Assembly: GCA_014381825.1 (NCBI GenBank)
Contig: JACNKX010000102.1
Coordinates: forward strand, 21,933-85,932
DNA: 64,000 nt
From: Planctomycetota bacterium
GTDB taxonomy: Bacteria > Planctomycetota > Planctomycetia > Pirellulales > Pirellulaceae
Direction: 5' to 3'
A model generated the notes under the pieces. The model saw only the letters and a program-made list of their open reading frames with translations. It made no database searches and had not been told where the DNA came from. Of the stretch, positions 1-64,000 are shown one piece after another. Every line of letters starts with the position of its first letter. Positions within the stretch are counted from its first letter, which is position 1. A program made the position numbers and the translations under genes.

Positions 1-605
1 TCGTCACTCGGTGCCGCAAGATCACCGATGGTCGAACGATCCGACAGTCGATTGACCAAAACTTGATATTCGTCCCAAGTTGCGGGCGGTTCGAGCTGTA
101 ACTTGGTGAAAATATCCTTGCGATAAAGAACGGTGAACTGCGGTGACCCAAGTGGCACGGCGTAGACCGTGTTTCCCCAGTTGATCTCATGCAGACGTAT
201 CAGCTCGAAAATACCTTGGCGGTCGAAGAGAGGGTCGGACGCATCCTCCGAGTCGATCGGTTCGATCCACTCGCGCTCGGCGAGTTCTCCGAGCAGATAG
301 CTCGGATAAAGAACCACATCCGCGTTAAGTCGTTTCCGCTCGCCTTCGAGCAATTCGGCGGCCGTCAGTGTGATGACCTTTGTATCTCCGCCAACACGCG
401 AGTCCCACGCGAGCTTGACCGCTTTCGCAAGCGGTTCGTCGTCAATAACGAGAACGCGCAATGGCAACTCCGGTGGCGCTGCGTTTGGCGAATCCGATTC
501 GCCGTGGTCTCTCTTGCAGCCGCCGGCAACTACAATGATAAGGGCCAGCGACCACAATGCGAGTACCGGGAATGTTGGGCGCGACAATACATTTCGGATC
601 GACAT
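1..605 (-). CDS. Extracellular solute-binding lipoprotein of a sugar ABC transporter (3' end outside window)
   Basis: Open minus-strand frame from ATG at 605 (MSIRNVLSRPTFPVLALWSLALIIVVAGGCKRD...) with lipobox-like AGGC, running off the window edge; content typical of family 1 solute-binding proteins; divergent from xylB. Confidence 0.7.
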   Translation of the reverse strand, partial: MSIRNVLSRPTFPVLALWSLALIIVVAGGCKRDHGESDSPNAAPPELPLRVLVIDDEPLAKAVKLAWDSRVGGDTKVITLTAAELLEGERKRLNADVVLYPSYLLGELAEREWIEPIDSEDASDPLFDRQGIFELIRLHEINWGNTVYAVPLGSPQFTVLYRKDIFTKLQLEPPATWDEYQVLVNRLSDRSTIGDLAAPSD

Positions 606-683
606 GCTTTACTCACAATCGAATGGAGCGATAGTCGTCCTTCGCATGGTAAGCAGCACTAACGCCTGCGGTCAATCGGCCCG

Positions 684-713
684 TTGCGACCTTTGCGCGG
701 CGCGAGGTACAAT
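684..713 (+). promoter_or_regulatory. Candidate sigma70-like promoter for xylB
   Basis: TTGCGA (684-689), 18-nt spacer, TACAAT (708-713), upstream of TAGGAG RBS and ATG at 744. Confidence 0.35.
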
Positions 714-743
714 CGTCGCGGTCTTTTCTTTAGGAGTCAACGA

Positions 744-2261
744 ATGAGTTTTTATCTCGGTGTCGACATTGGAACGTCCGGCACGAAGACGATTTTAATA
801 GATGCAACCGGCAATATCCTCGGCGAAGCCAGTCAGGGATATCCATTACACCACCCGAAGCCGCTGTGGAGCGAACAAGATCCGGAAGATTGGTGGCAAG
901 CGACGGTTAAGACGATTCGCGCTGCGGTAAAGCGAGCGAAGGTTAAGCCCGCGGAGGTGAAGGCGATCGGGCTCTCTGGCCAAATGCACGGTGCTGTGTT
1001 CCTGGACAAAAGTAACAAAGTCGTACGCCGCGCGCTGCTCTGGAACGACCAGCGAACAGCCGCTGAATGTGCCGAGATCGAGAAGCGCGCCGGCGGTCGC
1101 AGCAAACTGATCAAGCTGGTCGCAAATCCCGCGATGACAGGATTTACGGCTCCGAAGATCTTATGGCTTCGTAACAACGAGCCAAAGAATTTCGACAGAA
1201 CAAAGAAAGTGTTGCTGCCCAAGGACGATGTTCGTCGGCGACTGACGGGCGAATTTGCAACGGAAGTGAGCGATGCGAGCGGCATGTTGTTGCTGGACGT
1301 AAAGAAACGCCATTGGTCGATGCCGCTGCTCTCTAAGCTTGAATTAGACGTCGACCTGTTTGCGAAGTGCTACGAATCGGAAGAGGTCACGGGCAATTTG
1401 ACGCGTGACGCGGCGAAACTGCTTGGGCTGACAACAGATTGTGTCGTGGTCGGCGGAGCTGGCGATTGCGCCGCGAACGCGATTGGAACAGGCGTTGTAA
1501 AGAGCGGTATTCTTTCGACGTCGATCGGGACTTCAGGCGTTATGTTTGTGCATAGCGACAAAGTCGAGATCGATCCTCAAGGTCGACTGCACACGTTCTG
1601 CCATGCCGTTCGCGGCAAGTGGCACATGATGGGCGTAAGCTTAACGGCCGGCGGTGCCCTGCAGTGGTTCACCGAGCAACTCTGTGCGGAACTTGCTCGC
1701 GGCAAGACCGATCCCTATAAGGTCTTGAACCGAGAGGCCGCTGCTGTCGCTGCTGGAAGCGAGGGCCTATTCTTCCTGCCCTACCTCGCCGGCGAACGAA
1801 CTCCCCACGCGGATCCCGACGCGCGTGGCTGCTTCGTAGGTCTCACGTTGAAGCACACCCGCGGGCACCTCGCGCGATCCATCATGGAAGGCGTGACCTA
1901 TGCGATGCGAGACAGCCTGGCGATCATCGAAGAGATGGGAGTCCCGGTAAGACAGATTCGTGCGTCTGGTGGCGGAGCAAAGAGTGCATTGTGGCGACAG
2001 CTTCAAGCAGATCTGTTCGGCAAGAAGGTTGTTACGCTTGAGGCCGAACAAGGCCCCGCGTTTGGCGTTGCACTGCTCGCCGCGGTTGGCGCTGGCGAAT
2101 ACAAGAATATTGAGCAAGCGTGCGCGGCAACGATCGAACTTGCATCAGAAACCGTTGTCGACCGAAAGGTCAAGCGATCTTACGACAGCGGATTTTCGGT
2201 CTATCAAGGCTTGTACCAATCTCTAAAGAGCGATTTCAAGAAAATCAGTTCGCTTGGGTAG
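744..2261 (+). CDS. xylB: Xylulokinase (FGGY family)
   Basis: MSFYLGVDIGTSGTKTILID..., LSGQMHG, LLWNDQRT, GGGAKSALWRQLQAD; RBS TAGGAG before ATG 744 (provided ORF begins further upstream at 684). Confidence 0.93.
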   Translation: MSFYLGVDIGTSGTKTILIDATGNILGEASQGYPLHHPKPLWSEQDPEDWWQATVKTIRAAVKRAKVKPAEVKAIGLSGQMHGAVFLDKSNKVVRRALLWNDQRTAAECAEIEKRAGGRSKLIKLVANPAMTGFTAPKILWLRNNEPKNFDRTKKVLLPKDDVRRRLTGEFATEVSDASGMLLLDVKKRHWSMPLLSKLELDVDLFAKCYESEEVTGNLTRDAAKLLGLTTDCVVVGGAGDCAANAIGTGVVKSGILSTSIGTSGVMFVHSDKVEIDPQGRLHTFCHAVRGKWHMMGVSLTAGGALQWFTEQLCAELARGKTDPYKVLNREAAAVAAGSEGLFFLPYLAGERTPHADPDARGCFVGLTLKHTRGHLARSIMEGVTYAMRDSLAIIEEMGVPVRQIRASGGGAKSALWRQLQADLFGKKVVTLEAEQGPAFGVALLAAVGAGEYKNIEQACAATIELASETVVDRKVKRSYDSGFSVYQGLYQSLKSDFKKISSLG

Positions 2262-2270
2262 ACCATTCCA

Positions 2271-3227
2271 ATGTCCGTCTTGCACCTGTGTGAAGCTGAT
2301 GTTGAGCGCTTGCTCGATATGCCAACGACGATCGGAGTCGTTGAGGAGTCGTTTCGTCAACTGGCCGCCGGGAAGGCGCATAATGTCCCACGCCATCGTG
2401 CTCATGCCAAGGGAATCGTTCTGCATTCGATGAACGCGGCGGCGGATTATCTCGGCCTCGTCGGTTGGAAGCAGTACACAACGACTAGCTCTTGTGCGAA
2501 GTTTCACGTTGGATTGTACGAGCAGTCGACAGGAAGCCTCGTCGCGCTACTGGAAGCGGATCGCCTAGGTCAGATGAGGACCGGCGCAGTGACAGGCATC
2601 GCTGCAAAAGTGCTGGCGAATCCAGACGCTGAGCAAGTTGGCGTGTTCGGCAGCGGCTGGCAAGCGGAAAGTCAGCTTGAAGCTGTGGCGACGACGTGTC
2701 CCGTTAAACGAGCAATCGTCTTCAGCCGAAACGCCGATCGCCGTCGTGAGTTCGCGGAGAAGATGAGTGAAAGACTTAGCCTTGAAATCGAGGCGGTTGA
2801 TGAACCTCGTCGCGCGGTCGAGACGCTTCCGATCGTCATCACCGCAACCACAAGCCGAGTACCGGTTTTTCGTGGCGAGTGGCTGAGTTCCGGCACTTTG
2901 GTCTGCGCGATTGGATCGAATTGGAAGCAGAAGGCAGAGATCGATCTGACAAGTGTGCGCCGTGCCGGGCTCGTTGTTTGCGATAGCGTTGAAAGTTGTG
3001 AGCATGAGGCAGGCGACTTCAACGACGCGATTGAGGCGGGAGTTTTCTCATGGGAATCGGCCCGCAATCTTTCAGATGTATTGGTCGGAAACGCACCAGG
3101 GCGGAAAAGTCCGGACGACATTATCCTGTTCAAGTCCGTAGGCATGGCGATTGAAGATGTCGCGCTCGGCGCAAGACTTGTTGAACTGGCCGGTCAACAC
3201 GGCGTTGGCTCATCGCTTGAGATATGA
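2271..3227 (+). CDS. Ornithine cyclodeaminase / mu-crystallin family protein
   Basis: QMRTGAVTGIAAKVLANPDAEQVGVFGSGWQAESQLEA, IVITATTSRVPVFRGEWL motifs. Confidence 0.88.
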   Translation: MSVLHLCEADVERLLDMPTTIGVVEESFRQLAAGKAHNVPRHRAHAKGIVLHSMNAAADYLGLVGWKQYTTTSSCAKFHVGLYEQSTGSLVALLEADRLGQMRTGAVTGIAAKVLANPDAEQVGVFGSGWQAESQLEAVATTCPVKRAIVFSRNADRRREFAEKMSERLSLEIEAVDEPRRAVETLPIVITATTSRVPVFRGEWLSSGTLVCAIGSNWKQKAEIDLTSVRRAGLVVCDSVESCEHEAGDFNDAIEAGVFSWESARNLSDVLVGNAPGRKSPDDIILFKSVGMAIEDVALGARLVELAGQHGVGSSLEI

Positions 3228-3248
3228 CTTCTCGTGAGCGACGATTAT

Positions 3249-4931
3249 TTACAGCTGCGCGTCGAATGCCGCTACGACCGGCGTCTGGAAGGGCACCGCG
3301 TGAACGACTCGGCTCTCGGCAGCCCGTTCCTCCGTCTTTCCGAGGCATGCATGCCGCAGCGCTGCATAGGACAACGGGAACGAGATGACTTGACCGAAAC
3401 GCCGAAACTCGCTGGCGTCAGACTGTTTCGCGATAATGATCCGTCGAGGATCGAACGTTCGTTCCGATACATACGGAGCCAAGCTGTAGGGCGCGGCATC
3501 GCGACAGTCGATCACAACGCGGTCGGTTTGTTCCAACGCATCAAGTGGCACGGGGTCGACACGGCTAAAGGAGTTGAGTAACAAAGAGGGCAGATCGGGC
3601 ATGGCGTCGGCAACTCGGGCGTAACGGATTGGAGCCTGTTGTTTTGGGGCCGCTTGAATTGAGGTGTTCCCGGTAGCCCCAGCCTGTCGCTCAAGGACTT
3701 GCTTCAAAATTGCGTCCATGCGATCAGATGTTATTGCTTCGTTTGGCTCGGGAAGCGTAACACGATCGAAGTCCTGCCAATGCCCAGTCGCCAAGTTTCC
3801 GAGCGCCAGAGCCGAATTGAGAATCTGACTGCTTGAGTGCGACTCTGGAGCTTCGGCATCAGCGAGCGCACTCCAAACCGACTCAGGTAAGCCCCATAAC
3901 TCCAAAACGCGCGCCATTACCATTCCCGGGCTCAGTGGAAAACATCGTTCTTCGAGATTATCCAACGATTCGCGAGTTTCCTCACACTTGCTCAGCAATG
4001 CCTCGTACACTTGCGGGTACAGTGACGCCAGAACAACTCGTCCGAGACCGTGCATCAGCGCTGCCAACACGACGGAACCATCGTGGTCCGAGCGATCATT
4101 CTTCTCAAGTAACTCTGCCGTCGCGGAAGCCGCAATACTGCGACGCCACAACTGATCAACATCCAGCCAAGGCACGACGCGCTGAGTCAGTGAGACCTTC
4201 GCGGTGTGAGCCAAAGCTAGTTCGCCAATCTTGCGCCGACCGACGCGGACGACGGCCTCCTCTAAGGAAGTGATTCGCTCGGTCGATGCACTGTACGCTG
4301 TGCTGTTTGCAAGTCGAAGTAGTTCAACGGCCAACGACGATTCTTTCGCGATCGCCTTTTCCACTTCCTTGGCGTCATAGCGATCATCCCGAGTCGCCGT
4401 GAATACATCGAAGACCGTCGCTGAGAGAGGCAGCATTCCCGTCAAGTGCCGCAGTTTTGTGTGAAGGTCGTCCGTTGAGATGGATTGACCGTCGTGGAGC
4501 GATTCGTGCGAAGTGGGGGACACCGCTGAATGATTGTGAGATGGGCTCCATCTCTGCTGCCACTGCGTCGCTCGGACCTTTAGTTTTGCCGCCAGTAAAG
4601 TGTAATCGACTGGCTTGAAGAGGACATCTTCCACACCTTCGTCGAACAAGTGCTGTGCAAGTTTTGGTTCGCGAATGTCCGTGGCGACAACGATCAGCGG
4701 TCTAGTCGTCTGTCGCAGTAGATCGATTACCATGTGATACGGGTGACGATCCGGCAAGTGCAGTTCCGTGACGAGAATCGCGTACTCATTGGCGGCCAAT
4801 CGTCGCTGCGCGTCATTATAAGTCGTTGCTTCATCGCAATGAATCCCGACAGATTCCAGACCACGCCTGCAAAGTGTCCGAAACATACTGGTATCGTCAA
4901 CCAATAACGCTTTGGGAGCTGGTGTATTCAT
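3249..4931 (-). CDS. Response-regulator receiver + HDOD domain protein
   Basis: N-terminal REC (ALLVDDTSMFRTLCRRGLESVG...), HDOD core (LPLSATVFDVFTATRDDRYDAKEVEKAIAKESSLAVELLRLANS); likely start at MNTPAPKALLVDD (4931). Confidence 0.82.
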   Translation of the reverse strand: MNTPAPKALLVDDTSMFRTLCRRGLESVGIHCDEATTYNDAQRRLAANEYAILVTELHLPDRHPYHMVIDLLRQTTRPLIVVATDIREPKLAQHLFDEGVEDVLFKPVDYTLLAAKLKVRATQWQQRWSPSHNHSAVSPTSHESLHDGQSISTDDLHTKLRHLTGMLPLSATVFDVFTATRDDRYDAKEVEKAIAKESSLAVELLRLANSTAYSASTERITSLEEAVVRVGRRKIGELALAHTAKVSLTQRVVPWLDVDQLWRRSIAASATAELLEKNDRSDHDGSVVLAALMHGLGRVVLASLYPQVYEALLSKCEETRESLDNLEERCFPLSPGMVMARVLELWGLPESVWSALADAEAPESHSSSQILNSALALGNLATGHWQDFDRVTLPEPNEAITSDRMDAILKQVLERQAGATGNTSIQAAPKQQAPIRYARVADAMPDLPSLLLNSFSRVDPVPLDALEQTDRVVIDCRDAAPYSLAPYVSERTFDPRRIIIAKQSDASEFRRFGQVISFPLSYAALRHACLGKTEERAAESRVVHAVPFQTPVVAAFDAQL

Positions 4932-5107
4932 TTCGAGTCCTGCAAAGTTCAAGTTCGTCGAGGGCAGGACGGCTGTCACCAAGGAACGCCGGGGCATCGG
5001 CGAGAAGATAAGTCGGTAGACAATTCAAGTCTATGCCACCGTACTTCACAGTCAACTTAACTGTGGGTTACCACGTTCTGATTCGGAGAGTCGCTCGTCC
5101 GTCGCAC

Positions 5108-6544
5108 TTACTCGCCAGGCTGCCACCATTCATCGAGCTGACGTCGCAAACTTGCAACATGCGTATTGTTCTCAACTCGGTCGATCACGTTATGCGTTTC
5201 GCTGGGATCTGCCACGACGTCGAACAGGGAATCCCCAACGAGGTAGTTATTCCACGCCGGTCGCTTCCCGTGATCGTGCGTGGTGATTAATTTCAGGTCG
5301 CCTTGCCTGACCCAGCGGTAGGCGACATCACTAGCGGGCCGTCCGAGTTTCGTTGCGTCGCCTGGATAGATCTCGCCGAAGATCGTGCGTTCAACATCCA
5401 GCTTCCCCGCGCCGCAGGCGCTTGGCATTAGATCGATCCCGGGCAATTCGATATCAGCATCTTCAAGGCCGCACGCTGAAAGGAGCGTCGGAACGACGTC
5501 GATGCTGCTGACCAGTTCCTTATGCGTGGAAGGCTTGGTCTGACCGTCCCAGCGGACGAGAATCGGAGTTCGAAGACCATAATCGAACGGCGCTCGCTTA
5601 CTTCGTTTCGTGTGGTCCCACTCGCTGCGGCTCGCCATATACCGACTCGGGTCTGGCTCCCAGCCGTTATCGACCACAAACAGGAAGACTGTGTTTCGAG
5701 CTAGTCCGCGTTTTTCGAGGCTCTGGACGAGGTGCCCAACGGTGTCGTCAAACTGCGTGATGGCTGCGTAGTAAGGGATGCGATGTTTGGGAACGCCGGA
5801 ACTCTCGTACAGGTCGAAGTACTTTTTCGGCGAGTTGTGTGGCGTGTGCGGTAAAAACGGGGCGTACCACACCAAAAACGGCGCGGCGCCACAATCGTCT
5901 ATGAATTCATCGATCGGTTGCATGGTTTCGCGTCCGATCACGAGCCCGTGGTCACCGTTGCCATGGGCTACAACGTCTCCGTTGGCGAGTCTTTTGTCTC
6001 CGTACTTCCCGCCAGACGGTTCGGCGGTTGTCATGCCCTCGGTAAAACCGGCATTGTGCCAGTGACCTTCCCAGTATTTGCCCGTTTGAAAGCAGCGGTA
6101 ACCGTTCGATGAAAGCAATCGCGGCAGAGTGGGGACTCGCTTAATTAAGTCCGTTGCTCGCTCGCGAAGTTTGTCGAACTCTCGCTTCCCAATTTCTGGC
6201 GACTTCGTCAACTTCGAGAAGCCGGGCGGCGGATGGTTGAAGTGAACCCCGTGCTGATGCGGGTAGAGTCCGGTTAGTAGCGTGACCAGAGAAGGGCGGC
6301 AGACGCTGCTCGGGACGTAGCCATTCACATACCGAGCCGATTGTGCGGCAAGTTGGTCCAAGTTCGGCGTTCGGACCTCGGCATTGCCCATGAATCCAAA
6401 GTCGGTGTAGGTCTGATCGTCCGAAACGATCAGCACGACGTTGGGACGACGGCTATTCTCCTGCGCGAGGCAGGAGTTCGGCGGCGAGATCGTCAGGACC
6501 AGCGCAACGAGAAGGCCGAGCAAAGTTGTCTCAATAATGCTCAT
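5108..6544 (-). CDS. Sulfatase family protein (variant CRPSL active-site motif)
   Basis: RPNVVLIVSDDQTYTDFGFMGNAEVRTPNLDQLAAQSARYVNGYVPSSVCRPSLVTLLTGLYPHQHG; start MSIIETTLLGLL at 6544. Confidence 0.88.
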   Translation of the reverse strand: MSIIETTLLGLLVALVLTISPPNSCLAQENSRRPNVVLIVSDDQTYTDFGFMGNAEVRTPNLDQLAAQSARYVNGYVPSSVCRPSLVTLLTGLYPHQHGVHFNHPPPGFSKLTKSPEIGKREFDKLRERATDLIKRVPTLPRLLSSNGYRCFQTGKYWEGHWHNAGFTEGMTTAEPSGGKYGDKRLANGDVVAHGNGDHGLVIGRETMQPIDEFIDDCGAAPFLVWYAPFLPHTPHNSPKKYFDLYESSGVPKHRIPYYAAITQFDDTVGHLVQSLEKRGLARNTVFLFVVDNGWEPDPSRYMASRSEWDHTKRSKRAPFDYGLRTPILVRWDGQTKPSTHKELVSSIDVVPTLLSACGLEDADIELPGIDLMPSACGAGKLDVERTIFGEIYPGDATKLGRPASDVAYRWVRQGDLKLITTHDHGKRPAWNNYLVGDSLFDVVADPSETHNVIDRVENNTHVASLRRQLDEWWQPGE

Positions 6545-6624
6545 AGGAATTGAAGCAACGCTTTTCAGATAGGCAACGAGTCCAGATTGTATTGATTGAC
6601 CACGCGTCACGTCGCCTGCAGCCG

Positions 6625-7764
6625 TCACGCAAGATCGCCGGCCTGAAGATAGCAATAACTTTCGTAACGCCTTGTGTCGAGGCGGCCGTCGGCAACAGCG
6701 TCCTTGACGGCGCACTCGCTTTCGTGCGTGTGAGTGCAATCTGGGAACCGACATTGACTGACATAAGGGCGGATGTCGCGGAAGTAGCCGGCGACCTCCT
6801 CCGGGATTACGTCCCACAGTTGGAACTGACGAATTCCCGGTGTGTCAACGATGTAGCCACCGTCGCCTAGCGGTATCAGTTGGGCAGTTGTGGTCGTGTG
6901 ACGACCCTTCTGGTTTTCTTCGCTGACGGCGTTCACACGTAATGCCAGCCCCGGATCGATCGCGTTTAATAGCGACGATTTGCCGACGCCACTCTGTCCG
7001 GCGACGACACTTTCCTTCCCGCGTACGAGCCGGCGGACTTGTGAAACGCCTTGGCCCGTTGTTGCTGAGATCAAGACCACTCGATAACCCATCTGCCCAT
7101 AAACGCCGGCCAATGGTTGTAGGTCGGCGGCATGAACGAGATCGATCTTGTTGATGCAGATGATCGGGCGAATCCGTGCCTTCTCGGCCGTGACCAAAAA
7201 GCGATCGATCAAGTTGGGCTTCAGTGTGGGCTCGGCGGCACTGGCGATAATCAACAGTTGATCGACATTGGCCACGATCACATGCTGGCGCCCTTTGCTG
7301 GTGCGGGAGAGGATGCCGTGACGAGGTTCGATTCGCTCGATAAAGCCTTCGCCGCCGCTTTCGGGCCGGAAGATGATGTGATCGCCCGCAACGACGACAT
7401 GACGCTGGTCAGTACTGAGCGACTTCAGCAAGCGTCGCGTCGCACAACGATAAACGTCGCCACTTTCTTCGGCCTGCACGTCGCTCTGAAGACCGTGGAC
7501 TCGCAGGACGCGTCCGTGGAGGCAGACGGATTCATCGATATCAAGGTGAACGGCCAGACTGGCATCTTCGTGTTCGATGGCGTCGCCAATGATCGTTCGC
7601 TTGCGAGTCAGTTCGCCCTTTCCGCTGACTCGCTCACTTCGAACTGTCTCGTCGTCTTCAAACCCGTGTTCTTGAAATGCCCGTGTCAGGTCCGTGTTGC
7701 GTGTCCGCGACTCGTGCTTCTTGCGGAACTCCGTGCGGATCTTTTTCTTCGGCTTGTCGGCCAT
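6625..7764 (-). CDS. rsgA: Ribosome small subunit-dependent GTPase A
   Basis: Circularly permuted GTPase motifs: NKIDL, GQSGVGKSSLLNAI, DTPGIRQF; C-terminal zinc-binding CRFPDCTHTHESECAV. Confidence 0.95.
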   Translation of the reverse strand: MADKPKKKIRTEFRKKHESRTRNTDLTRAFQEHGFEDDETVRSERVSGKGELTRKRTIIGDAIEHEDASLAVHLDIDESVCLHGRVLRVHGLQSDVQAEESGDVYRCATRRLLKSLSTDQRHVVVAGDHIIFRPESGGEGFIERIEPRHGILSRTSKGRQHVIVANVDQLLIIASAAEPTLKPNLIDRFLVTAEKARIRPIICINKIDLVHAADLQPLAGVYGQMGYRVVLISATTGQGVSQVRRLVRGKESVVAGQSGVGKSSLLNAIDPGLALRVNAVSEENQKGRHTTTTAQLIPLGDGGYIVDTPGIRQFQLWDVIPEEVAGYFRDIRPYVSQCRFPDCTHTHESECAVKDAVADGRLDTRRYESYCYLQAGDLA

Positions 7765-7783
7765 AACTGACGGGATACTCTAT

Positions 7784-9787
7784 TCAGTCCGAGTTAGAAC
7801 TTAAAGTGGATTTGTCGCGCCCGTTGGAATTGGAAGATACATGTACGGACGGTCCGATCAACTTCGCGATCGCCTCTTCCCCGAGTTCTTCCTCTTTCAG
7901 CAATCCAGCGGTCAGCTTGACGAGGTTCTCCCGCTGAGCAGTGAGCAGTTCGCTGGCTTGTGACGAAGCGTGGTGGAGGATTTTGGTGACTTCCTGATCA
8001 ATCAATTCCATGGTGTGCTCGCTGAACTGCCGGTGTTGATGCATCTCGCGACCGAGGAACGGATCTTCGTCCGAAAGTTTGTAACTAACTGGCCCAAGTC
8101 GTTCACTCATCCCCCAACAAGTCACCATCCGTCGGGCCATACTGGTTGCTCGTTCGAGATCGTTCTCGGCACCGGCGGTAGTCTCGTCGTAAATCAACTT
8201 CTCCGCCGCCCGTCCTCCGAGCAAGACAATCAAATGATCTCGAAGTTCGCTTTCCGATGTACTCAACTTGTCTTCGGATGGCATTGTATGAGTCGCACCC
8301 AGCGTGCGGCCTCGCGGAATGATGGTCACTTTATGGACGCGATCAGCACCAGGCAGCAACCACGCCGCAATTGTATGTCCAGCTTCGTGATAGGCGGTCT
8401 TTTCCTTTTCCTCTTCGGTGAGTACTTCTTCGCGCTTAGCTCCCATTAAGATCTTGTCGCGAGCATGTTCGAAGTCGGACATGTCGACTTTGTTCTTCTC
8501 GTTCCGCGCTGCCCAAAGCGCCGATTCGTTGACAATGTTGCGAATGTCCGCGCCGGTCAGCCCGATTGTTCCGGAAGCCAACACGTTCAGATCGACGTCG
8601 TCCGCCAGTGGCACGTCGCGAACGTGAACTTGAAAAATCTCGACGCGTCCCTTCTGTGTGGGGCGACCAACCGTGACGTGTCGATCAAAACGACCGGGAC
8701 GAAGTAACGCGGGATCGAGCACGTCCGGACGATTCGTCGCGGCCAGTACGATCACGGAGTCGGTTTGCGCAAATCCATCCATCTCACTGAGAATCTGATT
8801 CAAAGTTTGTTCGCGTTCGTCGTGACCGCCGCCCAAGCCAGCACCTCGTTGTCGGCCCACGGCGTCGATTTCGTCGATAAAGATGATGCCCGGCGCGTTG
8901 TCCTTCGCGTTGGCGAAGAGATCACGTACGCGGCTCGCTCCGACACCGACGAACATTTGAATAAACTCAGAACCGTTCACTGAATAAAAAGGAGCACCTG
9001 CCTCTCCCGCGACAGCACGCGCGAGCAACGTCTTTCCCGTTCCGGGTGGTCCCATAAGTAGGACGCCTTTGGGGACCCGGCCACCCAATCGTTGAAACTT
9101 CTCTGGCTCGCGCAGATACTCGACAATTTCGAGTAAATCATCTTTCACGCCTTCGAGTCCCGCAACATCTTTAAACAAGATGGACTGCTGCGTCGATTCG
9201 TATCGCTTCGCTGGGCTCTTACTGAACCCCGACAAGAATCCACCGCCCATCATCTGTTCCCGCGAACGCCGCATCGACACCCAAAGGAATCCGAACATCA
9301 CGGCACTTAAGACTAAGGCGACGCCCCAGAAGACGAACATCGCAGTCTCGGTCGAAGGCCGCTTCTGAACTGTGTGGACACCTTTCTCTTTTAGAAGTTT
9401 ATTAAGATCGGTTTGAGCTGCTTCCGTCTGCAGCAGTCGCACGCGGAAATGCTTTTCAAGTTTCTTGCGATCTTTGATGGGGTCGCCCGAGGCGTCGAAC
9501 TCCGGCCCATCGGGCGGATCCTTAAATATACCGTAGGCGTCTTCCGACCCGTGAAGTTCGACGCTCTGCACGTTTCCAACTTCGATCTGGCTCAGAAAGA
9601 AGTAGTAGTCTTCGATATTCGACTGCTTGACGCTGCGCTGCGAAAACATCAGCAATCCGATGATCAGAAGCACTCCGATCAACAGCAGCGCGTTGGGGCC
9701 TCCGCGACGCGTTGCCGGTGTCTTGGGCTGAGGATCGGAGCTTGGATCTCGATTGAGCGTTGGATCCTTATCGAACTTTTCCATCAA
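7784..9787 (-). CDS. ftsH: ATP-dependent zinc metalloprotease FtsH
   Basis: [22 protein letters not shown] region, HEAGH zinc motif, N-terminal TM. Confidence 0.97.
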
Positions 9788-10080
9788 AAAACCTTATTAG
9801 GCGACCGTAACCATCTTATCTTCTGCTGGCCGTGTGGTGAGTTCCCGCGAACAGGAGCAGTCGAACTTTTCTGCAACCAACAGGCGTGAGTGGACTTCAG
9901 GCAGTTCCTTACTTCCCGAGCGTCTGCCATCAGTATTGCCATGATGGCGAGTTAGGCTAGGGCCGACATTCTATCGAAGGATTTGTGGAAATGCGATGCG
10001 GGAGCGATACATTAGTTTCGTCTTCGGTGCCGTTTGGTCAGGAGGCGTTCGTTCTAAGATCCGGCGTTCGTCATTTCGCG

Positions 10081-11916
10081 TCACTTGTCCTCGAACATCA
10101 CTAGACTGGTAGGCGATTTCGGCAGTACCGCCAAATAAAAAGCACCTGAATCGCTCTCGGCGACGAATGGATGTGTTACGAATGTTTTTCTCTTGACCGC
10201 CGCCCTCGGTTGGACGCGCGCCACTCGTTGCCTACCACCGAAGAAGTCCAGCCAATAGACCGTGACCGGTTCGTCGAGCTGGTTTTCAAAGACGATCTCG
10301 GCGCGAACGCTCGACTTAGTCGAACGAAGTCCAGGGATGATCGGCTGTGGATTCAGCGGAAACTGCTCGCGTAGCTTCTTGGTAAGACGTTCTACGAGCG
10401 CGAACTGAATGGGCTGATCGGCGACACTTTCGCGCTCCCCTGGATCGACTGCGTGATCGTAGAGCTCTTGTGCATAGATCTCGGCTGTTGCTCGATTGCG
10501 CCATTCGACGAAGCGATACTGATCCGTGCGCATCGCGTAACCCATATACTCAACTCCGTTTTCGCGCCGTCGAAACTGACTGAACGCGGCATCTTTCCAG
10601 GGAGCTGCATCGCCTTCGAGTAACGGTACTAGACTGCGCCCCTCGAGGCTGATCCCGACCGCATTTGGATTGTGGATCGCGGGTGGAGACGGCAATCCGG
10701 CGAGTTCGCACAGTGTCGGATAGATGTCGATTGATTCGACAAGTGCATTACACGTTCGTTCCTCGGCCACTGCCAGGGCATCGCGACTTGGGCTCCGAAC
10801 GATCAGCGGCACGCGTGTATCAATCTCGTAGTTGGTTTGCTTGCACCAGCTATTGTGCTCGCCGAGCTTCCAGCCATGATCGCCCCATAACACAACGATC
10901 GTGTTATCCGCCACATCCAACTCGTCGAGTGTATCCAGCAGCCGTCCGATCTGTGCGTCGACAAAGCTGATACTGGCATAATACCCATGCTTCAATCGTC
11001 GTTGGTCAGCCTCCGGCAGCGAGCCAGAATGCGGAGAAAGTGAATCGGCAAAATCCATGTAGTCACGCAATTCGTACATGGTATTCATTGCCACTGTCGG
11101 AGCTTCATTTGGGGTGTGCGGATCAACGGCCAACGGAATTTCTTCGCGAGAGTAGAGATCCCAATACTTCTTCGGCGGTGTGAACGGTAGATGGGGACGA
11201 ATGAAGCCGACGGCTAGAAAAAACGGTTGCTCATCGCCGCTCAATCGCTTGAGCGAAGCAACGGCTTGATCGGCAATCTCGCCATCTGGTCGAGCGCTGT
11301 CTGGCACGTCTTCGTCGTCGGTCGCCGGCGCACGCATCCGTTTCACGGCGGCTTCCGGCTTTCCTGCGTCGCGCATTTGTTCGCGATAGGCAGCCAGCCG
11401 CTGGCGACTTTCCTTCGACCAGGCCGATGCGTTCTCTGGCCAATGATTAGGCTCGTTCCACGATCTTGCGTCCGGCAGAGGATTGTGAAAGAGTTTGCCG
11501 AAAGCCACGCTGTAGTAGCCGTGGTTCTTAAAATGCTGTGGTAACGTCACGACGTCCGGCACGGTATCGCGAAAGTGAACTCGCAGATCCCACACCTTCA
11601 CCGTATCCGGTCGTAATCCGGTCAGCATGCTTGCTCGCGACGGGTTACAGACGGCGACTTGGCAATAAGCGCGAGTGAAAGTTACGCCGCCGTTCGCCAA
11701 ACGATCGATGTTCGGACTGACGATCTGTTCATTACCGTAGCATCCCAGCTCCGGACGTAAATCGTCGACCGCGATGAACAATACATTGGGGCGAACGATC
11801 TCGTCGGCTATCGCGCCGGCAGTGTCCCAGATGGCCAGCAAGATTGCGAGGGAGAGATAGACGCCGATGCCACTAGCCAACCGATCGGCGTTCGCCGTGA
11901 AAGGAGCATGTGTCAT
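10081..11916 (-). CDS. Sulfatase (iduronate-2-sulfatase-like)
   Basis: NVLFIAVDDLRPELGCYGNE...AVCNPSRASMLTG; HGWKLGEHNSWCKQTNYEIDTRVPLIV; likely start MTHAPFTANA at 11916. Confidence 0.92.
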   Translation of the reverse strand: MTHAPFTANADRLASGIGVYLSLAILLAIWDTAGAIADEIVRPNVLFIAVDDLRPELGCYGNEQIVSPNIDRLANGGVTFTRAYCQVAVCNPSRASMLTGLRPDTVKVWDLRVHFRDTVPDVVTLPQHFKNHGYYSVAFGKLFHNPLPDARSWNEPNHWPENASAWSKESRQRLAAYREQMRDAGKPEAAVKRMRAPATDDEDVPDSARPDGEIADQAVASLKRLSGDEQPFFLAVGFIRPHLPFTPPKKYWDLYSREEIPLAVDPHTPNEAPTVAMNTMYELRDYMDFADSLSPHSGSLPEADQRRLKHGYYASISFVDAQIGRLLDTLDELDVADNTIVVLWGDHGWKLGEHNSWCKQTNYEIDTRVPLIVRSPSRDALAVAEERTCNALVESIDIYPTLCELAGLPSPPAIHNPNAVGISLEGRSLVPLLEGDAAPWKDAAFSQFRRRENGVEYMGYAMRTDQYRFVEWRNRATAEIYAQELYDHAVDPGERESVADQPIQFALVERLTKKLREQFPLNPQPIIPGLRSTKSSVRAEIVFENQLDEPVTVYWLDFFGGRQRVARVQPRAAVKRKTFVTHPFVAESDSGAFYLAVLPKSPTSLVMFEDK

Positions 11917-12171
11917 GTCAGAATAAACTCTTTCAGCGAGCGATATTGAATGTCGATGATGTGAAAGTGGCCGTGAGGCGAATAGAGTCTCGCATATCGC
12001 AGTCGCACTTTCACGACGGACGAACAAAGTGTGGTGTGGGACCGCGACGAAAAGGGACAGACACCCTGACCTTATATGTTCAAAAATGTTCTATCCAGCA
12101 ACCGCACGGAGTCGGTCCCCTTGCTCGCTCCCGCATTGCCACTTCGGGCGTTGATGGGCCCTGCCAGCGAG

Positions 12172-13620
12172 TCAACCACGTTTGCGGCCACCGACTTGTG
12201 TTGCACGAGCGGAATCAAAGTTTGGATTCGGCGTGGGCATCTGCGCATTGACTTGCTTGCGCCACTGGTGAAGCTTGTCGCGAAGCTGACTTGCTATCTG
12301 CGGTACTGCTGCAGAAAGGTCGTGCAACTCGCCGATATCTTTCGCCAGATCGTACAGTTCGACGCGGTCGTCTTCATGAAACTCGACCAATCGCCAATTG
12401 CCCGAACGAACCGCGCTGTACGGGCTGTCGCCACCGGCATGATAATGCGGATAGTGCCAATACAGATCTCGGCCCAGCGTGGCCGAAGGATCTCGCAGCA
12501 ATGGCGTGATGCTCCTGCCGTCGAGCGACGCGTTGTGGACTTCGTTGCCTCGGCTCGATGCGATTTCAAGAAACGTCGGATAGTAGTCGATCGTCATCAC
12601 AGGCTCGTCGCAGACGCTGCCCGCTTCGGTAACACCGGGCCAACGAACGATCGTCGGGACGCGCACGCCACCCTCATACGCCGATCCCTTTCCTCGCCGC
12701 AGCGGAAGATTCTCCGTAAAGCCATCATGCTTTCCGTAACGCTGTGTCAGGCCACCATTGTCTGATGTAAAGACGACGAGCGTGTTGTCCGTGAGGCCAT
12801 GTTGATCGAGACGTTGCAGGACACGCCCGACACTCTGATCCAAACTGGCAACCATCGCAGCGTAGGTGGGATTCTTATGAATGGCGTCGGGCCGCACCTT
12901 GTTCGTGAACGCTGCGACGAAGTCTTCGCGACCTTCAATTGGTGTGTGCGGTACGTGATACGCGAAATAGAGGAAGAACGGTTTGTCCTTCGCGCTGTCG
13001 ATGAACTCGACCGCTTTGTCAGTTAGGTAATCGGTTAAATACTCACTCTTTGATTCGCCTTCTGAAATTGAGCCGGCCTTCAGCTGATAGCCCCTCATGC
13101 CTTGCGGCTTGCCGATCTCGACATCGAATCCGTGCGCCGACGGGCCGTATTCTGCTGCCCTACGACCGGCGTGATTCAGATGCCACTTGCCAATCTGCGC
13201 CGTCTTGTACCCCGCGTCGCGCAAAGCTTCTGCAATCGTCACGTAAGAGTGGTCGAGCCCTTTCGTCCAGTCAGGAATTTGCAGCTTCGCGAATGGACGG
13301 TGCTGACCTGCAATGAAATCGGTCAAGTGCAACCGCGCCGGATACATCCCGGTCATTACCGAAGCTCGCGTCGGCGAGCAGACCGTACAGGCAGAGTAGG
13401 CGTTCGTGAACTTCATGCCCGATTGAGCAAGGCGATCCAGATTGGGAGTTTCGTAGAAGTCGCTGCCAAAACAACGCAGCCCGGTCCAGCCGAGATCATC
13501 CGCGAACAGGAAGACGATGTTTGGTGGCTTTGGAGTTGAATCCGCGGATCGCGCGACGCAGTTGGAAACGACTACGAAAAAGACGAGAGTTAGGGTGACA
13601 AGTATTCGTCTGTGTCGCAT
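12172..13620 (-). CDS. Sulfatase (arylsulfatase A-like)
   Basis: PNIVFLFADDLGWTGLRCFGSDFYETPNLDRLAQSG...TVCSPTRASVMTGMYPARLHLTDFI. Confidence 0.93.
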   Translation of the reverse strand: MRHRRILVTLTLVFFVVVSNCVARSADSTPKPPNIVFLFADDLGWTGLRCFGSDFYETPNLDRLAQSGMKFTNAYSACTVCSPTRASVMTGMYPARLHLTDFIAGQHRPFAKLQIPDWTKGLDHSYVTIAEALRDAGYKTAQIGKWHLNHAGRRAAEYGPSAHGFDVEIGKPQGMRGYQLKAGSISEGESKSEYLTDYLTDKAVEFIDSAKDKPFFLYFAYHVPHTPIEGREDFVAAFTNKVRPDAIHKNPTYAAMVASLDQSVGRVLQRLDQHGLTDNTLVVFTSDNGGLTQRYGKHDGFTENLPLRRGKGSAYEGGVRVPTIVRWPGVTEAGSVCDEPVMTIDYYPTFLEIASSRGNEVHNASLDGRSITPLLRDPSATLGRDLYWHYPHYHAGGDSPYSAVRSGNWRLVEFHEDDRVELYDLAKDIGELHDLSAAVPQIASQLRDKLHQWRKQVNAQMPTPNPNFDSARATQVGGRKRG

Positions 13621-13747
13621 GAACTGACATCCGTTGGAATGTTTGGCTAATTAGCAACTCGAAGTATAGTCCATACCCAAAATGTTATCGATCAGCTGTC
13701 GCGATCAGTTCGTAACGAGAACACATTTCAAACTCGGCATCGGGCAA

Positions 13748-13808
13748 GTGGCTGGGGCATCCTGCCGCAGCGATCGCGACACCTGCTGCGGCTGGAAGCC
13801 CCAGCCAC
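13748..13808. repeat. Imperfect palindrome (REP-like), 2 x 23 nt arms
   Basis: GTGGCTGGGGCATCCTGCCGCAG (13748-13770) vs inverted CTGCGGCTGGAAGCCCCAGCCAC (13786-13808); 21/23 complementary. Confidence 0.7.
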
Positions 13809-13826
13809 AGGATCTTGAAATGCCTT

Positions 13827-16442
13827 CTAGGCACCACTGACGCACTTCAAATACAAAGCGACGTGTTCGTAGCGAACATTGTCCGGCAAGTCCGCAACGA
13901 TCGCTCGCAGACGCTCGGAAGGGGCCAGATCCGCTAAGGGTTCGACAGCGGCGAGTTGTTCGTCGGTGAGGAACCAACGCGGCTGAACATCGAGCCCCTC
14001 ATCGACGGATCGCGACAGATGACTCACGAGCGTTTCTTCGTCAACTCCACGAATGGCTAGACAATCCTTTAACGTGTACCGATCTGCGAACAGACGCCAC
14101 GTCCAATAGTGGCTCGGCTTGGGACTTGTTGGAGCGTCGATACGTACTTTATGCATTGGCGCGTCGTCAACCGGCTCCACGATGTTTGGCGTGCCGACTG
14201 ACTGTGCCAGTTCTACTGAAACGTCTTCTTGTACCGTCGCGACCGTCGTCGGCGCGGTGACTTCCGGAGTATCCAGCACTTCCAAAGTTTGAGGCGCGAC
14301 TGTGCTTTGTGCTGACGTGTTGTCGGTTGCACGGAGTCGCTTGTTCAACTTCTTAGCTAGTTTCGCCGAGATCGCCAAGTTGACGATTGCCTGTTCGCCA
14401 CGCATCACGCTTGTACCTTGCGAGGAAATCTGAATCGTCGGTCGATGCTTCTGTAGCTCCTGTTGTGATAGCAGCCGCGCTCGAATCATTGCGTCGAGCA
14501 GTTCAACAACTTCCGACTGCTTTAAGTCGTCTAGCAGTCCAAACGTACTGAGTCGATGCAGTTTCAGCTTCTTTACCTGCGCGGCACTGGAACCTCCGAG
14601 CATCTTCGCCAACAGGAGCTTGCCAACGCGGCCGTACGTTCTGGCCGCTCCGCTCAGCGAGATTTTGATGGCTTCGAGCGTACCTTCGCCAAGCTCGGAT
14701 GACTCTGCCGTGTCGTGACCGGAGAACGCAGTATCGCCGTCGGGTGAACAGCGATCACAACTGCCACACGCTGCACGATCGGGATCGCCGAAATAGTCGA
14801 GGATCTCCAACTGACGGCACTGACACGTCTTGGCGTAACTGATTACACGTTCGAGTTTCGCCAATTCCGCTTGTTTGCGTCGTTCGAGTTCAGCGAAGTC
14901 GATCTCCAGTTTGTCGAACGGTGTGCTCGGCATCAGCATTCGAATTGCTCGACCCCGAAACGGCGGAACGTAGTCGAAGTCGGTGAGCTTCGCCAACTCG
15001 CGCAACGCGCGGGCAAATGCATCCTTTTCCAATTCGGCTTTCGCCAATAGTTGTTGAGGCTGGAAGTAAACCCATTCGAATCGCCGCTCACCCACTTCTC
15101 GTTCGAGCGCGCGCAAGACCTTTCGTTGCGTTTTCGCTTCGCGCGGCAGCAGTTCGACCATCGTCGGCAGATCGCTATCGAGCTTTACCGACGCCATGTT
15201 CTGTTGCGACGCGAGACGATCGATCGCGCCGCATTTCTCCAGCAATTGTTCACAAGCTCCGACGCCTTCGGCACCTGTCGACAAATCAAGGCGATCCTTC
15301 AGCTCTTGCAGCGTGATCTCGATCGGGTCTTCCTGCAGCGAACATAAGTATGAATACACCTGCCGTACCGTCTCTCGCGACGGATACCGCATGTCGATGA
15401 AGAACTCTTGGACGTAGCGATCCGAGAAGCTGAACAGCAGGGCGCACCTCGCCGGCTTCCCATCACGACCTGCGCGGCCTGCCTCTTGATAGTACGCTTC
15501 GAGAGTGCCAGGCATGTTGAAATGCACAACGAAACGCAATTCGGCCTTATCGATCCCCATGCCAAAAGCGTTTGTCGCGACGATCACGTCAATCTTGCCG
15601 CTCATGAAATGCTCTTGAACTTGTCGCCGCTGCTCAGGAGCGAGGCCAGCGTGATACAAGCCGACCTTACGCTTCGTCTCCTGCTGAAGAAACTCGACAA
15701 CTTCTTCGCACTTCTTGCGAGTCGAAGCGTAGACGATCCCGGCTCCCTTCGTTTCCGAAAGGATGTCAAGCAAGGCTTTGTTCTTGTCACGAGCCCCCGA
15801 CGACTCGAAGACTTCAAAACGCAAGTTCGAACGAGCGAACCCCGTGATGAAGACTTCAGATTCCCTAAGTTGAAGCTGCTTGGCGATGTCCGCGCGAACA
15901 TCGGGGGTTGCCGTTGCGGTTAATGCGATCGTCGGTGGGAAGCCCAGTCGTTCGCGAAAAAGCCCTAACCGCGCGTAGTCCGGTCGAAAGTCATGTCCCC
16001 ACTCGCTGATGCAGTGAGCTTCGTCGACCGCCAGCAACTCGACCGTCGTTCCGCGAAGTGCTTCTATAAATCGCGGGTTTCGGAGTCGTTCCGGTGCGAT
16101 ATAAACGAGATCGAACTCGCCTTCGGCCATTTGCTCGAGGCGCTCACGCTGTTCGGGCAGCGTTAACGCACTATTAATGAACGTTGCCGGGACGCCAGTC
16201 GCTCGGAGGCTGTCAACTTGGTCCTTCATCAACGCGATCAAAGGCGAAACGACGAGCGTGACTCCTTCTCGCAACACAGCGGGCAGCTGATAACAGAGGC
16301 TCTTGCCCCCGCCCGTCGGCATGATGCACAGACAGTCCTTGCCTGACAGAACGGTCTCGATGACGGCTTGCTGACCAGGCCGAAACTCGCTGAGCCCGAA
16401 TCTGGCGAGCCCCTCTTTCAGGTTTTCCTGTACAGCAGTCAT
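13827..16442 (-). CDS. recQ: ATP-dependent DNA helicase RecQ with C-terminal helix-turn-helix extension
   Basis: IMPTGGGKSLCYQLPA, DEAHCISEWGHDFRPDY, zinc cluster CQCRQLEILDYFGDPDRAACGSCDRC; likely start MTAVQENLKEG at 16442. Confidence 0.95.
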   Translation of the reverse strand: MTAVQENLKEGLARFGLSEFRPGQQAVIETVLSGKDCLCIMPTGGGKSLCYQLPAVLREGVTLVVSPLIALMKDQVDSLRATGVPATFINSALTLPEQRERLEQMAEGEFDLVYIAPERLRNPRFIEALRGTTVELLAVDEAHCISEWGHDFRPDYARLGLFRERLGFPPTIALTATATPDVRADIAKQLQLRESEVFITGFARSNLRFEVFESSGARDKNKALLDILSETKGAGIVYASTRKKCEEVVEFLQQETKRKVGLYHAGLAPEQRRQVQEHFMSGKIDVIVATNAFGMGIDKAELRFVVHFNMPGTLEAYYQEAGRAGRDGKPARCALLFSFSDRYVQEFFIDMRYPSRETVRQVYSYLCSLQEDPIEITLQELKDRLDLSTGAEGVGACEQLLEKCGAIDRLASQQNMASVKLDSDLPTMVELLPREAKTQRKVLRALEREVGERRFEWVYFQPQQLLAKAELEKDAFARALRELAKLTDFDYVPPFRGRAIRMLMPSTPFDKLEIDFAELERRKQAELAKLERVISYAKTCQCRQLEILDYFGDPDRAACGSCDRCSPDGDTAFSGHDTAESSELGEGTLEAIKISLSGAARTYGRVGKLLLAKMLGGSSAAQVKKLKLHRLSTFGLLDDLKQSEVVELLDAMIRARLLSQQELQKHRPTIQISSQGTSVMRGEQAIVNLAISAKLAKKLNKRLRATDNTSAQSTVAPQTLEVLDTPEVTAPTTVATVQEDVSVELAQSVGTPNIVEPVDDAPMHKVRIDAPTSPKPSHYWTWRLFADRYTLKDCLAIRGVDEETLVSHLSRSVDEGLDVQPRWFLTDEQLAAVEPLADLAPSERLRAIVADLPDNVRYEHVALYLKCVSGA

Positions 16443-16663
16443 CCGTGGTCTTGGCCGAGTATTTCCGTTACGGTTGTGGCTCCACATTATAGGGCGGGGC
16501 CGACGCGCCTCCAACAATGGCGCAGCACGAAAAACTACCGGCGCTTCTTCGTGTAGAATAGCTGTCCCTAAAAGAGAACAATTCGAGTCGCACAACCCCT
16601 CCAATAATTTGCAATCGCTAGACGCTCATAGCGTGCCACGTGAATGAAACTCAAAGGAAACTA

Positions 16664-17911
16664 ATGAGACAACTCGTTCGACTTTCTATTTTGCTTTTCG
16701 CAGTTGTCCAGCTCGCGAACGCCGCGGAACCAATTGAGCGTTCACCGCAACTGCCAGAAACAACGCCCTGGAATCTCGAACATCTAAGCACATCGCCGAG
16801 GTTCGCGTGGGAAGATAGTGCGAGCCCCGTTCGCTCTTTGTTTTACGATGGCGAGTCGTATCAGGGCAAACCAACTCGCGTGTTTGCGTACTACGCGACG
16901 CCCGGCACGCTTCAGGGTGATACGAGGCTGGACAAAGAGTTGCCTGCCGTCGTGTTAGTGCATGGAGGTGGTGGAACGGCCTTTCGCGAGTGGGCGGAGC
17001 TGTGGGCCAAGCGTGGCTACGCAGCGATCGCCATGGATCTCGCCGGTTACCGACCGCACGAAGATATGAACCAACACAAACGCGAGAATCGTACGCGACT
17101 TCCCGATGGCGGACCCGATCAAGGGGATAGCGAAAAGTTTGGCAGCGTCGACAAGGCGGCTGACCAGCAGTGGTCCTACCACGCAGTTGCGAACGCGATT
17201 CGCGCGCATTCGTTGATACGAAGTTTCCCTGAAGTTGATGCTGATCGAACCGCCGTGACGGGAATCAGCTGGGGCGGATATCTGACTTGCATCGTGTCGG
17301 GAATCGACAATCGCTTTAAGGCCGCTGTGCCAGTTTACGGATGTGGGTTCTTGCACGAGAACAGTGCGTGGCTGGGACGGTTGAATGGAATGTCATCGGA
17401 GCAACGTGAACGCTGGGTCTCACTGTGGGATCCGTCACAGTACTTGCCAGCCGTATCGATGCCGATCCTGTTCGTTAACGGGACGAACGACTTTGCCTAT
17501 CCGCTCGACAGCTATATGAAGAGCGCGGCTGCCGTGCCAGGCATGAAGCAATTCTGTATCACTGTTAAAATGCCCCACAGCCATCCTGCCGGTTGGGCAC
17601 CTCAGGAGATCGGTTTGTTTATCGACCACCACTTGCGAGGCGGCTCGGCGCTGTCGACGATCGGCTCGCCAAATATCACCGACGGGAAAGTCCGCGCGAA
17701 GCATCGAAGTGAAGTAGCTCTTATGAAGGCAGAATTGCATTTCACGACCGACACAAAACCAATCAATCAGCGTGATTGGCAGACCGTGCCCGCTTCAATC
17801 GACGGCGAAACAATCTCTGCGAATGCACCTCCCGTCGGAACAACGGTGTGGTTCCTGACAGTGACCGACGAACGCGGTGCGATTGCGAGCAGCTCAGTCC
17901 TCTTTCCATAG
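16664..17911 (+). CDS. Secreted alpha/beta hydrolase (acetyl xylan esterase / dienelactone hydrolase-like)
   Basis: Signal peptide; LPAVVLVHGGGGTAFREWAELWAKRGYAAIAMDLAGY; nucleophile GISWGGY; PILFVNGTNDFAYPLDSY. Confidence 0.82.
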   Translation: MRQLVRLSILLFAVVQLANAAEPIERSPQLPETTPWNLEHLSTSPRFAWEDSASPVRSLFYDGESYQGKPTRVFAYYATPGTLQGDTRLDKELPAVVLVHGGGGTAFREWAELWAKRGYAAIAMDLAGYRPHEDMNQHKRENRTRLPDGGPDQGDSEKFGSVDKAADQQWSYHAVANAIRAHSLIRSFPEVDADRTAVTGISWGGYLTCIVSGIDNRFKAAVPVYGCGFLHENSAWLGRLNGMSSEQRERWVSLWDPSQYLPAVSMPILFVNGTNDFAYPLDSYMKSAAAVPGMKQFCITVKMPHSHPAGWAPQEIGLFIDHHLRGGSALSTIGSPNITDGKVRAKHRSEVALMKAELHFTTDTKPINQRDWQTVPASIDGETISANAPPVGTTVWFLTVTDERGAIASSSVLFP

Positions 17912-18202
17912 GCGGCTCCAACGGTAGACAGCTGATGTAGTGAATTGGCATCCGTCCGACGGTAAAAGGACTGGAAGAACGGTGGCGGGGTTCGTCTTTG
18001 CCGGGATCAAACGTATCGCGCACATGCCAGTGCAAAAGGTATGCGACGGTTACACAGATTCAACCCTCAGTAGTCTCCCACCTCTTCACCGCCCGAGGCA
18101 GTCAGCAGGGACCTTAACGTCTCGAGTGGGAGCGTATCTGAAATGAATCGGACCGAAGCGTCGCATAGACTTACCATGCGACCGCCAGGATGGCGAAAGG
18201 GA

Positions 18203-18793
18203 TCAACTGGCTATGAACGCGCCAAAGTCCTCATCGCGCGGCCCTGTCCACGGTACAGCATTGTTCGATTCCATGAGAAGCACCGTATTGCTGGATCCAT
18301 CCATGATCTCCTTGAAGGCGAGTCCTCGTTCATTGGGCCAGGTCGTCGATTCGCCGACAACCGCAACGTAGTGCGTGTAGCCGCTTGGCGTGTTCTCCTT
18401 GTCCATTGGACAGTGATACGCTTTCGGCATCTGCTCGACGAGTTGGATGTTCTTCGGGCTATTCCAGGGCTCGCCAAAATCGTATTGCTTGTACAGCTCT
18501 GTCTGTTCCAAATAGGGCAGGATCAACACGCGCCAGCTATGCGTCGGATTGCCGTATTTATCTGGCAGATAAGCAGGTGGGAAACTACCGTGCTCTTCAT
18601 GGTAGTAATGCATGGCGAGCGAAAGAAGCTTCAGGTTGTTCGAGCACATCATTCGCTTCGGGGCGCAACGTCCATTGACACTGGGCATCAGCAACGCAAC
18701 CGCAAGGCCTATCCCGAATACTATGCACAGATAGAAGAGAACCGTACCTCGATTCCATGCCGGGCCTTGCTCCTGTGATTGGGAATTCACCAC
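18203..18793 (-). CDS. DUF1559 domain-containing protein (short form)
   Basis: MCSNNLKLLSLAMHYYHEEHGSFPPAYLPDKYGNPTHSWRVLILPYLEQTELYKQYDF...IMDGSSNTVLLME. Confidence 0.8.
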   Translation of the reverse strand: MVNSQSQEQGPAWNRGTVLFYLCIVFGIGLAVALLMPSVNGRCAPKRMMCSNNLKLLSLAMHYYHEEHGSFPPAYLPDKYGNPTHSWRVLILPYLEQTELYKQYDFGEPWNSPKNIQLVEQMPKAYHCPMDKENTPSGYTHYVAVVGESTTWPNERGLAFKEIMDGSSNTVLLMESNNAVPWTGPRDEDFGAFIAS

Positions 18794-19023
18794 TCGGCTT
18801 CACCTCACGCTACACACTTTCGATTGGTTCGCACAACAAGTGGACAACGCAAGTTAACAAGATCCGACATCGAGCGCTGGACGAGAGTCTGCCGAGGACG
18901 TGAGAGGCTGCGATCAGGTACCGCTCCAGAAATTGATGATCCTTTTGTGTTCTGGATAACGATGCAGGACACTTACAATCCACTCCATGGCCTAGACCTT
19001 TCTTGAGCGATGATAAACGCCAC

Positions 19024-19962
19024 CTACCGGCCGTTCGTAGAGGTCGACAAGTCGCCGTACAAGTCCGGTCGACGTTGCTGGAAGTTGCGGCTGTTTGCCC
19101 TTGCCGCTCGAATTCGCTTCAGGTTGATTGTCGCCGTGATGTACGACTCGGTTTTATCGGGACAACGCTCGATGATGCGAGCGGGCCAATCGCCGATCAT
19201 GGTCCCGCTGCCGTAGGCTTGATTGGCGGAGATCATGCCGACGTGGCTTTGAAACATGATCGATCTCATGATGAAATCTTCGACCGATCCGCCGCGACCG
19301 TTAATCCAGACCAACAACTCGGCTCCCTTCAGCGACAAAACGCGGGCAGGTTCAGGGAACCAGCCGTCGTAACAGGTCATGATGCCAACTTTGCCAAAGT
19401 CGAAATCGAACACCGGCAAGTCCTGCCCCTTCTCCATAATCCATTCGGGATCGTTCTTGATGAACCAGTCTTTGGGCTTGTCGCTCGGAGGTTTTGACCA
19501 TGCGGGAGTGCCCTCGAAATGATCGACTGCGGCGTGTGTCTTGTGGTATTTTCCTGCGATCTTCCCGGAGCGATCGAAGACGAGTGCCGTGTTGGCAAAT
19601 GTTTCATCGTCGTAGACTTCCCAGCAGCCCACGATCACGTAGATATTGTTTTCCGCAGCTGCGGCAGAGATTCGCTTCGTTGAGTTCCCTGGCACTGGAA
19701 TGTGGCCCAAGACGTATTCGGGGAAGACGATCAGTTGGGAGCCGTCTTTGCCAGCGCGATCGATGTAGGGAATGATCGGGGCAACTGGATCGTAGCCGTC
19801 TCGCGGCGAATCCCCCTTGTCGTAACCGGAAATTTGAACGGCAGCAACTTTGACGAGATCGCGGTTCGGCAGTGCTGGTGGCTCGCCAATAGCCGTTGCG
19901 TTCAATCCAGCTGCCAATATCGCCACGAGAACGGTTAAATATGTCGATTGGCTGAACTGCAT
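19024..19962 (-). CDS. Carbon-nitrogen hydrolase (nitrilase superfamily), secreted
   Basis: KVAAVQISGYDKG..., IVFPEYVLG, GKYHKTHA, GIMTCYDGWFPEPARVLSLKGAEL; Glu-Lys-Cys triad context. Confidence 0.85.
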   Translation of the reverse strand: MQFSQSTYLTVLVAILAAGLNATAIGEPPALPNRDLVKVAAVQISGYDKGDSPRDGYDPVAPIIPYIDRAGKDGSQLIVFPEYVLGHIPVPGNSTKRISAAAAENNIYVIVGCWEVYDDETFANTALVFDRSGKIAGKYHKTHAAVDHFEGTPAWSKPPSDKPKDWFIKNDPEWIMEKGQDLPVFDFDFGKVGIMTCYDGWFPEPARVLSLKGAELLVWINGRGGSVEDFIMRSIMFQSHVGMISANQAYGSGTMIGDWPARIIERCPDKTESYITATINLKRIRAARANSRNFQQRRPDLYGDLSTSTNGR

Positions 19963-19985
19963 GATCGTTGCTCCGCGCGGCGGGT

Positions 19986-21224
19986 TTAATTCTCGATCCG
20001 ATACAAGTGCGTCTTCGTGCGGACTACCAGGGCATTTTCGATGGCGCCGGGCGACGCCATACACCCGCCGTCCAGCTGATTTTCAGCCAGTATTCTAAAC
20101 TCCTTCGGATCGGCGGCGATGACTCGCATCTTTCCGTCTTCAGCGACGAAGTAGATGCGTCCGTCCGATGCGATCGGCGACCCGCTGTGTGAGCTGCCCA
20201 TTCGCTCGGTCCAGGATGCTTTGCCAGTTTTGATATCGACGCACGAGACGATCCCCTTGTCGTTCACCATATAGAGGTGATCGCCGATAATCAGTTGTGA
20301 TGGGCGCGTGGGCGTAGAGTGTTTTGTATCCCACTCGATGTGTGTCTTCGTGACGTCGCCGCGTCCGTCGGGACGCACGGCCAACAGGCAAAGACCTCTC
20401 TGCAAATTGATGAACACCTTGCCGTGGCTGTACAATGGTCTCGCAGCTGCGTTAAATCCACCGTGATATACGGTCCACAGCAGTTCGCCGGTCAGTGGAT
20501 CATACGACTCGCTGGCGACCGACGCGGGACTGAGCAGCTGCAAGCGCCCTGCATGCTCGAACACCGTCGGTGTCGAGTAGGCTTTTTTGAGATCACCGTT
20601 GTCCGTGCCGTAATCGATCGTGCGATCTGTCTTCCAAACTGTCTTGCCTGTTTTCTTATCTAGCGCGGCGATGTACTGGTAATCGGCACCGTCGAATGTC
20701 AAATAAAGCAAGTCACGAAATATGATCGGCGACGATCCGGCAGCGCGAAGATGATCGCAGGGCAAATCCTGACGTGACCATGTTATCTCGCCCGTCGCGG
20801 TATCGAGACAAGCTGTTCCCGCACTGCCGTAATGCACCCACAACCGGCCTTCCTCGATAACCGGCGTGGGACTCGCGTAGCTGTTGTAGTCGATGCAAAA
20901 CATCGGCTCCGCGATTTCGAAGACAGTGACATCACGAATGATTTTGCCCGACGATCCGTCCACACAAACTGCGGAAAGCCTCTTCCCATCAGGTGTCGCA
21001 TTCGTCATCCAGATCTGATCACCCCAAACGACAGGCGAAGACCATGCTTTGCCATCGATCGCCGTCTTCCAGGCAACATTCTCCGTCTCGCTCCAGTTGA
21101 TCGGCAGGCTGGCACTTGCTGACTGTCCGTTTCCTCGCGATCCGCGAAACTGGTTCCAATACTCTTCACCGGTCGCGAGGGAAGCGGTTAAGACAATTAG
21201 CAGAATTGCAAAACTCTGTCGCAT
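19986..21224 (-). CDS. PQQ-like beta-propeller repeat protein
   Basis: EEYWNQFRGSRGNGQSASASLPINWSETENVAWKTAIDGKAWSSPVVWGDQIWMTNATPDGKRL; repeated quinoprotein-type motifs. Confidence 0.88.
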   Translation of the reverse strand: MRQSFAILLIVLTASLATGEEYWNQFRGSRGNGQSASASLPINWSETENVAWKTAIDGKAWSSPVVWGDQIWMTNATPDGKRLSAVCVDGSSGKIIRDVTVFEIAEPMFCIDYNSYASPTPVIEEGRLWVHYGSAGTACLDTATGEITWSRQDLPCDHLRAAGSSPIIFRDLLYLTFDGADYQYIAALDKKTGKTVWKTDRTIDYGTDNGDLKKAYSTPTVFEHAGRLQLLSPASVASESYDPLTGELLWTVYHGGFNAAARPLYSHGKVFINLQRGLCLLAVRPDGRGDVTKTHIEWDTKHSTPTRPSQLIIGDHLYMVNDKGIVSCVDIKTGKASWTERMGSSHSGSPIASDGRIYFVAEDGKMRVIAADPKEFRILAENQLDGGCMASPGAIENALVVRTKTHLYRIEN

Positions 21225-21257
21225 GAGTGGTGTCCTCTAATCGAGATTATCTAACTG

Positions 21258-21319
21258 CGAAAGGCACGAATTACACGAAAGGTAGATGTGATTATCCTTC
21301 GTGTAATTCGTGCCTTTCG
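21258..21319. repeat. Perfect 22-bp inverted repeat with 18-nt spacer; CACGAA-type
   Basis: CGAAAGGCACGAATTACACGAA (21258-21279) and exact reverse complement TTCGTGTAATTCGTGCCTTTCG (21298-21319). Confidence 0.95.
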
Positions 21320-21421
21320 TGGTTGTCTCTTTACGTAGTCGCTCGCAGCGCTCGGTCTCCATCGACCGCTGCCAATAAGAATAGTCCATCAGCGTTCAAC
21401 TTCCCAGAGACGCGGGCCGCA

Positions 21422-22573
21422 TTAAGCGATCCACATCTGAAGCAACGATGCCAAAAAGCGAGTCGTTCCCCACGCTATACCGAAAGCAAGTAACACGCTG
21501 ACCAGCATCACAATGGCCAACTCGGCGGCCTGAAGCCTGAAGATCGTGGTGCGACTGCAGCCGAGGCGAAACATGGTGTTCATCTCGCGTTCGCGCAGCC
21601 GAAGTGATAGCAACAGCACAAGACTAACCAAGAGAAGCGTCGCCAACGCGAAGAGTAACATCCCAAGGTCAATGAGCTTGCGAGCCTGAAGAATAATCTG
21701 CATCAACTCGTCGACGACTTCCGTCGGCTTGAGTATTTGCATCGTTGCATCGGGCGAAATGTAACGACCCAACAACAATGTTTCCGACTTTTCAGAATCG
21801 GGCAGGGCAATGATCGCTGTCAGAGGGAACTTATCGGCACTGCCGTGAAAGTGAAAGGAACTGAGATTCGCGTCGGTGACTTCCGCGTGTTGCGGCAAGT
21901 TCGCCCGCGATGCCTTGTGTTGGTGGTCGCCGTCGTCGGCACTCTCGTGGCCATGCCCAATGCCTCGGATGATCCAAGTCGTCTGTAGGTCAGTGAAGAT
22001 TACGTCATCGTCAGCCGTTCCCTGACGTTCCAAGATTCCGACGACACGCATGTTAAGTGGCGTAGGACCAGACAGATCAAACAAGTTTTCCGGCTCGGAA
22101 AGTAAGCGATGCCCAGGCGAAAGATCAAGCTTCCGCGCGACGTCGGCTCCAAGCACACAGTCTCCCAATCGCTGCAATGAGGCACCTTCGGCAACAGCAA
22201 GTCCGCGAAAGCGATAGTACTCAGCCGTCGTTCCAACAATGACAAAGCCTCCCGCGCTAAAGCGGGCAAACAGCGGAATCGTTTCGGCGAGCTTACTGTC
22301 ACTAATGCGATCGACTTCCGCCATTGTTATCGGCTCGGGCACGTCGCCGCGAAAATGCAAGCCATGAATCGCCAATCCGAAGCGACTCCCCTTTGCACCA
22401 ATGATCAAAGGGGTCAAATCCGCACGCTTGAGCGATTGTTCGTGAAACTGCTCAATCGTCCAATGTGTCGCCATAGGAAGGTAAATCGTCAGAGCGATTG
22501 CAGCGATAAGGATCCCGGTTCGTCCGCGATGAAAGGCGATGTAACGACGAGCGAGTAAGAATGTTCCGGACAT
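21422..22573 (-). CDS. ABC transporter permease (FtsX/MacB-like)
   Basis: MSGTFLLARRYIAFHRGRTGILIAAIALTIYLP...; C-terminal LSLRLREREMNTMFRLGCSRTTIFRLQAAELAIVMLVSVLLAF. Confidence 0.82.
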   Translation of the reverse strand: MSGTFLLARRYIAFHRGRTGILIAAIALTIYLPMATHWTIEQFHEQSLKRADLTPLIIGAKGSRFGLAIHGLHFRGDVPEPITMAEVDRISDSKLAETIPLFARFSAGGFVIVGTTAEYYRFRGLAVAEGASLQRLGDCVLGADVARKLDLSPGHRLLSEPENLFDLSGPTPLNMRVVGILERQGTADDDVIFTDLQTTWIIRGIGHGHESADDGDHQHKASRANLPQHAEVTDANLSSFHFHGSADKFPLTAIIALPDSEKSETLLLGRYISPDATMQILKPTEVVDELMQIILQARKLIDLGMLLFALATLLLVSLVLLLSLRLREREMNTMFRLGCSRTTIFRLQAAELAIVMLVSVLLAFGIAWGTTRFLASLLQMWIA

Positions 22574-23254
22574 TCAGCGATTCCCCGCGACCAGCGCTGA
22601 CACGTCGAACTCGGCCAGATCAATCGTCCGATCGAATCGATCGAGGAGACTGTGATCGTGCGTTACGAACAGCAACGTCGCTCCTCGTTCGTCGACCTGC
22701 GATAGCAACAGATCCAGCATCGCGTTGGCAGTTTTCGAATCGAGGTTTCCGGTCGCTTCGTCAGCGAGTACGACGTCGGGGCAAGTGAGCATCGCTCGGC
22801 AGATTGCTACGCGTTGTCGCTCACCTTGTGAGAGCCTTGCAGGTCGACGATCAAGTTTGTCAGACATTCCCAACGCTTCGGCGAGGTCTCTCGCCGCTTC
22901 GGTAGCGGATGCGTCGAGTCGCATCGCTCGATTGATTAGGTAAGGCAGCAAGATGTTCTCGCGAACACTGAGGTACTCGATCAACTCCAACTCTTGGAAG
23001 ACCAAGCCGATGTTGGCGATGCGAAAGCGTCGTCGATCTGCATCATTCAAGGAACTGATAATGGTATTCCCAACGCGAATCGTGCCGCCTTTGGCAACTT
23101 GAACACCCGCTACCAACATCAACAGTGTCGTCTTTCCCGATCCGCTAGGTCCGACGATCGCGATCTTTTCACCACGCGAGATTGACAACTGGGGGACGCG
23201 CAACCGGAAGCCAGCATCGCTGTACTGAAACTCAAGGTTGCTAATCTCGATCAT
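22574..23254 (-). CDS. ABC transporter ATP-binding protein (LolD/MacB-like)
   Basis: Walker A GPSGSGKTTLL, signature LSQGERQRVAI, Walker B DVVLADEATGNLD; start MIEISNLEFQYSD at 23254. Confidence 0.93.
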   Translation of the reverse strand: MIEISNLEFQYSDAGFRLRVPQLSISRGEKIAIVGPSGSGKTTLLMLVAGVQVAKGGTIRVGNTIISSLNDADRRRFRIANIGLVFQELELIEYLSVRENILLPYLINRAMRLDASATEAARDLAEALGMSDKLDRRPARLSQGERQRVAICRAMLTCPDVVLADEATGNLDSKTANAMLDLLLSQVDERGATLLFVTHDHSLLDRFDRTIDLAEFDVSALVAGNR

Positions 23255-24908
23255 AGCCACGGATTCTCGTCTCGAATTTGATTCGCTTCTCGCCAAGTAG
23301 TTGTAGAGCTTGCAGCTTCCACGTACCTTCGTCCAGCACGACGGACACGCGCCCACGATACTCGTTCACGCGCGTATGAACGTGTCCCCAATGCTCGACC
23401 GTTCCGGCGACTCGCCATGTGGCTTCGGTCGTTGGCGTCGTGCCAGCGGTTGGCGGTGTCACTGAGAGGATTTCAACTTTGTCGACGTGCGATAGCGCGC
23501 CACCCTGTTCGGCCATCACCAAGGAACGCTTTACACGCAGATAAAGCTCGCGGAGGAGAGCCCCTTCAACACTCGTGGCGAGCGCATCGTAGACGTCACT
23601 GTCGTCCCGAAAATCAAACGCGCCATAGATGTTCCGGAGTAGCGCCTCAAGTAGCTCGCTTGTTGCCTGGTCCGTCAGCGCGCGGGCCGTTGCTGACACT
23701 GGCGCGACTTTCGTAGCGATCAGCTTTCCCGACCACTCGAATCCAGGGCGACTCACGCGGAAGTTATGTTCTTTCGGTACTTCGTTGCCAACGAGTACGA
23801 TCGAGCGGAGGTACGGTGCATGTTCGCTGAACGTTGACCACTGCATCGCGACGGTCGCGGGAGTCTCGCGGCTTGGGTAGGTCAGAATTACACCGACACG
23901 AGCCTGATGGACGCTGACCCGACGCGGCTCGGCGTTCAACGCAAAGTCATTAATGTCGAGCCCGAAGAAATTCAATCTCGTCAACTGCGCCGAAACCTTC
24001 TGTCCATTCACCGAGGCAGGATTCCGATCCTTAAAGAATCGCTCGATTCCATCACGGGCGGCCTGCTGCTCGTCGACCTCAAGAAAATCTGGATGCTTAC
24101 GTTGTAGCGGAACCCATTGTTCCAAGGTCAACAGCGGAATCAGGATCTCGTGCCGCACTTCGAATCGAGTGACATATAGAAACGAATACAAGCCACCATA
24201 GGTCGCAATGCCTAGTTGTTTTTGCAATTGTTCGTCGCGTTTGCGTCGCAACTCGCGAAAGCTTGTCGGCTCGTTTGTTGGTGGGTGGTCCCAATTGAAT
24301 TTTGTCGAGTGCGGCCGGTTCAGCGTCAGTTGGATCGGGCGTTCGATCAGAATTCCGTTCTGCATGACCATCAAGTCCATCAGCGCCGGCAGGACCGCAT
24401 TTGGCCCTCCAAATGACTGAGTGAACGTGAAGAAGTTCTGTCGCTTATCAACGGGAAACGACAGCACATAGTTGACCGACCTTTTCATCAAATCGGTCTG
24501 CCGGACCCCTTTCTCGCCAACCTTGTCAGTTTCCAGTTCTTCCAACGTCCCGACAAGCCGTCGTCCGTCGGCGTCGAGGATCGAGAAATAATCGAGTACG
24601 AACTGTTTGTGCTTCTCGGCGGCTGCCTTTAAGTCTGTGGCTGAATAGACGTAGTTCGCATCGGATTCCAACTCGTGATACAGGACGAGATCTTCCAGCA
24701 TGATTTGCACGTCGGCATGGACGTGATCCTCATGAACGTCGATCACCGTCGAGCTGAGCGAGATCGGATGGGCGCTGACGCTTTCACCCCAGATGCACGA
24801 TGCGACGACGACCGCAAGACATAATCGAGATACACCGACTATCCACTTACGCCTGTTTCCAAACGGTCTAGTTTTGCAACATTGCCATTCCAATGCTTCG
24901 TCCTTCAT
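23241..24908 (-). CDS. Hypothetical secreted protein in ABC exporter operon
   Basis: Overlaps start of the ABC ATPase gene; signal peptide then HPISLSSTVIDVHEDHVHADVQIMLEDLVLYHE; likely start MKDEALEWQCC at 24908. Confidence 0.7.
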   Translation of the reverse strand: MKDEALEWQCCKTRPFGNRRKWIVGVSRLCLAVVVASCIWGESVSAHPISLSSTVIDVHEDHVHADVQIMLEDLVLYHELESDANYVYSATDLKAAAEKHKQFVLDYFSILDADGRRLVGTLEELETDKVGEKGVRQTDLMKRSVNYVLSFPVDKRQNFFTFTQSFGGPNAVLPALMDLMVMQNGILIERPIQLTLNRPHSTKFNWDHPPTNEPTSFRELRRKRDEQLQKQLGIATYGGLYSFLYVTRFEVRHEILIPLLTLEQWVPLQRKHPDFLEVDEQQAARDGIERFFKDRNPASVNGQKVSAQLTRLNFFGLDINDFALNAEPRRVSVHQARVGVILTYPSRETPATVAMQWSTFSEHAPYLRSIVLVGNEVPKEHNFRVSRPGFEWSGKLIATKVAPVSATARALTDQATSELLEALLRNIYGAFDFRDDSDVYDALATSVEGALLRELYLRVKRSLVMAEQGGALSHVDKVEILSVTPPTAGTTPTTEATWRVAGTVEHWGHVHTRVNEYRGRVSVVLDEGTWKLQALQLLGEKRIKFETRIRGYDRD

Positions 24909-24958
24909 ACTTGTGCGTTGGAGAATGCTTTGAGATCCGTACGGCTGCTTGCGAGGAC

Positions 24959-25301
24959 TTAGGGTATCTTGTCCAGCACCGCACGCGTAAACCACGCAGG
25001 CACTTCGCGTTGATGCATCACCAGACGCTCGCCGTCGGTTATCTCAGCAAGCCAGGTCTTGTCCTTGTTCTCTCCTGAATTGTCAAACAAGTAGGCACGG
25101 TTTGTAAACTTGATCGCATTCATAAGTAGCGAGAGGGAAGCATGGTATCGCGACTCGATTTTATGCACTGGAACGGAATGACCGCCAAGTATGACTCGGT
25201 TTCGGACGCGAGACACGTTAATTGCTGGATCGTCCGTCGCAATGTAATACAGATAAGTACGGAATCCAGCTGTCTGAGCCTGATCCAAGAAGTCAACTTT
25301 G
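24959..25301 (-). pseudogene. C-terminal fragment of zeta toxin / COG4185-like ATPase interrupted by IS1595-type element
   Basis: KVDFLDQAQTAGFRTYLYYIATDDPAINVSRVRNRVILGGHSVPVHKIESRYHASLSLL...; continues in frame from N-terminal fragment at 29117-29522 after removing the element and one TSD copy. Confidence 0.88.
25294..25301. repeat. Target-site duplication (left copy) CAACTTTG
   Basis: Identical 8-mer at 29117-29124. Confidence 0.9.
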
Positions 25302-25381
25302 GGTAATAATATACTTGACTCACCACGCGAACATGTATAAAATAGGAGTGTCCAAGAGAGATCAACGAAAAGGACACTCAA

Positions 25382-26305
25382 ATGACTACCCCAACCAGCC
25401 TCATCGAAGCCGTCAAATTCTTCTCTGATGTAGACCGTTGTAACGAGTACATGGTTCGCATCAAGTGGCCCGATGGCAAGATCACTTGCCCGAAGTGTGG
25501 CGCATGCGGCGACCGGATCGGCAAGATCGAAACCCGCAAGATGCTCCGCTGCAAAGACTGCCGAAAGCAGTTCAGCTACAAGGTCGACACCATCTTTGAG
25601 GATAGCCCGCTTGGTCTCGACAAATGGTTCGTCGCTGTGTGGTGTATCGTCAATGCGAAGAACGGCATTTCCAGCTATGAGCTGCATCGGGCGTTAGAGG
25701 TCACTCAGAAGTCGGCGTGGTTCATGTTGCATCGAATCCGTCTCGCCATGCAAGAGGGTTCGTTTCAGAAGTTGAGCGGCGTTTGCGAGAGCGACGAAAC
25801 CTTCGTAGGCGGAAAATCGAAGAACATGCACAAGGCGCAGCGGGCTCAAAAGATCACCGGGCGCGGCGCAGTCGGCAAGGCCGTTGTGCATGGCGTACTT
25901 GCACGCGGTGGCAAGGTCATTGCCGAAGTCGTCAAGAATCAGAAACGCCGTTCACTCCAACCGAAGATTCGCGCAGCAGTCGAACCGGGCTCTACCGTCT
26001 ACACTGATGCGTTGAAGTCGTACGAAGGTCTCGAAGATATGTACGCTCACGAGATGATCGATCACGCCAAAGAGTACGTCCGAGGCGACTGTCACACCAA
26101 CTCGATGGAAAACTTCTGGGCACTTCTCAAACGCTGCATCAACGGCACCTACATTTCAGTTATGCCTTGGCAGTTATCGAAGTACGTCGATGAGCAGGTG
26201 TTCCGATTCAACGAGCGGAAGAAAACTGACGGCGAGCGTTTCGACGAGGTAATGTCTCGCACCGTCGGGCGTCGCCTGACCTACCGAAAGCTGTGCGAAA
26301 CATAA
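25382..26305 (+). CDS. IS1595 family (ISXO2-like) transposase
   Basis: N-terminal zinc ribbon CPKCGACGDRIGKIETRKMLRCKDCRKQFSYKVDTIFEDSPLGLDKW; DDE-type core DETFVGGKSKNMH...VYTDALKSYEGL...HTNSMENFWALLKRCINGTYISV. Confidence 0.96.
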   Translation: MTTPTSLIEAVKFFSDVDRCNEYMVRIKWPDGKITCPKCGACGDRIGKIETRKMLRCKDCRKQFSYKVDTIFEDSPLGLDKWFVAVWCIVNAKNGISSYELHRALEVTQKSAWFMLHRIRLAMQEGSFQKLSGVCESDETFVGGKSKNMHKAQRAQKITGRGAVGKAVVHGVLARGGKVIAEVVKNQKRRSLQPKIRAAVEPGSTVYTDALKSYEGLEDMYAHEMIDHAKEYVRGDCHTNSMENFWALLKRCINGTYISVMPWQLSKYVDEQVFRFNERKKTDGERFDEVMSRTVGRRLTYRKLCET

Positions 26306-26408
26306 CGAAAAGCCGGGCATTCGACCGGGGCCGAAGCCATCTTGATTCTTTCTCGGATAGGGCCGAGAATACGAGCAGCGCTCCACTGTCTGAATCCTCT
26401 AGCGATGG

Positions 26409-27221
26409 CTAGATTGCGGCTTTGCCGCTAGGCTTTGGGGCGTCTTTTCTTTTGCGCACTGCATCAAAGTCGAAGTGCCATGTAGTGAAGTGGCTGCGCC
26501 AGCTTGATCTAGTTTCTTTGAAGGTGTCCATCCTTACTCGGCCTAATAGGTGCTTCACAAGGTCGTACTTTGCCGCTCCACGCTTGGAATGCGGGTTTGC
26601 CTTCTCATTGATATCGCATCCGATAATCCCGTTAAGCACGTCTGCAATCTGGATGAAGTGGTGCCCATCGGCTGGCGCGTGTTCTACGGACACGACCGGT
26701 CGAACCTGAGACTTCGTGCGCAGCATGTAGCGGTTGTTCAATCGCGTTTTAAGTTCATCAAGAGCGAACGGCGTGTCTCGCTTGTGCCAGTAGACGTGCA
26801 GTCGATCTTGCGCGCCAAGTTCCTTAACGAAGCAATTGAAAATGAAGGTGTTTACGAACGAGTAAAACCCTCGCTCGCGATCACCGTCGTGGTAGTCCGC
26901 AAGAGAAATATGTCTCTTGTCAACGATAAGTGAGCGGTAGCGCATTCGCCGTCGCTGGCAGTTGCTGACGCTGCCGTTAACGAAGTGCTTGTAGTGCATC
27001 GCGTTGCGTGGCGTCAGCTTCGTCCAATGGAAAGTGTGTTCACTAAGAGACGCGATGTCTTTCCAGCGGGAGATATTAGCACCGATGGTGCTAGTCATCT
27101 CCTTTGTCATGAACACGCCACCCAGGACAAGGTAGCGGTTATTGCCGTCGCTGTACGCTTCGTCGCATGCGACGTGATAGATGCTCACTGCACCGATTTC
27201 CCTTTCGGACAGTGAGGCCAA
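26409..27221 (-). CDS. DUF3800 domain-containing protein (passenger)
   Basis: YHVACDEAYSDGNNRYLVLGGVFM..., HFIQIADVLNGIIG; true start may be GTG at 27188 (MSIYHVACDEAYSDG). Confidence 0.75.
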   Translation of the reverse strand: MASLSEREIGAVSIYHVACDEAYSDGNNRYLVLGGVFMTKEMTSTIGANISRWKDIASLSEHTFHWTKLTPRNAMHYKHFVNGSVSNCQRRRMRYRSLIVDKRHISLADYHDGDRERGFYSFVNTFIFNCFVKELGAQDRLHVYWHKRDTPFALDELKTRLNNRYMLRTKSQVRPVVSVEHAPADGHHFIQIADVLNGIIGCDINEKANPHSKRGAAKYDLVKHLLGRVRMDTFKETRSSWRSHFTTWHFDFDAVRKRKDAPKPSGKAAI

Positions 27222-27252
27222 TGCCGTGATCGCGACAACAAATCAAGTCGTG

Positions 27253-27280
27253 TTGACTTTTGGTGGGTGATTCGTATGAT
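27253..27280 (+). promoter_or_regulatory. Candidate sigma70 promoter inside passenger region
   Basis: TTGACT (27253-27258), 16-nt spacer, TATGAT (27275-27280). Confidence 0.5.
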
Positions 27281-27286
27281 CTGTCG

Positions 27287-27408
27287 ATGTTCACTTGTTG
27301 ACCTCGTGTCACAAAGTCGCTCCGCCTGACAGCCGCTCTCACACACCCGTCAGGGGAACAATCCATTCAAACGCCTCAGAGTACATCCTCTGGGGCGTTT
27401 GTCATTTT
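27287..27408 (+). ncRNA. Candidate structured small RNA or 5' leader in the IS passenger region
   Basis: Near-consensus promoter upstream, internal pairings TGTTC/GAACA (27288-27292/27356-27360) and CCTGAC/GTCAGG (27325-27330/27349-27354), terminator-like hairpin at the 3' end; no ORF assigned. Confidence 0.4.
27369..27408 (+). terminator. Rho-independent terminator-like hairpin
   Basis: AAACGCCTCAGAG (27369-27381) pairs with CTCTGGGGCGTTT (27388-27400), 13-bp stem with one G-U, then GTCATTTT. Confidence 0.65.
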
Positions 27409-27476
27409 AGGGATTTGATGATTGAATTGTCTAGTCAAGAAATGACGTAAAGTCTTTTCGGAAAAGGATTTAAGTC

Positions 27477-27638
27477 GTGACAAAGAAAGCGGTTGTACCG
27501 AGGGTCAATAAATCGCGCCACGAATTCGAGGCATTACCGGAGTTCGACAAGGCCATGCGCCACCTCATCACAGTGCCGAAAGAGACGGTCGATAAGAAGA
27601 TGGCCGCCGAGCAAGCAAAGAAGAAGCGGAAGAAGTGA
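27477..27638 (+). CDS. 53-aa hypothetical protein (passenger)
   Basis: GTG start preceded by GGAAAAGGA; (M)TKKAVVPRVNKSRHEFEALPEFDKAMRHLITVPKETVDKKMAAEQAKKKRKK*; absent from the supplied ORF list. Confidence 0.6.
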   Translation: MTKKAVVPRVNKSRHEFEALPEFDKAMRHLITVPKETVDKKMAAEQAKKKRKK

Positions 27639-27650
27639 CTCGCAATCGAT

Positions 27651-28148
27651 TCACGCCGCTTGGACAATCTGACGCGTGACCGTCTCGGCAATGGTCGATC
27701 CATCGTCCTTTCTCCGGACGTGGCAAAATGATAATGGATTCTTTGCGAGCATTGCTTCGACGACAGCTTTCCGATGGCAATACATCCAGTCGGCGCAGCA
27801 GCACATCAAACACGATGTCGTGGCACCTGCAATCTCCACTGCGCGATCGATCTGCTGAGATGATTCTCTGCTGCGATAAACTTTAGCGAGCGTGTCAAAA
27901 AACTGCCGAGAGTTTCCGTTCTGTTGGTATGTAGTTCTAACTTCCTTTGGTGAGCCGAGAAGGCGAAGGTTATCATATTGAATTCCAGCCGCTGACAGCC
28001 GGTCGATTAGTGCGCGTTTTGAGAATCCTTTCTTCCTGCTTAGCGCTAGTTCTCGAATATCGATCAAGAACTCAATGTCGAATTGCTGCAATGTCGCGAT
28101 GAATTGGTCAATGTTGAATCCGTTGTATCCGATCGTGTAAAGCGTCAT
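27651..28148 (-). CDS. DUF488 domain-containing protein (passenger)
   Basis: MTLYTIGYNGFNIDQFIATLQQFDIEFLIDIRELALSRKKGFSKRALIDRL...; ATGA overlap with upstream gene. Confidence 0.88.
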   Translation of the reverse strand: MTLYTIGYNGFNIDQFIATLQQFDIEFLIDIRELALSRKKGFSKRALIDRLSAAGIQYDNLRLLGSPKEVRTTYQQNGNSRQFFDTLAKVYRSRESSQQIDRAVEIAGATTSCLMCCCADWMYCHRKAVVEAMLAKNPLSFCHVRRKDDGSTIAETVTRQIVQAA

Positions 28149-28927
28149 AGAAATCCCTTCTGTCGACAGACTTCCTTTTTCACATGATAGAGCGCCGAGA
28201 TCATCCATGATCCAAAGCGGCTGTGCGCCCCAAGAATTGCAAACACCCGATTCTTCGACGAGAAGATCCGCCCTTTAACTATGTCTACGATTGCATTTAA
28301 TGCCGCCTCGTCAGATCCAAGAGTTGACCGTTGCCTGAGAAATCCAACGTAGTAACTCCACGCTAGCACCTTTCCTTCGCCCTCTCTGCCGGTCGCTATT
28401 TCGCGATACTTCAGGCGAAACTGATAAGGCACGCGCTCAGCAATATCTGTTTTGTCAAACATCAAGCTGCCTTGCCTGATTTCGCTCTTTTGTTTTTCTG
28501 TCCATTCCGTCTTGTCAGGTTTCCAAAAGAATTCGAGTGGCTCAATTTCAACGAGCCCGTTGGTCAAGCCCTGCGACTCAAGATCCTGAGCGCCATGAAA
28601 GATGACAGTGCGCATCCAGTCCCATCGCTCTTTCTCGCTCTCAACCTTACCGATTACTTCAATCGGTGTTCCGTGGACATAATGCCAACTTTCTGGGCGC
28701 TGATCCTTCGTGTCGCGATATGCGCTAACGCGAATGATGTCCCAGCGACTGTATTGTTCATCTTTTTCGAGAAGCCTGAACGGTATCGGGTAAAGTCGAA
28801 TGAAGTTTCCGTCATGATCGACGCCGCCCGTACAGACGGTTTCCGTGTACTTGGTGCTTACCGCTGGGTAAGTTTTGCAGTTGACAAGCAACTCGATCTG
28901 CGCTCGGCTGTCTGGAATCTCTGCCAT
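28145..28927 (-). CDS. Hypothetical protein coupled to DUF488 (passenger)
   Basis: MAEIPDSRAQIELLVNCKTYPAVSTKYTETVCTGGVDHDGNFIRLYPIPFRLLEKDEQYSRWDIIRV...; start ATG 28927; 4-bp overlap with DUF488 gene. Confidence 0.75.
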   Translation of the reverse strand: MAEIPDSRAQIELLVNCKTYPAVSTKYTETVCTGGVDHDGNFIRLYPIPFRLLEKDEQYSRWDIIRVSAYRDTKDQRPESWHYVHGTPIEVIGKVESEKERWDWMRTVIFHGAQDLESQGLTNGLVEIEPLEFFWKPDKTEWTEKQKSEIRQGSLMFDKTDIAERVPYQFRLKYREIATGREGEGKVLAWSYYVGFLRQRSTLGSDEAALNAIVDIVKGRIFSSKNRVFAILGAHSRFGSWMISALYHVKKEVCRQKGFL

Positions 28928-29116
28928 TGTGCTGCCGCTTATACTCGACGTGAAGAAATCGACGGAGAGCAATTCAGGCACGATAGCAGAGGTAGTCATG
29001 GGCAGCAACAAATTTCAACGCACAAGATTACGGCAGATTGTACGCATCTCCAGCGGCAAGAATATACCTCTGAAAAGGGGGGCAGTACTGCTTGGTGAGC
29101 CTAGTATATTATTACC

Positions 29117-29522
29117 CAACTTTGCTTCCGTGAGACATCACGGTCTCGAACGTGAACGAAATGCCAAGTTGTAAAAGTCGTTGTCGAATGAACTCGACCA
29201 CGGCGGAGGCGAAATAAGAATTCATCGAAACTTGGCCAAAGTCGATATGGCTTTCCCTAAATTGAAGCTTCTCAGTCGCATCGTCCAGACCGGCAGATTG
29301 GAGGACCGTCGAATTGTGAAAATATTCTCGTAAATCGTTCGGGGAAGCGGTGATTTGGTACTTTGCCAGATCCAACGACGCTTGTGCACGAATCTCCTTC
29401 TCAATGTCATCCGGATTAAGGTAGATCCCCAAAAGTTGGTCGGGCAACAGCGACTTCAGCGTACTCTTGCCAGAGCCGTTCGGGCCGGCAAACATCCTCA
29501 GCCGACGAACAGAATCGCTCAC
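29117..29522 (-). pseudogene. N-terminal fragment of zeta toxin / COG4185-like ATPase (interrupted)
   Basis: GTG start; MFAGPNGSGKSTLKSLLPDQLLGIYLNPDDIEKEI...FTFETVMSHGSKV; P-loop GPNGSGKST; truncated by the element at 29116. Confidence 0.88.
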
Positions 29523-29746
29523 CGTAAACGAATCTCATGACCGAGGTCGATCAACGTTGGTGGGTCGGTAATCTTGACGAGCCTCGCGCGACCGTCCGGG
29601 TAGACCTCGTAAATGAAGCCGTTCTCCGATTGAAGTACGCTTTTGCCTAGTGCAAGGACATGAGATCTGGCAGCAGCAAACGCTTCACCAGAGGCGAGCG
29701 GTAGCACGCTTTCGAGCATCTCAGAGTCAAGATTGTTAGTTTCCAT
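29519..29746 (-). CDS. Small protein (75 aa), putative antitoxin partner of the disrupted toxin-like gene
   Basis: METNNLDSEMLESVLPLASGEAFAAARSHVLALGKSVLQSENGFIYEVYPDGRARLVKITDPPTLIDLGHEIRLR; GTGA overlap with downstream start. Confidence 0.6.
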   Translation of the reverse strand: METNNLDSEMLESVLPLASGEAFAAARSHVLALGKSVLQSENGFIYEVYPDGRARLVKITDPPTLIDLGHEIRLR

Positions 29747-29859
29747 ATTCCAATGTCTCCATAGAAATCTTACTTCGCGTCTTTCGCCAAGGCAACGCCG
29801 TTGTTGTCGGAGACAGTGCAACTCTAATGCTGCATCGGTGGTGGCACACTTTCCCCACC

Positions 29860-29917
29860 GTAGGGTGCATGAAATGCACCAGGCCGGGAGAAGAGCGGTG
29901 TGTTGCACACACCCTAC
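29860..29917. repeat. BIME-like pair of inverted REP elements with GTAG feet
   Basis: GTAG-GGTGCAT-GAA-ATGCACC (29860-29880) and, inverted, GGTGTGT-TGC-ACACACC-CTAC (29897-29917); each a 7-bp stem hairpin with adjacent GTAG. Confidence 0.7.
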
Positions 29918-29967
29918 GAGGAAACTGTACCACTGCCGCTGCATCCGTACCATTGAGTTGCGACAGT

Positions 29968-31845
29968 TCATTCAACCGTCACCAGCGATTCGACCCAATC
30001 GCGAAACTCCATTCCCTTGGAGCTGACATCGGATGTGATCACGTAATTGCCTGGAGCCGCGGTGACGTCGACTGCCAATGTGATCGCCCCCGATTCACTA
30101 GGCTTGAGTGTAATGTCCGATTCGCATCGGATCAGCTTAATGCCTTCGGGGAGATTTGGCTGGACGTGAAAAGCTCGTCGCTTCGGCGAATGATTCGTGA
30201 TGCGAACTTCCAAGTTGAGCTTCTTACCCGACTTGGTCGCGACACCGTAGGGATAGAAGACCGCCCACTGCTCATCGACGCCATAGTTCGGGGCGTCCCA
30301 GGGAAACAGCTCCTTCAGTATTTCGACTCGTTGATCGTAGCGCCGTTCCAGGTAATCCATCTCTTCGTCGGAGAACTCGAAGACGTAAGGAATATGTTCG
30401 TTGACGAGCCAGAATGGCTCGTCCAATTGCCGCAGCTTTTGGAAGCACAAACGAAACCCGCCTTCTTTGTGAACGAGATTGCGATTCAGCACGCAGTAAT
30501 CGTCGATCCCAGACGGAGCGAATGCATCGCCGATGAAGAAGACCGGGCGTTCGTTCTTTCTCCGTGCCAGCATCGCGCCGTGGTAGTGCGTTTGGCCAGG
30601 GAAGAAGTGGAACGTCAGCTCGAACTCTTCCCAATTCATCGTCTTGCCGCTCGGCAATGCCTTGATACCTTTGATCGGATTCGAAGTCATCGCCGGCATG
30701 TGATAGGCAGCCGGGTTCTTCAAGATGTCTTTGTACTCTGGAGTCGCATAGACGGGACAGTCAAACTCTTCAGCCGCGGCCTGCACCATGTCCGTATGAT
30801 CATCGTGGTAGTGCGTCACAAAGATGCCATCGACTTGCGTGACCAGTCCCGTCGTCATCAGCTTCTTCACCGCGTCGATCACGCGTTGATAACCGCAATC
30901 CAGCAAAAAGCCGTGTCCGTCGTCGGAGATCAACAGGCGACTGGTCGCTTGCTCGAAGACCCAATCCGGCGCTTTCTCGTGCAGCGAGTAAGGCATCAGA
31001 TCGACGACGGCACCTTTGCCGAGAACTCGCTCGCCACACATTCGCATGCGGTCTTCTTTGAAGTACCAGTGCAAAGCGTTTGTTGAAAGGTAATTGTGAT
31101 AGAGGGCTTGGACGCGGTCGATCAATTTGTCGATGGACGGCTGGGGATCTCGGATGACAGGGCCTCGCGCGGGTACGATCACGTCAGGCTTAGCCGCAGA
31201 TATCTTTCGAAGGCTAGTCACGAGTTGAGCCAACCGGCTGCCATAGCCGTGATAGCCGCGAATGTTGGCTTCGGGAATCGCATCTTGAAAGCTGTAAAGA
31301 TCAAACAGCTGCCCGTCTCCGTAGATCAAATCACCGGTGAACGCGATCTTCTTCCCATCAACGGTAACAACATACGACACGGCGCCTCGCGTGTAGCCAG
31401 GAGTTTCGAGGACTTCGAACTTCAACCCCTGCCACTCGACGACATCGCCCTCTTTGACCCAACGGTCGACCGACATCGGTGCTCCGAGAATCTTTGTCGA
31501 TTGTTGTGCATAATCGTGAAACCGATTCTCTGTAAACGCGTTCCAAAAGTCGCCTGGCTTCTCGATCAAGTCCCGTTCCTGTTCGGGCGCGACGACAGCG
31601 GCTCCGGCAGCGATCGCCGCCTGGGCCTTCCATACAACATCTCGGCGATGATGCGTCAGAAGAACCCGCTCGCAGGCAGAACCTTTCTGATCGCCGATGC
31701 CATAAATGGCGAGATGCTTCCCGTTTCTTTCGACAACCGCCGCGTTAATGGCTCCGAGCTCAAACGACACCGTTGGCGTGAGAGTCTCGGCGGCAAAAGT
31801 CGGCATCGAGAGGAGCACAATGAAGAAGAGAATAGTTCGCATCAT
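29968..31845 (-). CDS. MBL-fold metallo-hydrolase, secreted
   Basis: VDGIFVTHYHDDHTDMVQAAAEEFDCPVYATPEYKDIL (HxHxDH), second MBL-like half IAFTGDLIYGDGQ; signal peptide. Confidence 0.85.
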   Translation of the reverse strand: MMRTILFFIVLLSMPTFAAETLTPTVSFELGAINAAVVERNGKHLAIYGIGDQKGSACERVLLTHHRRDVVWKAQAAIAAGAAVVAPEQERDLIEKPGDFWNAFTENRFHDYAQQSTKILGAPMSVDRWVKEGDVVEWQGLKFEVLETPGYTRGAVSYVVTVDGKKIAFTGDLIYGDGQLFDLYSFQDAIPEANIRGYHGYGSRLAQLVTSLRKISAAKPDVIVPARGPVIRDPQPSIDKLIDRVQALYHNYLSTNALHWYFKEDRMRMCGERVLGKGAVVDLMPYSLHEKAPDWVFEQATSRLLISDDGHGFLLDCGYQRVIDAVKKLMTTGLVTQVDGIFVTHYHDDHTDMVQAAAEEFDCPVYATPEYKDILKNPAAYHMPAMTSNPIKGIKALPSGKTMNWEEFELTFHFFPGQTHYHGAMLARRKNERPVFFIGDAFAPSGIDDYCVLNRNLVHKEGGFRLCFQKLRQLDEPFWLVNEHIPYVFEFSDEEMDYLERRYDQRVEILKELFPWDAPNYGVDEQWAVFYPYGVATKSGKKLNLEVRITNHSPKRRAFHVQPNLPEGIKLIRCESDITLKPSESGAITLAVDVTAAPGNYVITSDVSSKGMEFRDWVESLVTVE

Positions 31846-31905
31846 GTGATCGAGCTTTCAAGTTGTCGCTTGCAGGATTCGCTAGAGAAGTTACCGGATA
31901 CGCGA

Positions 31906-31976
31906 GTACGATGGTCTTCCGAGCCCGACGAGCGGCGATCGTCTACTGTTTCGACGGCCTCGGACGGCCATCGTGC
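31906..31976. repeat. Imperfect inverted repeat related to the GTACGAYGGCCTT family
   Basis: GTACGATGGTCTTCCGAGCC (31906-31925) vs inverted GGCCTCGGACGGCCATCGTGC (31956-31976). Confidence 0.5.
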
Positions 31977-32242
31977 AAAGAGATCCACGCGTGAGCCGCG
32001 AATCACGCCGATGACATTATGCCCGCAACAAGGGGACTTTGCCATCACGACCAACGAGTGTTGGAAAGTCGACAGAACTCGAATTAGTATGAAAAGACGC
32101 GGGATTCCGGCGGGTGGTTGAAAAAGGGTTCACGGGAGGGAACTCCTTCTCCGCGGCTGGCGTCAAACCAGCAAGTTATGACCGTCCCTGGGGCCGCAAC
32201 AAGCCGAGTAAGCAAACAACCTAAGCAGCATAGGGCCAGAAA

Positions 32243-32725
32243 ATGCTAAAGCTTCGGACGGTACCACGTGATGACGGCGGCATGGAGATTCTTCGAATCC
32301 TCGACGATTCGATTCTGGGGCGATGGACACCGGAAGATCCGCTCTCCTACGAACAGAGTATTGTATGGTTGCAATCGCTCGATGGCCTGGACTTTGTTCG
32401 CTCGGCATTTATCCGAAACGCAAAGAGCCGCCGTGGTCCGCTCGTGGTAGGCGGCACCAGCATGATTCTCGGCTATGCCAAGCTGACGGAAGACGCTCCC
32501 GTAGATCGCGAGACCGGTCGCTACACGCGTCGGCTGTTCTACTTGAAAGAAGAAGACTCGCTGCTGAACATGAACCAGTTTCCCAAGGGATCGATCGATC
32601 CGCGTTCGGTCTTGCCCGGCGTCTGTGGCGAGCCGCCTCGCGAAGAGGAAGTCGAACGAGGCTATCCGTGGTACGTCAGTCGCACGGAGCTTGGGCTTTC
32701 TAATTCGACCCAGCCGGCGAGTTGA
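32243..32725 (+). CDS. Hypothetical protein
   Basis: 160-aa ORF MLKLRTVPRDDGGMEILRILDDSILGRWTPEDPL...; no family recognised. Confidence 0.55.
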   Translation: MLKLRTVPRDDGGMEILRILDDSILGRWTPEDPLSYEQSIVWLQSLDGLDFVRSAFIRNAKSRRGPLVVGGTSMILGYAKLTEDAPVDRETGRYTRRLFYLKEEDSLLNMNQFPKGSIDPRSVLPGVCGEPPREEEVERGYPWYVSRTELGLSNSTQPAS

Positions 32726-32742
32726 TTGATCACTGCAACGCA

Positions 32743-34341
32743 TCAGCTGCCTCCAGCATCTTTGTCCGTTTGGGGAGCGCCGTCTGCATCGATCGGCTCG
32801 ATTTTCTCTTGCAGCACTTTGATCGCGATCGTCACCACGGGATCGCGAGTGATATAGGAAGTAGCGGTGATGCGTTGGCCTGGAATTCGCGGCACGGCAA
32901 TGAAGTGATCTGGCAGCAGCGAACGGCTGTTCATTCCCGGCTGTTGGAGTAGCTTCTTGAGATCTTGTTCCGTTCTCGAATACTTCCTTTCTCCGAATCC
33001 TCCGGGCTGATTTCCGTTGAATCTGATAGACTCTCGGTTGAAGCCTATCGATTGGGTCCATCGTGTCATGCGACGATCAATCCCAGCCGACGGATTCGGC
33101 CGGTGAAAACTTGCTGTCGGCAACAACAACGCGCCGACACCATCAGCAAGTTTTGTCAACTCACTCACATGCCACTCGGCGACGGGCGTGCTGACTCCGA
33201 CCAAAACAGCGCGCTCGTTGTCTTGCAACGTTGCGGCGATCCAGCACGCCCCGTTCGGCATCATGTGATCGACCAATACCGCCAAGGGAATATCAGGCAA
33301 TAGACTTTGGGCATCCGATTTCAATTCATGAATACCACGTGTATCGGTGAATGAACCCAACGGCACTTCGCCGAGCAACTCGTCAGCCACCATTATCGTA
33401 TAGCGAACATCGCCATCCAGAGCTTGGCGGAGATCGAGTACGAGGGCCTCAAAACCGGAGGACTTAACTCGCCGAGCTGTGTCGCGCAACTCACCGACCG
33501 TGCTGCCGCGTATCGAGTCGATTCGGACATAACCGATCTTCTTCGTCGGCTCAATGTCATACAGCCAACCGTCGCTCTCGCGAACTCGCCCGACCACCGT
33601 CTCGAAAGGAACTTCGCCACGAACCAGTTCGAGAGTCCTCGCTTCCGTTTCCTTAGGCTGTCGCACTGTTAACGTCACGGCTTCGCCGTCGTTACCGCGA
33701 AGCCGTTCAATGGTGTCACTTAACTGCATTCCCTCGGTATCTGTGCCATCGATAGTGACGATGACATCGCCATCACGGCCACCAGCCCGATTCGCAGGCC
33801 CGTTGGGAAGCACCTTAAACATCGCCGGACGGCCTTCGCTTTGGCTCAGCTGAATGCCAATACCGACGTAGCGGTTGTCGCGAATCTGTTGCTGGACAAC
33901 GTATTCTTCCTCGGGAACGTATCGCGGCACTTCCCTTGCACGCACGCTCCGCATGTCCATCTCAAGCAAGTTGCTTAGAAACGCTGCCTGCAACTCCTCG
34001 TCCGCCGCACCATTTCGCCGGGCGATTCCCATCATCTGTCGTAGGAACGCTGCGTACTCGGCGGGCTCCAGTTTCGAGATGCTGCGTCCCAGCGCTTCGG
34101 GTCGAAACGCACCAACATCTGCATGCGAAAACATCCCCTTGATGCCACGACGCAGCAACTCACCGCGCGTAGGCGGATCGACGTGTTTGTCAAAGACGGT
34201 ATCAAGCGAAGCAATCAGCAAATCGGATACGTCTGTTCGCGTTGCAGATTGAGCTGATTTCGACTCGTCGGCAACGGAACGAGAGGTAAATGTTAGGGTA
34301 GAGCAGAGCAGGAAGATGAAAACTATACGTTGAATTAACAT
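32743..34341 (-). CDS. PDZ domain / S41-type (C-terminal processing) peptidase-like protein
   Basis: YVGIGIQLSQSEGRPAMFKVLPNGPANRAGGRDGDVIVTIDGTDTEGMQLSDTIERLRGNDGEAVTLTV; IGYVRIDSIRGSTVGELRDTARRVKSSGFEALVLDLRQALDG; start MLIQRIVFIF at 34341. Confidence 0.82.
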   Translation of the reverse strand: MLIQRIVFIFLLCSTLTFTSRSVADESKSAQSATRTDVSDLLIASLDTVFDKHVDPPTRGELLRRGIKGMFSHADVGAFRPEALGRSISKLEPAEYAAFLRQMMGIARRNGAADEELQAAFLSNLLEMDMRSVRAREVPRYVPEEEYVVQQQIRDNRYVGIGIQLSQSEGRPAMFKVLPNGPANRAGGRDGDVIVTIDGTDTEGMQLSDTIERLRGNDGEAVTLTVRQPKETEARTLELVRGEVPFETVVGRVRESDGWLYDIEPTKKIGYVRIDSIRGSTVGELRDTARRVKSSGFEALVLDLRQALDGDVRYTIMVADELLGEVPLGSFTDTRGIHELKSDAQSLLPDIPLAVLVDHMMPNGACWIAATLQDNERAVLVGVSTPVAEWHVSELTKLADGVGALLLPTASFHRPNPSAGIDRRMTRWTQSIGFNRESIRFNGNQPGGFGERKYSRTEQDLKKLLQQPGMNSRSLLPDHFIAVPRIPGQRITATSYITRDPVVTIAIKVLQEKIEPIDADGAPQTDKDAGGS

Positions 34342-34494
34342 CAGAGATCTCCGCGAAACTATCCACGACTGCATGACAGACGAAGTATACGAAATCGCAA
34401 GTCGGAAAGGGCAAAGATTTCCAGATTCGACACATCTGAGGGATTCGCATTGTCGTGCTAGTGAGTTCTGACATCGCCTCACTTCGAGGCGGCG

Positions 34495-35925
34495 TTATGC
34501 GAGTAGTTCCGTCACAACATGCCCATGGACATCGGTCAAACGTCGATTGATTCCGTTGTGATAGAACGTCAACGCTTCGTGGTCGATGCCGAGCAGTTGC
34601 AGGATCGTGGCGTGGAAATCGTAGACAGTTACCGGGTTTGCCGCAACTTGATAGCCGACTTCGTCGGATTCTCCGTAGCTGGTGCCCGCGTTGACGCCGG
34701 CTCCGGCCATCCATGTGGTGAAGACGTGGGGATGATGATCGCGTCCGAGGCCTGAGCCCTTTACTTCAGTGAACGGTGTGCGCCCGAACTCGCTGGACCA
34801 AACGACCAGGGTGTCTTCGAGCAGGCCGCTGCGCTTGAGGTCCTTTAGCAGTGCGGCGCAGGGTTGGTCGAGGTGGATGCCTTGGTTATCGTGATTGCGG
34901 CGGAGGTCTTCGTGGGCGTCCCAGTTGATGCGCGGCGATCCGAGAGCGCCTCCATTGTAGATTTGGACGAACCTTACGCCGCGTTCGACCAAGCGGCGTG
35001 CCAGCAAGTAGTTTCGGGCCGACGCACCGATGACGGGATCATCCACGCCGTAGAGTTGTCGCGTTTGCTCGGTCTCGTCTGCAAAGTCGACGGCCTGCGG
35101 GATGCTGCTTTGCATTCGCGCAGCGAGTTCGTACGATCGCACTCGCGCAACTAACGCGTCGTACTCAGGATTGGATTCGGCGAATTGACGGTTGATTTCA
35201 AGCAGCGTCGCCAGACCGGCAGATCGCGACTCGGGCGATACGCTGCTTGGCGTCGCCAAATTCGAGATAGGCGAATCGCCTGATGTACGAAACGCGACTC
35301 CCTGATGTTGCGCCGGTAGGAAGCCTTGGCTCCAGTTGTTCGACGCGCCGTTGGGTAATCCGCGAGGATCAGGCAAGACGACGAACGTGGGAAGCTCCTC
35401 GTTGTCGCTGCCCAAGCCATACGACAGCCAGGCACCTAGGCTTGGAAAGCCGTTCATCGTGAACCCGGTGTTCATCTGAAAGCAGGCGGGAGTGTGTGAC
35501 GAGCTCTTCGTCACCATCGAATGAACGAACGCCATGTCGTCGACGCAGCGCGACAAGTGCGGAAACAACTCGCTCACCCAGCGCGCGCATTCTCCGTGCT
35601 GAGCGAACTTGTAGTAGCTTTTCCGCAAATTCCCAGGACGTCCGAAAAACGTATCGAGCGTTCCCTTTCCGGTCAACGGCTTTCCATCCAACTTCTCCAA
35701 CTCGGGCTTATGATCGAAGGTGTCAACTTGGCTCACTCCACCGGGCGAAAAGATGTGGATGACTCGGCGCGCCTTGGCTGGAAGATGAGGTGGCGTTGTG
35801 GCTGGTTGCTCGGCACGAGCGGTATCGCCATTCTGGAGCATCCAGGCCAACGCCGCACCACCTAAGCCGGTTGCCGCATTGTCGAAGAACAGGCGGCGAG
35901 TGATCGTGTCTTGCTTTGTCATCAT
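34495..35925 (-). CDS. DUF1501 domain-containing protein
   Basis: TAT-like start TRRLFFDNAATGLGGAALAWML; RVIHIFSPGGVSQVDTFDHKPEL; VWSSEFGRTPFTE; 4-bp overlap with upstream DUF1549 gene. Confidence 0.93.
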   Translation of the reverse strand: MMTKQDTITRRLFFDNAATGLGGAALAWMLQNGDTARAEQPATTPPHLPAKARRVIHIFSPGGVSQVDTFDHKPELEKLDGKPLTGKGTLDTFFGRPGNLRKSYYKFAQHGECARWVSELFPHLSRCVDDMAFVHSMVTKSSSHTPACFQMNTGFTMNGFPSLGAWLSYGLGSDNEELPTFVVLPDPRGLPNGASNNWSQGFLPAQHQGVAFRTSGDSPISNLATPSSVSPESRSAGLATLLEINRQFAESNPEYDALVARVRSYELAARMQSSIPQAVDFADETEQTRQLYGVDDPVIGASARNYLLARRLVERGVRFVQIYNGGALGSPRINWDAHEDLRRNHDNQGIHLDQPCAALLKDLKRSGLLEDTLVVWSSEFGRTPFTEVKGSGLGRDHHPHVFTTWMAGAGVNAGTSYGESDEVGYQVAANPVTVYDFHATILQLLGIDHEALTFYHNGINRRLTDVHGHVVTELLA

Positions 35926-38900
35926 TGCACGTACAGAAATTCACTGCTGTTGAGTAATGCCCAACATAATGTCTGGAAATCCGAAGTGGCGATTAGTTCT
36001 TGCGATAATTGCAGCTCACGTTCTTCAGGCGTTCTGCCGAGCGCGATCGACCATGCCAACTGAATTCGGCCCTCCACATCTTGCTCAGCCGAACGGCGAT
36101 CATGCAACGACGATGCCGCGGCTTCGACACGCTGGGCAAGTCGTTCGGCTTGCCGTAGAGCGAACGAATCGTTCATCAACGCTAACGCTTGCAGTGGGGT
36201 CGTCGTCTCGCGACGAGTCGGAGTCATCACCGACGGTGCGGGGCAATCCAACGCGTCGAGCAAGGGATCGCGGCCAGTATTCACGTTCATGCGATAAACC
36301 GTGCGGCGGTTGTACGCCGGTTCGTCACGATCAAACAACTTGTAGAAATAAGTATTAAATCGAGTCACTTCGAATGGCTGGACGCTCGGTCCGTACATCT
36401 GTCGATTCAGTTCGCCGCTGACCGCCAGCATCGCATCTCTTACGGTCTCCGCCTCCAGACGCCGCAGTGGAAAACGCCAAAGGAATCGATTGTCGGAATC
36501 TACGGAATGGGGGTCGGCCGCTTGCTCATCGCCGCTCGCTTGATAGCTCGTCGCGCTGGACTGCATCCGATATATCGCCGAGGTAACGATCAAGCGATGA
36601 ATGTGCTTCAAGCTCCAGTCGTGTTCGACCAACTCGTCAGCGAGCCAATCCAGCAATTCGGGATGCGTTGGCAAACTGCCACTCGCGCCGAAATCGCTCG
36701 GCGTATCAACCAGCCCGCGACCAAAGTGATAATGCCACAGCCGATTCACGATGACACGTGCTGTCAACGGATGGTCGGCGTCGGTCAGCCAATTGGCAAA
36801 CGAGCTGCGGCGTGCGGCGTCAGAAGGATCGTCTCCGCCGACAAGATTCAGTTCCGGACTCTTGATGGCTGACAAGGCAGCAGGCCCGATTGACGGCCCT
36901 CGTTGACGAACATCGCCACGCTCGAAGAGTATGGTAGGCGGTGGCTTTCGACGAACGCCGATGAATGCTTTACGAGTCGACTCTCGCAGCTGGTTCAACT
37001 GTGCCTCGGCTTGAGCAGCGCGCTCCTTCAATCGCGCAACATGCGTCTGCAACTGCCCGAGGAGTTCGTCGCGCTGCTGCTGGTCTTTCAGACCGCTTGT
37101 TAAAGTTGGCTCTTCGATCGAGGATAGCGCCCTGACGTCTGTCGCCGCTAACGCTGCGTGCCAGACAGCAGCAAGATCCATCTGGGCGCCGGGTTGTGGC
37201 CCATTGCGAAAGCTGGGCGCGACGAAGAAGAGCAGATTCTGGACACCGCCAGTTTCTAGCGAGTCGTAAGCAACTTCCTGCTCCGCCGCTTCGCCGATCT
37301 GCCGCCCCGTGTTAGGATCGTGCAAGTAGAGTGTCATTCGACCGTTGCCAGTTTCGGGGAGCGATTCGAAGACTGCCGCGATGTCGTACCATTGGTTAAC
37401 ACTTACTGAGTGTTTGTGGTTCAGCGCCTGCTCTGTCTTCTGTTTACTTCCCAGTGTGACGAACTGCGGATGGGCAGCTTCCTGGTTGTCGCCATCGGCG
37501 ACGAACTCCAGTCCAATCGTATCGCGATGCTCGGAGGGGCTGCTGCCAATTCGAAAGATATCGTCCACACCGTTAAAGGGTTTCGTAAAGCGAACGCGCG
37601 CGAACAGCGTCATCGAACTCTGAGTCCGAGGGAACAACTCCGATCCCGCCAAATTCGGAATGATTGCATAGCCCGCGCCACCGGCTTCGTTGCGGAGCAG
37701 CGTACCCGCTCCCGTATCTGCAATCCGCTGGTCGGAGTTCAACGCGAGAATTGGTTCATCGACCGTTTGATCGACTCGCAAAGTCCACTTGCCAGCCAAG
37801 TTGCTCTGCCCGCCCTTCAAGTCGATCGCCGATTGCTGATCACTCTCATTGGCGTTCGCCGCAAATTGCCACATCGCCACCGCGCGATTTAGCGGTGGCA
37901 AGTTCTTGTCGTCCGACAGCGATTCGATCTGTTCTTCGATCTGCTGCAAAGCTTGTTGCTCTTTGGCGACGCTCGCTTGAAGTTCTGCTTCACGTCGTTC
38001 AAACACACTGCGTTCTTCGTTCGTGAGTACAAGACTTGCAGTGCGAGGATTTCCCTCGGATTGATCGACTCCTTCAAACACTGCCTTCACTGCGTAGTAA
38101 TCAGTCTGAGGAATGGGATCAAACTTGTGGTCATGACAACGGGCGCAGTTGACCGTCAATCCGAGGAAAGTTTGCGAAATCACCGATATCATTTCGTCCA
38201 TCATCACTTCGCGAGCCCGTAGTCGCTCGACTTCACTGGCCGCGACGGCGGCGGCGTGATCCCACGGGCCAGCGACCAAGAAACCTGTCGCCTCGATTCC
38301 GTCATGCGTTACTGGTTCGATAACATCTCCCGCCAATTGCTCACGGACAAACAGACTGTACGGTTTGTCGGCGTTCAGACTGCGAATGACATAATCGCGA
38401 TAAGGCCAAGCGTGTGGCCGTGGTGCATCTTCTTCGAAGCCGTCGCTCTCGCTGAAGCGAACGACGTCGAGCCAGTGCCTCGCCCAGCGTTCTCCGTATG
38501 CAGGCGACGCAATCAGACGGTCAACAGCTGCTTCCCACGCACTCGGCGAATCGTCGGCCAGAAACTCGGCGATGTCACCTTGTGAAGGTGGCAGACCGAT
38601 CAAATCGAAAGTGACTCGACGCAGCCACGTGCGGCGGTCAGTTTCCGCAGCCGACTCGAATCCAAATTCAACATGCTTCGCGGCGATGAAAGCATCGATC
38701 GGATTACGAGTCCAATCGCGACGGGCCATCGGAAGGTCCGGCGACGGAGGGCGGTGTACTGGTCGAAGTGACCACCACTGTGGTTGCTCGATAACGACTT
38801 CTGACGGCCAAGAAGCGCCCTTGGCGATCCAGCGTCGAATCGTTTCGACGTCGGCGTCGGCCAGCGGCGGCGCGCCTTGCGGCATCTCCGCCTTGCCGTC

Positions 38901-39152
38901 CTCGCGAGTGATCAAGTCGAGTAGATAACTCGAATCAGGATCGCCCGCAGTAACAACTTCGCCACTTTCGCCTCCTGCTTTCAAGGCTGCCCGCGACTGG
39001 AGCGAGAACTCACCGCGACGTAGCTTGTCGTTGTGGCAACGGACGCAGTGCGATTTGAATATCGGCGCGACTTGTTGCTCGAAGAGTTCGTCTGCATTTG
39101 CCGACAGCGTGCAAAGGGAGAGAACCAGAACGAGACCGTATGCAATAATCAC
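35922..39152 (-). CDS. PSD1/DUF1549/DUF1553 protein with cytochrome c-like CxxCH and LamG-like insert
   Basis: [22 protein letters not shown], DUF1549 [41 protein letters not shown], DUF1553 [24 protein letters not shown]. Confidence 0.93.
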   Translation of the reverse strand: [1076 protein letters not shown]

Positions 39153-39158
39153 GTTTGC

Positions 39159-40766
39159 TCAGTCTTCCTTGGTCACGTCCCACGAATCGGTCCGAAATGG
39201 TGCGGCTGGCAAGCCCGCACCGTTCACGAGATTTCCATTTGGATTGTCAGCCCAATTATATCGTGCGGCGACAGGTGTTTGTACTTTCTCATTCGAGAGC
39301 ACGACCATGCCTGTTGCCTTATCGATCTTCGCATCCGCCGGATAGAACTTCTGATCTTCGTCAGCGACAGCAAAGCCTCGGAGTCGCTTGCCGCCTGAGC
39401 CCTTCAAGCCGTCCGCATGGATGAAATTAACCATCATACGACCGGGCTTCTTATCGCCTGCGTCGTTCGTCGTGCCAGTTCGATATTGAAAGAAACTCAT
39501 CATTGGACCTGAATAGACGATCTCTAGTTCGTAGGTCGTGCCGAGTGCCCACAGCGCGAGGCGATGGCCGACGGTTTGTTTATCTTTTGGGTGAATGTCA
39601 TTTGCTTCACCGACATCAGTCGTGATCGCGATACCGGTGTTCTTCAGACGCAACGTCTTCATCTCGCTTTCGCGAACCATCACCCAGCCGGTTGTTTGAA
39701 CTGGGTGCTCCACCGTCGCGTGAAAGTTCGGGAGTTGAACGGTTAAGAACTGAAAATCTCCTTGCTTCCATCGCGAACGCCAATCGGTGATCAAGGTGTT
39801 CAATTGAGTCCCGTACAAGACGCCATCTTCGATCGAGTGCGAGTTTCTCTCGCCTTGATACCATGTCGCTCCGCGAATCGCGTATGGAATCAGCGGCTGA
39901 ATCATTCCGTTGAACAAGTTGGCAGGGCGGTTTTGGTTAACGCGTGGATCACCGACAAGCCGCGGCCTTCGTGGGGTCGGCTTACCTGCCGCTTTGGCCG
40001 CATCCGCGCGCTTCTTCCAACTCGCTAGTGCCTTGTCATTGGCAGCTTGCACCTTCACTGGATCATGGGCGGCGATCGTGGCATCAAATGCATTGAGCTT
40101 TGGTACGATTGTATCGACCGCTTGTTGAGCTGGCAGGCTGGTCCAAGCTGCCACGTCGGTGCCTCCCCAAGAACTGTTAATCAGCCCTATTGGTACGTTT
40201 AGATCTTGATGCAGTTTTCGACCAAAGAAGTAAGCTGTCGCGGAGAAGTCGCCCACGGTATCGGCGCTGCACACACTCCAACTGCCCGAGCAATCGTCCT
40301 GTGGCTCTGGAGTCGCATGAGCAGCGGTCTTGAAGTGGCGGATCTGTGGGAAGTTGGCATTCTGTCGCTCCTTGTCAAAGTCCTTCGCTCGACCGACGGT
40401 CATGGCCATGTTGGACTGGCCGGAACACAACCACACTTCACCCACGAGAACATCGCTGATCGTGACCTTGTTGCTCCCGCTTGCAGTGAGCGAGTGCGGC
40501 CCTCCAGCGGACAAAGCGTCGAGTGTGATCATCCACTTGCCGCTGGCATCCGCGGTTGCTTGCTTGGATTGCCCATCAATGGTCACCGTCACCGTTTCCA
40601 TTGGATCAGCCCAACCCCACACCGGAACTTCACTCTCTCGCTGCAAAACCATGTGGTCGCCGAAAACTCCTGCGAGCTGCACTTCCGCCTGTAGCGAACA
40701 GCAACATGACACTGACACCATCGCGACAAGGCTGCACTTCATCCAACGGCAAGCAAGCAAGATCAT
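39159..40766 (-). CDS. Sialate O-acetylesterase family protein
   Basis: VFGDHMVLQRESEVPVWGWADP, VGEVWLCSGQSNMAMTVGRAKDFD, GLINSSWGGTDVAAW; likely start MILLACRWMKCS. Confidence 0.92.
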   Translation of the reverse strand: MILLACRWMKCSLVAMVSVSCCCSLQAEVQLAGVFGDHMVLQRESEVPVWGWADPMETVTVTIDGQSKQATADASGKWMITLDALSAGGPHSLTASGSNKVTISDVLVGEVWLCSGQSNMAMTVGRAKDFDKERQNANFPQIRHFKTAAHATPEPQDDCSGSWSVCSADTVGDFSATAYFFGRKLHQDLNVPIGLINSSWGGTDVAAWTSLPAQQAVDTIVPKLNAFDATIAAHDPVKVQAANDKALASWKKRADAAKAAGKPTPRRPRLVGDPRVNQNRPANLFNGMIQPLIPYAIRGATWYQGERNSHSIEDGVLYGTQLNTLITDWRSRWKQGDFQFLTVQLPNFHATVEHPVQTTGWVMVRESEMKTLRLKNTGIAITTDVGEANDIHPKDKQTVGHRLALWALGTTYELEIVYSGPMMSFFQYRTGTTNDAGDKKPGRMMVNFIHADGLKGSGGKRLRGFAVADEDQKFYPADAKIDKATGMVVLSNEKVQTPVAARYNWADNPNGNLVNGAGLPAAPFRTDSWDVTKED

Positions 40767-41028
40767 TTTTGACACTCCAGCGGACGATTCGGCTAATCTT
40801 TTCTGCGGACACGTTTGAACAGACATTCTAACTCACGCCGATCGCGATGCGAGTCCCGGGAACATGTCGAACTTCGCCGCACGATTCGCATTGTTGCGAA
40901 TTCGTGGGTTTTCGACGATGATCAGAGTTAGCACAGTCAGCGCGTAAAGCGCCGTCGCCCCGCTGACTTTATTCGCGTCTTCCATTGGAACGCGGTAATT
41001 CTTTCACCCGTCCACTCAAGGTTACTCT

Positions 41029-42369
41029 ATGTTGCGTCGTCTCTTGGTACTGTTCGCCCTCGTCTGTGTGTTCGCCGCAATTGCTGAGACAAACGTTTAT
41101 GCCGCCAGCGAGCAGCCGAATATCGTGTTCATCATTTCTGACGATCACGACAACGAACACCTTGGCTTCATGGGCAATCAGGACGTCCACACACCGAATC
41201 TTGATCGGCTCGCGAAGGCGGGCGCGGTTTTCACGACGGCTCATCTTCCTATGTCCCGATGCCATCCGACTCTGGCGAGTTTCCTGAGCGGTCGTTGGCC
41301 GCATCAATCGGGGATCTATTACAACTACGGAACGGCCAAGCTCTCGCCGACGAATTCGCTGCCCAGCTTGCTTCGTGACGTAGGTTACGCAACCTACGTC
41401 GAAGGCAAGTACTGGGAAGGCGAACCGCGAGAGATGGGCTTCACGCACGGTGCTGGCAAGACGGCTCAGAGGTTTGTTCGCAAGGGGCAAGATGATCTGT
41501 TTGCGTTCATCGACGAGCGAGGCGGAAAGCAACCGCTGTTCATTTGGTGGGCACCGCTGATTCCACATACGCCTCATAATCCACCGCAGAAGTACCTCGA
41601 TCTGTTTGAAAAGGACAAGATCCCCGTTCCCGATTACATCTCGAATGAAAATCGCAAAGAGTTCGTGAAGAAAGAACGATTGAGTTTCGCCATGGAAGCG
41701 TGGCTCGATGATGGCGTCGGCCAGCTCGAAGGGAAGCTCCGCGAGAAGGGATTATACGACAACACGATGTTTGTCTTTGTCATCGATAACGGCTGGTGTA
41801 ACGGACGTGCTTCGAAGGGTTCGCCGTTCGAGAAAGGCGTCAGGACTCCCGTCTTCTTTACGTGGCCTGGAAAGATCAAGAGCGAACAGCGCTTTGATCA
41901 GCTAACGAGCACGCTCGACATTTATCCTACGATACTGAACTACGCCAGAGCCGAGATCCCTGATACTGCCGCAGGTAATAATCTCCGACCGATCATTGAC
42001 GGCAAGTCTGAAGCGAATCGCGAGCAATTGTTCGGTGCCATCTATCCGGCATTTGTCACGAAAGGTGACGAGCGGCCGGAGCGTGATGCGTATGCGATCT
42101 ATGCTCGTGACGAGCAATGGAAGTGCATCTTCTACTTACAGGACGTCAGACAGAGCGGCAATCAAAAGTACTTTCGCATCCAATCAATCGTGACGGACTA
42201 TCCAACGCGGAATGTGGGCGACGAAGATTTATTTGATTTGCGGGACGATCCTTACGAGTTGAAGAATCTCGCCGGTGATGCAAGGAACGCCGAGCGAATT
42301 GCTGCCATGAAAGCCGCCGCATTGGCGTGGTGGAGGGAAACGGGAGGCAAGCCCTTTGATAAGGGCTAG
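41029..42369 (+). CDS. Sulfatase family protein (variant CHPTL active-site motif)
   Basis: PNIVFIISDDHDNEHLGFMGNQDVHTPNLDRLAKAGAVFTTAHLPMSRCHPTLASFLSGRWPHQSG. Confidence 0.9.
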   Translation: MLRRLLVLFALVCVFAAIAETNVYAASEQPNIVFIISDDHDNEHLGFMGNQDVHTPNLDRLAKAGAVFTTAHLPMSRCHPTLASFLSGRWPHQSGIYYNYGTAKLSPTNSLPSLLRDVGYATYVEGKYWEGEPREMGFTHGAGKTAQRFVRKGQDDLFAFIDERGGKQPLFIWWAPLIPHTPHNPPQKYLDLFEKDKIPVPDYISNENRKEFVKKERLSFAMEAWLDDGVGQLEGKLREKGLYDNTMFVFVIDNGWCNGRASKGSPFEKGVRTPVFFTWPGKIKSEQRFDQLTSTLDIYPTILNYARAEIPDTAAGNNLRPIIDGKSEANREQLFGAIYPAFVTKGDERPERDAYAIYARDEQWKCIFYLQDVRQSGNQKYFRIQSIVTDYPTRNVGDEDLFDLRDDPYELKNLAGDARNAERIAAMKAAALAWWRETGGKPFDKG

Positions 42370-42380
42370 TTGAAGGGACG

Positions 42381-44690
42381 ATGAATTCCAAACTATTCGC
42401 CTTCGTATTTTTAATCGGACTTGGCGCTCAGGGTGCGCAGAACGGATTTGCCGGCGTTGACTTTAACCGAGATGTAGTGCCCATCTTGTCTGACAAGTGT
42501 TTTCATTGCCACGGACCCGACAACGAGACGCGCGAAGCAGATCTTCGCCTCGACAAGCAGCAAGATGTGTTCGGCGAACGGGACGGTCGTAGAATCGTTG
42601 TACCGGGAGACAGCGAACAGAGTGCGTTAGTCCGACGTATTCGCTCGCAAGATATTGACGAGCGCATGCCGCCCGCCCATTCGACGCGTCAGCTCTCCTC
42701 TACGGAGATCGACGTACTGACGTCTTGGGTCGATGAAGGCGCGAAGTGGACGAAGCACTGGGCCTTCGAGCCGCCACAACGCAGAGACCTTCCAGCCGTT
42801 CAGGATGCTGCGTGGACGCAGAACGCGATCGATCACTTCGTCTTGAGGCGACTCGAGCAAGAAGAACTGAAGCCATCGCAGCGTGCCGACCGCGAAACCC
42901 TGATTCGCCGTGTGACGCTCGACCTTACCGGACTCCCGCCAACACCTGAGGAGATAGACGCGTTTCTCAAAGATGATTCGCCCGGCAGCTATGAGCGGCT
43001 AGTCGATCGCTTCCTCGCCTCGCCTCGCTACGGCGAACACATGGCACGACCCTGGCTCGACGCCGCACGTTATGCCGACACGGATGGGTATCAAAACGAT
43101 CGCATCCGCTATATGTGGCCGTGGCGAGACTGGGTGATCATGGCAATGAACGAAGGCATGCCATTCGATCAATTTACGATTGAACAACTCGCCGGTGACA
43201 TGCTGCCCGATGCGACTCTGTTTCAACAGATCGCGACCGGCTTTGGACGCAATCATCGCATTAATTCCGAAGGTGGTTCGATTCCCGAGGAATGGGCCGT
43301 CGAGTACGTCGTCGACCGGGTCGATACGTTGGGTACGGTATGGCTTGGTCTGACCCTCGGCTGTGCGCGCTGTCACGATCACAAATACGATCCGATGACG
43401 CAGCGAGACTACTACCAGCTGTTTGCGTTCTTCAACAATGTCCCAGAGTGGGGACTGGGCCCGAACAATGGAAACAGTCCACCCTTCATCGAGCTGCCCA
43501 AGTCGTGGCCACACCTGTCGGCTGTTGAGAATCGGTTAATCGTGCCAGCGCGTTACGAGTTGAATACGAAGCAGGTATCCGTCGTTCGACCCAATTCCGG
43601 TGGTCCCGAAACAGTGATGGTCATGCACGAACTGAAGGAGCCTCGCTCGACCTACTTGTTGCGGCGCGGTCAGTACAGCCAGCCAGACAAGTCGGAAGTG
43701 CTGCGACCTTCGGTGCCAACGAGTCTCGGTGACCGACACGATACTGAGCTCAAAAATAGGCTAGATTTGGCGAAGTGGCTGGTGCATCCGACGAACCCGC
43801 TTACCGCACGCGTTACCGTGAATCGATATTGGCAGATGTTCTTTGGTGCCGGGATCGTTCGAACGAGTGAGAACTTTGGTATCCAAGGCGAAGCTCCGAG
43901 CCATCCTGACTTGCTTGACCGCCTTGCGGTCGAGTTCGTTCAACTCGATTGGGATGTAAAGTCCGTCCACCGATTGATGGTGACCAGTGCGACTTATCAA
44001 CAATCGTCTTCGACAAACAGCAAATTGGTCGCGCGCGATCCAGACAACCGCTTGCTAGCTCGCGGGCCACGAGTACGTTTATCCGCGCATGAAATTCGCG
44101 ATCAGGCATTGGCCATAAGCGGCTTGCTCTCGGATAAAATCGGTGGTTTATCGGTGAAGCCATACATGCCGCCCGGAATTTGGCGAGCCATCTCGAACAA
44201 TAAGTATGCGCAAGACAAAGGCGAAAGTCTCTATCGGCGCAGCCTCTACACTTACTGGCGACGGACGATCCCGCCTCCCACGATGATGACCTTCAACGCC
44301 GCCGAGCGAGAGGTGTGTATCGTCCGCAAGGGCCATACTAACTCCCCGCTGCAGGCCTTGACGTTGATGAACAACGTCACTTTCGTCGAGACGTCGCGGC
44401 TGATGGCCGAGCGAATTCTCTGCGAAGGTGGCGACACGCTTGATGCTCAAGTCAACTTCGGATTTCGACTTGGCATCGGGCGGTTTCCCACGAGCCGCGA
44501 GCTAGATCTTTTACGAGACGCGTATCACGAGTTCTTTTGGAAGTATGAAAACGATCGCGCAGCTGCAGCGAAATTGTTGACGGTTGGGGAATTTCCACGA
44601 GAGAAGCGTCACGACACGATTCAGCTCGCTGCGATGACAATGCTCGCCTCGACGATCATGAACCTCGATGAAGCCGTGACGAAGGAGTAA
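42381..44690 (+). CDS. PSD1/DUF1549/DUF1553 domain-containing protein
   Basis: [88 protein letters not shown]. Confidence 0.94.
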   Translation: [769 protein letters not shown]

Positions 44691-44697
44691 GAGACTA

Positions 44698-45170
44698 GCC
44701 ACAAAAAACACGAAGAATCACAAAAAGTAGAGAAGGGGAGAGATATGGAGTGGGAACATATTAATCAGTTGTGTGATGTTGTTCGTGAGACGAGTTTTGC
44801 GATTCATACTTATCATCGGAATGGACATCTTGAGAAGATTTATGAGAACGCTTTGGCGCATCGACTGCGGAAGGCGGGTTTAGAAGTTGAGCAACAACAT
44901 CCACTGAAAGTTTATGATGAAGACGGCACTATACTCGGTGACTACTTCGCCGATCTTTTTGTTGAAGGTTTGCTTATCGTAGAATTAAAGGCAGCGAAGG
45001 CCGTCTCCGACGACCACGTCGCCCAACTGCTCGGCTACCTGAGATCAGCACGTGTCGAAACTGGACTCTTAATTAACTTCGGAAGCCAAAAGCTCTTCGT
45101 AAAGAAGTATCTCATGAGCATCTAGTCATATCGTTCTCTTATTTTTGTGCCTTCTCGTGCTTTTTGTGGC
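44698..45170. mobile_element. Putative GxxExxY mini-element bounded by ~29-bp imperfect inverted repeats
   Basis: GCCACAAAAAACACGAAGAATCACAAAAA (44698-44726) vs reverse complement of 45142-45170 (GCCACAAAAAGCACGAGAAGGCACAAAAA), 24/29 match; encloses one gene; interrupts a DUF1549-DUF1501 pair. Confidence 0.7.
44745..45125 (+). CDS. GxxExxY protein (PDDEXK-like small nuclease-fold family)
   Basis: HLEKIYENALAHRLRKAGLEVEQQHPLKVYDEDGTILGDYFADLFVEGLLIVELKAAKAVSDDHVAQLLGYLRSARVETGLLINFGSQKL; RBS AAGGGGAG. Confidence 0.92.
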   Translation: MEWEHINQLCDVVRETSFAIHTYHRNGHLEKIYENALAHRLRKAGLEVEQQHPLKVYDEDGTILGDYFADLFVEGLLIVELKAAKAVSDDHVAQLLGYLRSARVETGLLINFGSQKLFVKKYLMSI

Positions 45171-45175
45171 CAACC

Positions 45176-46624
45176 ATGAACAATCTAAACGCAATCAATC
45201 GTCGCCACTTCTTTGGTCGGGGCGCGACCGGTCTTGGCACAGCTGCGTTAGCATCGTTGTTGAACCCTGACCTCTTTGCGGCTCGCGAGCAATCGCGCAA
45301 TGCCATAGGCGGCCTAGAGTCGATGCCACATTTCGCGGCGAAGGCCAAGCGTGTGATCTGGATGTTTCAGTCAGGTGGCCCTTCGCAGTTGGACCTCTTC
45401 GATTACAAGCCGCAACTTCAGGAGCGATTCGGACAGGAGGTACCAACATCGGTGTATCCAGCCGACCGCAAGACGACCATGACCGCTGGACAAACAAGCT
45501 TTCCCACGGCACCAAGTCGGTTGAAGTTCAAGCGGCACGGTCAGTGTGGAACGTATGTTAGCGAGGTTCTGCCAAACATCGCGAAGATCGCTGACGACAT
45601 TTGCGTTGTGAAATCAATGTACACCGAAGCCATCAATCACGATCCGGCCATTACGTTCTATCAAACGGGATCACAGATTCCGGGACGGCCGAGCATCGGT
45701 GCCTGGATGACGTATGGGCTTGGTTCAGAGAATGCGAATTTGCCAGGATTCGTGGCGATGACTTCTCGCGGATCGGCGAAGGCGGGACAGCCGCTGTACG
45801 ATCGACTCTGGGGAAGCGGCTTTTTGCCGGCGAAGTATCAAGGCGTGAAGTTTCGCGGGCAGGGTGATCCGGTGCTCGACATTAATAATCCGCCCGGTGT
45901 CGATTCTGAGACCCGCCGCAAGATGCTGAACGCTCTAGGAAAGCTCAACGAGCTACAGCACACTGAAGCCGGGGACCCAGAGATCCGAACGCGAATCGCT
46001 CAATATGAGCTGGCATTTCGAATGCAGACTTCCGTGCCCGAGTTGCTGGACTTGTCGGACGAACCCGAGCACATCACGAGCATGTACGGAAAGGATGCCA
46101 AGCAGCCCGGTAAGTACGCGTATAACTGCTTAATCGCACGCCGACTCGCCGAGCGTGGTGTTCGGTTCATTCAGTTGTTTCACATGGGATGGGACCAGCA
46201 TGGTAACTTGCCAACTCAGATCCGCGCCCAAGGCCGAGATACCGATCAAGCAAGCGCTGCGCTGGTCAAAGATCTTAAACAGCGAGGGATGTTAGAAGAT
46301 ACGCTCATTGTTTGGGGCGGCGAGTTCGGACGAACCGTCTACTCGCAGGGTGGCCTAACGAACAAAAGCTACGGTCGCGATCATCATCCGAATTGCATGA
46401 GCTATTGGTTGGCGGGTGCTGGCATCAAACCTGGATTGAGCTATGGCGAGACGGACGACTACAGCGTCAATGCCGTTGTCGACCGAGTTCACGTTCACGA
46501 CTTGCAGGCCACGATTCTTCACCAGATGGGCATTGATCACGAACGCCTAACTTATAAGTACCAGGGGCGACACTTCCGGCTGACGGATGTGCATGGCAAA
46601 GTTGTGCGGGATATTTTGGCGTAA
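45176..46624 (+). CDS. DUF1501 domain-containing protein
   Basis: MNNLNAINRRHFFGRGATGLGTAALASLLN; KRVIWMFQSGGPSQLDLFDYKPQL; VWGGEFGRTVYSQGG. Confidence 0.94.
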   Translation: MNNLNAINRRHFFGRGATGLGTAALASLLNPDLFAAREQSRNAIGGLESMPHFAAKAKRVIWMFQSGGPSQLDLFDYKPQLQERFGQEVPTSVYPADRKTTMTAGQTSFPTAPSRLKFKRHGQCGTYVSEVLPNIAKIADDICVVKSMYTEAINHDPAITFYQTGSQIPGRPSIGAWMTYGLGSENANLPGFVAMTSRGSAKAGQPLYDRLWGSGFLPAKYQGVKFRGQGDPVLDINNPPGVDSETRRKMLNALGKLNELQHTEAGDPEIRTRIAQYELAFRMQTSVPELLDLSDEPEHITSMYGKDAKQPGKYAYNCLIARRLAERGVRFIQLFHMGWDQHGNLPTQIRAQGRDTDQASAALVKDLKQRGMLEDTLIVWGGEFGRTVYSQGGLTNKSYGRDHHPNCMSYWLAGAGIKPGLSYGETDDYSVNAVVDRVHVHDLQATILHQMGIDHERLTYKYQGRHFRLTDVHGKVVRDILA

Positions 46625-46663
46625 GATCGGAAAGATACTGCCTTCGAAGAATTCCTATTGACG

Positions 46664-46706
46664 ACTCTCCTACTCAAGTAGTAGAACTCTCCTACTCGAT
46701 TAGGAG
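46664..46706. promoter_or_regulatory. Candidate BlaI-type operators overlapping a promoter
   Basis: Direct repeats ACTCTCCTACTC at 46664-46675 and 46686-46697 (22-bp spacing), each in a palindrome: CTACT-ca-AGTAG (46670-46681), CTCCTA-ctcgat-TAGGAG (46689-46706); TTGACG at 46658-46663. Confidence 0.6.
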
Positions 46707-46738
46707 ACGGGCTCAGGGAGGCCCAGAAAGGAGTCGCA

Positions 46739-47128
46739 ATGGGAAAGAAGCATCATTTAGCCGAACTGCAATTGGCCATCATGCATGCCTTGTGGGAGCG
46801 AGGCGAGGCGACGGTATCCGAAGTTCGCGACTCGCTCACGCCGGAGCGGTCGCTGGCGTACACAACCGTCGGCACGATGCTGGCCAAAATGGAAGAGAAG
46901 GGGCAAGTCGTTCATCGGAGCGATGGTCGCGTGAATGTTTACCGACCACTCATTCGCCAAGACCAAGTCAGTCGGTCGATGGTCACGGATCTGGCCGATC
47001 GGCTCTTCAATGGCGACGTCACGCAAATGGTTTGCCACCTGCTGGATGGAAGCGAGGTGACACCACAAAGCCTTGCGGAACTAAAGCGACTGATCCGACA
47101 GAAGGAAAAGGAGCTTAAAGATGAGTGA
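46739..47128 (+). CDS. BlaI/MecI/CopY family transcriptional regulator
   Basis: LAELQLAIMHALWERGEATVSEVRDSLTPERSLAYTTVGTMLAKMEEKGQVVHRSDGRVNVYRPLI. Confidence 0.94.
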   Translation: MGKKHHLAELQLAIMHALWERGEATVSEVRDSLTPERSLAYTTVGTMLAKMEEKGQVVHRSDGRVNVYRPLIRQDQVSRSMVTDLADRLFNGDVTQMVCHLLDGSEVTPQSLAELKRLIRQKEKELKDE

Positions 47129-48701
47129 CTTCGCTACCTTTTCTAACACGGTCGTCACCTTTGTTGCGACATATTTCGTTCATTCGACACTACTACTTGC
47201 AATGTGTTGGTTGATACTAACGCTTGCACGTCCGAAAAGTCACTTCCTCGCTGAACGCATGTGGAAACTGGCAACGGTGTTAGGCATCTTGACGGCATTT
47301 GCCCAACTGCTCGTCGGTCCAAAGTACTTCCACGTCGCCATGCAATCGCCAGGGGAAGACGTTCGCGCGTCCGCGGCCTTGATCTCGCCTAACGAACTTG
47401 GGGATGCTACCGCGGAAAAAGTAGTATTCGGCGCGACATCGGTTTGGCATCGGCAAGAGGTGGAGACGCTGCAAGAACTCTCGGAATCAGTGATCGGGCC
47501 ACGAGACGACGAAGCGCAGGTTGTTTATCTGATTGACCAACCGTTTGCGGAGAGCGAAGCGGATTCGCCTCGCTTCGAAGATCCGTTAGATACCAGCCAG
47601 CCGATCTTCGCTCCGACCGACGAACCGATTCCGAGCGCGCTCGATGCTAACTCTGCCAAGCTACCAGACGAAGCTCAGTTCGCGACGAATTCTACGCAGA
47701 AGGCCAGAACGTGGCTGCCCGTCCTTCTGCAATCCGGTGCGATCGTGTTGGTGTGTGCCTTTGTTGTTGGCGGATTGTTGCTGATTTTACAAACGACGAG
47801 ACTGCGACTCCGTTTCGGGAGGGGACGAGTCTTGCGGACCGGCACGGCTCGCACCGCGCTTGATCGCTTTTTGAAGCGTCATAAGATCCGCGGGAGAATT
47901 CGTTTGCTGTCGTCCAATAAGCACTGCGAGCCGATCGCTTACGGATTGTTTCGATGGACGATCGTCTTGCCGGAGGGAACGGAGGAGCGCCTCGAGCGAA
48001 CCGAGTTAAAGGCGCTGTTGGCGCATGAGGTCGCACATCTGGTGCGAGGTGATGTGCGATGGCTGTGGGTTGGCCGCGTGTTATGTACCTGCTGTGCATT
48101 TCAGCCGCTGAACTTTCTGGCTCGCCGACGTTGGCAGCAGGCAGCCGAATACTTGTGTGACGATTGGGCCATTGAACGTGGCGTTCGGTCGCTAGCGCTG
48201 GCGCGATGCTTGACGCGAGTTGCCGAATGGCGATTTGGAGCGGAGACGTCAGAAATTGGCTTGGCCGCCGGCGGCTCGAAAGCAACACTAGTCCAACGCG
48301 TCAGACGTCTGGTCGATGAACAGCCACCAAGTGACGTCTGGAAGAGCCCATGGCGTCGCAGAGCACTGACCATGGGTGCTGCCGTCGCCGTCGTCGTGCT
48401 TGTGGGATTCGCGCCGCGCGTAGCCTTGCCGCTGACTCCTGTCGGCGAACGTGCATCCGATGCGAATCTGAAATCGATCGAAGCATTGGTCGATGAGCCG
48501 ACGACGAGCGATTGGCACGCACTTGAAGAAGAGCTTCTACAGCTCGAAGCGGACTTGAGCCGTGTGGAGCAGCTAAGAGACGGCACGAACGAAAGTACAG
48601 AAGTCGCCGCGAATTTTCAGAAACTACACCGACGAGCCGCTTCACTACGTGCTCGTCGCGAATACATCACATCGTTAATTAAAAAGGAGTCGCAACGATG
48701 A
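47121..48701 (+). CDS. M56 family (BlaR1-like) metallopeptidase
   Basis: ELKALLAHEVAHLVRGDVRWLWVGRVLCTCCAFQPLNFLARRRWQQAAEYLCDDWAIERG (HEVAH); 8-bp overlap with blaI-like gene. Confidence 0.9.
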   Translation: MSDFATFSNTVVTFVATYFVHSTLLLAMCWLILTLARPKSHFLAERMWKLATVLGILTAFAQLLVGPKYFHVAMQSPGEDVRASAALISPNELGDATAEKVVFGATSVWHRQEVETLQELSESVIGPRDDEAQVVYLIDQPFAESEADSPRFEDPLDTSQPIFAPTDEPIPSALDANSAKLPDEAQFATNSTQKARTWLPVLLQSGAIVLVCAFVVGGLLLILQTTRLRLRFGRGRVLRTGTARTALDRFLKRHKIRGRIRLLSSNKHCEPIAYGLFRWTIVLPEGTEERLERTELKALLAHEVAHLVRGDVRWLWVGRVLCTCCAFQPLNFLARRRWQQAAEYLCDDWAIERGVRSLALARCLTRVAEWRFGAETSEIGLAAGGSKATLVQRVRRLVDEQPPSDVWKSPWRRRALTMGAAVAVVVLVGFAPRVALPLTPVGERASDANLKSIEALVDEPTTSDWHALEEELLQLEADLSRVEQLRDGTNESTEVAANFQKLHRRAASLRARREYITSLIKKESQR

Positions 48702-51700
48702 GAACTTTACTCCGCATCGGCGCCGCAATCGCGGTGGTCATGGCGTTAGCGGTCGCGATTGTCGTGATTGTCCTCGTTCAACGGGAGAACGTGATCGCGG
48801 CCGATCCGCGACCGTCATCTAGCTTGTACATTGAGGAAGCTCGTACAGCATTGCCGACGCCGTTCCCCACTGACGAAACACAGATTGTGTTGCGAGTCAG
48901 ACTCGTAGAGATCGATCACGAGAAGCTCGCCGAGTTGGGGATCGGCTTGGGCACTTTCACGCAAGAGGAGAGCAAGTCATTACCGCACTTCGGGCAATTG
49001 GCGTCGCTTAACAGCGGCACGGCGGATCTGTTTATCAGCTCGCTCCGAGCAAACGGAGTCGCAAAGACCCTTGCCGAGCCGACAATTGTTGCGGCAGAAG
49101 GACGACCGGCATCTTTTCATAACGGAGGTGAGTTTCCAATTCTCGTGCCACAATCCGCGGGAACCACGGCGGTCGAGTTCCGCGAGTTCGGTACATCCAT
49201 CGACTTCACTGCGAACAAACAGCCGAGCGGCAATCTCCGGCTAGAGATGTGCGTTACTCAGGCCGAGATTGACGCATCCCGAACTGTCACGATTGACGGA
49301 AACCAGGTGCCGGGACTGAGGACGCGGTCTATTGATACGGCGTTTGAAGTACAGCTAGGTCACACGGCGATGTTCTATGGCGAAGAGGGTGATGGTTTAT
49401 TGATTATGGTCACACCAGAATTAGTCGAGCCGGCTGCGAGTACCACGCAGGTTGCCGCCGCGCCGCCTGAGCCACTCCCGACCGCACACCCTCGGCGAAC
49501 TCGAACAAGGTCGTCTTCGGGCACCAATCCAGCATCCGCCGTTCGACCACTCCCATCTCCGCCGCTCCCAGCCACAGCAGAGCAGCCCTTGATCGCGATG
49601 ACTGCATTGGTTTACAGGGTCGATTCAGAATCGTTACGCGAGAACGGTATTGATCTCGGTGAAGCGTTCTCGCTCCCGGCCACAAATGGGGATGGGAAGA
49701 GAACTCCTTCCGCAATCGTCGACGCCAGAAAACTCGCATCACTGACGCGGCGTCTTTCCGAAGCGACCAGTGCTGAGGTACTGTCACGCCCGCAACTGCT
49801 CGCCATGAGTGGCAATTCCGCGCGAGTGGAAGCAGGTCGCGGCGTGCGGATTCCTAGACGGAACAGCGCGCCGTCTGTATCGGACGAGGAATACGCTGTT
49901 GACATTTCTGTTGATCTTGTACCAGTCGCACTAGGCGAAGGACAGATCCGGCTCGACGCGACAGTCAAGCGTTCATTTGTCGAAGACGAGACGGCCCTCA
50001 GGTGGATAACTCTGTCTGGGAATGCCGATCTCTTCACGGGCGAGACGCTGGTGGTATACGAGGAAGGTTATGACGTCTTGCTGCTGGTCACGCCACGTTT
50101 ACTTCCCTCAGAACTCGAGGGCACACCGACACCAACTCGTCAACTGCCAAGCGATTTTACTCCAGCCAAGTCGCTCCCTGGCGATAACACCTTAGGTTCC
50201 CGAGAACCCACCGAACGATCGTTAGCGGCCGCTAAGGTAGAAGCCGAAAGCAAGCTGCAGGCGCTGACGGAGCACTTTGGTCCTCAGCATCCAAATGTAG
50301 TTGAGCAGTGGGGAAAAATTGCATCGATTGCAGAGTACCGGGCGAAATTGCAAGCCAAACGAAGCGAACAGGAGCGACAGGAAGAGCGGCAACGACACCA
50401 AGAACGACGAATTCGTGCGGTCAATGAATTCGAGCAAATCAGCCAGGGCCTATTTCCCGGCATCAATGTCGATTTACGAGAGGTCGGCAGCGGCGTCGTT
50501 CTATCGGGACGCATCAACGACAAAGAGCAAGTTCGCGTGCTTGCGGCGATCGCCAAAGACTTATTTCCAAACGTCATCAATAATCTGCGAACCACTGATA
50601 CATCGGCAGTCTCAATCAGCGAAGGTCTCCACGAACTTCGCGAAGACGTGCATGTGTTGCGGCGCGATGTGAGTCGGTTGATCGATATCCTCGAAGATCG
50701 CGACAGCTCGTCGCTGAAGACGGTGCCGCCGGAAGATGATCAATCTTCGAACACCTCCGCCGATGAGGATGGAATCGTATGGCAGTTGATCGGCATACGT
50801 GTCGAACAGGCGGTAGTCCAGTCGGACACGTACCGCGGTGGCCTCAAGATCGTGGAAGTGAGGCCGGAGAGTCCGGCTGCGAAAGAAGGATTCCAGCAAG
50901 GTGACATTCTCGTCGGTCTCGACAATTGGGAGACGATTAATCGCGCGAACCTGCATTTCATCGCCGGACAGATCGACGAGGGCAAACCAGAGCCGCTGAG
51001 GTTTCATGTGCTACGCGCCAGCCACACGCTCTCTGGACACATGAAGCTTGCCATACAGACGGAAGAGGCGAAGGTGTACACCATTTGGGACGTTACACTC
51101 GATGAAGTGATCTCCATTGGCTTGCAGAACTCGAAGGCGATCCGCGACCTTGGTGGCGTGACGCCGTTCGAGTTCGACGGTACGAAGACGGTGGTGCTGT
51201 CGCGTGTCAACAAGGACGTGAGCCTCGCCAATTTTGAGACAGCCGTTCGCAATTATGTAAGCGACACCGAGGGAGCTTATTGGGAGTTGTGGGCCGCACA
51301 GCGCGATCTCGATACGACGAAGCAGTCGAGAGACGCCGCGCAAGTGTTGTGGAACCAAATCAATGAACGAATGCGTGGCGGGATCGTTGATGCACAAGCC
51401 GAGGCGCAGGCTCGCGAGCAGTACTTCTACTTTCGCGCTCAACTTCAATCGGCACTCAAGGAGCTGTATTCCTGCGAAGAGAAGTTGCGTTTCCTTATCG
51501 GATTGGCAAGCTCGGATGGCAGGAAGATGCGTGCCGCTGACGAACCAACAATCGACAAGTACACATTGAATTGGGACGACGCCAAGAAGAACGCACTTTC
51601 AAACAGTGTGGCATTGCGCCGGCAGCGGCAGGTGGTGAGGCAAGCCGAGCTTGAACTAACCGGCCGTAAGAAGTCACTTCAACCGCGGGGCGACCTTGCA

Positions 51701-52774
51701 GGATTGTTCACGTGGAATAACGGTCTGGCCGGTGAGGGTATAACGGACGAGGATTTAGCGGCTAAGTACGGGCTCGAATTCCAGCTCCCAGCCGGATTTC
51801 GTCAAGAGGCAGCTGCAGTGAAGGACTCAGAACTGAAGGTCGCGCGAGCGAAAGCCGTGCTGGAAGAAATGGAGAAGAACGCCGTGCAGCTGTTAACTCA
51901 ATCAATGCGCGACGCTGACATTTTCTACCAATCAGCTCAAACACATTTCATTCGCCGGAAAGCGGCCACAGCCGAAGTGGAATCGACAACTTCGCTATAC
52001 AGGAGTGGAAAGACCACGTTGGATCTCGTTCTCGATGCGCAACGACGGCTGTCCCAGAGCAAGACCGACTACACATCAGCGCTCGCCCAGTACGTGACGG
52101 CGATCAAAGATGTCCGTTTTCTTAAGGGCACGCTGCTCGCTGAACACAAGTTAGCAATCGATATAGCCGAAGAACCGGTGCCAGCTTCCCAAGAAACCGA
52201 CGCTGCGCTTGTACCGCGTTCGCCAGCCATTCCCGATCCTACCGTCAAACTTGAATCAGGAGATCGGTTGACCATCGACTCGTTGACTGACGACTCTCTC
52301 AATCGTCATGTCAGCATTCTGCCCGATGGAACGATCACCTTGCCGCTGCTAGGCCAAGTGACCGCCGCTGGGGAAACGCTGACGCGACTACAAGATGTCC
52401 TTCACGAACTCTACCGCAAGTCGTACAGCAATCCAGCGATCTCGGTGAGCTTCTACGGCACGTCTGTCCGCATTGACGATACAAACCCGAGCGACTCGGC
52501 GCTAACGCAGTTGGAAAACATTCGTGATCCAACTTCAAACTTGAAGCCCGGCGACCAGTTGCTAATGGAATCATTTGTCGATTCTATACTCAATCGCAGG
52601 CTAACGATTCTCGGCGATGGCAGCGTCACGTTGCCACTGCTTGGCCAGATTCAAGCAGCAGGGCACACTCTACAGGAACTCACCGAGCTACTTGGGGAGG
52701 CGTACAAAGACCACTACAAGCAGCCTTCACTCACACTCAGCTTCGCCGGAACGTCGCTTCCGGCGAGAAACTAG
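48698..52774 (+). CDS. Multidomain envelope protein: two secretin-like modules, PDZ, TolC-like, two polysaccharide-export-like domains
   Basis: Secretin-like KTLAEPTIVAAEGRPASFHNGGEFPILVPQ...LLIMVTPELVEP and second LSRPQLLAMSGNSARVEAGRG...VLLLVTPRLLP; PDZ LKIVEVRPESPAAKEGFQQGDILVGLD; TolC-like helices; duplicated LTIDSL..GTITLPLLGQVTAAGETL and LLMESF..GSVTLPLLGQIQAAGHTL; ATGA overlap with M56 gene. Confidence 0.82.
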   Translation: MRTLLRIGAAIAVVMALAVAIVVIVLVQRENVIAADPRPSSSLYIEEARTALPTPFPTDETQIVLRVRLVEIDHEKLAELGIGLGTFTQEESKSLPHFGQLASLNSGTADLFISSLRANGVAKTLAEPTIVAAEGRPASFHNGGEFPILVPQSAGTTAVEFREFGTSIDFTANKQPSGNLRLEMCVTQAEIDASRTVTIDGNQVPGLRTRSIDTAFEVQLGHTAMFYGEEGDGLLIMVTPELVEPAASTTQVAAAPPEPLPTAHPRRTRTRSSSGTNPASAVRPLPSPPLPATAEQPLIAMTALVYRVDSESLRENGIDLGEAFSLPATNGDGKRTPSAIVDARKLASLTRRLSEATSAEVLSRPQLLAMSGNSARVEAGRGVRIPRRNSAPSVSDEEYAVDISVDLVPVALGEGQIRLDATVKRSFVEDETALRWITLSGNADLFTGETLVVYEEGYDVLLLVTPRLLPSELEGTPTPTRQLPSDFTPAKSLPGDNTLGSREPTERSLAAAKVEAESKLQALTEHFGPQHPNVVEQWGKIASIAEYRAKLQAKRSEQERQEERQRHQERRIRAVNEFEQISQGLFPGINVDLREVGSGVVLSGRINDKEQVRVLAAIAKDLFPNVINNLRTTDTSAVSISEGLHELREDVHVLRRDVSRLIDILEDRDSSSLKTVPPEDDQSSNTSADEDGIVWQLIGIRVEQAVVQSDTYRGGLKIVEVRPESPAAKEGFQQGDILVGLDNWETINRANLHFIAGQIDEGKPEPLRFHVLRASHTLSGHMKLAIQTEEAKVYTIWDVTLDEVISIGLQNSKAIRDLGGVTPFEFDGTKTVVLSRVNKDVSLANFETAVRNYVSDTEGAYWELWAAQRDLDTTKQSRDAAQVLWNQINERMRGGIVDAQAEAQAREQYFYFRAQLQSALKELYSCEEKLRFLIGLASSDGRKMRAADEPTIDKYTLNWDDAKKNALSNSVALRRQRQVVRQAELELTGRKKSLQPRGDLAGLFTWNNGLAGEGITDEDLAAKYGLEFQLPAGFRQEAAAVKDSELKVARAKAVLEEMEKNAVQLLTQSMRDADIFYQSAQTHFIRRKAATAEVESTTSLYRSGKTTLDLVLDAQRRLSQSKTDYTSALAQYVTAIKDVRFLKGTLLAEHKLAIDIAEEPVPASQETDAALVPRSPAIPDPTVKLESGDRLTIDSLTDDSLNRHVSILPDGTITLPLLGQVTAAGETLTRLQDVLHELYRKSYSNPAISVSFYGTSVRIDDTNPSDSALTQLENIRDPTSNLKPGDQLLMESFVDSILNRRLTILGDGSVTLPLLGQIQAAGHTLQELTELLGEAYKDHYKQPSLTLSFAGTSLPARN

Positions 52775-52820
52775 TAAGGACCACCCTGAAATTTAGCTGT
52801 AACTGAGTACTCGCGGCATA

Positions 52821-53825
52821 TTACTTCGCTCTCTGCTTCAAAGTCGTCGACTTTTGCACCAACTCGTTTAACTTACGAAGGTCGGCGGACTGCCCGGGAG
52901 TAGGAAACTCATACGGCAACAACCACCAATCTTCGGTGAACGAAGCGGACTCGCCTGGATTCAGTCGCTCACGCGGGCCGATCGGTTCTAGCTCGACGCG
53001 TTTTTCTTCAGGATACCAAATCGAAATCGTCAGGCCTGCGACTTCGTTATAGACGCGTTCGGGATAGACCTTGTAGCGTTTGACGAACATGACATCATGC
53101 GGCATCAAGTAGCCGAACCAACCGGCGTACGAGTCCATTCCGAGCTTTGGCTCTTTCGGAACACCGGTGATCTCCAGAAACCCATTGCGTGTGCGAATGT
53201 TCGGATCCGTGGGACGCAGGTTAATGAGATTCCCCGTTTCATACATCACATAATTATTGGGGAAGCGGCTGTTAGTAGTAAGTGGAATGACACAGATTCC
53301 GTTGCCGCGAGCGAATGTCCGACTCCAGTGGCACCACTCTGTCACGCCGTCCGAGATGTTGAAAATTGTCTGCGTGCAACTGAGGTGCGAGCCTTCCTTT
53401 GCCAGGCGAAAGTCGCGAACGAGTTGCGTGCCTGTCACGGAATCTTTCTGACTCGTTAGCTTCGCTGAACGCTCGGCAGTAATCTCGCCTTGCCACTTGC
53501 CAGACCACAGCAAGTCGCGACGCGGGATGATCTTTTCCGGGCCGATGTCAAATCGCCCAGCCGACATCGAAGCACGCTCGCCCGGGACGTAATCTTTGCC
53601 CCTGTCTTCCTCTTCGAGATACAACGCGTTCTCACCAGCAAGGGCGTAGACCAGCACGCGGCCTCCCGCTTCGGCACAGAGGACGACGCGGGTAGTTTCA
53701 TTCCGAAGCTCAATGCAATTCGGGTAGCCAACGTAGGTAATCGTCTCCGCGGCTTGCGACTGCTCGGCGAAGTGCATAACAAAACACAAATACGTGACGA
53801 AACTCAGTCGACTTAAAGTGGGCAT
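52821..53825 (-). CDS. Hypothetical secreted protein
   Basis: Signal peptide; YPNCIELRNETTRVVLCAEAGGRVLVYALAGENALYLEEED; start MPTLSRLSFVTYLC at 53825. Confidence 0.65.
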   Translation of the reverse strand: MPTLSRLSFVTYLCFVMHFAEQSQAAETITYVGYPNCIELRNETTRVVLCAEAGGRVLVYALAGENALYLEEEDRGKDYVPGERASMSAGRFDIGPEKIIPRRDLLWSGKWQGEITAERSAKLTSQKDSVTGTQLVRDFRLAKEGSHLSCTQTIFNISDGVTEWCHWSRTFARGNGICVIPLTTNSRFPNNYVMYETGNLINLRPTDPNIRTRNGFLEITGVPKEPKLGMDSYAGWFGYLMPHDVMFVKRYKVYPERVYNEVAGLTISIWYPEEKRVELEPIGPRERLNPGESASFTEDWWLLPYEFPTPGQSADLRKLNELVQKSTTLKQRAK

Positions 53826-53857
53826 TTCTGTTCGCCTGTTCCTGCGTGATCGATCCG

Positions 53858-54862
53858 TCAGCGACTTCGCGATTCTGCGTTTTCGTGTTCCATCGTCCAA
53901 CCTGGGAGCGTTACTGATTCTTGTGGTTCGACAAGCTTGCCGTAGAGTTCGGGGCGGCGAGCTTTGAGGTACCGTTGCCCTGACGAGTGTTCGAGTTTGT
54001 CGGCAGTCAGCAAGCCAACGACAACATCGTCCTCCAGCGCGTGACTCTCGATAAGTACTTCACCGAATGGATCGAAGATCGTTGCGAGCCCCGGCTTCAC
54101 CGTGTCGTAATCCCAGCCGATGGGATTCGTGAAGACGGTGTAGACTCCGTTTTCATAGGCTCTGGTGGGCAGCCATCGCTGCAGCCAGTCCCTGCCCTTC
54201 GCGCCGCGAAACTCTTGTCGCAGTCGGACTGGATCGCGGTGGCGGTTGTTCCACAACTCACGATCGACAGTGCCACGTCCTGGCATGGCCGAGGGCAGAC
54301 AGCAAGTAACGTGTGGCATGAAGATGATCTCTGCTCCGAGCATCGCCGTCATGCGGACGTTCTCGGGCAAGTTGTTATCGTAACAGATCAGAAAGCCAAC
54401 TTTACAGCCGAGCAGATCGATGACCTTGTACTCGTTCCCGGCGGAGAGATGGGGGTTAACGAAAGGGTGTAGCTTGCGGAACTTCGTGATGTACCCTGCG
54501 GGCCCGACCGTGGCATAGCAGTTGTAGACGTTGTCCTCAGCGTCTCGCTCGATCAACCCCGCCATTACAACGACACCAAACTCTGCGGCGATCTTTGTTA
54601 ACTCCCTGATCGATGGGCCATCGGGAACAGGCTCCGCGATCTCAAGCAGTTGTTGCTTGCTAAGCGGTTGAATCCAAGAGTATCCCGGAATGCAGCCTTC
54701 GTGAAAGCTCACGACCTCTGCACCCTGCTCTACTGCTTGCCGAGCCAGATCGCGGATACGACCGAGGTTGTAAGCCGGATTGTTGTCTCGGTTCTCGAAC
54801 TGTGCAGCGGCAACACGGATGTCTTTCACAATGTCTGCTCCTAACGGCGTTTGCATCGTCAT
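53858..54862 (-). CDS. Carbon-nitrogen hydrolase (nitrilase superfamily)
   Basis: VAAAQFENRDNNPAYNLGRIRDLARQAVEQGAEVVSFHEGCIPGY, KFRKLHPF, VGFLICYDNNLPENVRMTAMLGAEIIFMPH. Confidence 0.9.
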   Translation of the reverse strand: MTMQTPLGADIVKDIRVAAAQFENRDNNPAYNLGRIRDLARQAVEQGAEVVSFHEGCIPGYSWIQPLSKQQLLEIAEPVPDGPSIRELTKIAAEFGVVVMAGLIERDAEDNVYNCYATVGPAGYITKFRKLHPFVNPHLSAGNEYKVIDLLGCKVGFLICYDNNLPENVRMTAMLGAEIIFMPHVTCCLPSAMPGRGTVDRELWNNRHRDPVRLRQEFRGAKGRDWLQRWLPTRAYENGVYTVFTNPIGWDYDTVKPGLATIFDPFGEVLIESHALEDDVVVGLLTADKLEHSSGQRYLKARRPELYGKLVEPQESVTLPGWTMEHENAESRSR

Positions 54863-54868
54863 TAAACC

Positions 54869-54898
54869 TGTACGACGGCCTTGGAAGGCCAACGTACA
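54869..54898. repeat. Palindromic repeat TGTACGACGGCCTTGGAAGGCCAACGTACA
   Basis: TGTACG/CGTACA and GGCCT/AGGCC arms; intergenic upstream of nitrilase gene. Confidence 0.6.
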
Positions 54899-54954
54899 AT
54901 AGCATCCATACCATCCACACGCAGTATACCTGTGACGTAGAGTTTCGGGACCAG

Positions 54955-54984
54955 TGCGCGCAGAAACAATGCGCGCAGAAACAA
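54955..54984. repeat. Two tandem 15-bp repeats (TGCGCGCAGAAACAA x2)
   Basis: Exact duplication at 54955-54969 and 54970-54984. Confidence 0.9.
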
Positions 54985-55012
54985 GGACTCTTCAACGAAA
55001 TTGGACATTGCC

Positions 55013-55621
55013 GTGAGCGTTGCAACACTCGTCGAACCCACTTCCGGACCGTTAGCTGCCGAGCATCATCGCGAGTTGGCTCTGGCAAATGAACGCGCGA
55101 AGAAGATCCGTAAGGCAGCTGGGGTCGCAGCGTTCAACGGTTGGATGACCGGAATATTCGCCCTCACATCCGCGCCATTCGCTCCGTTCAGCATTGCCGG
55201 GTTCATGGTTACGGTCGGACTTAGCATCGTCGCATATAACGAGTTCCGGGGGCGAAAGGGTTTGCTGCGATTCGACGTTTCCGCACCGCGGTTGCTCGGT
55301 TGGAATCAAGTTGGATTCCTCGCGATGATCATCGTTTACTGCTTGTGGATGATCTTCGCAGGTCTGACCGGTGATGGGCCGTTCGCGGCAGAACTTGAAG
55401 CGAACCCTGAGTTGGGGCAAGTACTCGATGGCGTTGATGGCCTCGACTATATCTACAAGCTAATCGTACTAGCGGTGTACGGCACGGTGGCGGTCTTGAG
55501 CGCGATATTCCAAGGGTGGAACGCGTACTACTATTTCAGCCGCCGCAAGCATGTCGAGGACTATGTGAGCGAGACGCCGGATTGGGTGATCGATGTGCAG
55601 CGGGCAACGACGGCGACCTAA
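55013..55621 (+). CDS. Hypothetical membrane protein
   Basis: Two hydrophobic hairpin segments (FNGWMTGIFALTSAPFAPFSIAGFMVTVGLSIVAY; VGFLAMIIVYCLWMIFAGL) and a later TM; GTG start. Confidence 0.65.
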   Translation: MSVATLVEPTSGPLAAEHHRELALANERAKKIRKAAGVAAFNGWMTGIFALTSAPFAPFSIAGFMVTVGLSIVAYNEFRGRKGLLRFDVSAPRLLGWNQVGFLAMIIVYCLWMIFAGLTGDGPFAAELEANPELGQVLDGVDGLDYIYKLIVLAVYGTVAVLSAIFQGWNAYYYFSRRKHVEDYVSETPDWVIDVQRATTAT

Positions 55622-55652
55622 ATCTCGTTTCGGGTGTTTCTTCGGGCTACAT

Positions 55653-56585
55653 CTACTTGCGAGGTGCCTTGAGGTCTAGGTTCGCGTCCAAGTCTTCGAT
55701 TGTGACTTTCGATTCGACGCCTTCTGTCGGGACTTCGACCTTGGCGAGCCACAGCATCGCGTTCAATACGACTTTGCGATATTGGTCGTTGGCCCAGTTG
55801 TCGTGGAAGTGGCCACCGGTGAAGCCGAAACCTCGACCGCCGTCCGGTCGTTCAACCGCCCACATCATGGCCTCAGCGCGGCCTTTTGACGCTTGAATGT
55901 GTGAGTACGGTCCCTTCGGATAGACGTAAGGGCCGTCGCGCACTACGTCAGAAGGAGCGGCGACCAGGATCGGCGTGAACTTCAAGTTCTCGATGGTCTG
56001 TGACTTGTTGCCGGATAAATCGCCGATGAATCGCATGTTGAAGTACCATTCGTCTTTAACACCGAACGGCTTGACTCCTTGGGTGATCGGATGTTCCGCG
56101 AACTGTGTGAACTTTGGTTCCCAGATCGGATTGCACGAGAACATGTTTTCGTAGTGTCCGCCGATCCAGCGTTTGAATTCGGCACCAGCTTGGTCGGCAA
56201 CTACTTCGACGCCGTAGTGCATACATCCGATGCCGACGCCTCGCTTGGTCCAAGCGTCGATCATCTTCAATCTTCGTCCGTCCTCTTGCACGGCTTCGTG
56301 GCGGCCACCACCATCCATATAGAACACGACTGCGTCTGCCTCGTCGAATACCGATTCGTCCTTCGGCCAGCCGTTCAGCACGGTTGTGACGTCTAAACCC
56401 TTGGTCGCCTGAAGGCATTTATTCAACAGTTGAACACCGGCATTGAATTCGTGCATGCGAGGCGGGTGTGAGGGCTTGCCTGCCATGATCACTAGCTGCT
56501 TCGTTTTGGCGATCGCGGGTATCGCAGATACCGTGAATGCTGCGACGGCAAGGATCAACGACCGCAATATGTGACGAGTAACCAC
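55653..56585 (-). CDS. ThuA domain-containing protein
   Basis: KTKQLVIMAGKPSHPPRMHEFNAGVQLLNKCLQATKG...GGHFHDNWANDQYRKVVLNAMLWLAKVEVP. Confidence 0.88.
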   Translation of the reverse strand: MVTRHILRSLILAVAAFTVSAIPAIAKTKQLVIMAGKPSHPPRMHEFNAGVQLLNKCLQATKGLDVTTVLNGWPKDESVFDEADAVVFYMDGGGRHEAVQEDGRRLKMIDAWTKRGVGIGCMHYGVEVVADQAGAEFKRWIGGHYENMFSCNPIWEPKFTQFAEHPITQGVKPFGVKDEWYFNMRFIGDLSGNKSQTIENLKFTPILVAAPSDVVRDGPYVYPKGPYSHIQASKGRAEAMMWAVERPDGGRGFGFTGGHFHDNWANDQYRKVVLNAMLWLAKVEVPTEGVESKVTIEDLDANLDLKAPRK

Positions 56586-56748
56586 GGAAAGCCTCCGAAT
56601 CGTGTGAATTCATCATTCAATGGGCAATGTGCCTCGGCGAACAATCTACCAATTCGAATTGGATATGTCTCGTGAGTTCAGGGACGGCATTTGCTCCGGC
56701 AAGTTGGAGCAATGAACACGGGCGGCGGGCAGAAACGGAGGCACTATG

Positions 56749-56781
56749 AAAAAAAACGCGGCAGCTTGGGAACTGTCCGCG
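56749..56781 (-). terminator. Rho-independent terminator for the BBP7 gene
   Basis: Minus strand: CGCGGaCAG-TTCCCAA-GCTGCCGCG followed by eight T; just downstream of 56823. Confidence 0.65.
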
Positions 56782-56822
56782 CTTCGTAGTTGAATTTCGA
56801 TAGCTCCGTCGACGACGTGATA

Positions 56823-58370
56823 TTACCACATCCATTCGATGCTGCCGAAGCCACCGTGATAGAAGATGTTGCCGTTGTCGTTCACCGTCGACACGCGACT
56901 GGCGGTTGGCACGCCACCGGTGAAAATGTTCGGTGCGACACCGTTAAAGTTCTCTGGGGCCAGTGCAACTCCATCGAGGAAGAGGAAATTATAGCCAGCC
57001 TTTACCGACCAATGAGGCCCAAGCCGCCACATAAAGTACAAGTTTGCATCCGCGATCAACGAGATGTCATTTCGATTGTCGTTCTCAGTGAACGTCGTGC
57101 CGGCCGCCGGTACGGTTGTCGTGGCCAGAATGTTCGTGGCTTGGTTCGCGTAGTTTCCGTAGACACCTGCTTTGATGTCAGCACCGATATTGACGCCTGG
57201 CGTTAGGTTTAACCACCCGTCACCACCGATCTGAAAGCCTGTCAGACTGTTTCTAGCCCGCACATCGGTGTCACTGAGGCCGCGGCTTTGCAGGCCGGGA
57301 GTAATGAGATCGCTGTCACCTCCAAGTGTGAAGTACTCGAAATCTTCCAGCAAGTACATGTACCGAACACCTGCCAGCCATGAGTATTGCAATCGGCAGT
57401 TCGGGGCAGTAAAGCGTTTCCGTACGTTCAACTCGAAGTTGTCAATTGTTGAGGAGTAAGACAGCGATTGCTGACGCGAACGATCGGTTTCGTCGAAGCC
57501 AAACGGAGTGTTGATTGCTCCGAAGTCACTGTAGATGGAGAAGATGTCGTCTTGGAAAGTCGGAGTGCGATTGGTCGCGGACGCTGCCCAGTTAAATAGA
57601 CCGAAGTAGGTGAACTCGAGCGTCGCACCCGCGAAAATCTGCTTGGCTCCGGTTAAGCGGAATCCAAGCTCCTCCTTGAAGTTCAGGTCATCCGTACTTA
57701 GAAGAATGTTGCCGAGAACACCATCGCTGGCGAAGTCGATCGTCCGCGAGGCTTGTTCGCGAGTCAGATACATGGCGTCGAGTGTGATGTCGTACCAGCG
57801 AGGTGCGCACTGGCCGCCTTCACCATAAGGCAACAACCGGTTAACAAGTCGCTCGCCCAGTCCGGCCGCACTTCGCCCCGAGCACGCAGGACAACCGTGA
57901 CCACCGCATGAGGTACAACCGCCGTAGCTACCCGGCGATTCATAACCGGCCGGAATCGTCATGCCGTTTGGAGTTGGGAACGGTTGCGGTGGAGCGTAGC
58001 TCGCAGGTTGGACGCCATAGTTCGGCTGCATGCCGACACCCGGACCATACGCAGCGGGTCCATAGCCGGGAGCCATGGGCATGTTGTACATTTGCTGAGG
58101 CGCAGGGACATAACCAGCCGCAAGCGGCGTTTGGTTTGCCATGGCAGCGTTTGCGAACTGAGCCATCGCCTGGGGAGGCGGCATGATGACGCCTTGCGGA
58201 ACGCTGGGGCCGGTCGGGCCACCCGCGAACGATGGTGGGCCAAGCTGACCTGGAAGTGGCATCGAACCTGCCAGTCCGGGCGGTGGTAGCTGAGCATTTG
58301 CCTGGTTGGCGATGCTCGCTACGACAATTGCCGTCAAGAGAGTCAGGACGCTCCCCCTGAGATTCTTCAT
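56823..58370 (-). CDS. BBP7 family outer membrane beta-barrel protein
   Basis: Signal peptide, Pro/Gly-rich N-terminus, CTSCGGHGCPACSG, ...GEGGQCAPRWYDITLDAMYLTREQ..., C-terminal aromatic FYHGGFGSIEWMW. Confidence 0.85.
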   Translation of the reverse strand: MKNLRGSVLTLLTAIVVASIANQANAQLPPPGLAGSMPLPGQLGPPSFAGGPTGPSVPQGVIMPPPQAMAQFANAAMANQTPLAAGYVPAPQQMYNMPMAPGYGPAAYGPGVGMQPNYGVQPASYAPPQPFPTPNGMTIPAGYESPGSYGGCTSCGGHGCPACSGRSAAGLGERLVNRLLPYGEGGQCAPRWYDITLDAMYLTREQASRTIDFASDGVLGNILLSTDDLNFKEELGFRLTGAKQIFAGATLEFTYFGLFNWAASATNRTPTFQDDIFSIYSDFGAINTPFGFDETDRSRQQSLSYSSTIDNFELNVRKRFTAPNCRLQYSWLAGVRYMYLLEDFEYFTLGGDSDLITPGLQSRGLSDTDVRARNSLTGFQIGGDGWLNLTPGVNIGADIKAGVYGNYANQATNILATTTVPAAGTTFTENDNRNDISLIADANLYFMWRLGPHWSVKAGYNFLFLDGVALAPENFNGVAPNIFTGGVPTASRVSTVNDNGNIFYHGGFGSIEWMW

Positions 58371-58890
58371 CGGGATGATCTCCACCACACAAACGGGTTA
58401 CGCCAACGAATGCGGGTTGTCACTCGTTAGCTCTTCCAAGTTGCTTTGCCGCCCGAGTCACTCGCCAAACGGTAATCGCTACCATCCGTACGATCAAAAC
58501 AGGCAGTAAAGTCGCTGGTATTTACCTATCGGTTCGGCATAATGCGTAAAAGCAGTTCTATCCGCATTGCCGGGATACTCCACTTAATCGGCAGAGTCGC
58601 CTTCGAAATCCTGCGTTTCCGATAATTCCTCAGCTAAGATCAGCTCGACGACTCCGCATCGAAGCCAGGCTGCGGATTGTGAAGAAGATGGGCAATTCGG
58701 TCTGGCGTTGTTAGTGTCTGTGCGGATTGCGAGTTGCGCTGTTATTTGGTCGGTTCGCCAAATTCCCGACCAGCCATCGGGCCGTCTTGCAGGAACTAAA
58801 ACCATTAAGTTCTTGCGAAATGTCAGGCGTCTTGCCAGAATCTACGGAAGCGCGGCCGAATTGACCAAAACAACGACGGGACGAACCTAA

Positions 58891-61800
58891 ATGGCGAAAG
58901 TCAAACTAATCGAGTCGACCGAGAAGTTCGTGGAGGTATTGGAGCGAAGCCAATTGTTCGCCGCCAGCCAACTCGATGCGATCAAAAAGCTCGGTGAAAC
59001 CGCGGAAGATCCGCTGCCCATTGCTCGTACGTTGGTGAAGAAAGGCTGGCTCACGAAGTGGCAGGCGAGCCAACTGCTATCTGGCTTCTACAATTTGACT
59101 CTCGGAAAGTACCGCCTCGCTGACCACTTGGGGAAAGGAGAACTGGGGAACGTCTATCTGGCGGAGAATCCAAAGCTAGGTCGAAAGGTCGCGTTAAAGA
59201 CACTGTCGAAAAAGCACACCGATTCCCCGGATCTGGTAAAACGCTTCTTGGGCGAAGCGAGCGCGGCGGCTGCTCTAGATCATCGAAATATCGTCCACAT
59301 TCATGATGTCAGCAGCGAGGGCCAGCGACACTACGTCGTGATGGAATACGTCAGCGGCAAGGATCTACAACAGCGAGTTGATGCTGATGGCCAACTTTCA
59401 TTCACCGATGCTGCTAGCTTCATCAAACAAGCCGCCGAAGGATTGCAGTACGCTCACGAACAGAGCGTGATTCACCGTGACATCAAACCCGCCAACATCA
59501 TGGTCGGCGATCAAGGTATCGCGAAAATCCTCGATATTGGCGTAGGACATCTCCGTCAAACCGAGAGTAACCCTTCGGACAACACGGGTGAAATGATGCT
59601 GTCGGCGATCGCGTACATGGCGCCGGAGCACGCGCGAGGCCAAGAAGTCGATGAACGCTGCGACGTCTATTCGCTGGGTGGCGTGCTGTATTTTCTGCTG
59701 ACTGCCCGAGCACCGTTCTCGGCAAAGACGGATGCGGAGCGAGCGGCGATCAAAGATTCGAAACGTCCCGTCCCGATCGCGGATCTGCGAGCCGACGCGC
59801 CGTCAGATTTCGTGTCACTGTGTGAGCGAATGATGTCGCTGAAGCCCGCCGATCGTTTTGCCTCGATGGCAGATGTACTTGCCGCGCTCGCGAGCATCGA
59901 CGTCCAAGCGGCGGTCGATCCTTCGAGCAGCAACGATGCCGACGTGGACGATTTGGAACCGGTTGAAGTCGACATGGACGAAACGAAGGTTGAAGCGATT
60001 GAAGAGTCGGCTGATTCGCAGGAGTCTGAGCGGGGTCCAAAGGGAGCGTCACCAGCGATCAAGATCGATCTTGGTGACTCTTCGAAGCCAGTTGCGGCTG
60101 GCGCGCCAGCGAGCTTTTCGATTAATACGAAGAAGCGAAAGAAGAAGAAACCGGCTGCAAAACCGGCCGCAGCAGCGAAAGCAGAAGCGGAAACGCCAGC
60201 CGAAGAGAAGGAGCCTGACGCCATTGCTGCGGCAGAGCCCGTAGCGACCGTTGAGGAAACTGAGCCGGTTGAGGAAACTGGGCCCGATGAAGCAACTGAG
60301 GCATCGAGCACTGCGTCTGACCAACCCACGCCGGCTAGCACCGAGGTCAAGAAGGGCCCACCGCTAGCCTTGATCATCGGCGGAGTCTGTGCCGCGGCGT
60401 TGTTGTTGGTCGTCGGAGGAGGCGTCGGCGCCATGTTGTTGTTTGGTGGCGGAGATAAGGAAGTCACTCAGGCCACAGCGGTCGCCCCCGTCAGCGCCGA
60501 GCCCGCACCTGACTCGGAAGGCGGGAGCGACGACACGACGGACCCATTCGAGAGTGAAGCTGTGAGCAGTGACGAAGCGTCGGACGAGCCTGCCGATGAC
60601 GTGGCCACCGAAACTTCAACTTCCGAAGTGCCAGCGACTGTGGCTGGCGATGCGACGAAACCTAGTGACACAACTGGTGAGGTTGCCGCCGTCGAATCGA
60701 CTGGTTCCGAGGAGCCGCCCGCATCCGATCCAGCGGATCCCGGCGATGCGACCTCGGCTCCCACCGCCGAATCGACGACCGAAGAGCCGATGCCGGAGCC
60801 TGCTGCTCCCGTCGAGCCACCAGCAGAGAAACCTCAACCTGAACCGAAGCCCGAGCCAAAGAAGAAGCCACCCGAGAAAAAAGCTCCGCCCAAACCGAAG
60901 ACTTTTGTCTTCAAGCCTGCGGTGGATCTACCAACGCCTGAGGCGGACACACCAGAGTTGATTCTTGGCCAGGTCAACATTCGCCCGGAGGACGCCGTCT
61001 TCATCAGCTTGGATGGCGGCGATATCGCCGCCTCCGGAAGGAACGAGTTCTCGCTACAGAATGCTCAGGACGGAGTGGCTCCACGTGACTGGGAGTTCTA
61101 CCTGACCGATGGGAACACGGACCCAATCGTGATCGCGACTATGTCGATGCCCGAGAAGGAGCTGAAGTTTAAGTGGACGTCCGCCGGCGTTGAAACCTCG
61201 ACCGCTACGAATCTGCGGAACTGTTCGATTCGGATTACCGCAGGCCAGGACAAACCGCAAGATCTTGCGCTTCGGATACCGCAAAAGGTTGCACCGATCA
61301 GTATCAATGTCGAAAAATCCGCCACGGCAAAGCTGCCTCTCGAAGGTGCGCCCGACCGCAGTTCGCTCAAAATGGAGGTCACCGTAAAAGGGCATAAGAG
61401 TATGGTCGAGCCCGCGCAGATCGAACTTGGTAAGGGTGGCAGTGCGACTATCTTCTTTGGCGAGAACCGTGAACAAGCAGCGCTCGCGCTGAAGTTGGAT
61501 GTCAGTCTAAATGCTCGGGGTGTTCAAATAAAAACCGATCCCAACTTTATCGTTCCCGGTTCAACCTCTCTCGTTCGGCTCAGCAAAGGTACCATCAAAA
61601 AATATGAATCCGCCCAAGCCGATCTAGCGGGACTTCAGAATCAGGTTTTCCAAGGCGAGAAAGCGGTCAAGGCCCCGAAACTTCCACCTCAACAAAAGCA
61701 ACGTATGATGGGGGCGCTTGCTCAGATAAAGCAGCAGCTTGAATTAGTCAATAAGATCGTCGAGAAAGTGGCCCAACTGAAAACCGATATGGCGGCAGTC

Positions 61801-61902
61801 GGTGCCGGTGCCTCGCTCCATGTGCGGGTTTACTCTGATACGTTCGAGAAGCAGATCGATTTGATCGTGACGGACCCGAACGTTGTTCCGGTTGCTCCGT
61901 AG
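58891..61902 (+). CDS. Serine/threonine protein kinase, single-pass membrane, long Pro/Glu-rich linker
   Basis: LGKGELGNVYLAENPKLGRKVALKTLSKK, VIHRDIKPANIMV, AYMAPEHARGQEVDERCDVYSLGGVLYFLL; TM GPPLALIIGGVCAAALLLVVGGGVGAMLLFGG. Confidence 0.93.
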   Translation: MAKVKLIESTEKFVEVLERSQLFAASQLDAIKKLGETAEDPLPIARTLVKKGWLTKWQASQLLSGFYNLTLGKYRLADHLGKGELGNVYLAENPKLGRKVALKTLSKKHTDSPDLVKRFLGEASAAAALDHRNIVHIHDVSSEGQRHYVVMEYVSGKDLQQRVDADGQLSFTDAASFIKQAAEGLQYAHEQSVIHRDIKPANIMVGDQGIAKILDIGVGHLRQTESNPSDNTGEMMLSAIAYMAPEHARGQEVDERCDVYSLGGVLYFLLTARAPFSAKTDAERAAIKDSKRPVPIADLRADAPSDFVSLCERMMSLKPADRFASMADVLAALASIDVQAAVDPSSSNDADVDDLEPVEVDMDETKVEAIEESADSQESERGPKGASPAIKIDLGDSSKPVAAGAPASFSINTKKRKKKKPAAKPAAAAKAEAETPAEEKEPDAIAAAEPVATVEETEPVEETGPDEATEASSTASDQPTPASTEVKKGPPLALIIGGVCAAALLLVVGGGVGAMLLFGGGDKEVTQATAVAPVSAEPAPDSEGGSDDTTDPFESEAVSSDEASDEPADDVATETSTSEVPATVAGDATKPSDTTGEVAAVESTGSEEPPASDPADPGDATSAPTAESTTEEPMPEPAAPVEPPAEKPQPEPKPEPKKKPPEKKAPPKPKTFVFKPAVDLPTPEADTPELILGQVNIRPEDAVFISLDGGDIAASGRNEFSLQNAQDGVAPRDWEFYLTDGNTDPIVIATMSMPEKELKFKWTSAGVETSTATNLRNCSIRITAGQDKPQDLALRIPQKVAPISINVEKSATAKLPLEGAPDRSSLKMEVTVKGHKSMVEPAQIELGKGGSATIFFGENREQAALALKLDVSLNARGVQIKTDPNFIVPGSTSLVRLSKGTIKKYESAQADLAGLQNQVFQGEKAVKAPKLPPQQKQRMMGALAQIKQQLELVNKIVEKVAQLKTDMAAVGAGASLHVRVYSDTFEKQIDLIVTDPNVVPVAP

Positions 61903-62018
61903 AGTTGAAGCCATCGTGATCGCCCCTGTTCTCAATGGGGCTTGTCGATGCTGATGTCGTTCGCTCTGATGAGCGACTGGCTCACTTCATCGCTCTCGAC
62001 CGCTGATTAAAGGCTTTC

Positions 62019-62630
62019 ATGACATTCAACGCTCCGTTTTACCGCTGGCGCCCCCACCCTTGGCACGGGCTCAGTCCCGGCGAAGACGCTCCGAATGTCG
62101 TAGAAGCTTATATCGAGATTACGCCCTTCGATTTAATTAAGTTTGAGATCGACAAGGTCACTGGGTACCTGCGAGTTGATCGCCCGCAACGCGGATCGTC
62201 GCAACCTCCAGCACTCTACGGCTTCGTTCCTCAGACCTATTGTGGGCGCCGCGTTAGTGCTCTTTCCCCGCATTCTAAACGAGGTGACGGCGATCCGCTC
62301 GACATCTGTGTGCTGACTGAGCGACCGATCGCGAGGTCCGAGATCATATTGCGAGCGAAAGTTGTCGGCGGCTTGCAAGTCGTTGATGGCGACGAAGCCG
62401 ATGACAAAATCATCGCCGTGATGGCGAACGACAACATTTGGGCGCATATCGCCGAAGTTGATGAGTTGCCCCAAGCGATCGTCGAGCGACTGCATCACTA
62501 TTTCGCGACGTACAAGAATATGCCTGATAAAAAAACCGTTCTCACGATCGAAGGTATGTACAGCTCGGAACACGCACGGAACGTCGTCCAGGCTTCGCTC
62601 GAAGACTACGACGATGAATACGGCCGCTAG
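62019..62630 (+). CDS. ppa: Inorganic pyrophosphatase
   Basis: [45 protein letters not shown]...[16 protein letters not shown]...[18 protein letters not shown]. Confidence 0.93.
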
Positions 62631-62782
62631 CAACCGTATCTTCATTCACGGCTGCTGAATTCGTCTACGCCGATTCTGAACTTCCCGTTAAGCTACGCGA
62701 GTTGGATGACCAGGAAGGTTGTCATATCGTCCCGCCATGGACGCAACGCGTCGAACGCCGAAACACAGGGAGGTGTCTTGCG

Positions 62783-64000
62783 ATGGATGCAGGCTTAGAT
62801 TTGGTGACTTCGGGAATCACTGTCGCGGACATCCGGCGGAATCTGGGACCGGCTGCGTTGTATCAGGCGGCGATTATTAGCGGCGATGCTCAAGTAGTGT
62901 CGTCGGGTGCATTGTCGACACGTTCCGGCACGAAGACGGGGCGCTGCCCCAAAGACAAGCGAGTTGTCGAGCATGCTCAAAGTTCGGGAGACATTTGGTG
63001 GGGCGACGTGAATGTTGGGTTATCGGAAGCGTCGTTTCTGACGAATCGTCGGCGTGCGGTCGACTATTTGAACTCGCGTTCACACCTTTATGTCGTCGAC
63101 GGCTTTGCTGGCTGGGATAAACAATATCGATTGAAGATTCGCATCGTCTGCGAGAACGCCTATCACGCGTTGTTCATGCACAACATGCTGATTCGCCCAA
63201 CCGCTGCCGAGTTGGCTGAGTTCGGCGAGCCGGACTATGTGGTTTACAACGCGGGCAAGTTCGTTGCGGATCCGAACACACCCGGCATGACCTCAGAGAC
63301 GAGCGTCTGTCTAAATCTCGAAGCGGGCGAGTTCGTAATTCTCGGAACGCAATATGCCGGTGAGATGAAGAAGGGCGTCTTCACAATCATGAATTACTTG
63401 ATGCCGAAGAACAGTGTGCTGTCGATGCACTGCTCGGCAAACGAAGGCGACGCTGGCGACGTCTCGCTGTTCTTCGGGCTCTCGGGGACTGGCAAGACGA
63501 CACTCTCGGCCGACGCACAAAGACACCTGATCGGAGACGACGAACACTGCTGGACGGATGAGGGCGTCTTCAATATCGAAGGTGGCTGTTATGCCAAGGC
63601 AATCAACTTGTCTGCCGAAAACGAACCTGAAATCTTTCAAGCCGTTCGTTTTGGATCGGTCGTCGAGAACGTCGTGTTCGACGAGCAGACGCGAGAGGTC
63701 GATTACGAAGATTCTAGTCTGACCGAGAACACGCGGATATCGTACCCGATCGAGTTCATACCCAATGCGAAAATCCCCTGCGTTGGTGGACACCCAAAGA
63801 ACGTGATCTTTCTAACCTGCGACGCCTTCGGCGTGCTACCGCCTGTCAGTAAGCTGACGCCTGAACAGGCGGTGTACCACTTCATCCGCGGCTATACCGC
63901 CAAGGGCGCCGGCCCGGAGATGGGAATCACCGAACCGGGAGCCCCGTTCTCGGCCCGCTTCGGGGCGGGCTTCATGGGCTGGCACCCGAGCCAGGCCGCC
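62783..64000 (+). CDS. pckA: Phosphoenolpyruvate carboxykinase (ATP), 3' end outside window
   Basis: Open frame from ATG 62783 to window edge; [62 protein letters not shown]. Confidence 0.95.

Follow-up and report, generated by a model that had tools for sequence, protein, structure and literature searches.

Introduction

REPINs are non-autonomous, hairpin-forming pairs of inverted repeats that are linked to an encoded enzyme, the RAYT (TnpA-REP) (PMC3116915, PMC8266576). The intervening sequences (IVSs) of 23S rRNA are about 430 nt long, with terminal inverted repeats of about 28 bp and one S23p/four-helix-bundle open reading frame (ORF), and are suspected to be selfish (PMC4990558). Paired tandem octa- and heptanucleotide repeats in Geobacter have been described as regulator-binding sites or RNA elements (PMC2700814, PMC2996986).

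The window considered here (the whole stretch of DNA that was analysed, 64,000 nt from a planctomycete of the family Pirellulaceae) contains a 473-bp unit in which a GxxExxY gene is enclosed by inverted tandem arrays. Like REPINs, GxxExxY-type units are short inverted hairpin pairs, multicopy and extragenic, mostly without a transposase, and the palindromic units are linked to an enzyme encoded separately or adjacently. Unlike REPINs, which are built of REP palindromes with GTAG, their arms are tandem arrays of 8-10 nt, and the partner is a PDDEXK nuclease, with its gene inside some units, rather than an HUH transposase. Their size and one-ORF plan recall the IVSs, and the same layout surrounds TIGR02436 genes found elsewhere in these genomes; however, the ORF encodes a PDDEXK and not a four-helix-bundle protein, the repeat period is different, and the sites are intergenic between protein genes (as is that of the 473-bp unit, which does not lie in 23S rRNA). 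As with MITEs, gene-less inverted-repeat derivatives are scattered in intergenic DNA, but there is no target-site duplication at a fixed offset (95 elements), and, without a systematic search, no parental DDE-transposase transposon was seen; the gene-bearing version carries GxxExxY, and none with a transposase was seen, again without a systematic search. The Geobacter repeats likewise form inverted pairs of about four tandem 7-8-nt units, variably spaced, intergenic and multicopy, but the accessible parts of those reports state no link to GxxExxY (PMC2700814, PMC2996986). As in free-standing homing endonucleases, a small nuclease gene is the sole gene, and unrelated nuclease folds (PDDEXK, GIY-YIG) occupy one junction in Flavobacterium, but a target site and allelic homing have not been shown for GxxExxY units.

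Very many bacterial genomes have GxxExxY proteins annotated, without an assigned function. In the open-access literature searched they are named, in one case incidentally, and neither an account of their mobility nor a description of such units was found there, although an earlier description elsewhere or in family database notes is possible.

Results

A 473-bp unit between two operon genes

The first-pass annotation of the window had proposed that a GxxExxY gene, bounded by imperfect 29-nt inverted repeats, was inserted without a transposase into the gap that separates a DUF1549/1553 gene from its DUF1501 partner (Table 1). The gene call, its position and the lack of a transposase in the unit were all confirmed; the genome has four Y1_Tnp genes, none of them within the unit. 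The inverted repeats are present and imperfect, but their length had been underestimated: each arm is 37 nt, and the two are 81% complementary. None of 1,219 equally spaced control positions in the same window reached the arm score of this unit. Excision of the unit in silico leaves 12 bp between the end of the DUF1549/1553 gene and the ATG of DUF1501, in agreement with the ~12 bp proposed, and the 4-bp overlap claimed for the paralogous pair in the window (34495-35925 and 35922-39152) is likewise correct. An alternative TTG start of DUF1501 at 45164 falls within the right arm.

Table 1. Features of the 473-bp unit and its surroundings (positions within the window).
Feature	Position	Strand	Evidence
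Whole inserted unit, 473 bp	44698..45170	.	Not present in any of 25 related DUF1549-DUF1501 pairs
Left arm, three tandem units (GC CACAAAAAA CACGAAGAAT CACAAAAAG)	44698..44734	+	Score 42 vs control maximum 28
GxxExxY protein, 126 aa, PDDEXK fold (predicted)	44745..45125	+	TIGR04256, PF13366, alignments, AF2 model, Foldseek
Right arm, inverted copy of left arm	45134..45170	-	Sequence comparison
Upstream host gene, PSCyt1/DUF1549/DUF1553	42381..44690	+	Profile match
Downstream host gene, DUF1501	45176..46624	+	Profile match
Gene-less palindromic unit of the same kind	21253..21324	.	Genome-wide pattern; 32-nt arms 88% complementary, 8-nt loop

The GxxExxY protein

The protein matched TIGR04256 with 111.6 bits (curated cut-off 35, E = 2.7e-32) and PF13366 (PDDEXK_3) with 102.8 bits (curated cut-off 22, E = 2e-29). 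In the window's protein E30, D70, E80-x-K82 and Q94-x3-Y98 are all intact; across 38 aligned sequences E30, D70, E80, K82 and Q94 are invariant and Y98 nearly so. The AF2 model had a pLDDT of 95, and the nearest solved folds in Foldseek were Cas4 SSO0001 (the best PDB match, E = 9.6e-4), LHK-Exo, lambda exonuclease and MGME1. By modelled fold and motif the protein is predicted to be a minimal nuclease core of the RecB/lambda-exonuclease/Cas4 type, its nuclease activity being inferred. Seven plasmid records matched the protein and no phage record did, on which ground a phage origin was rejected; PHROGs gave no match. A known defence system was rejected for want of a PADLOC match.

The insertion is the derived state

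The nearest DUF1501 homologues were taken from 59 genomes of the family, and 29 relatives were read. A DUF1549 gene lies directly upstream of DUF1501 in 25 of them, mostly with a gap of -9 to about 120 bp, and in none of these 25 pairs does GxxExxY stand between the two. The gene is not syntenically fixed at this junction, as it would have been had the first-pass reading been wrong in the way its author foresaw, and because all 25 related pairs are without the unit's gene, the insertion in the window is derived. In one relative (L094) this gap is instead occupied by a palindromic unit of ~160 bp that has no gene and whose arms are CACGAAANA. Insertion of units is well supported; actual movement was not observed, only differences between species.

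Inverted arrays flank GxxExxY genes in many phyla

A lack of such repeats at other GxxExxY genes would equally have counted against the first-pass reading, and the reverse was found. With a flank-versus-flank score of 30 or more taken as a match, full flanks matched as inverted repeats at 30/30 GxxExxY loci of the order, against 25% of mismatched flank pairs and 13% in direct orientation. Inverted arms were present at 59 of 78 GxxExxY loci from many phyla, compared with 5.6% of mismatched pairs, and at 0/26 DUF1501 control loci.

Each arm consists of about three tandem units of 8-10 nt with the consensus CRCnRAK, often preceded by TTMAC; arms are alike within one element and unlike between elements. 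The consensus occurs in both arms at 28 of the 30 GxxExxY loci and at none of 31 TIGR02436 loci. The TIGR02436 four-helix-bundle genes (L033-L064) have inverted tandem arrays on either side, with a unit that is particular to each element and a strict 7-nt period (lag-7 identity 0.70). Given this difference in consensus and period, the repeat grammar is family-specific and tied to the protein family.

Some loci depart from the common plan. At four (L136, L163, L169, L141) both arms flanking the gene are palindromic units in their own right, which places the gene between two gene-less units. One GxxExxY gene of genome G087 (L351) has GGGAGAT-type and not CRCnRAK arms, and at L365 and L368 tandem ACAGGAT-type arrays are nested within CRCnRAK units. 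Between pyrH-like and frr-like genes (assigned by eye), GxxExxY units were found in opposite orientations among genomes (L012, L029, L032).

Most units carry no gene

Gene-less palindromic units of about 55-175 bp are present in up to hundreds of copies per genome. A search with a strict three-unit pattern gave as many as 230 matches in a genome, against near-zero counts for its reversed control. In G087 the majority of matches are convergent pairs, 56-175 bp end to end, and a few units of 340-435 bp contain other ORFs. The window's genome has 13 CACnAA-type arrays, namely the left arm of the 473-bp unit and 12 others; most of those read belong to gene-less palindromes, two of which (L377, L378) share the arm flavour of the 473-bp unit.

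The first-pass annotation had seen in the locus a minimal mobile unit whose only gene is a nuclease-fold protein. Mobility is supported by presence and absence at orthologous junctions and by the gene-less derivatives, but it is the palindromic array pair that appears to be the basic unit. Since most copies are without the gene, the nuclease gene would be one cargo of a larger population.

Arrays co-occur with GxxExxY genes

Over 197 genomes, the median number of arrays was 15.5 with GxxExxY and 0 without it (Fisher odds ratio 27). The link persisted under within-family permutation (P < 2e-4), also when only arrays beyond the GxxExxY genes' own arms, i.e. gene-less ones, were counted (P = 4e-4). 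It is weak in the window's own family, f1 (correlation 0.16 with the strict pattern), and seven genomes have 5 or more arrays yet no GxxExxY. TIGR02436 counts are correlated with array numbers as well (0.62 overall, 0.26-0.34 within strata), and part of the signal may therefore reflect a general tolerance of such elements.

Turnover at shared junctions

A junction between hemW-like and cyclase-like genes (names from reading the sequence) was tracked through 61 species of Flavobacterium, with states assigned by a script using simple patterns and spot-read. It was empty (<32 bp) in 15 species, held a GxxExxY unit in 14 and gene-less palindromes of two kinds in 22; the remainder had a GIY-YIG unit (5) or other contents (5). 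A tree of the flanks implies at least 28 state changes, with many forks weak. The GIY-YIG units (L241, L242, L243, L255, L256) are about 350-420 bp long, occur in scattered lineages, and have hairpin-like ends (TTTCAGCATCT ... AGATGCTGAAAC) unlike those of GxxExxY units.

Within genus g60, G059, G082 and G096 were examined at six junctions that hold a unit in G087. Apart from one short related palindrome, G096, which is without GxxExxY, has no CRCnRAK unit at these junctions. G059 and G082 have palindromic units or array remains at most of them, of other flavours and with mostly unrelated interiors. At one site (L342, L362, L363) the interiors of about 430-500 bp in G087, G059 and G082 have no overall similarity, and the ORFs of 130-145 aa are different in each of the three sister species. 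Because shared sites hold units of other flavours and interiors, the sites have been reused or refilled; from these sequences, re-insertion, conversion from other units and concerted change in place could not be distinguished. Such differences of flavour within one genus are explained neither by simple vertical inheritance nor by simple transposition.

Across 95 elements no offset was enriched for a target-site duplication. No pair of gene-bearing copies within a genome exceeded 78% identity over 150 nt, even where there were 17 copies, which argues against a recent burst of gene-bearing units.

Discussion

The architecture of these units, its conservation across phyla, their presence or absence at orthologous junctions and their co-occurrence with GxxExxY at the genome level were observed. 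The interpretation that we lean towards, without strong confidence, is that they are non-autonomous elements like REPINs, and that a GxxExxY nuclease of the Cas4/lambda-exonuclease kind, which rides in some of them, disperses or maintains them in trans. The 473-bp unit would belong to a large population of such miniature palindromes, most copies having only a short loop and a minority the GxxExxY gene in the loop. The protein would act in trans on the arrays, whether these are duplex or folded into the hairpin or cruciform that they can form; by our inference, units would be copied into intergenic sites as a consequence of the cut, and the gene-bearing version, in a homing-like manner, into gene-less or cut units. 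Autonomous movement, or action of the nuclease in trans, is thus an inference, and the route from cut to new copy is its least certain part. In the window, the unit would have landed between two co-oriented operon genes, breaking neither.

GxxExxY could instead be a passenger in palindromic units that are moved, as REPINs are, by a Y1/HUH (RAYT or IS200-like) transposase. Y1_Tnp is present in 146 of the 197 genomes, including the window's own, and HUH chemistry fits the lack of a target-site duplication. However, arrays do not follow Y1_Tnp once GxxExxY is accounted for: the partial rank correlation with arrays is 0.61 for GxxExxY given Y1_Tnp and 0.09 for Y1_Tnp given GxxExxY, by which Y1/RAYT was rejected as the driver. 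Genomes with Y1_Tnp but without GxxExxY have a median of 0 arrays, whereas the five with GxxExxY but without Y1_Tnp have a median of 20, and reading the arms by eye, without a formal scan, brought no GTAG tag to notice. We consider this passenger reading quite improbable. The REPIN criterion of inverted repeat pairs in many extragenic copies is met (pairs of 56-175 bp in G087, at most 230 strict arrays per genome), but the RAYT criterion of association with HUH/Y1 is not, arrays being abundant without Y1_Tnp; the units work most like REPIN/RAYT but fail its defining enzyme test. It is also very doubtful that the units are cassettes exchanged at fixed landing sites by host recombination between dispersed arms, with GxxExxY among the captured ORFs. 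The different ORFs at the L342 site and the mutually unrelated contents of the Flavobacterium junction would suit such exchange, but the passenger ORFs of G087, G059 and G082 have no Pfam match and lengths of only marginal significance (P 0-0.1), and GxxExxY recurs in such arms across phyla too often for a random passenger.

Formation in place, with slippage making the tandem units, template switching (quasipalindrome correction) copying one arm onto the other, and GxxExxY carried along or settling nearby, seems unlikely. At shared sites in g60 all units in both arms differ in flavour between species, and at one of them the loop terminator is partly kept (CTTCCTTTTTTCTT in G087 and G059) while the arms differ, as such a process could produce. 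Yet the CRCnRAK grammar is common to many phyla, with a period set by the protein family (8-10 or 7 nt), clean empty sites exist at the Flavobacterium junction, and in a vertically inherited Flavobacterium set the arms within an element are no more alike than orthologous arms (43 vs 50 and 52). That set also showed no pairing-driven covariation of the arms, which argues against a role of the arms as RNA, in which a long stem would terminate transcripts or be processed by RNase III in an IVS-like manner, with GxxExxY as mRNA-borne cargo. The resemblance of some loops to terminators, and the IVS plan (about 430 nt, one ORF, a terminal stem of 28 bp; PMC4990558), speak for this RNA role, but the unit had no Rfam match in the sources searched and units lie in all orientations relative to genes (by reading), and we give it very little credence.

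If the link between arrays and the nuclease is causal, this would be a REPIN-like system in which a PDDEXK nuclease takes the role of the HUH transposase, and it would account for intergenic palindromes of a widespread class. The tie to a defined repeat grammar gives the GxxExxY family a likely substrate and a testable role, and the parallel TIGR02436 case would also be relevant to the long-standing problem of the movement of 23S rRNA intervening sequences. More tentatively, and with rather less than even odds, the units may belong to a class of mobile DNA, spread across phyla, that has a single enzyme, a minimal PDDEXK nuclease of the RecB/Cas4 kind acting on inverted 8-10-nt arrays, with parallel four-helix-bundle (7-nt) and GIY-YIG classes, and with no recognised transposase, recombinase or reverse transcriptase of its own.

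Gene-less units at the start of secreted-protein genes

At three loci on one contig (C81) of the window's own genome (L373, L374, L375), a gene-less unit is placed in frame with the downstream secreted-protein gene, at its start. The right arm of the unit reads SCISCLSW or SCNSCLSW and forms the core of a signal-peptide-like segment (e.g. MLLFSCISCLSWLSILLVATSLSAADA), so that here a signal peptide may have evolved from a repeat arm.
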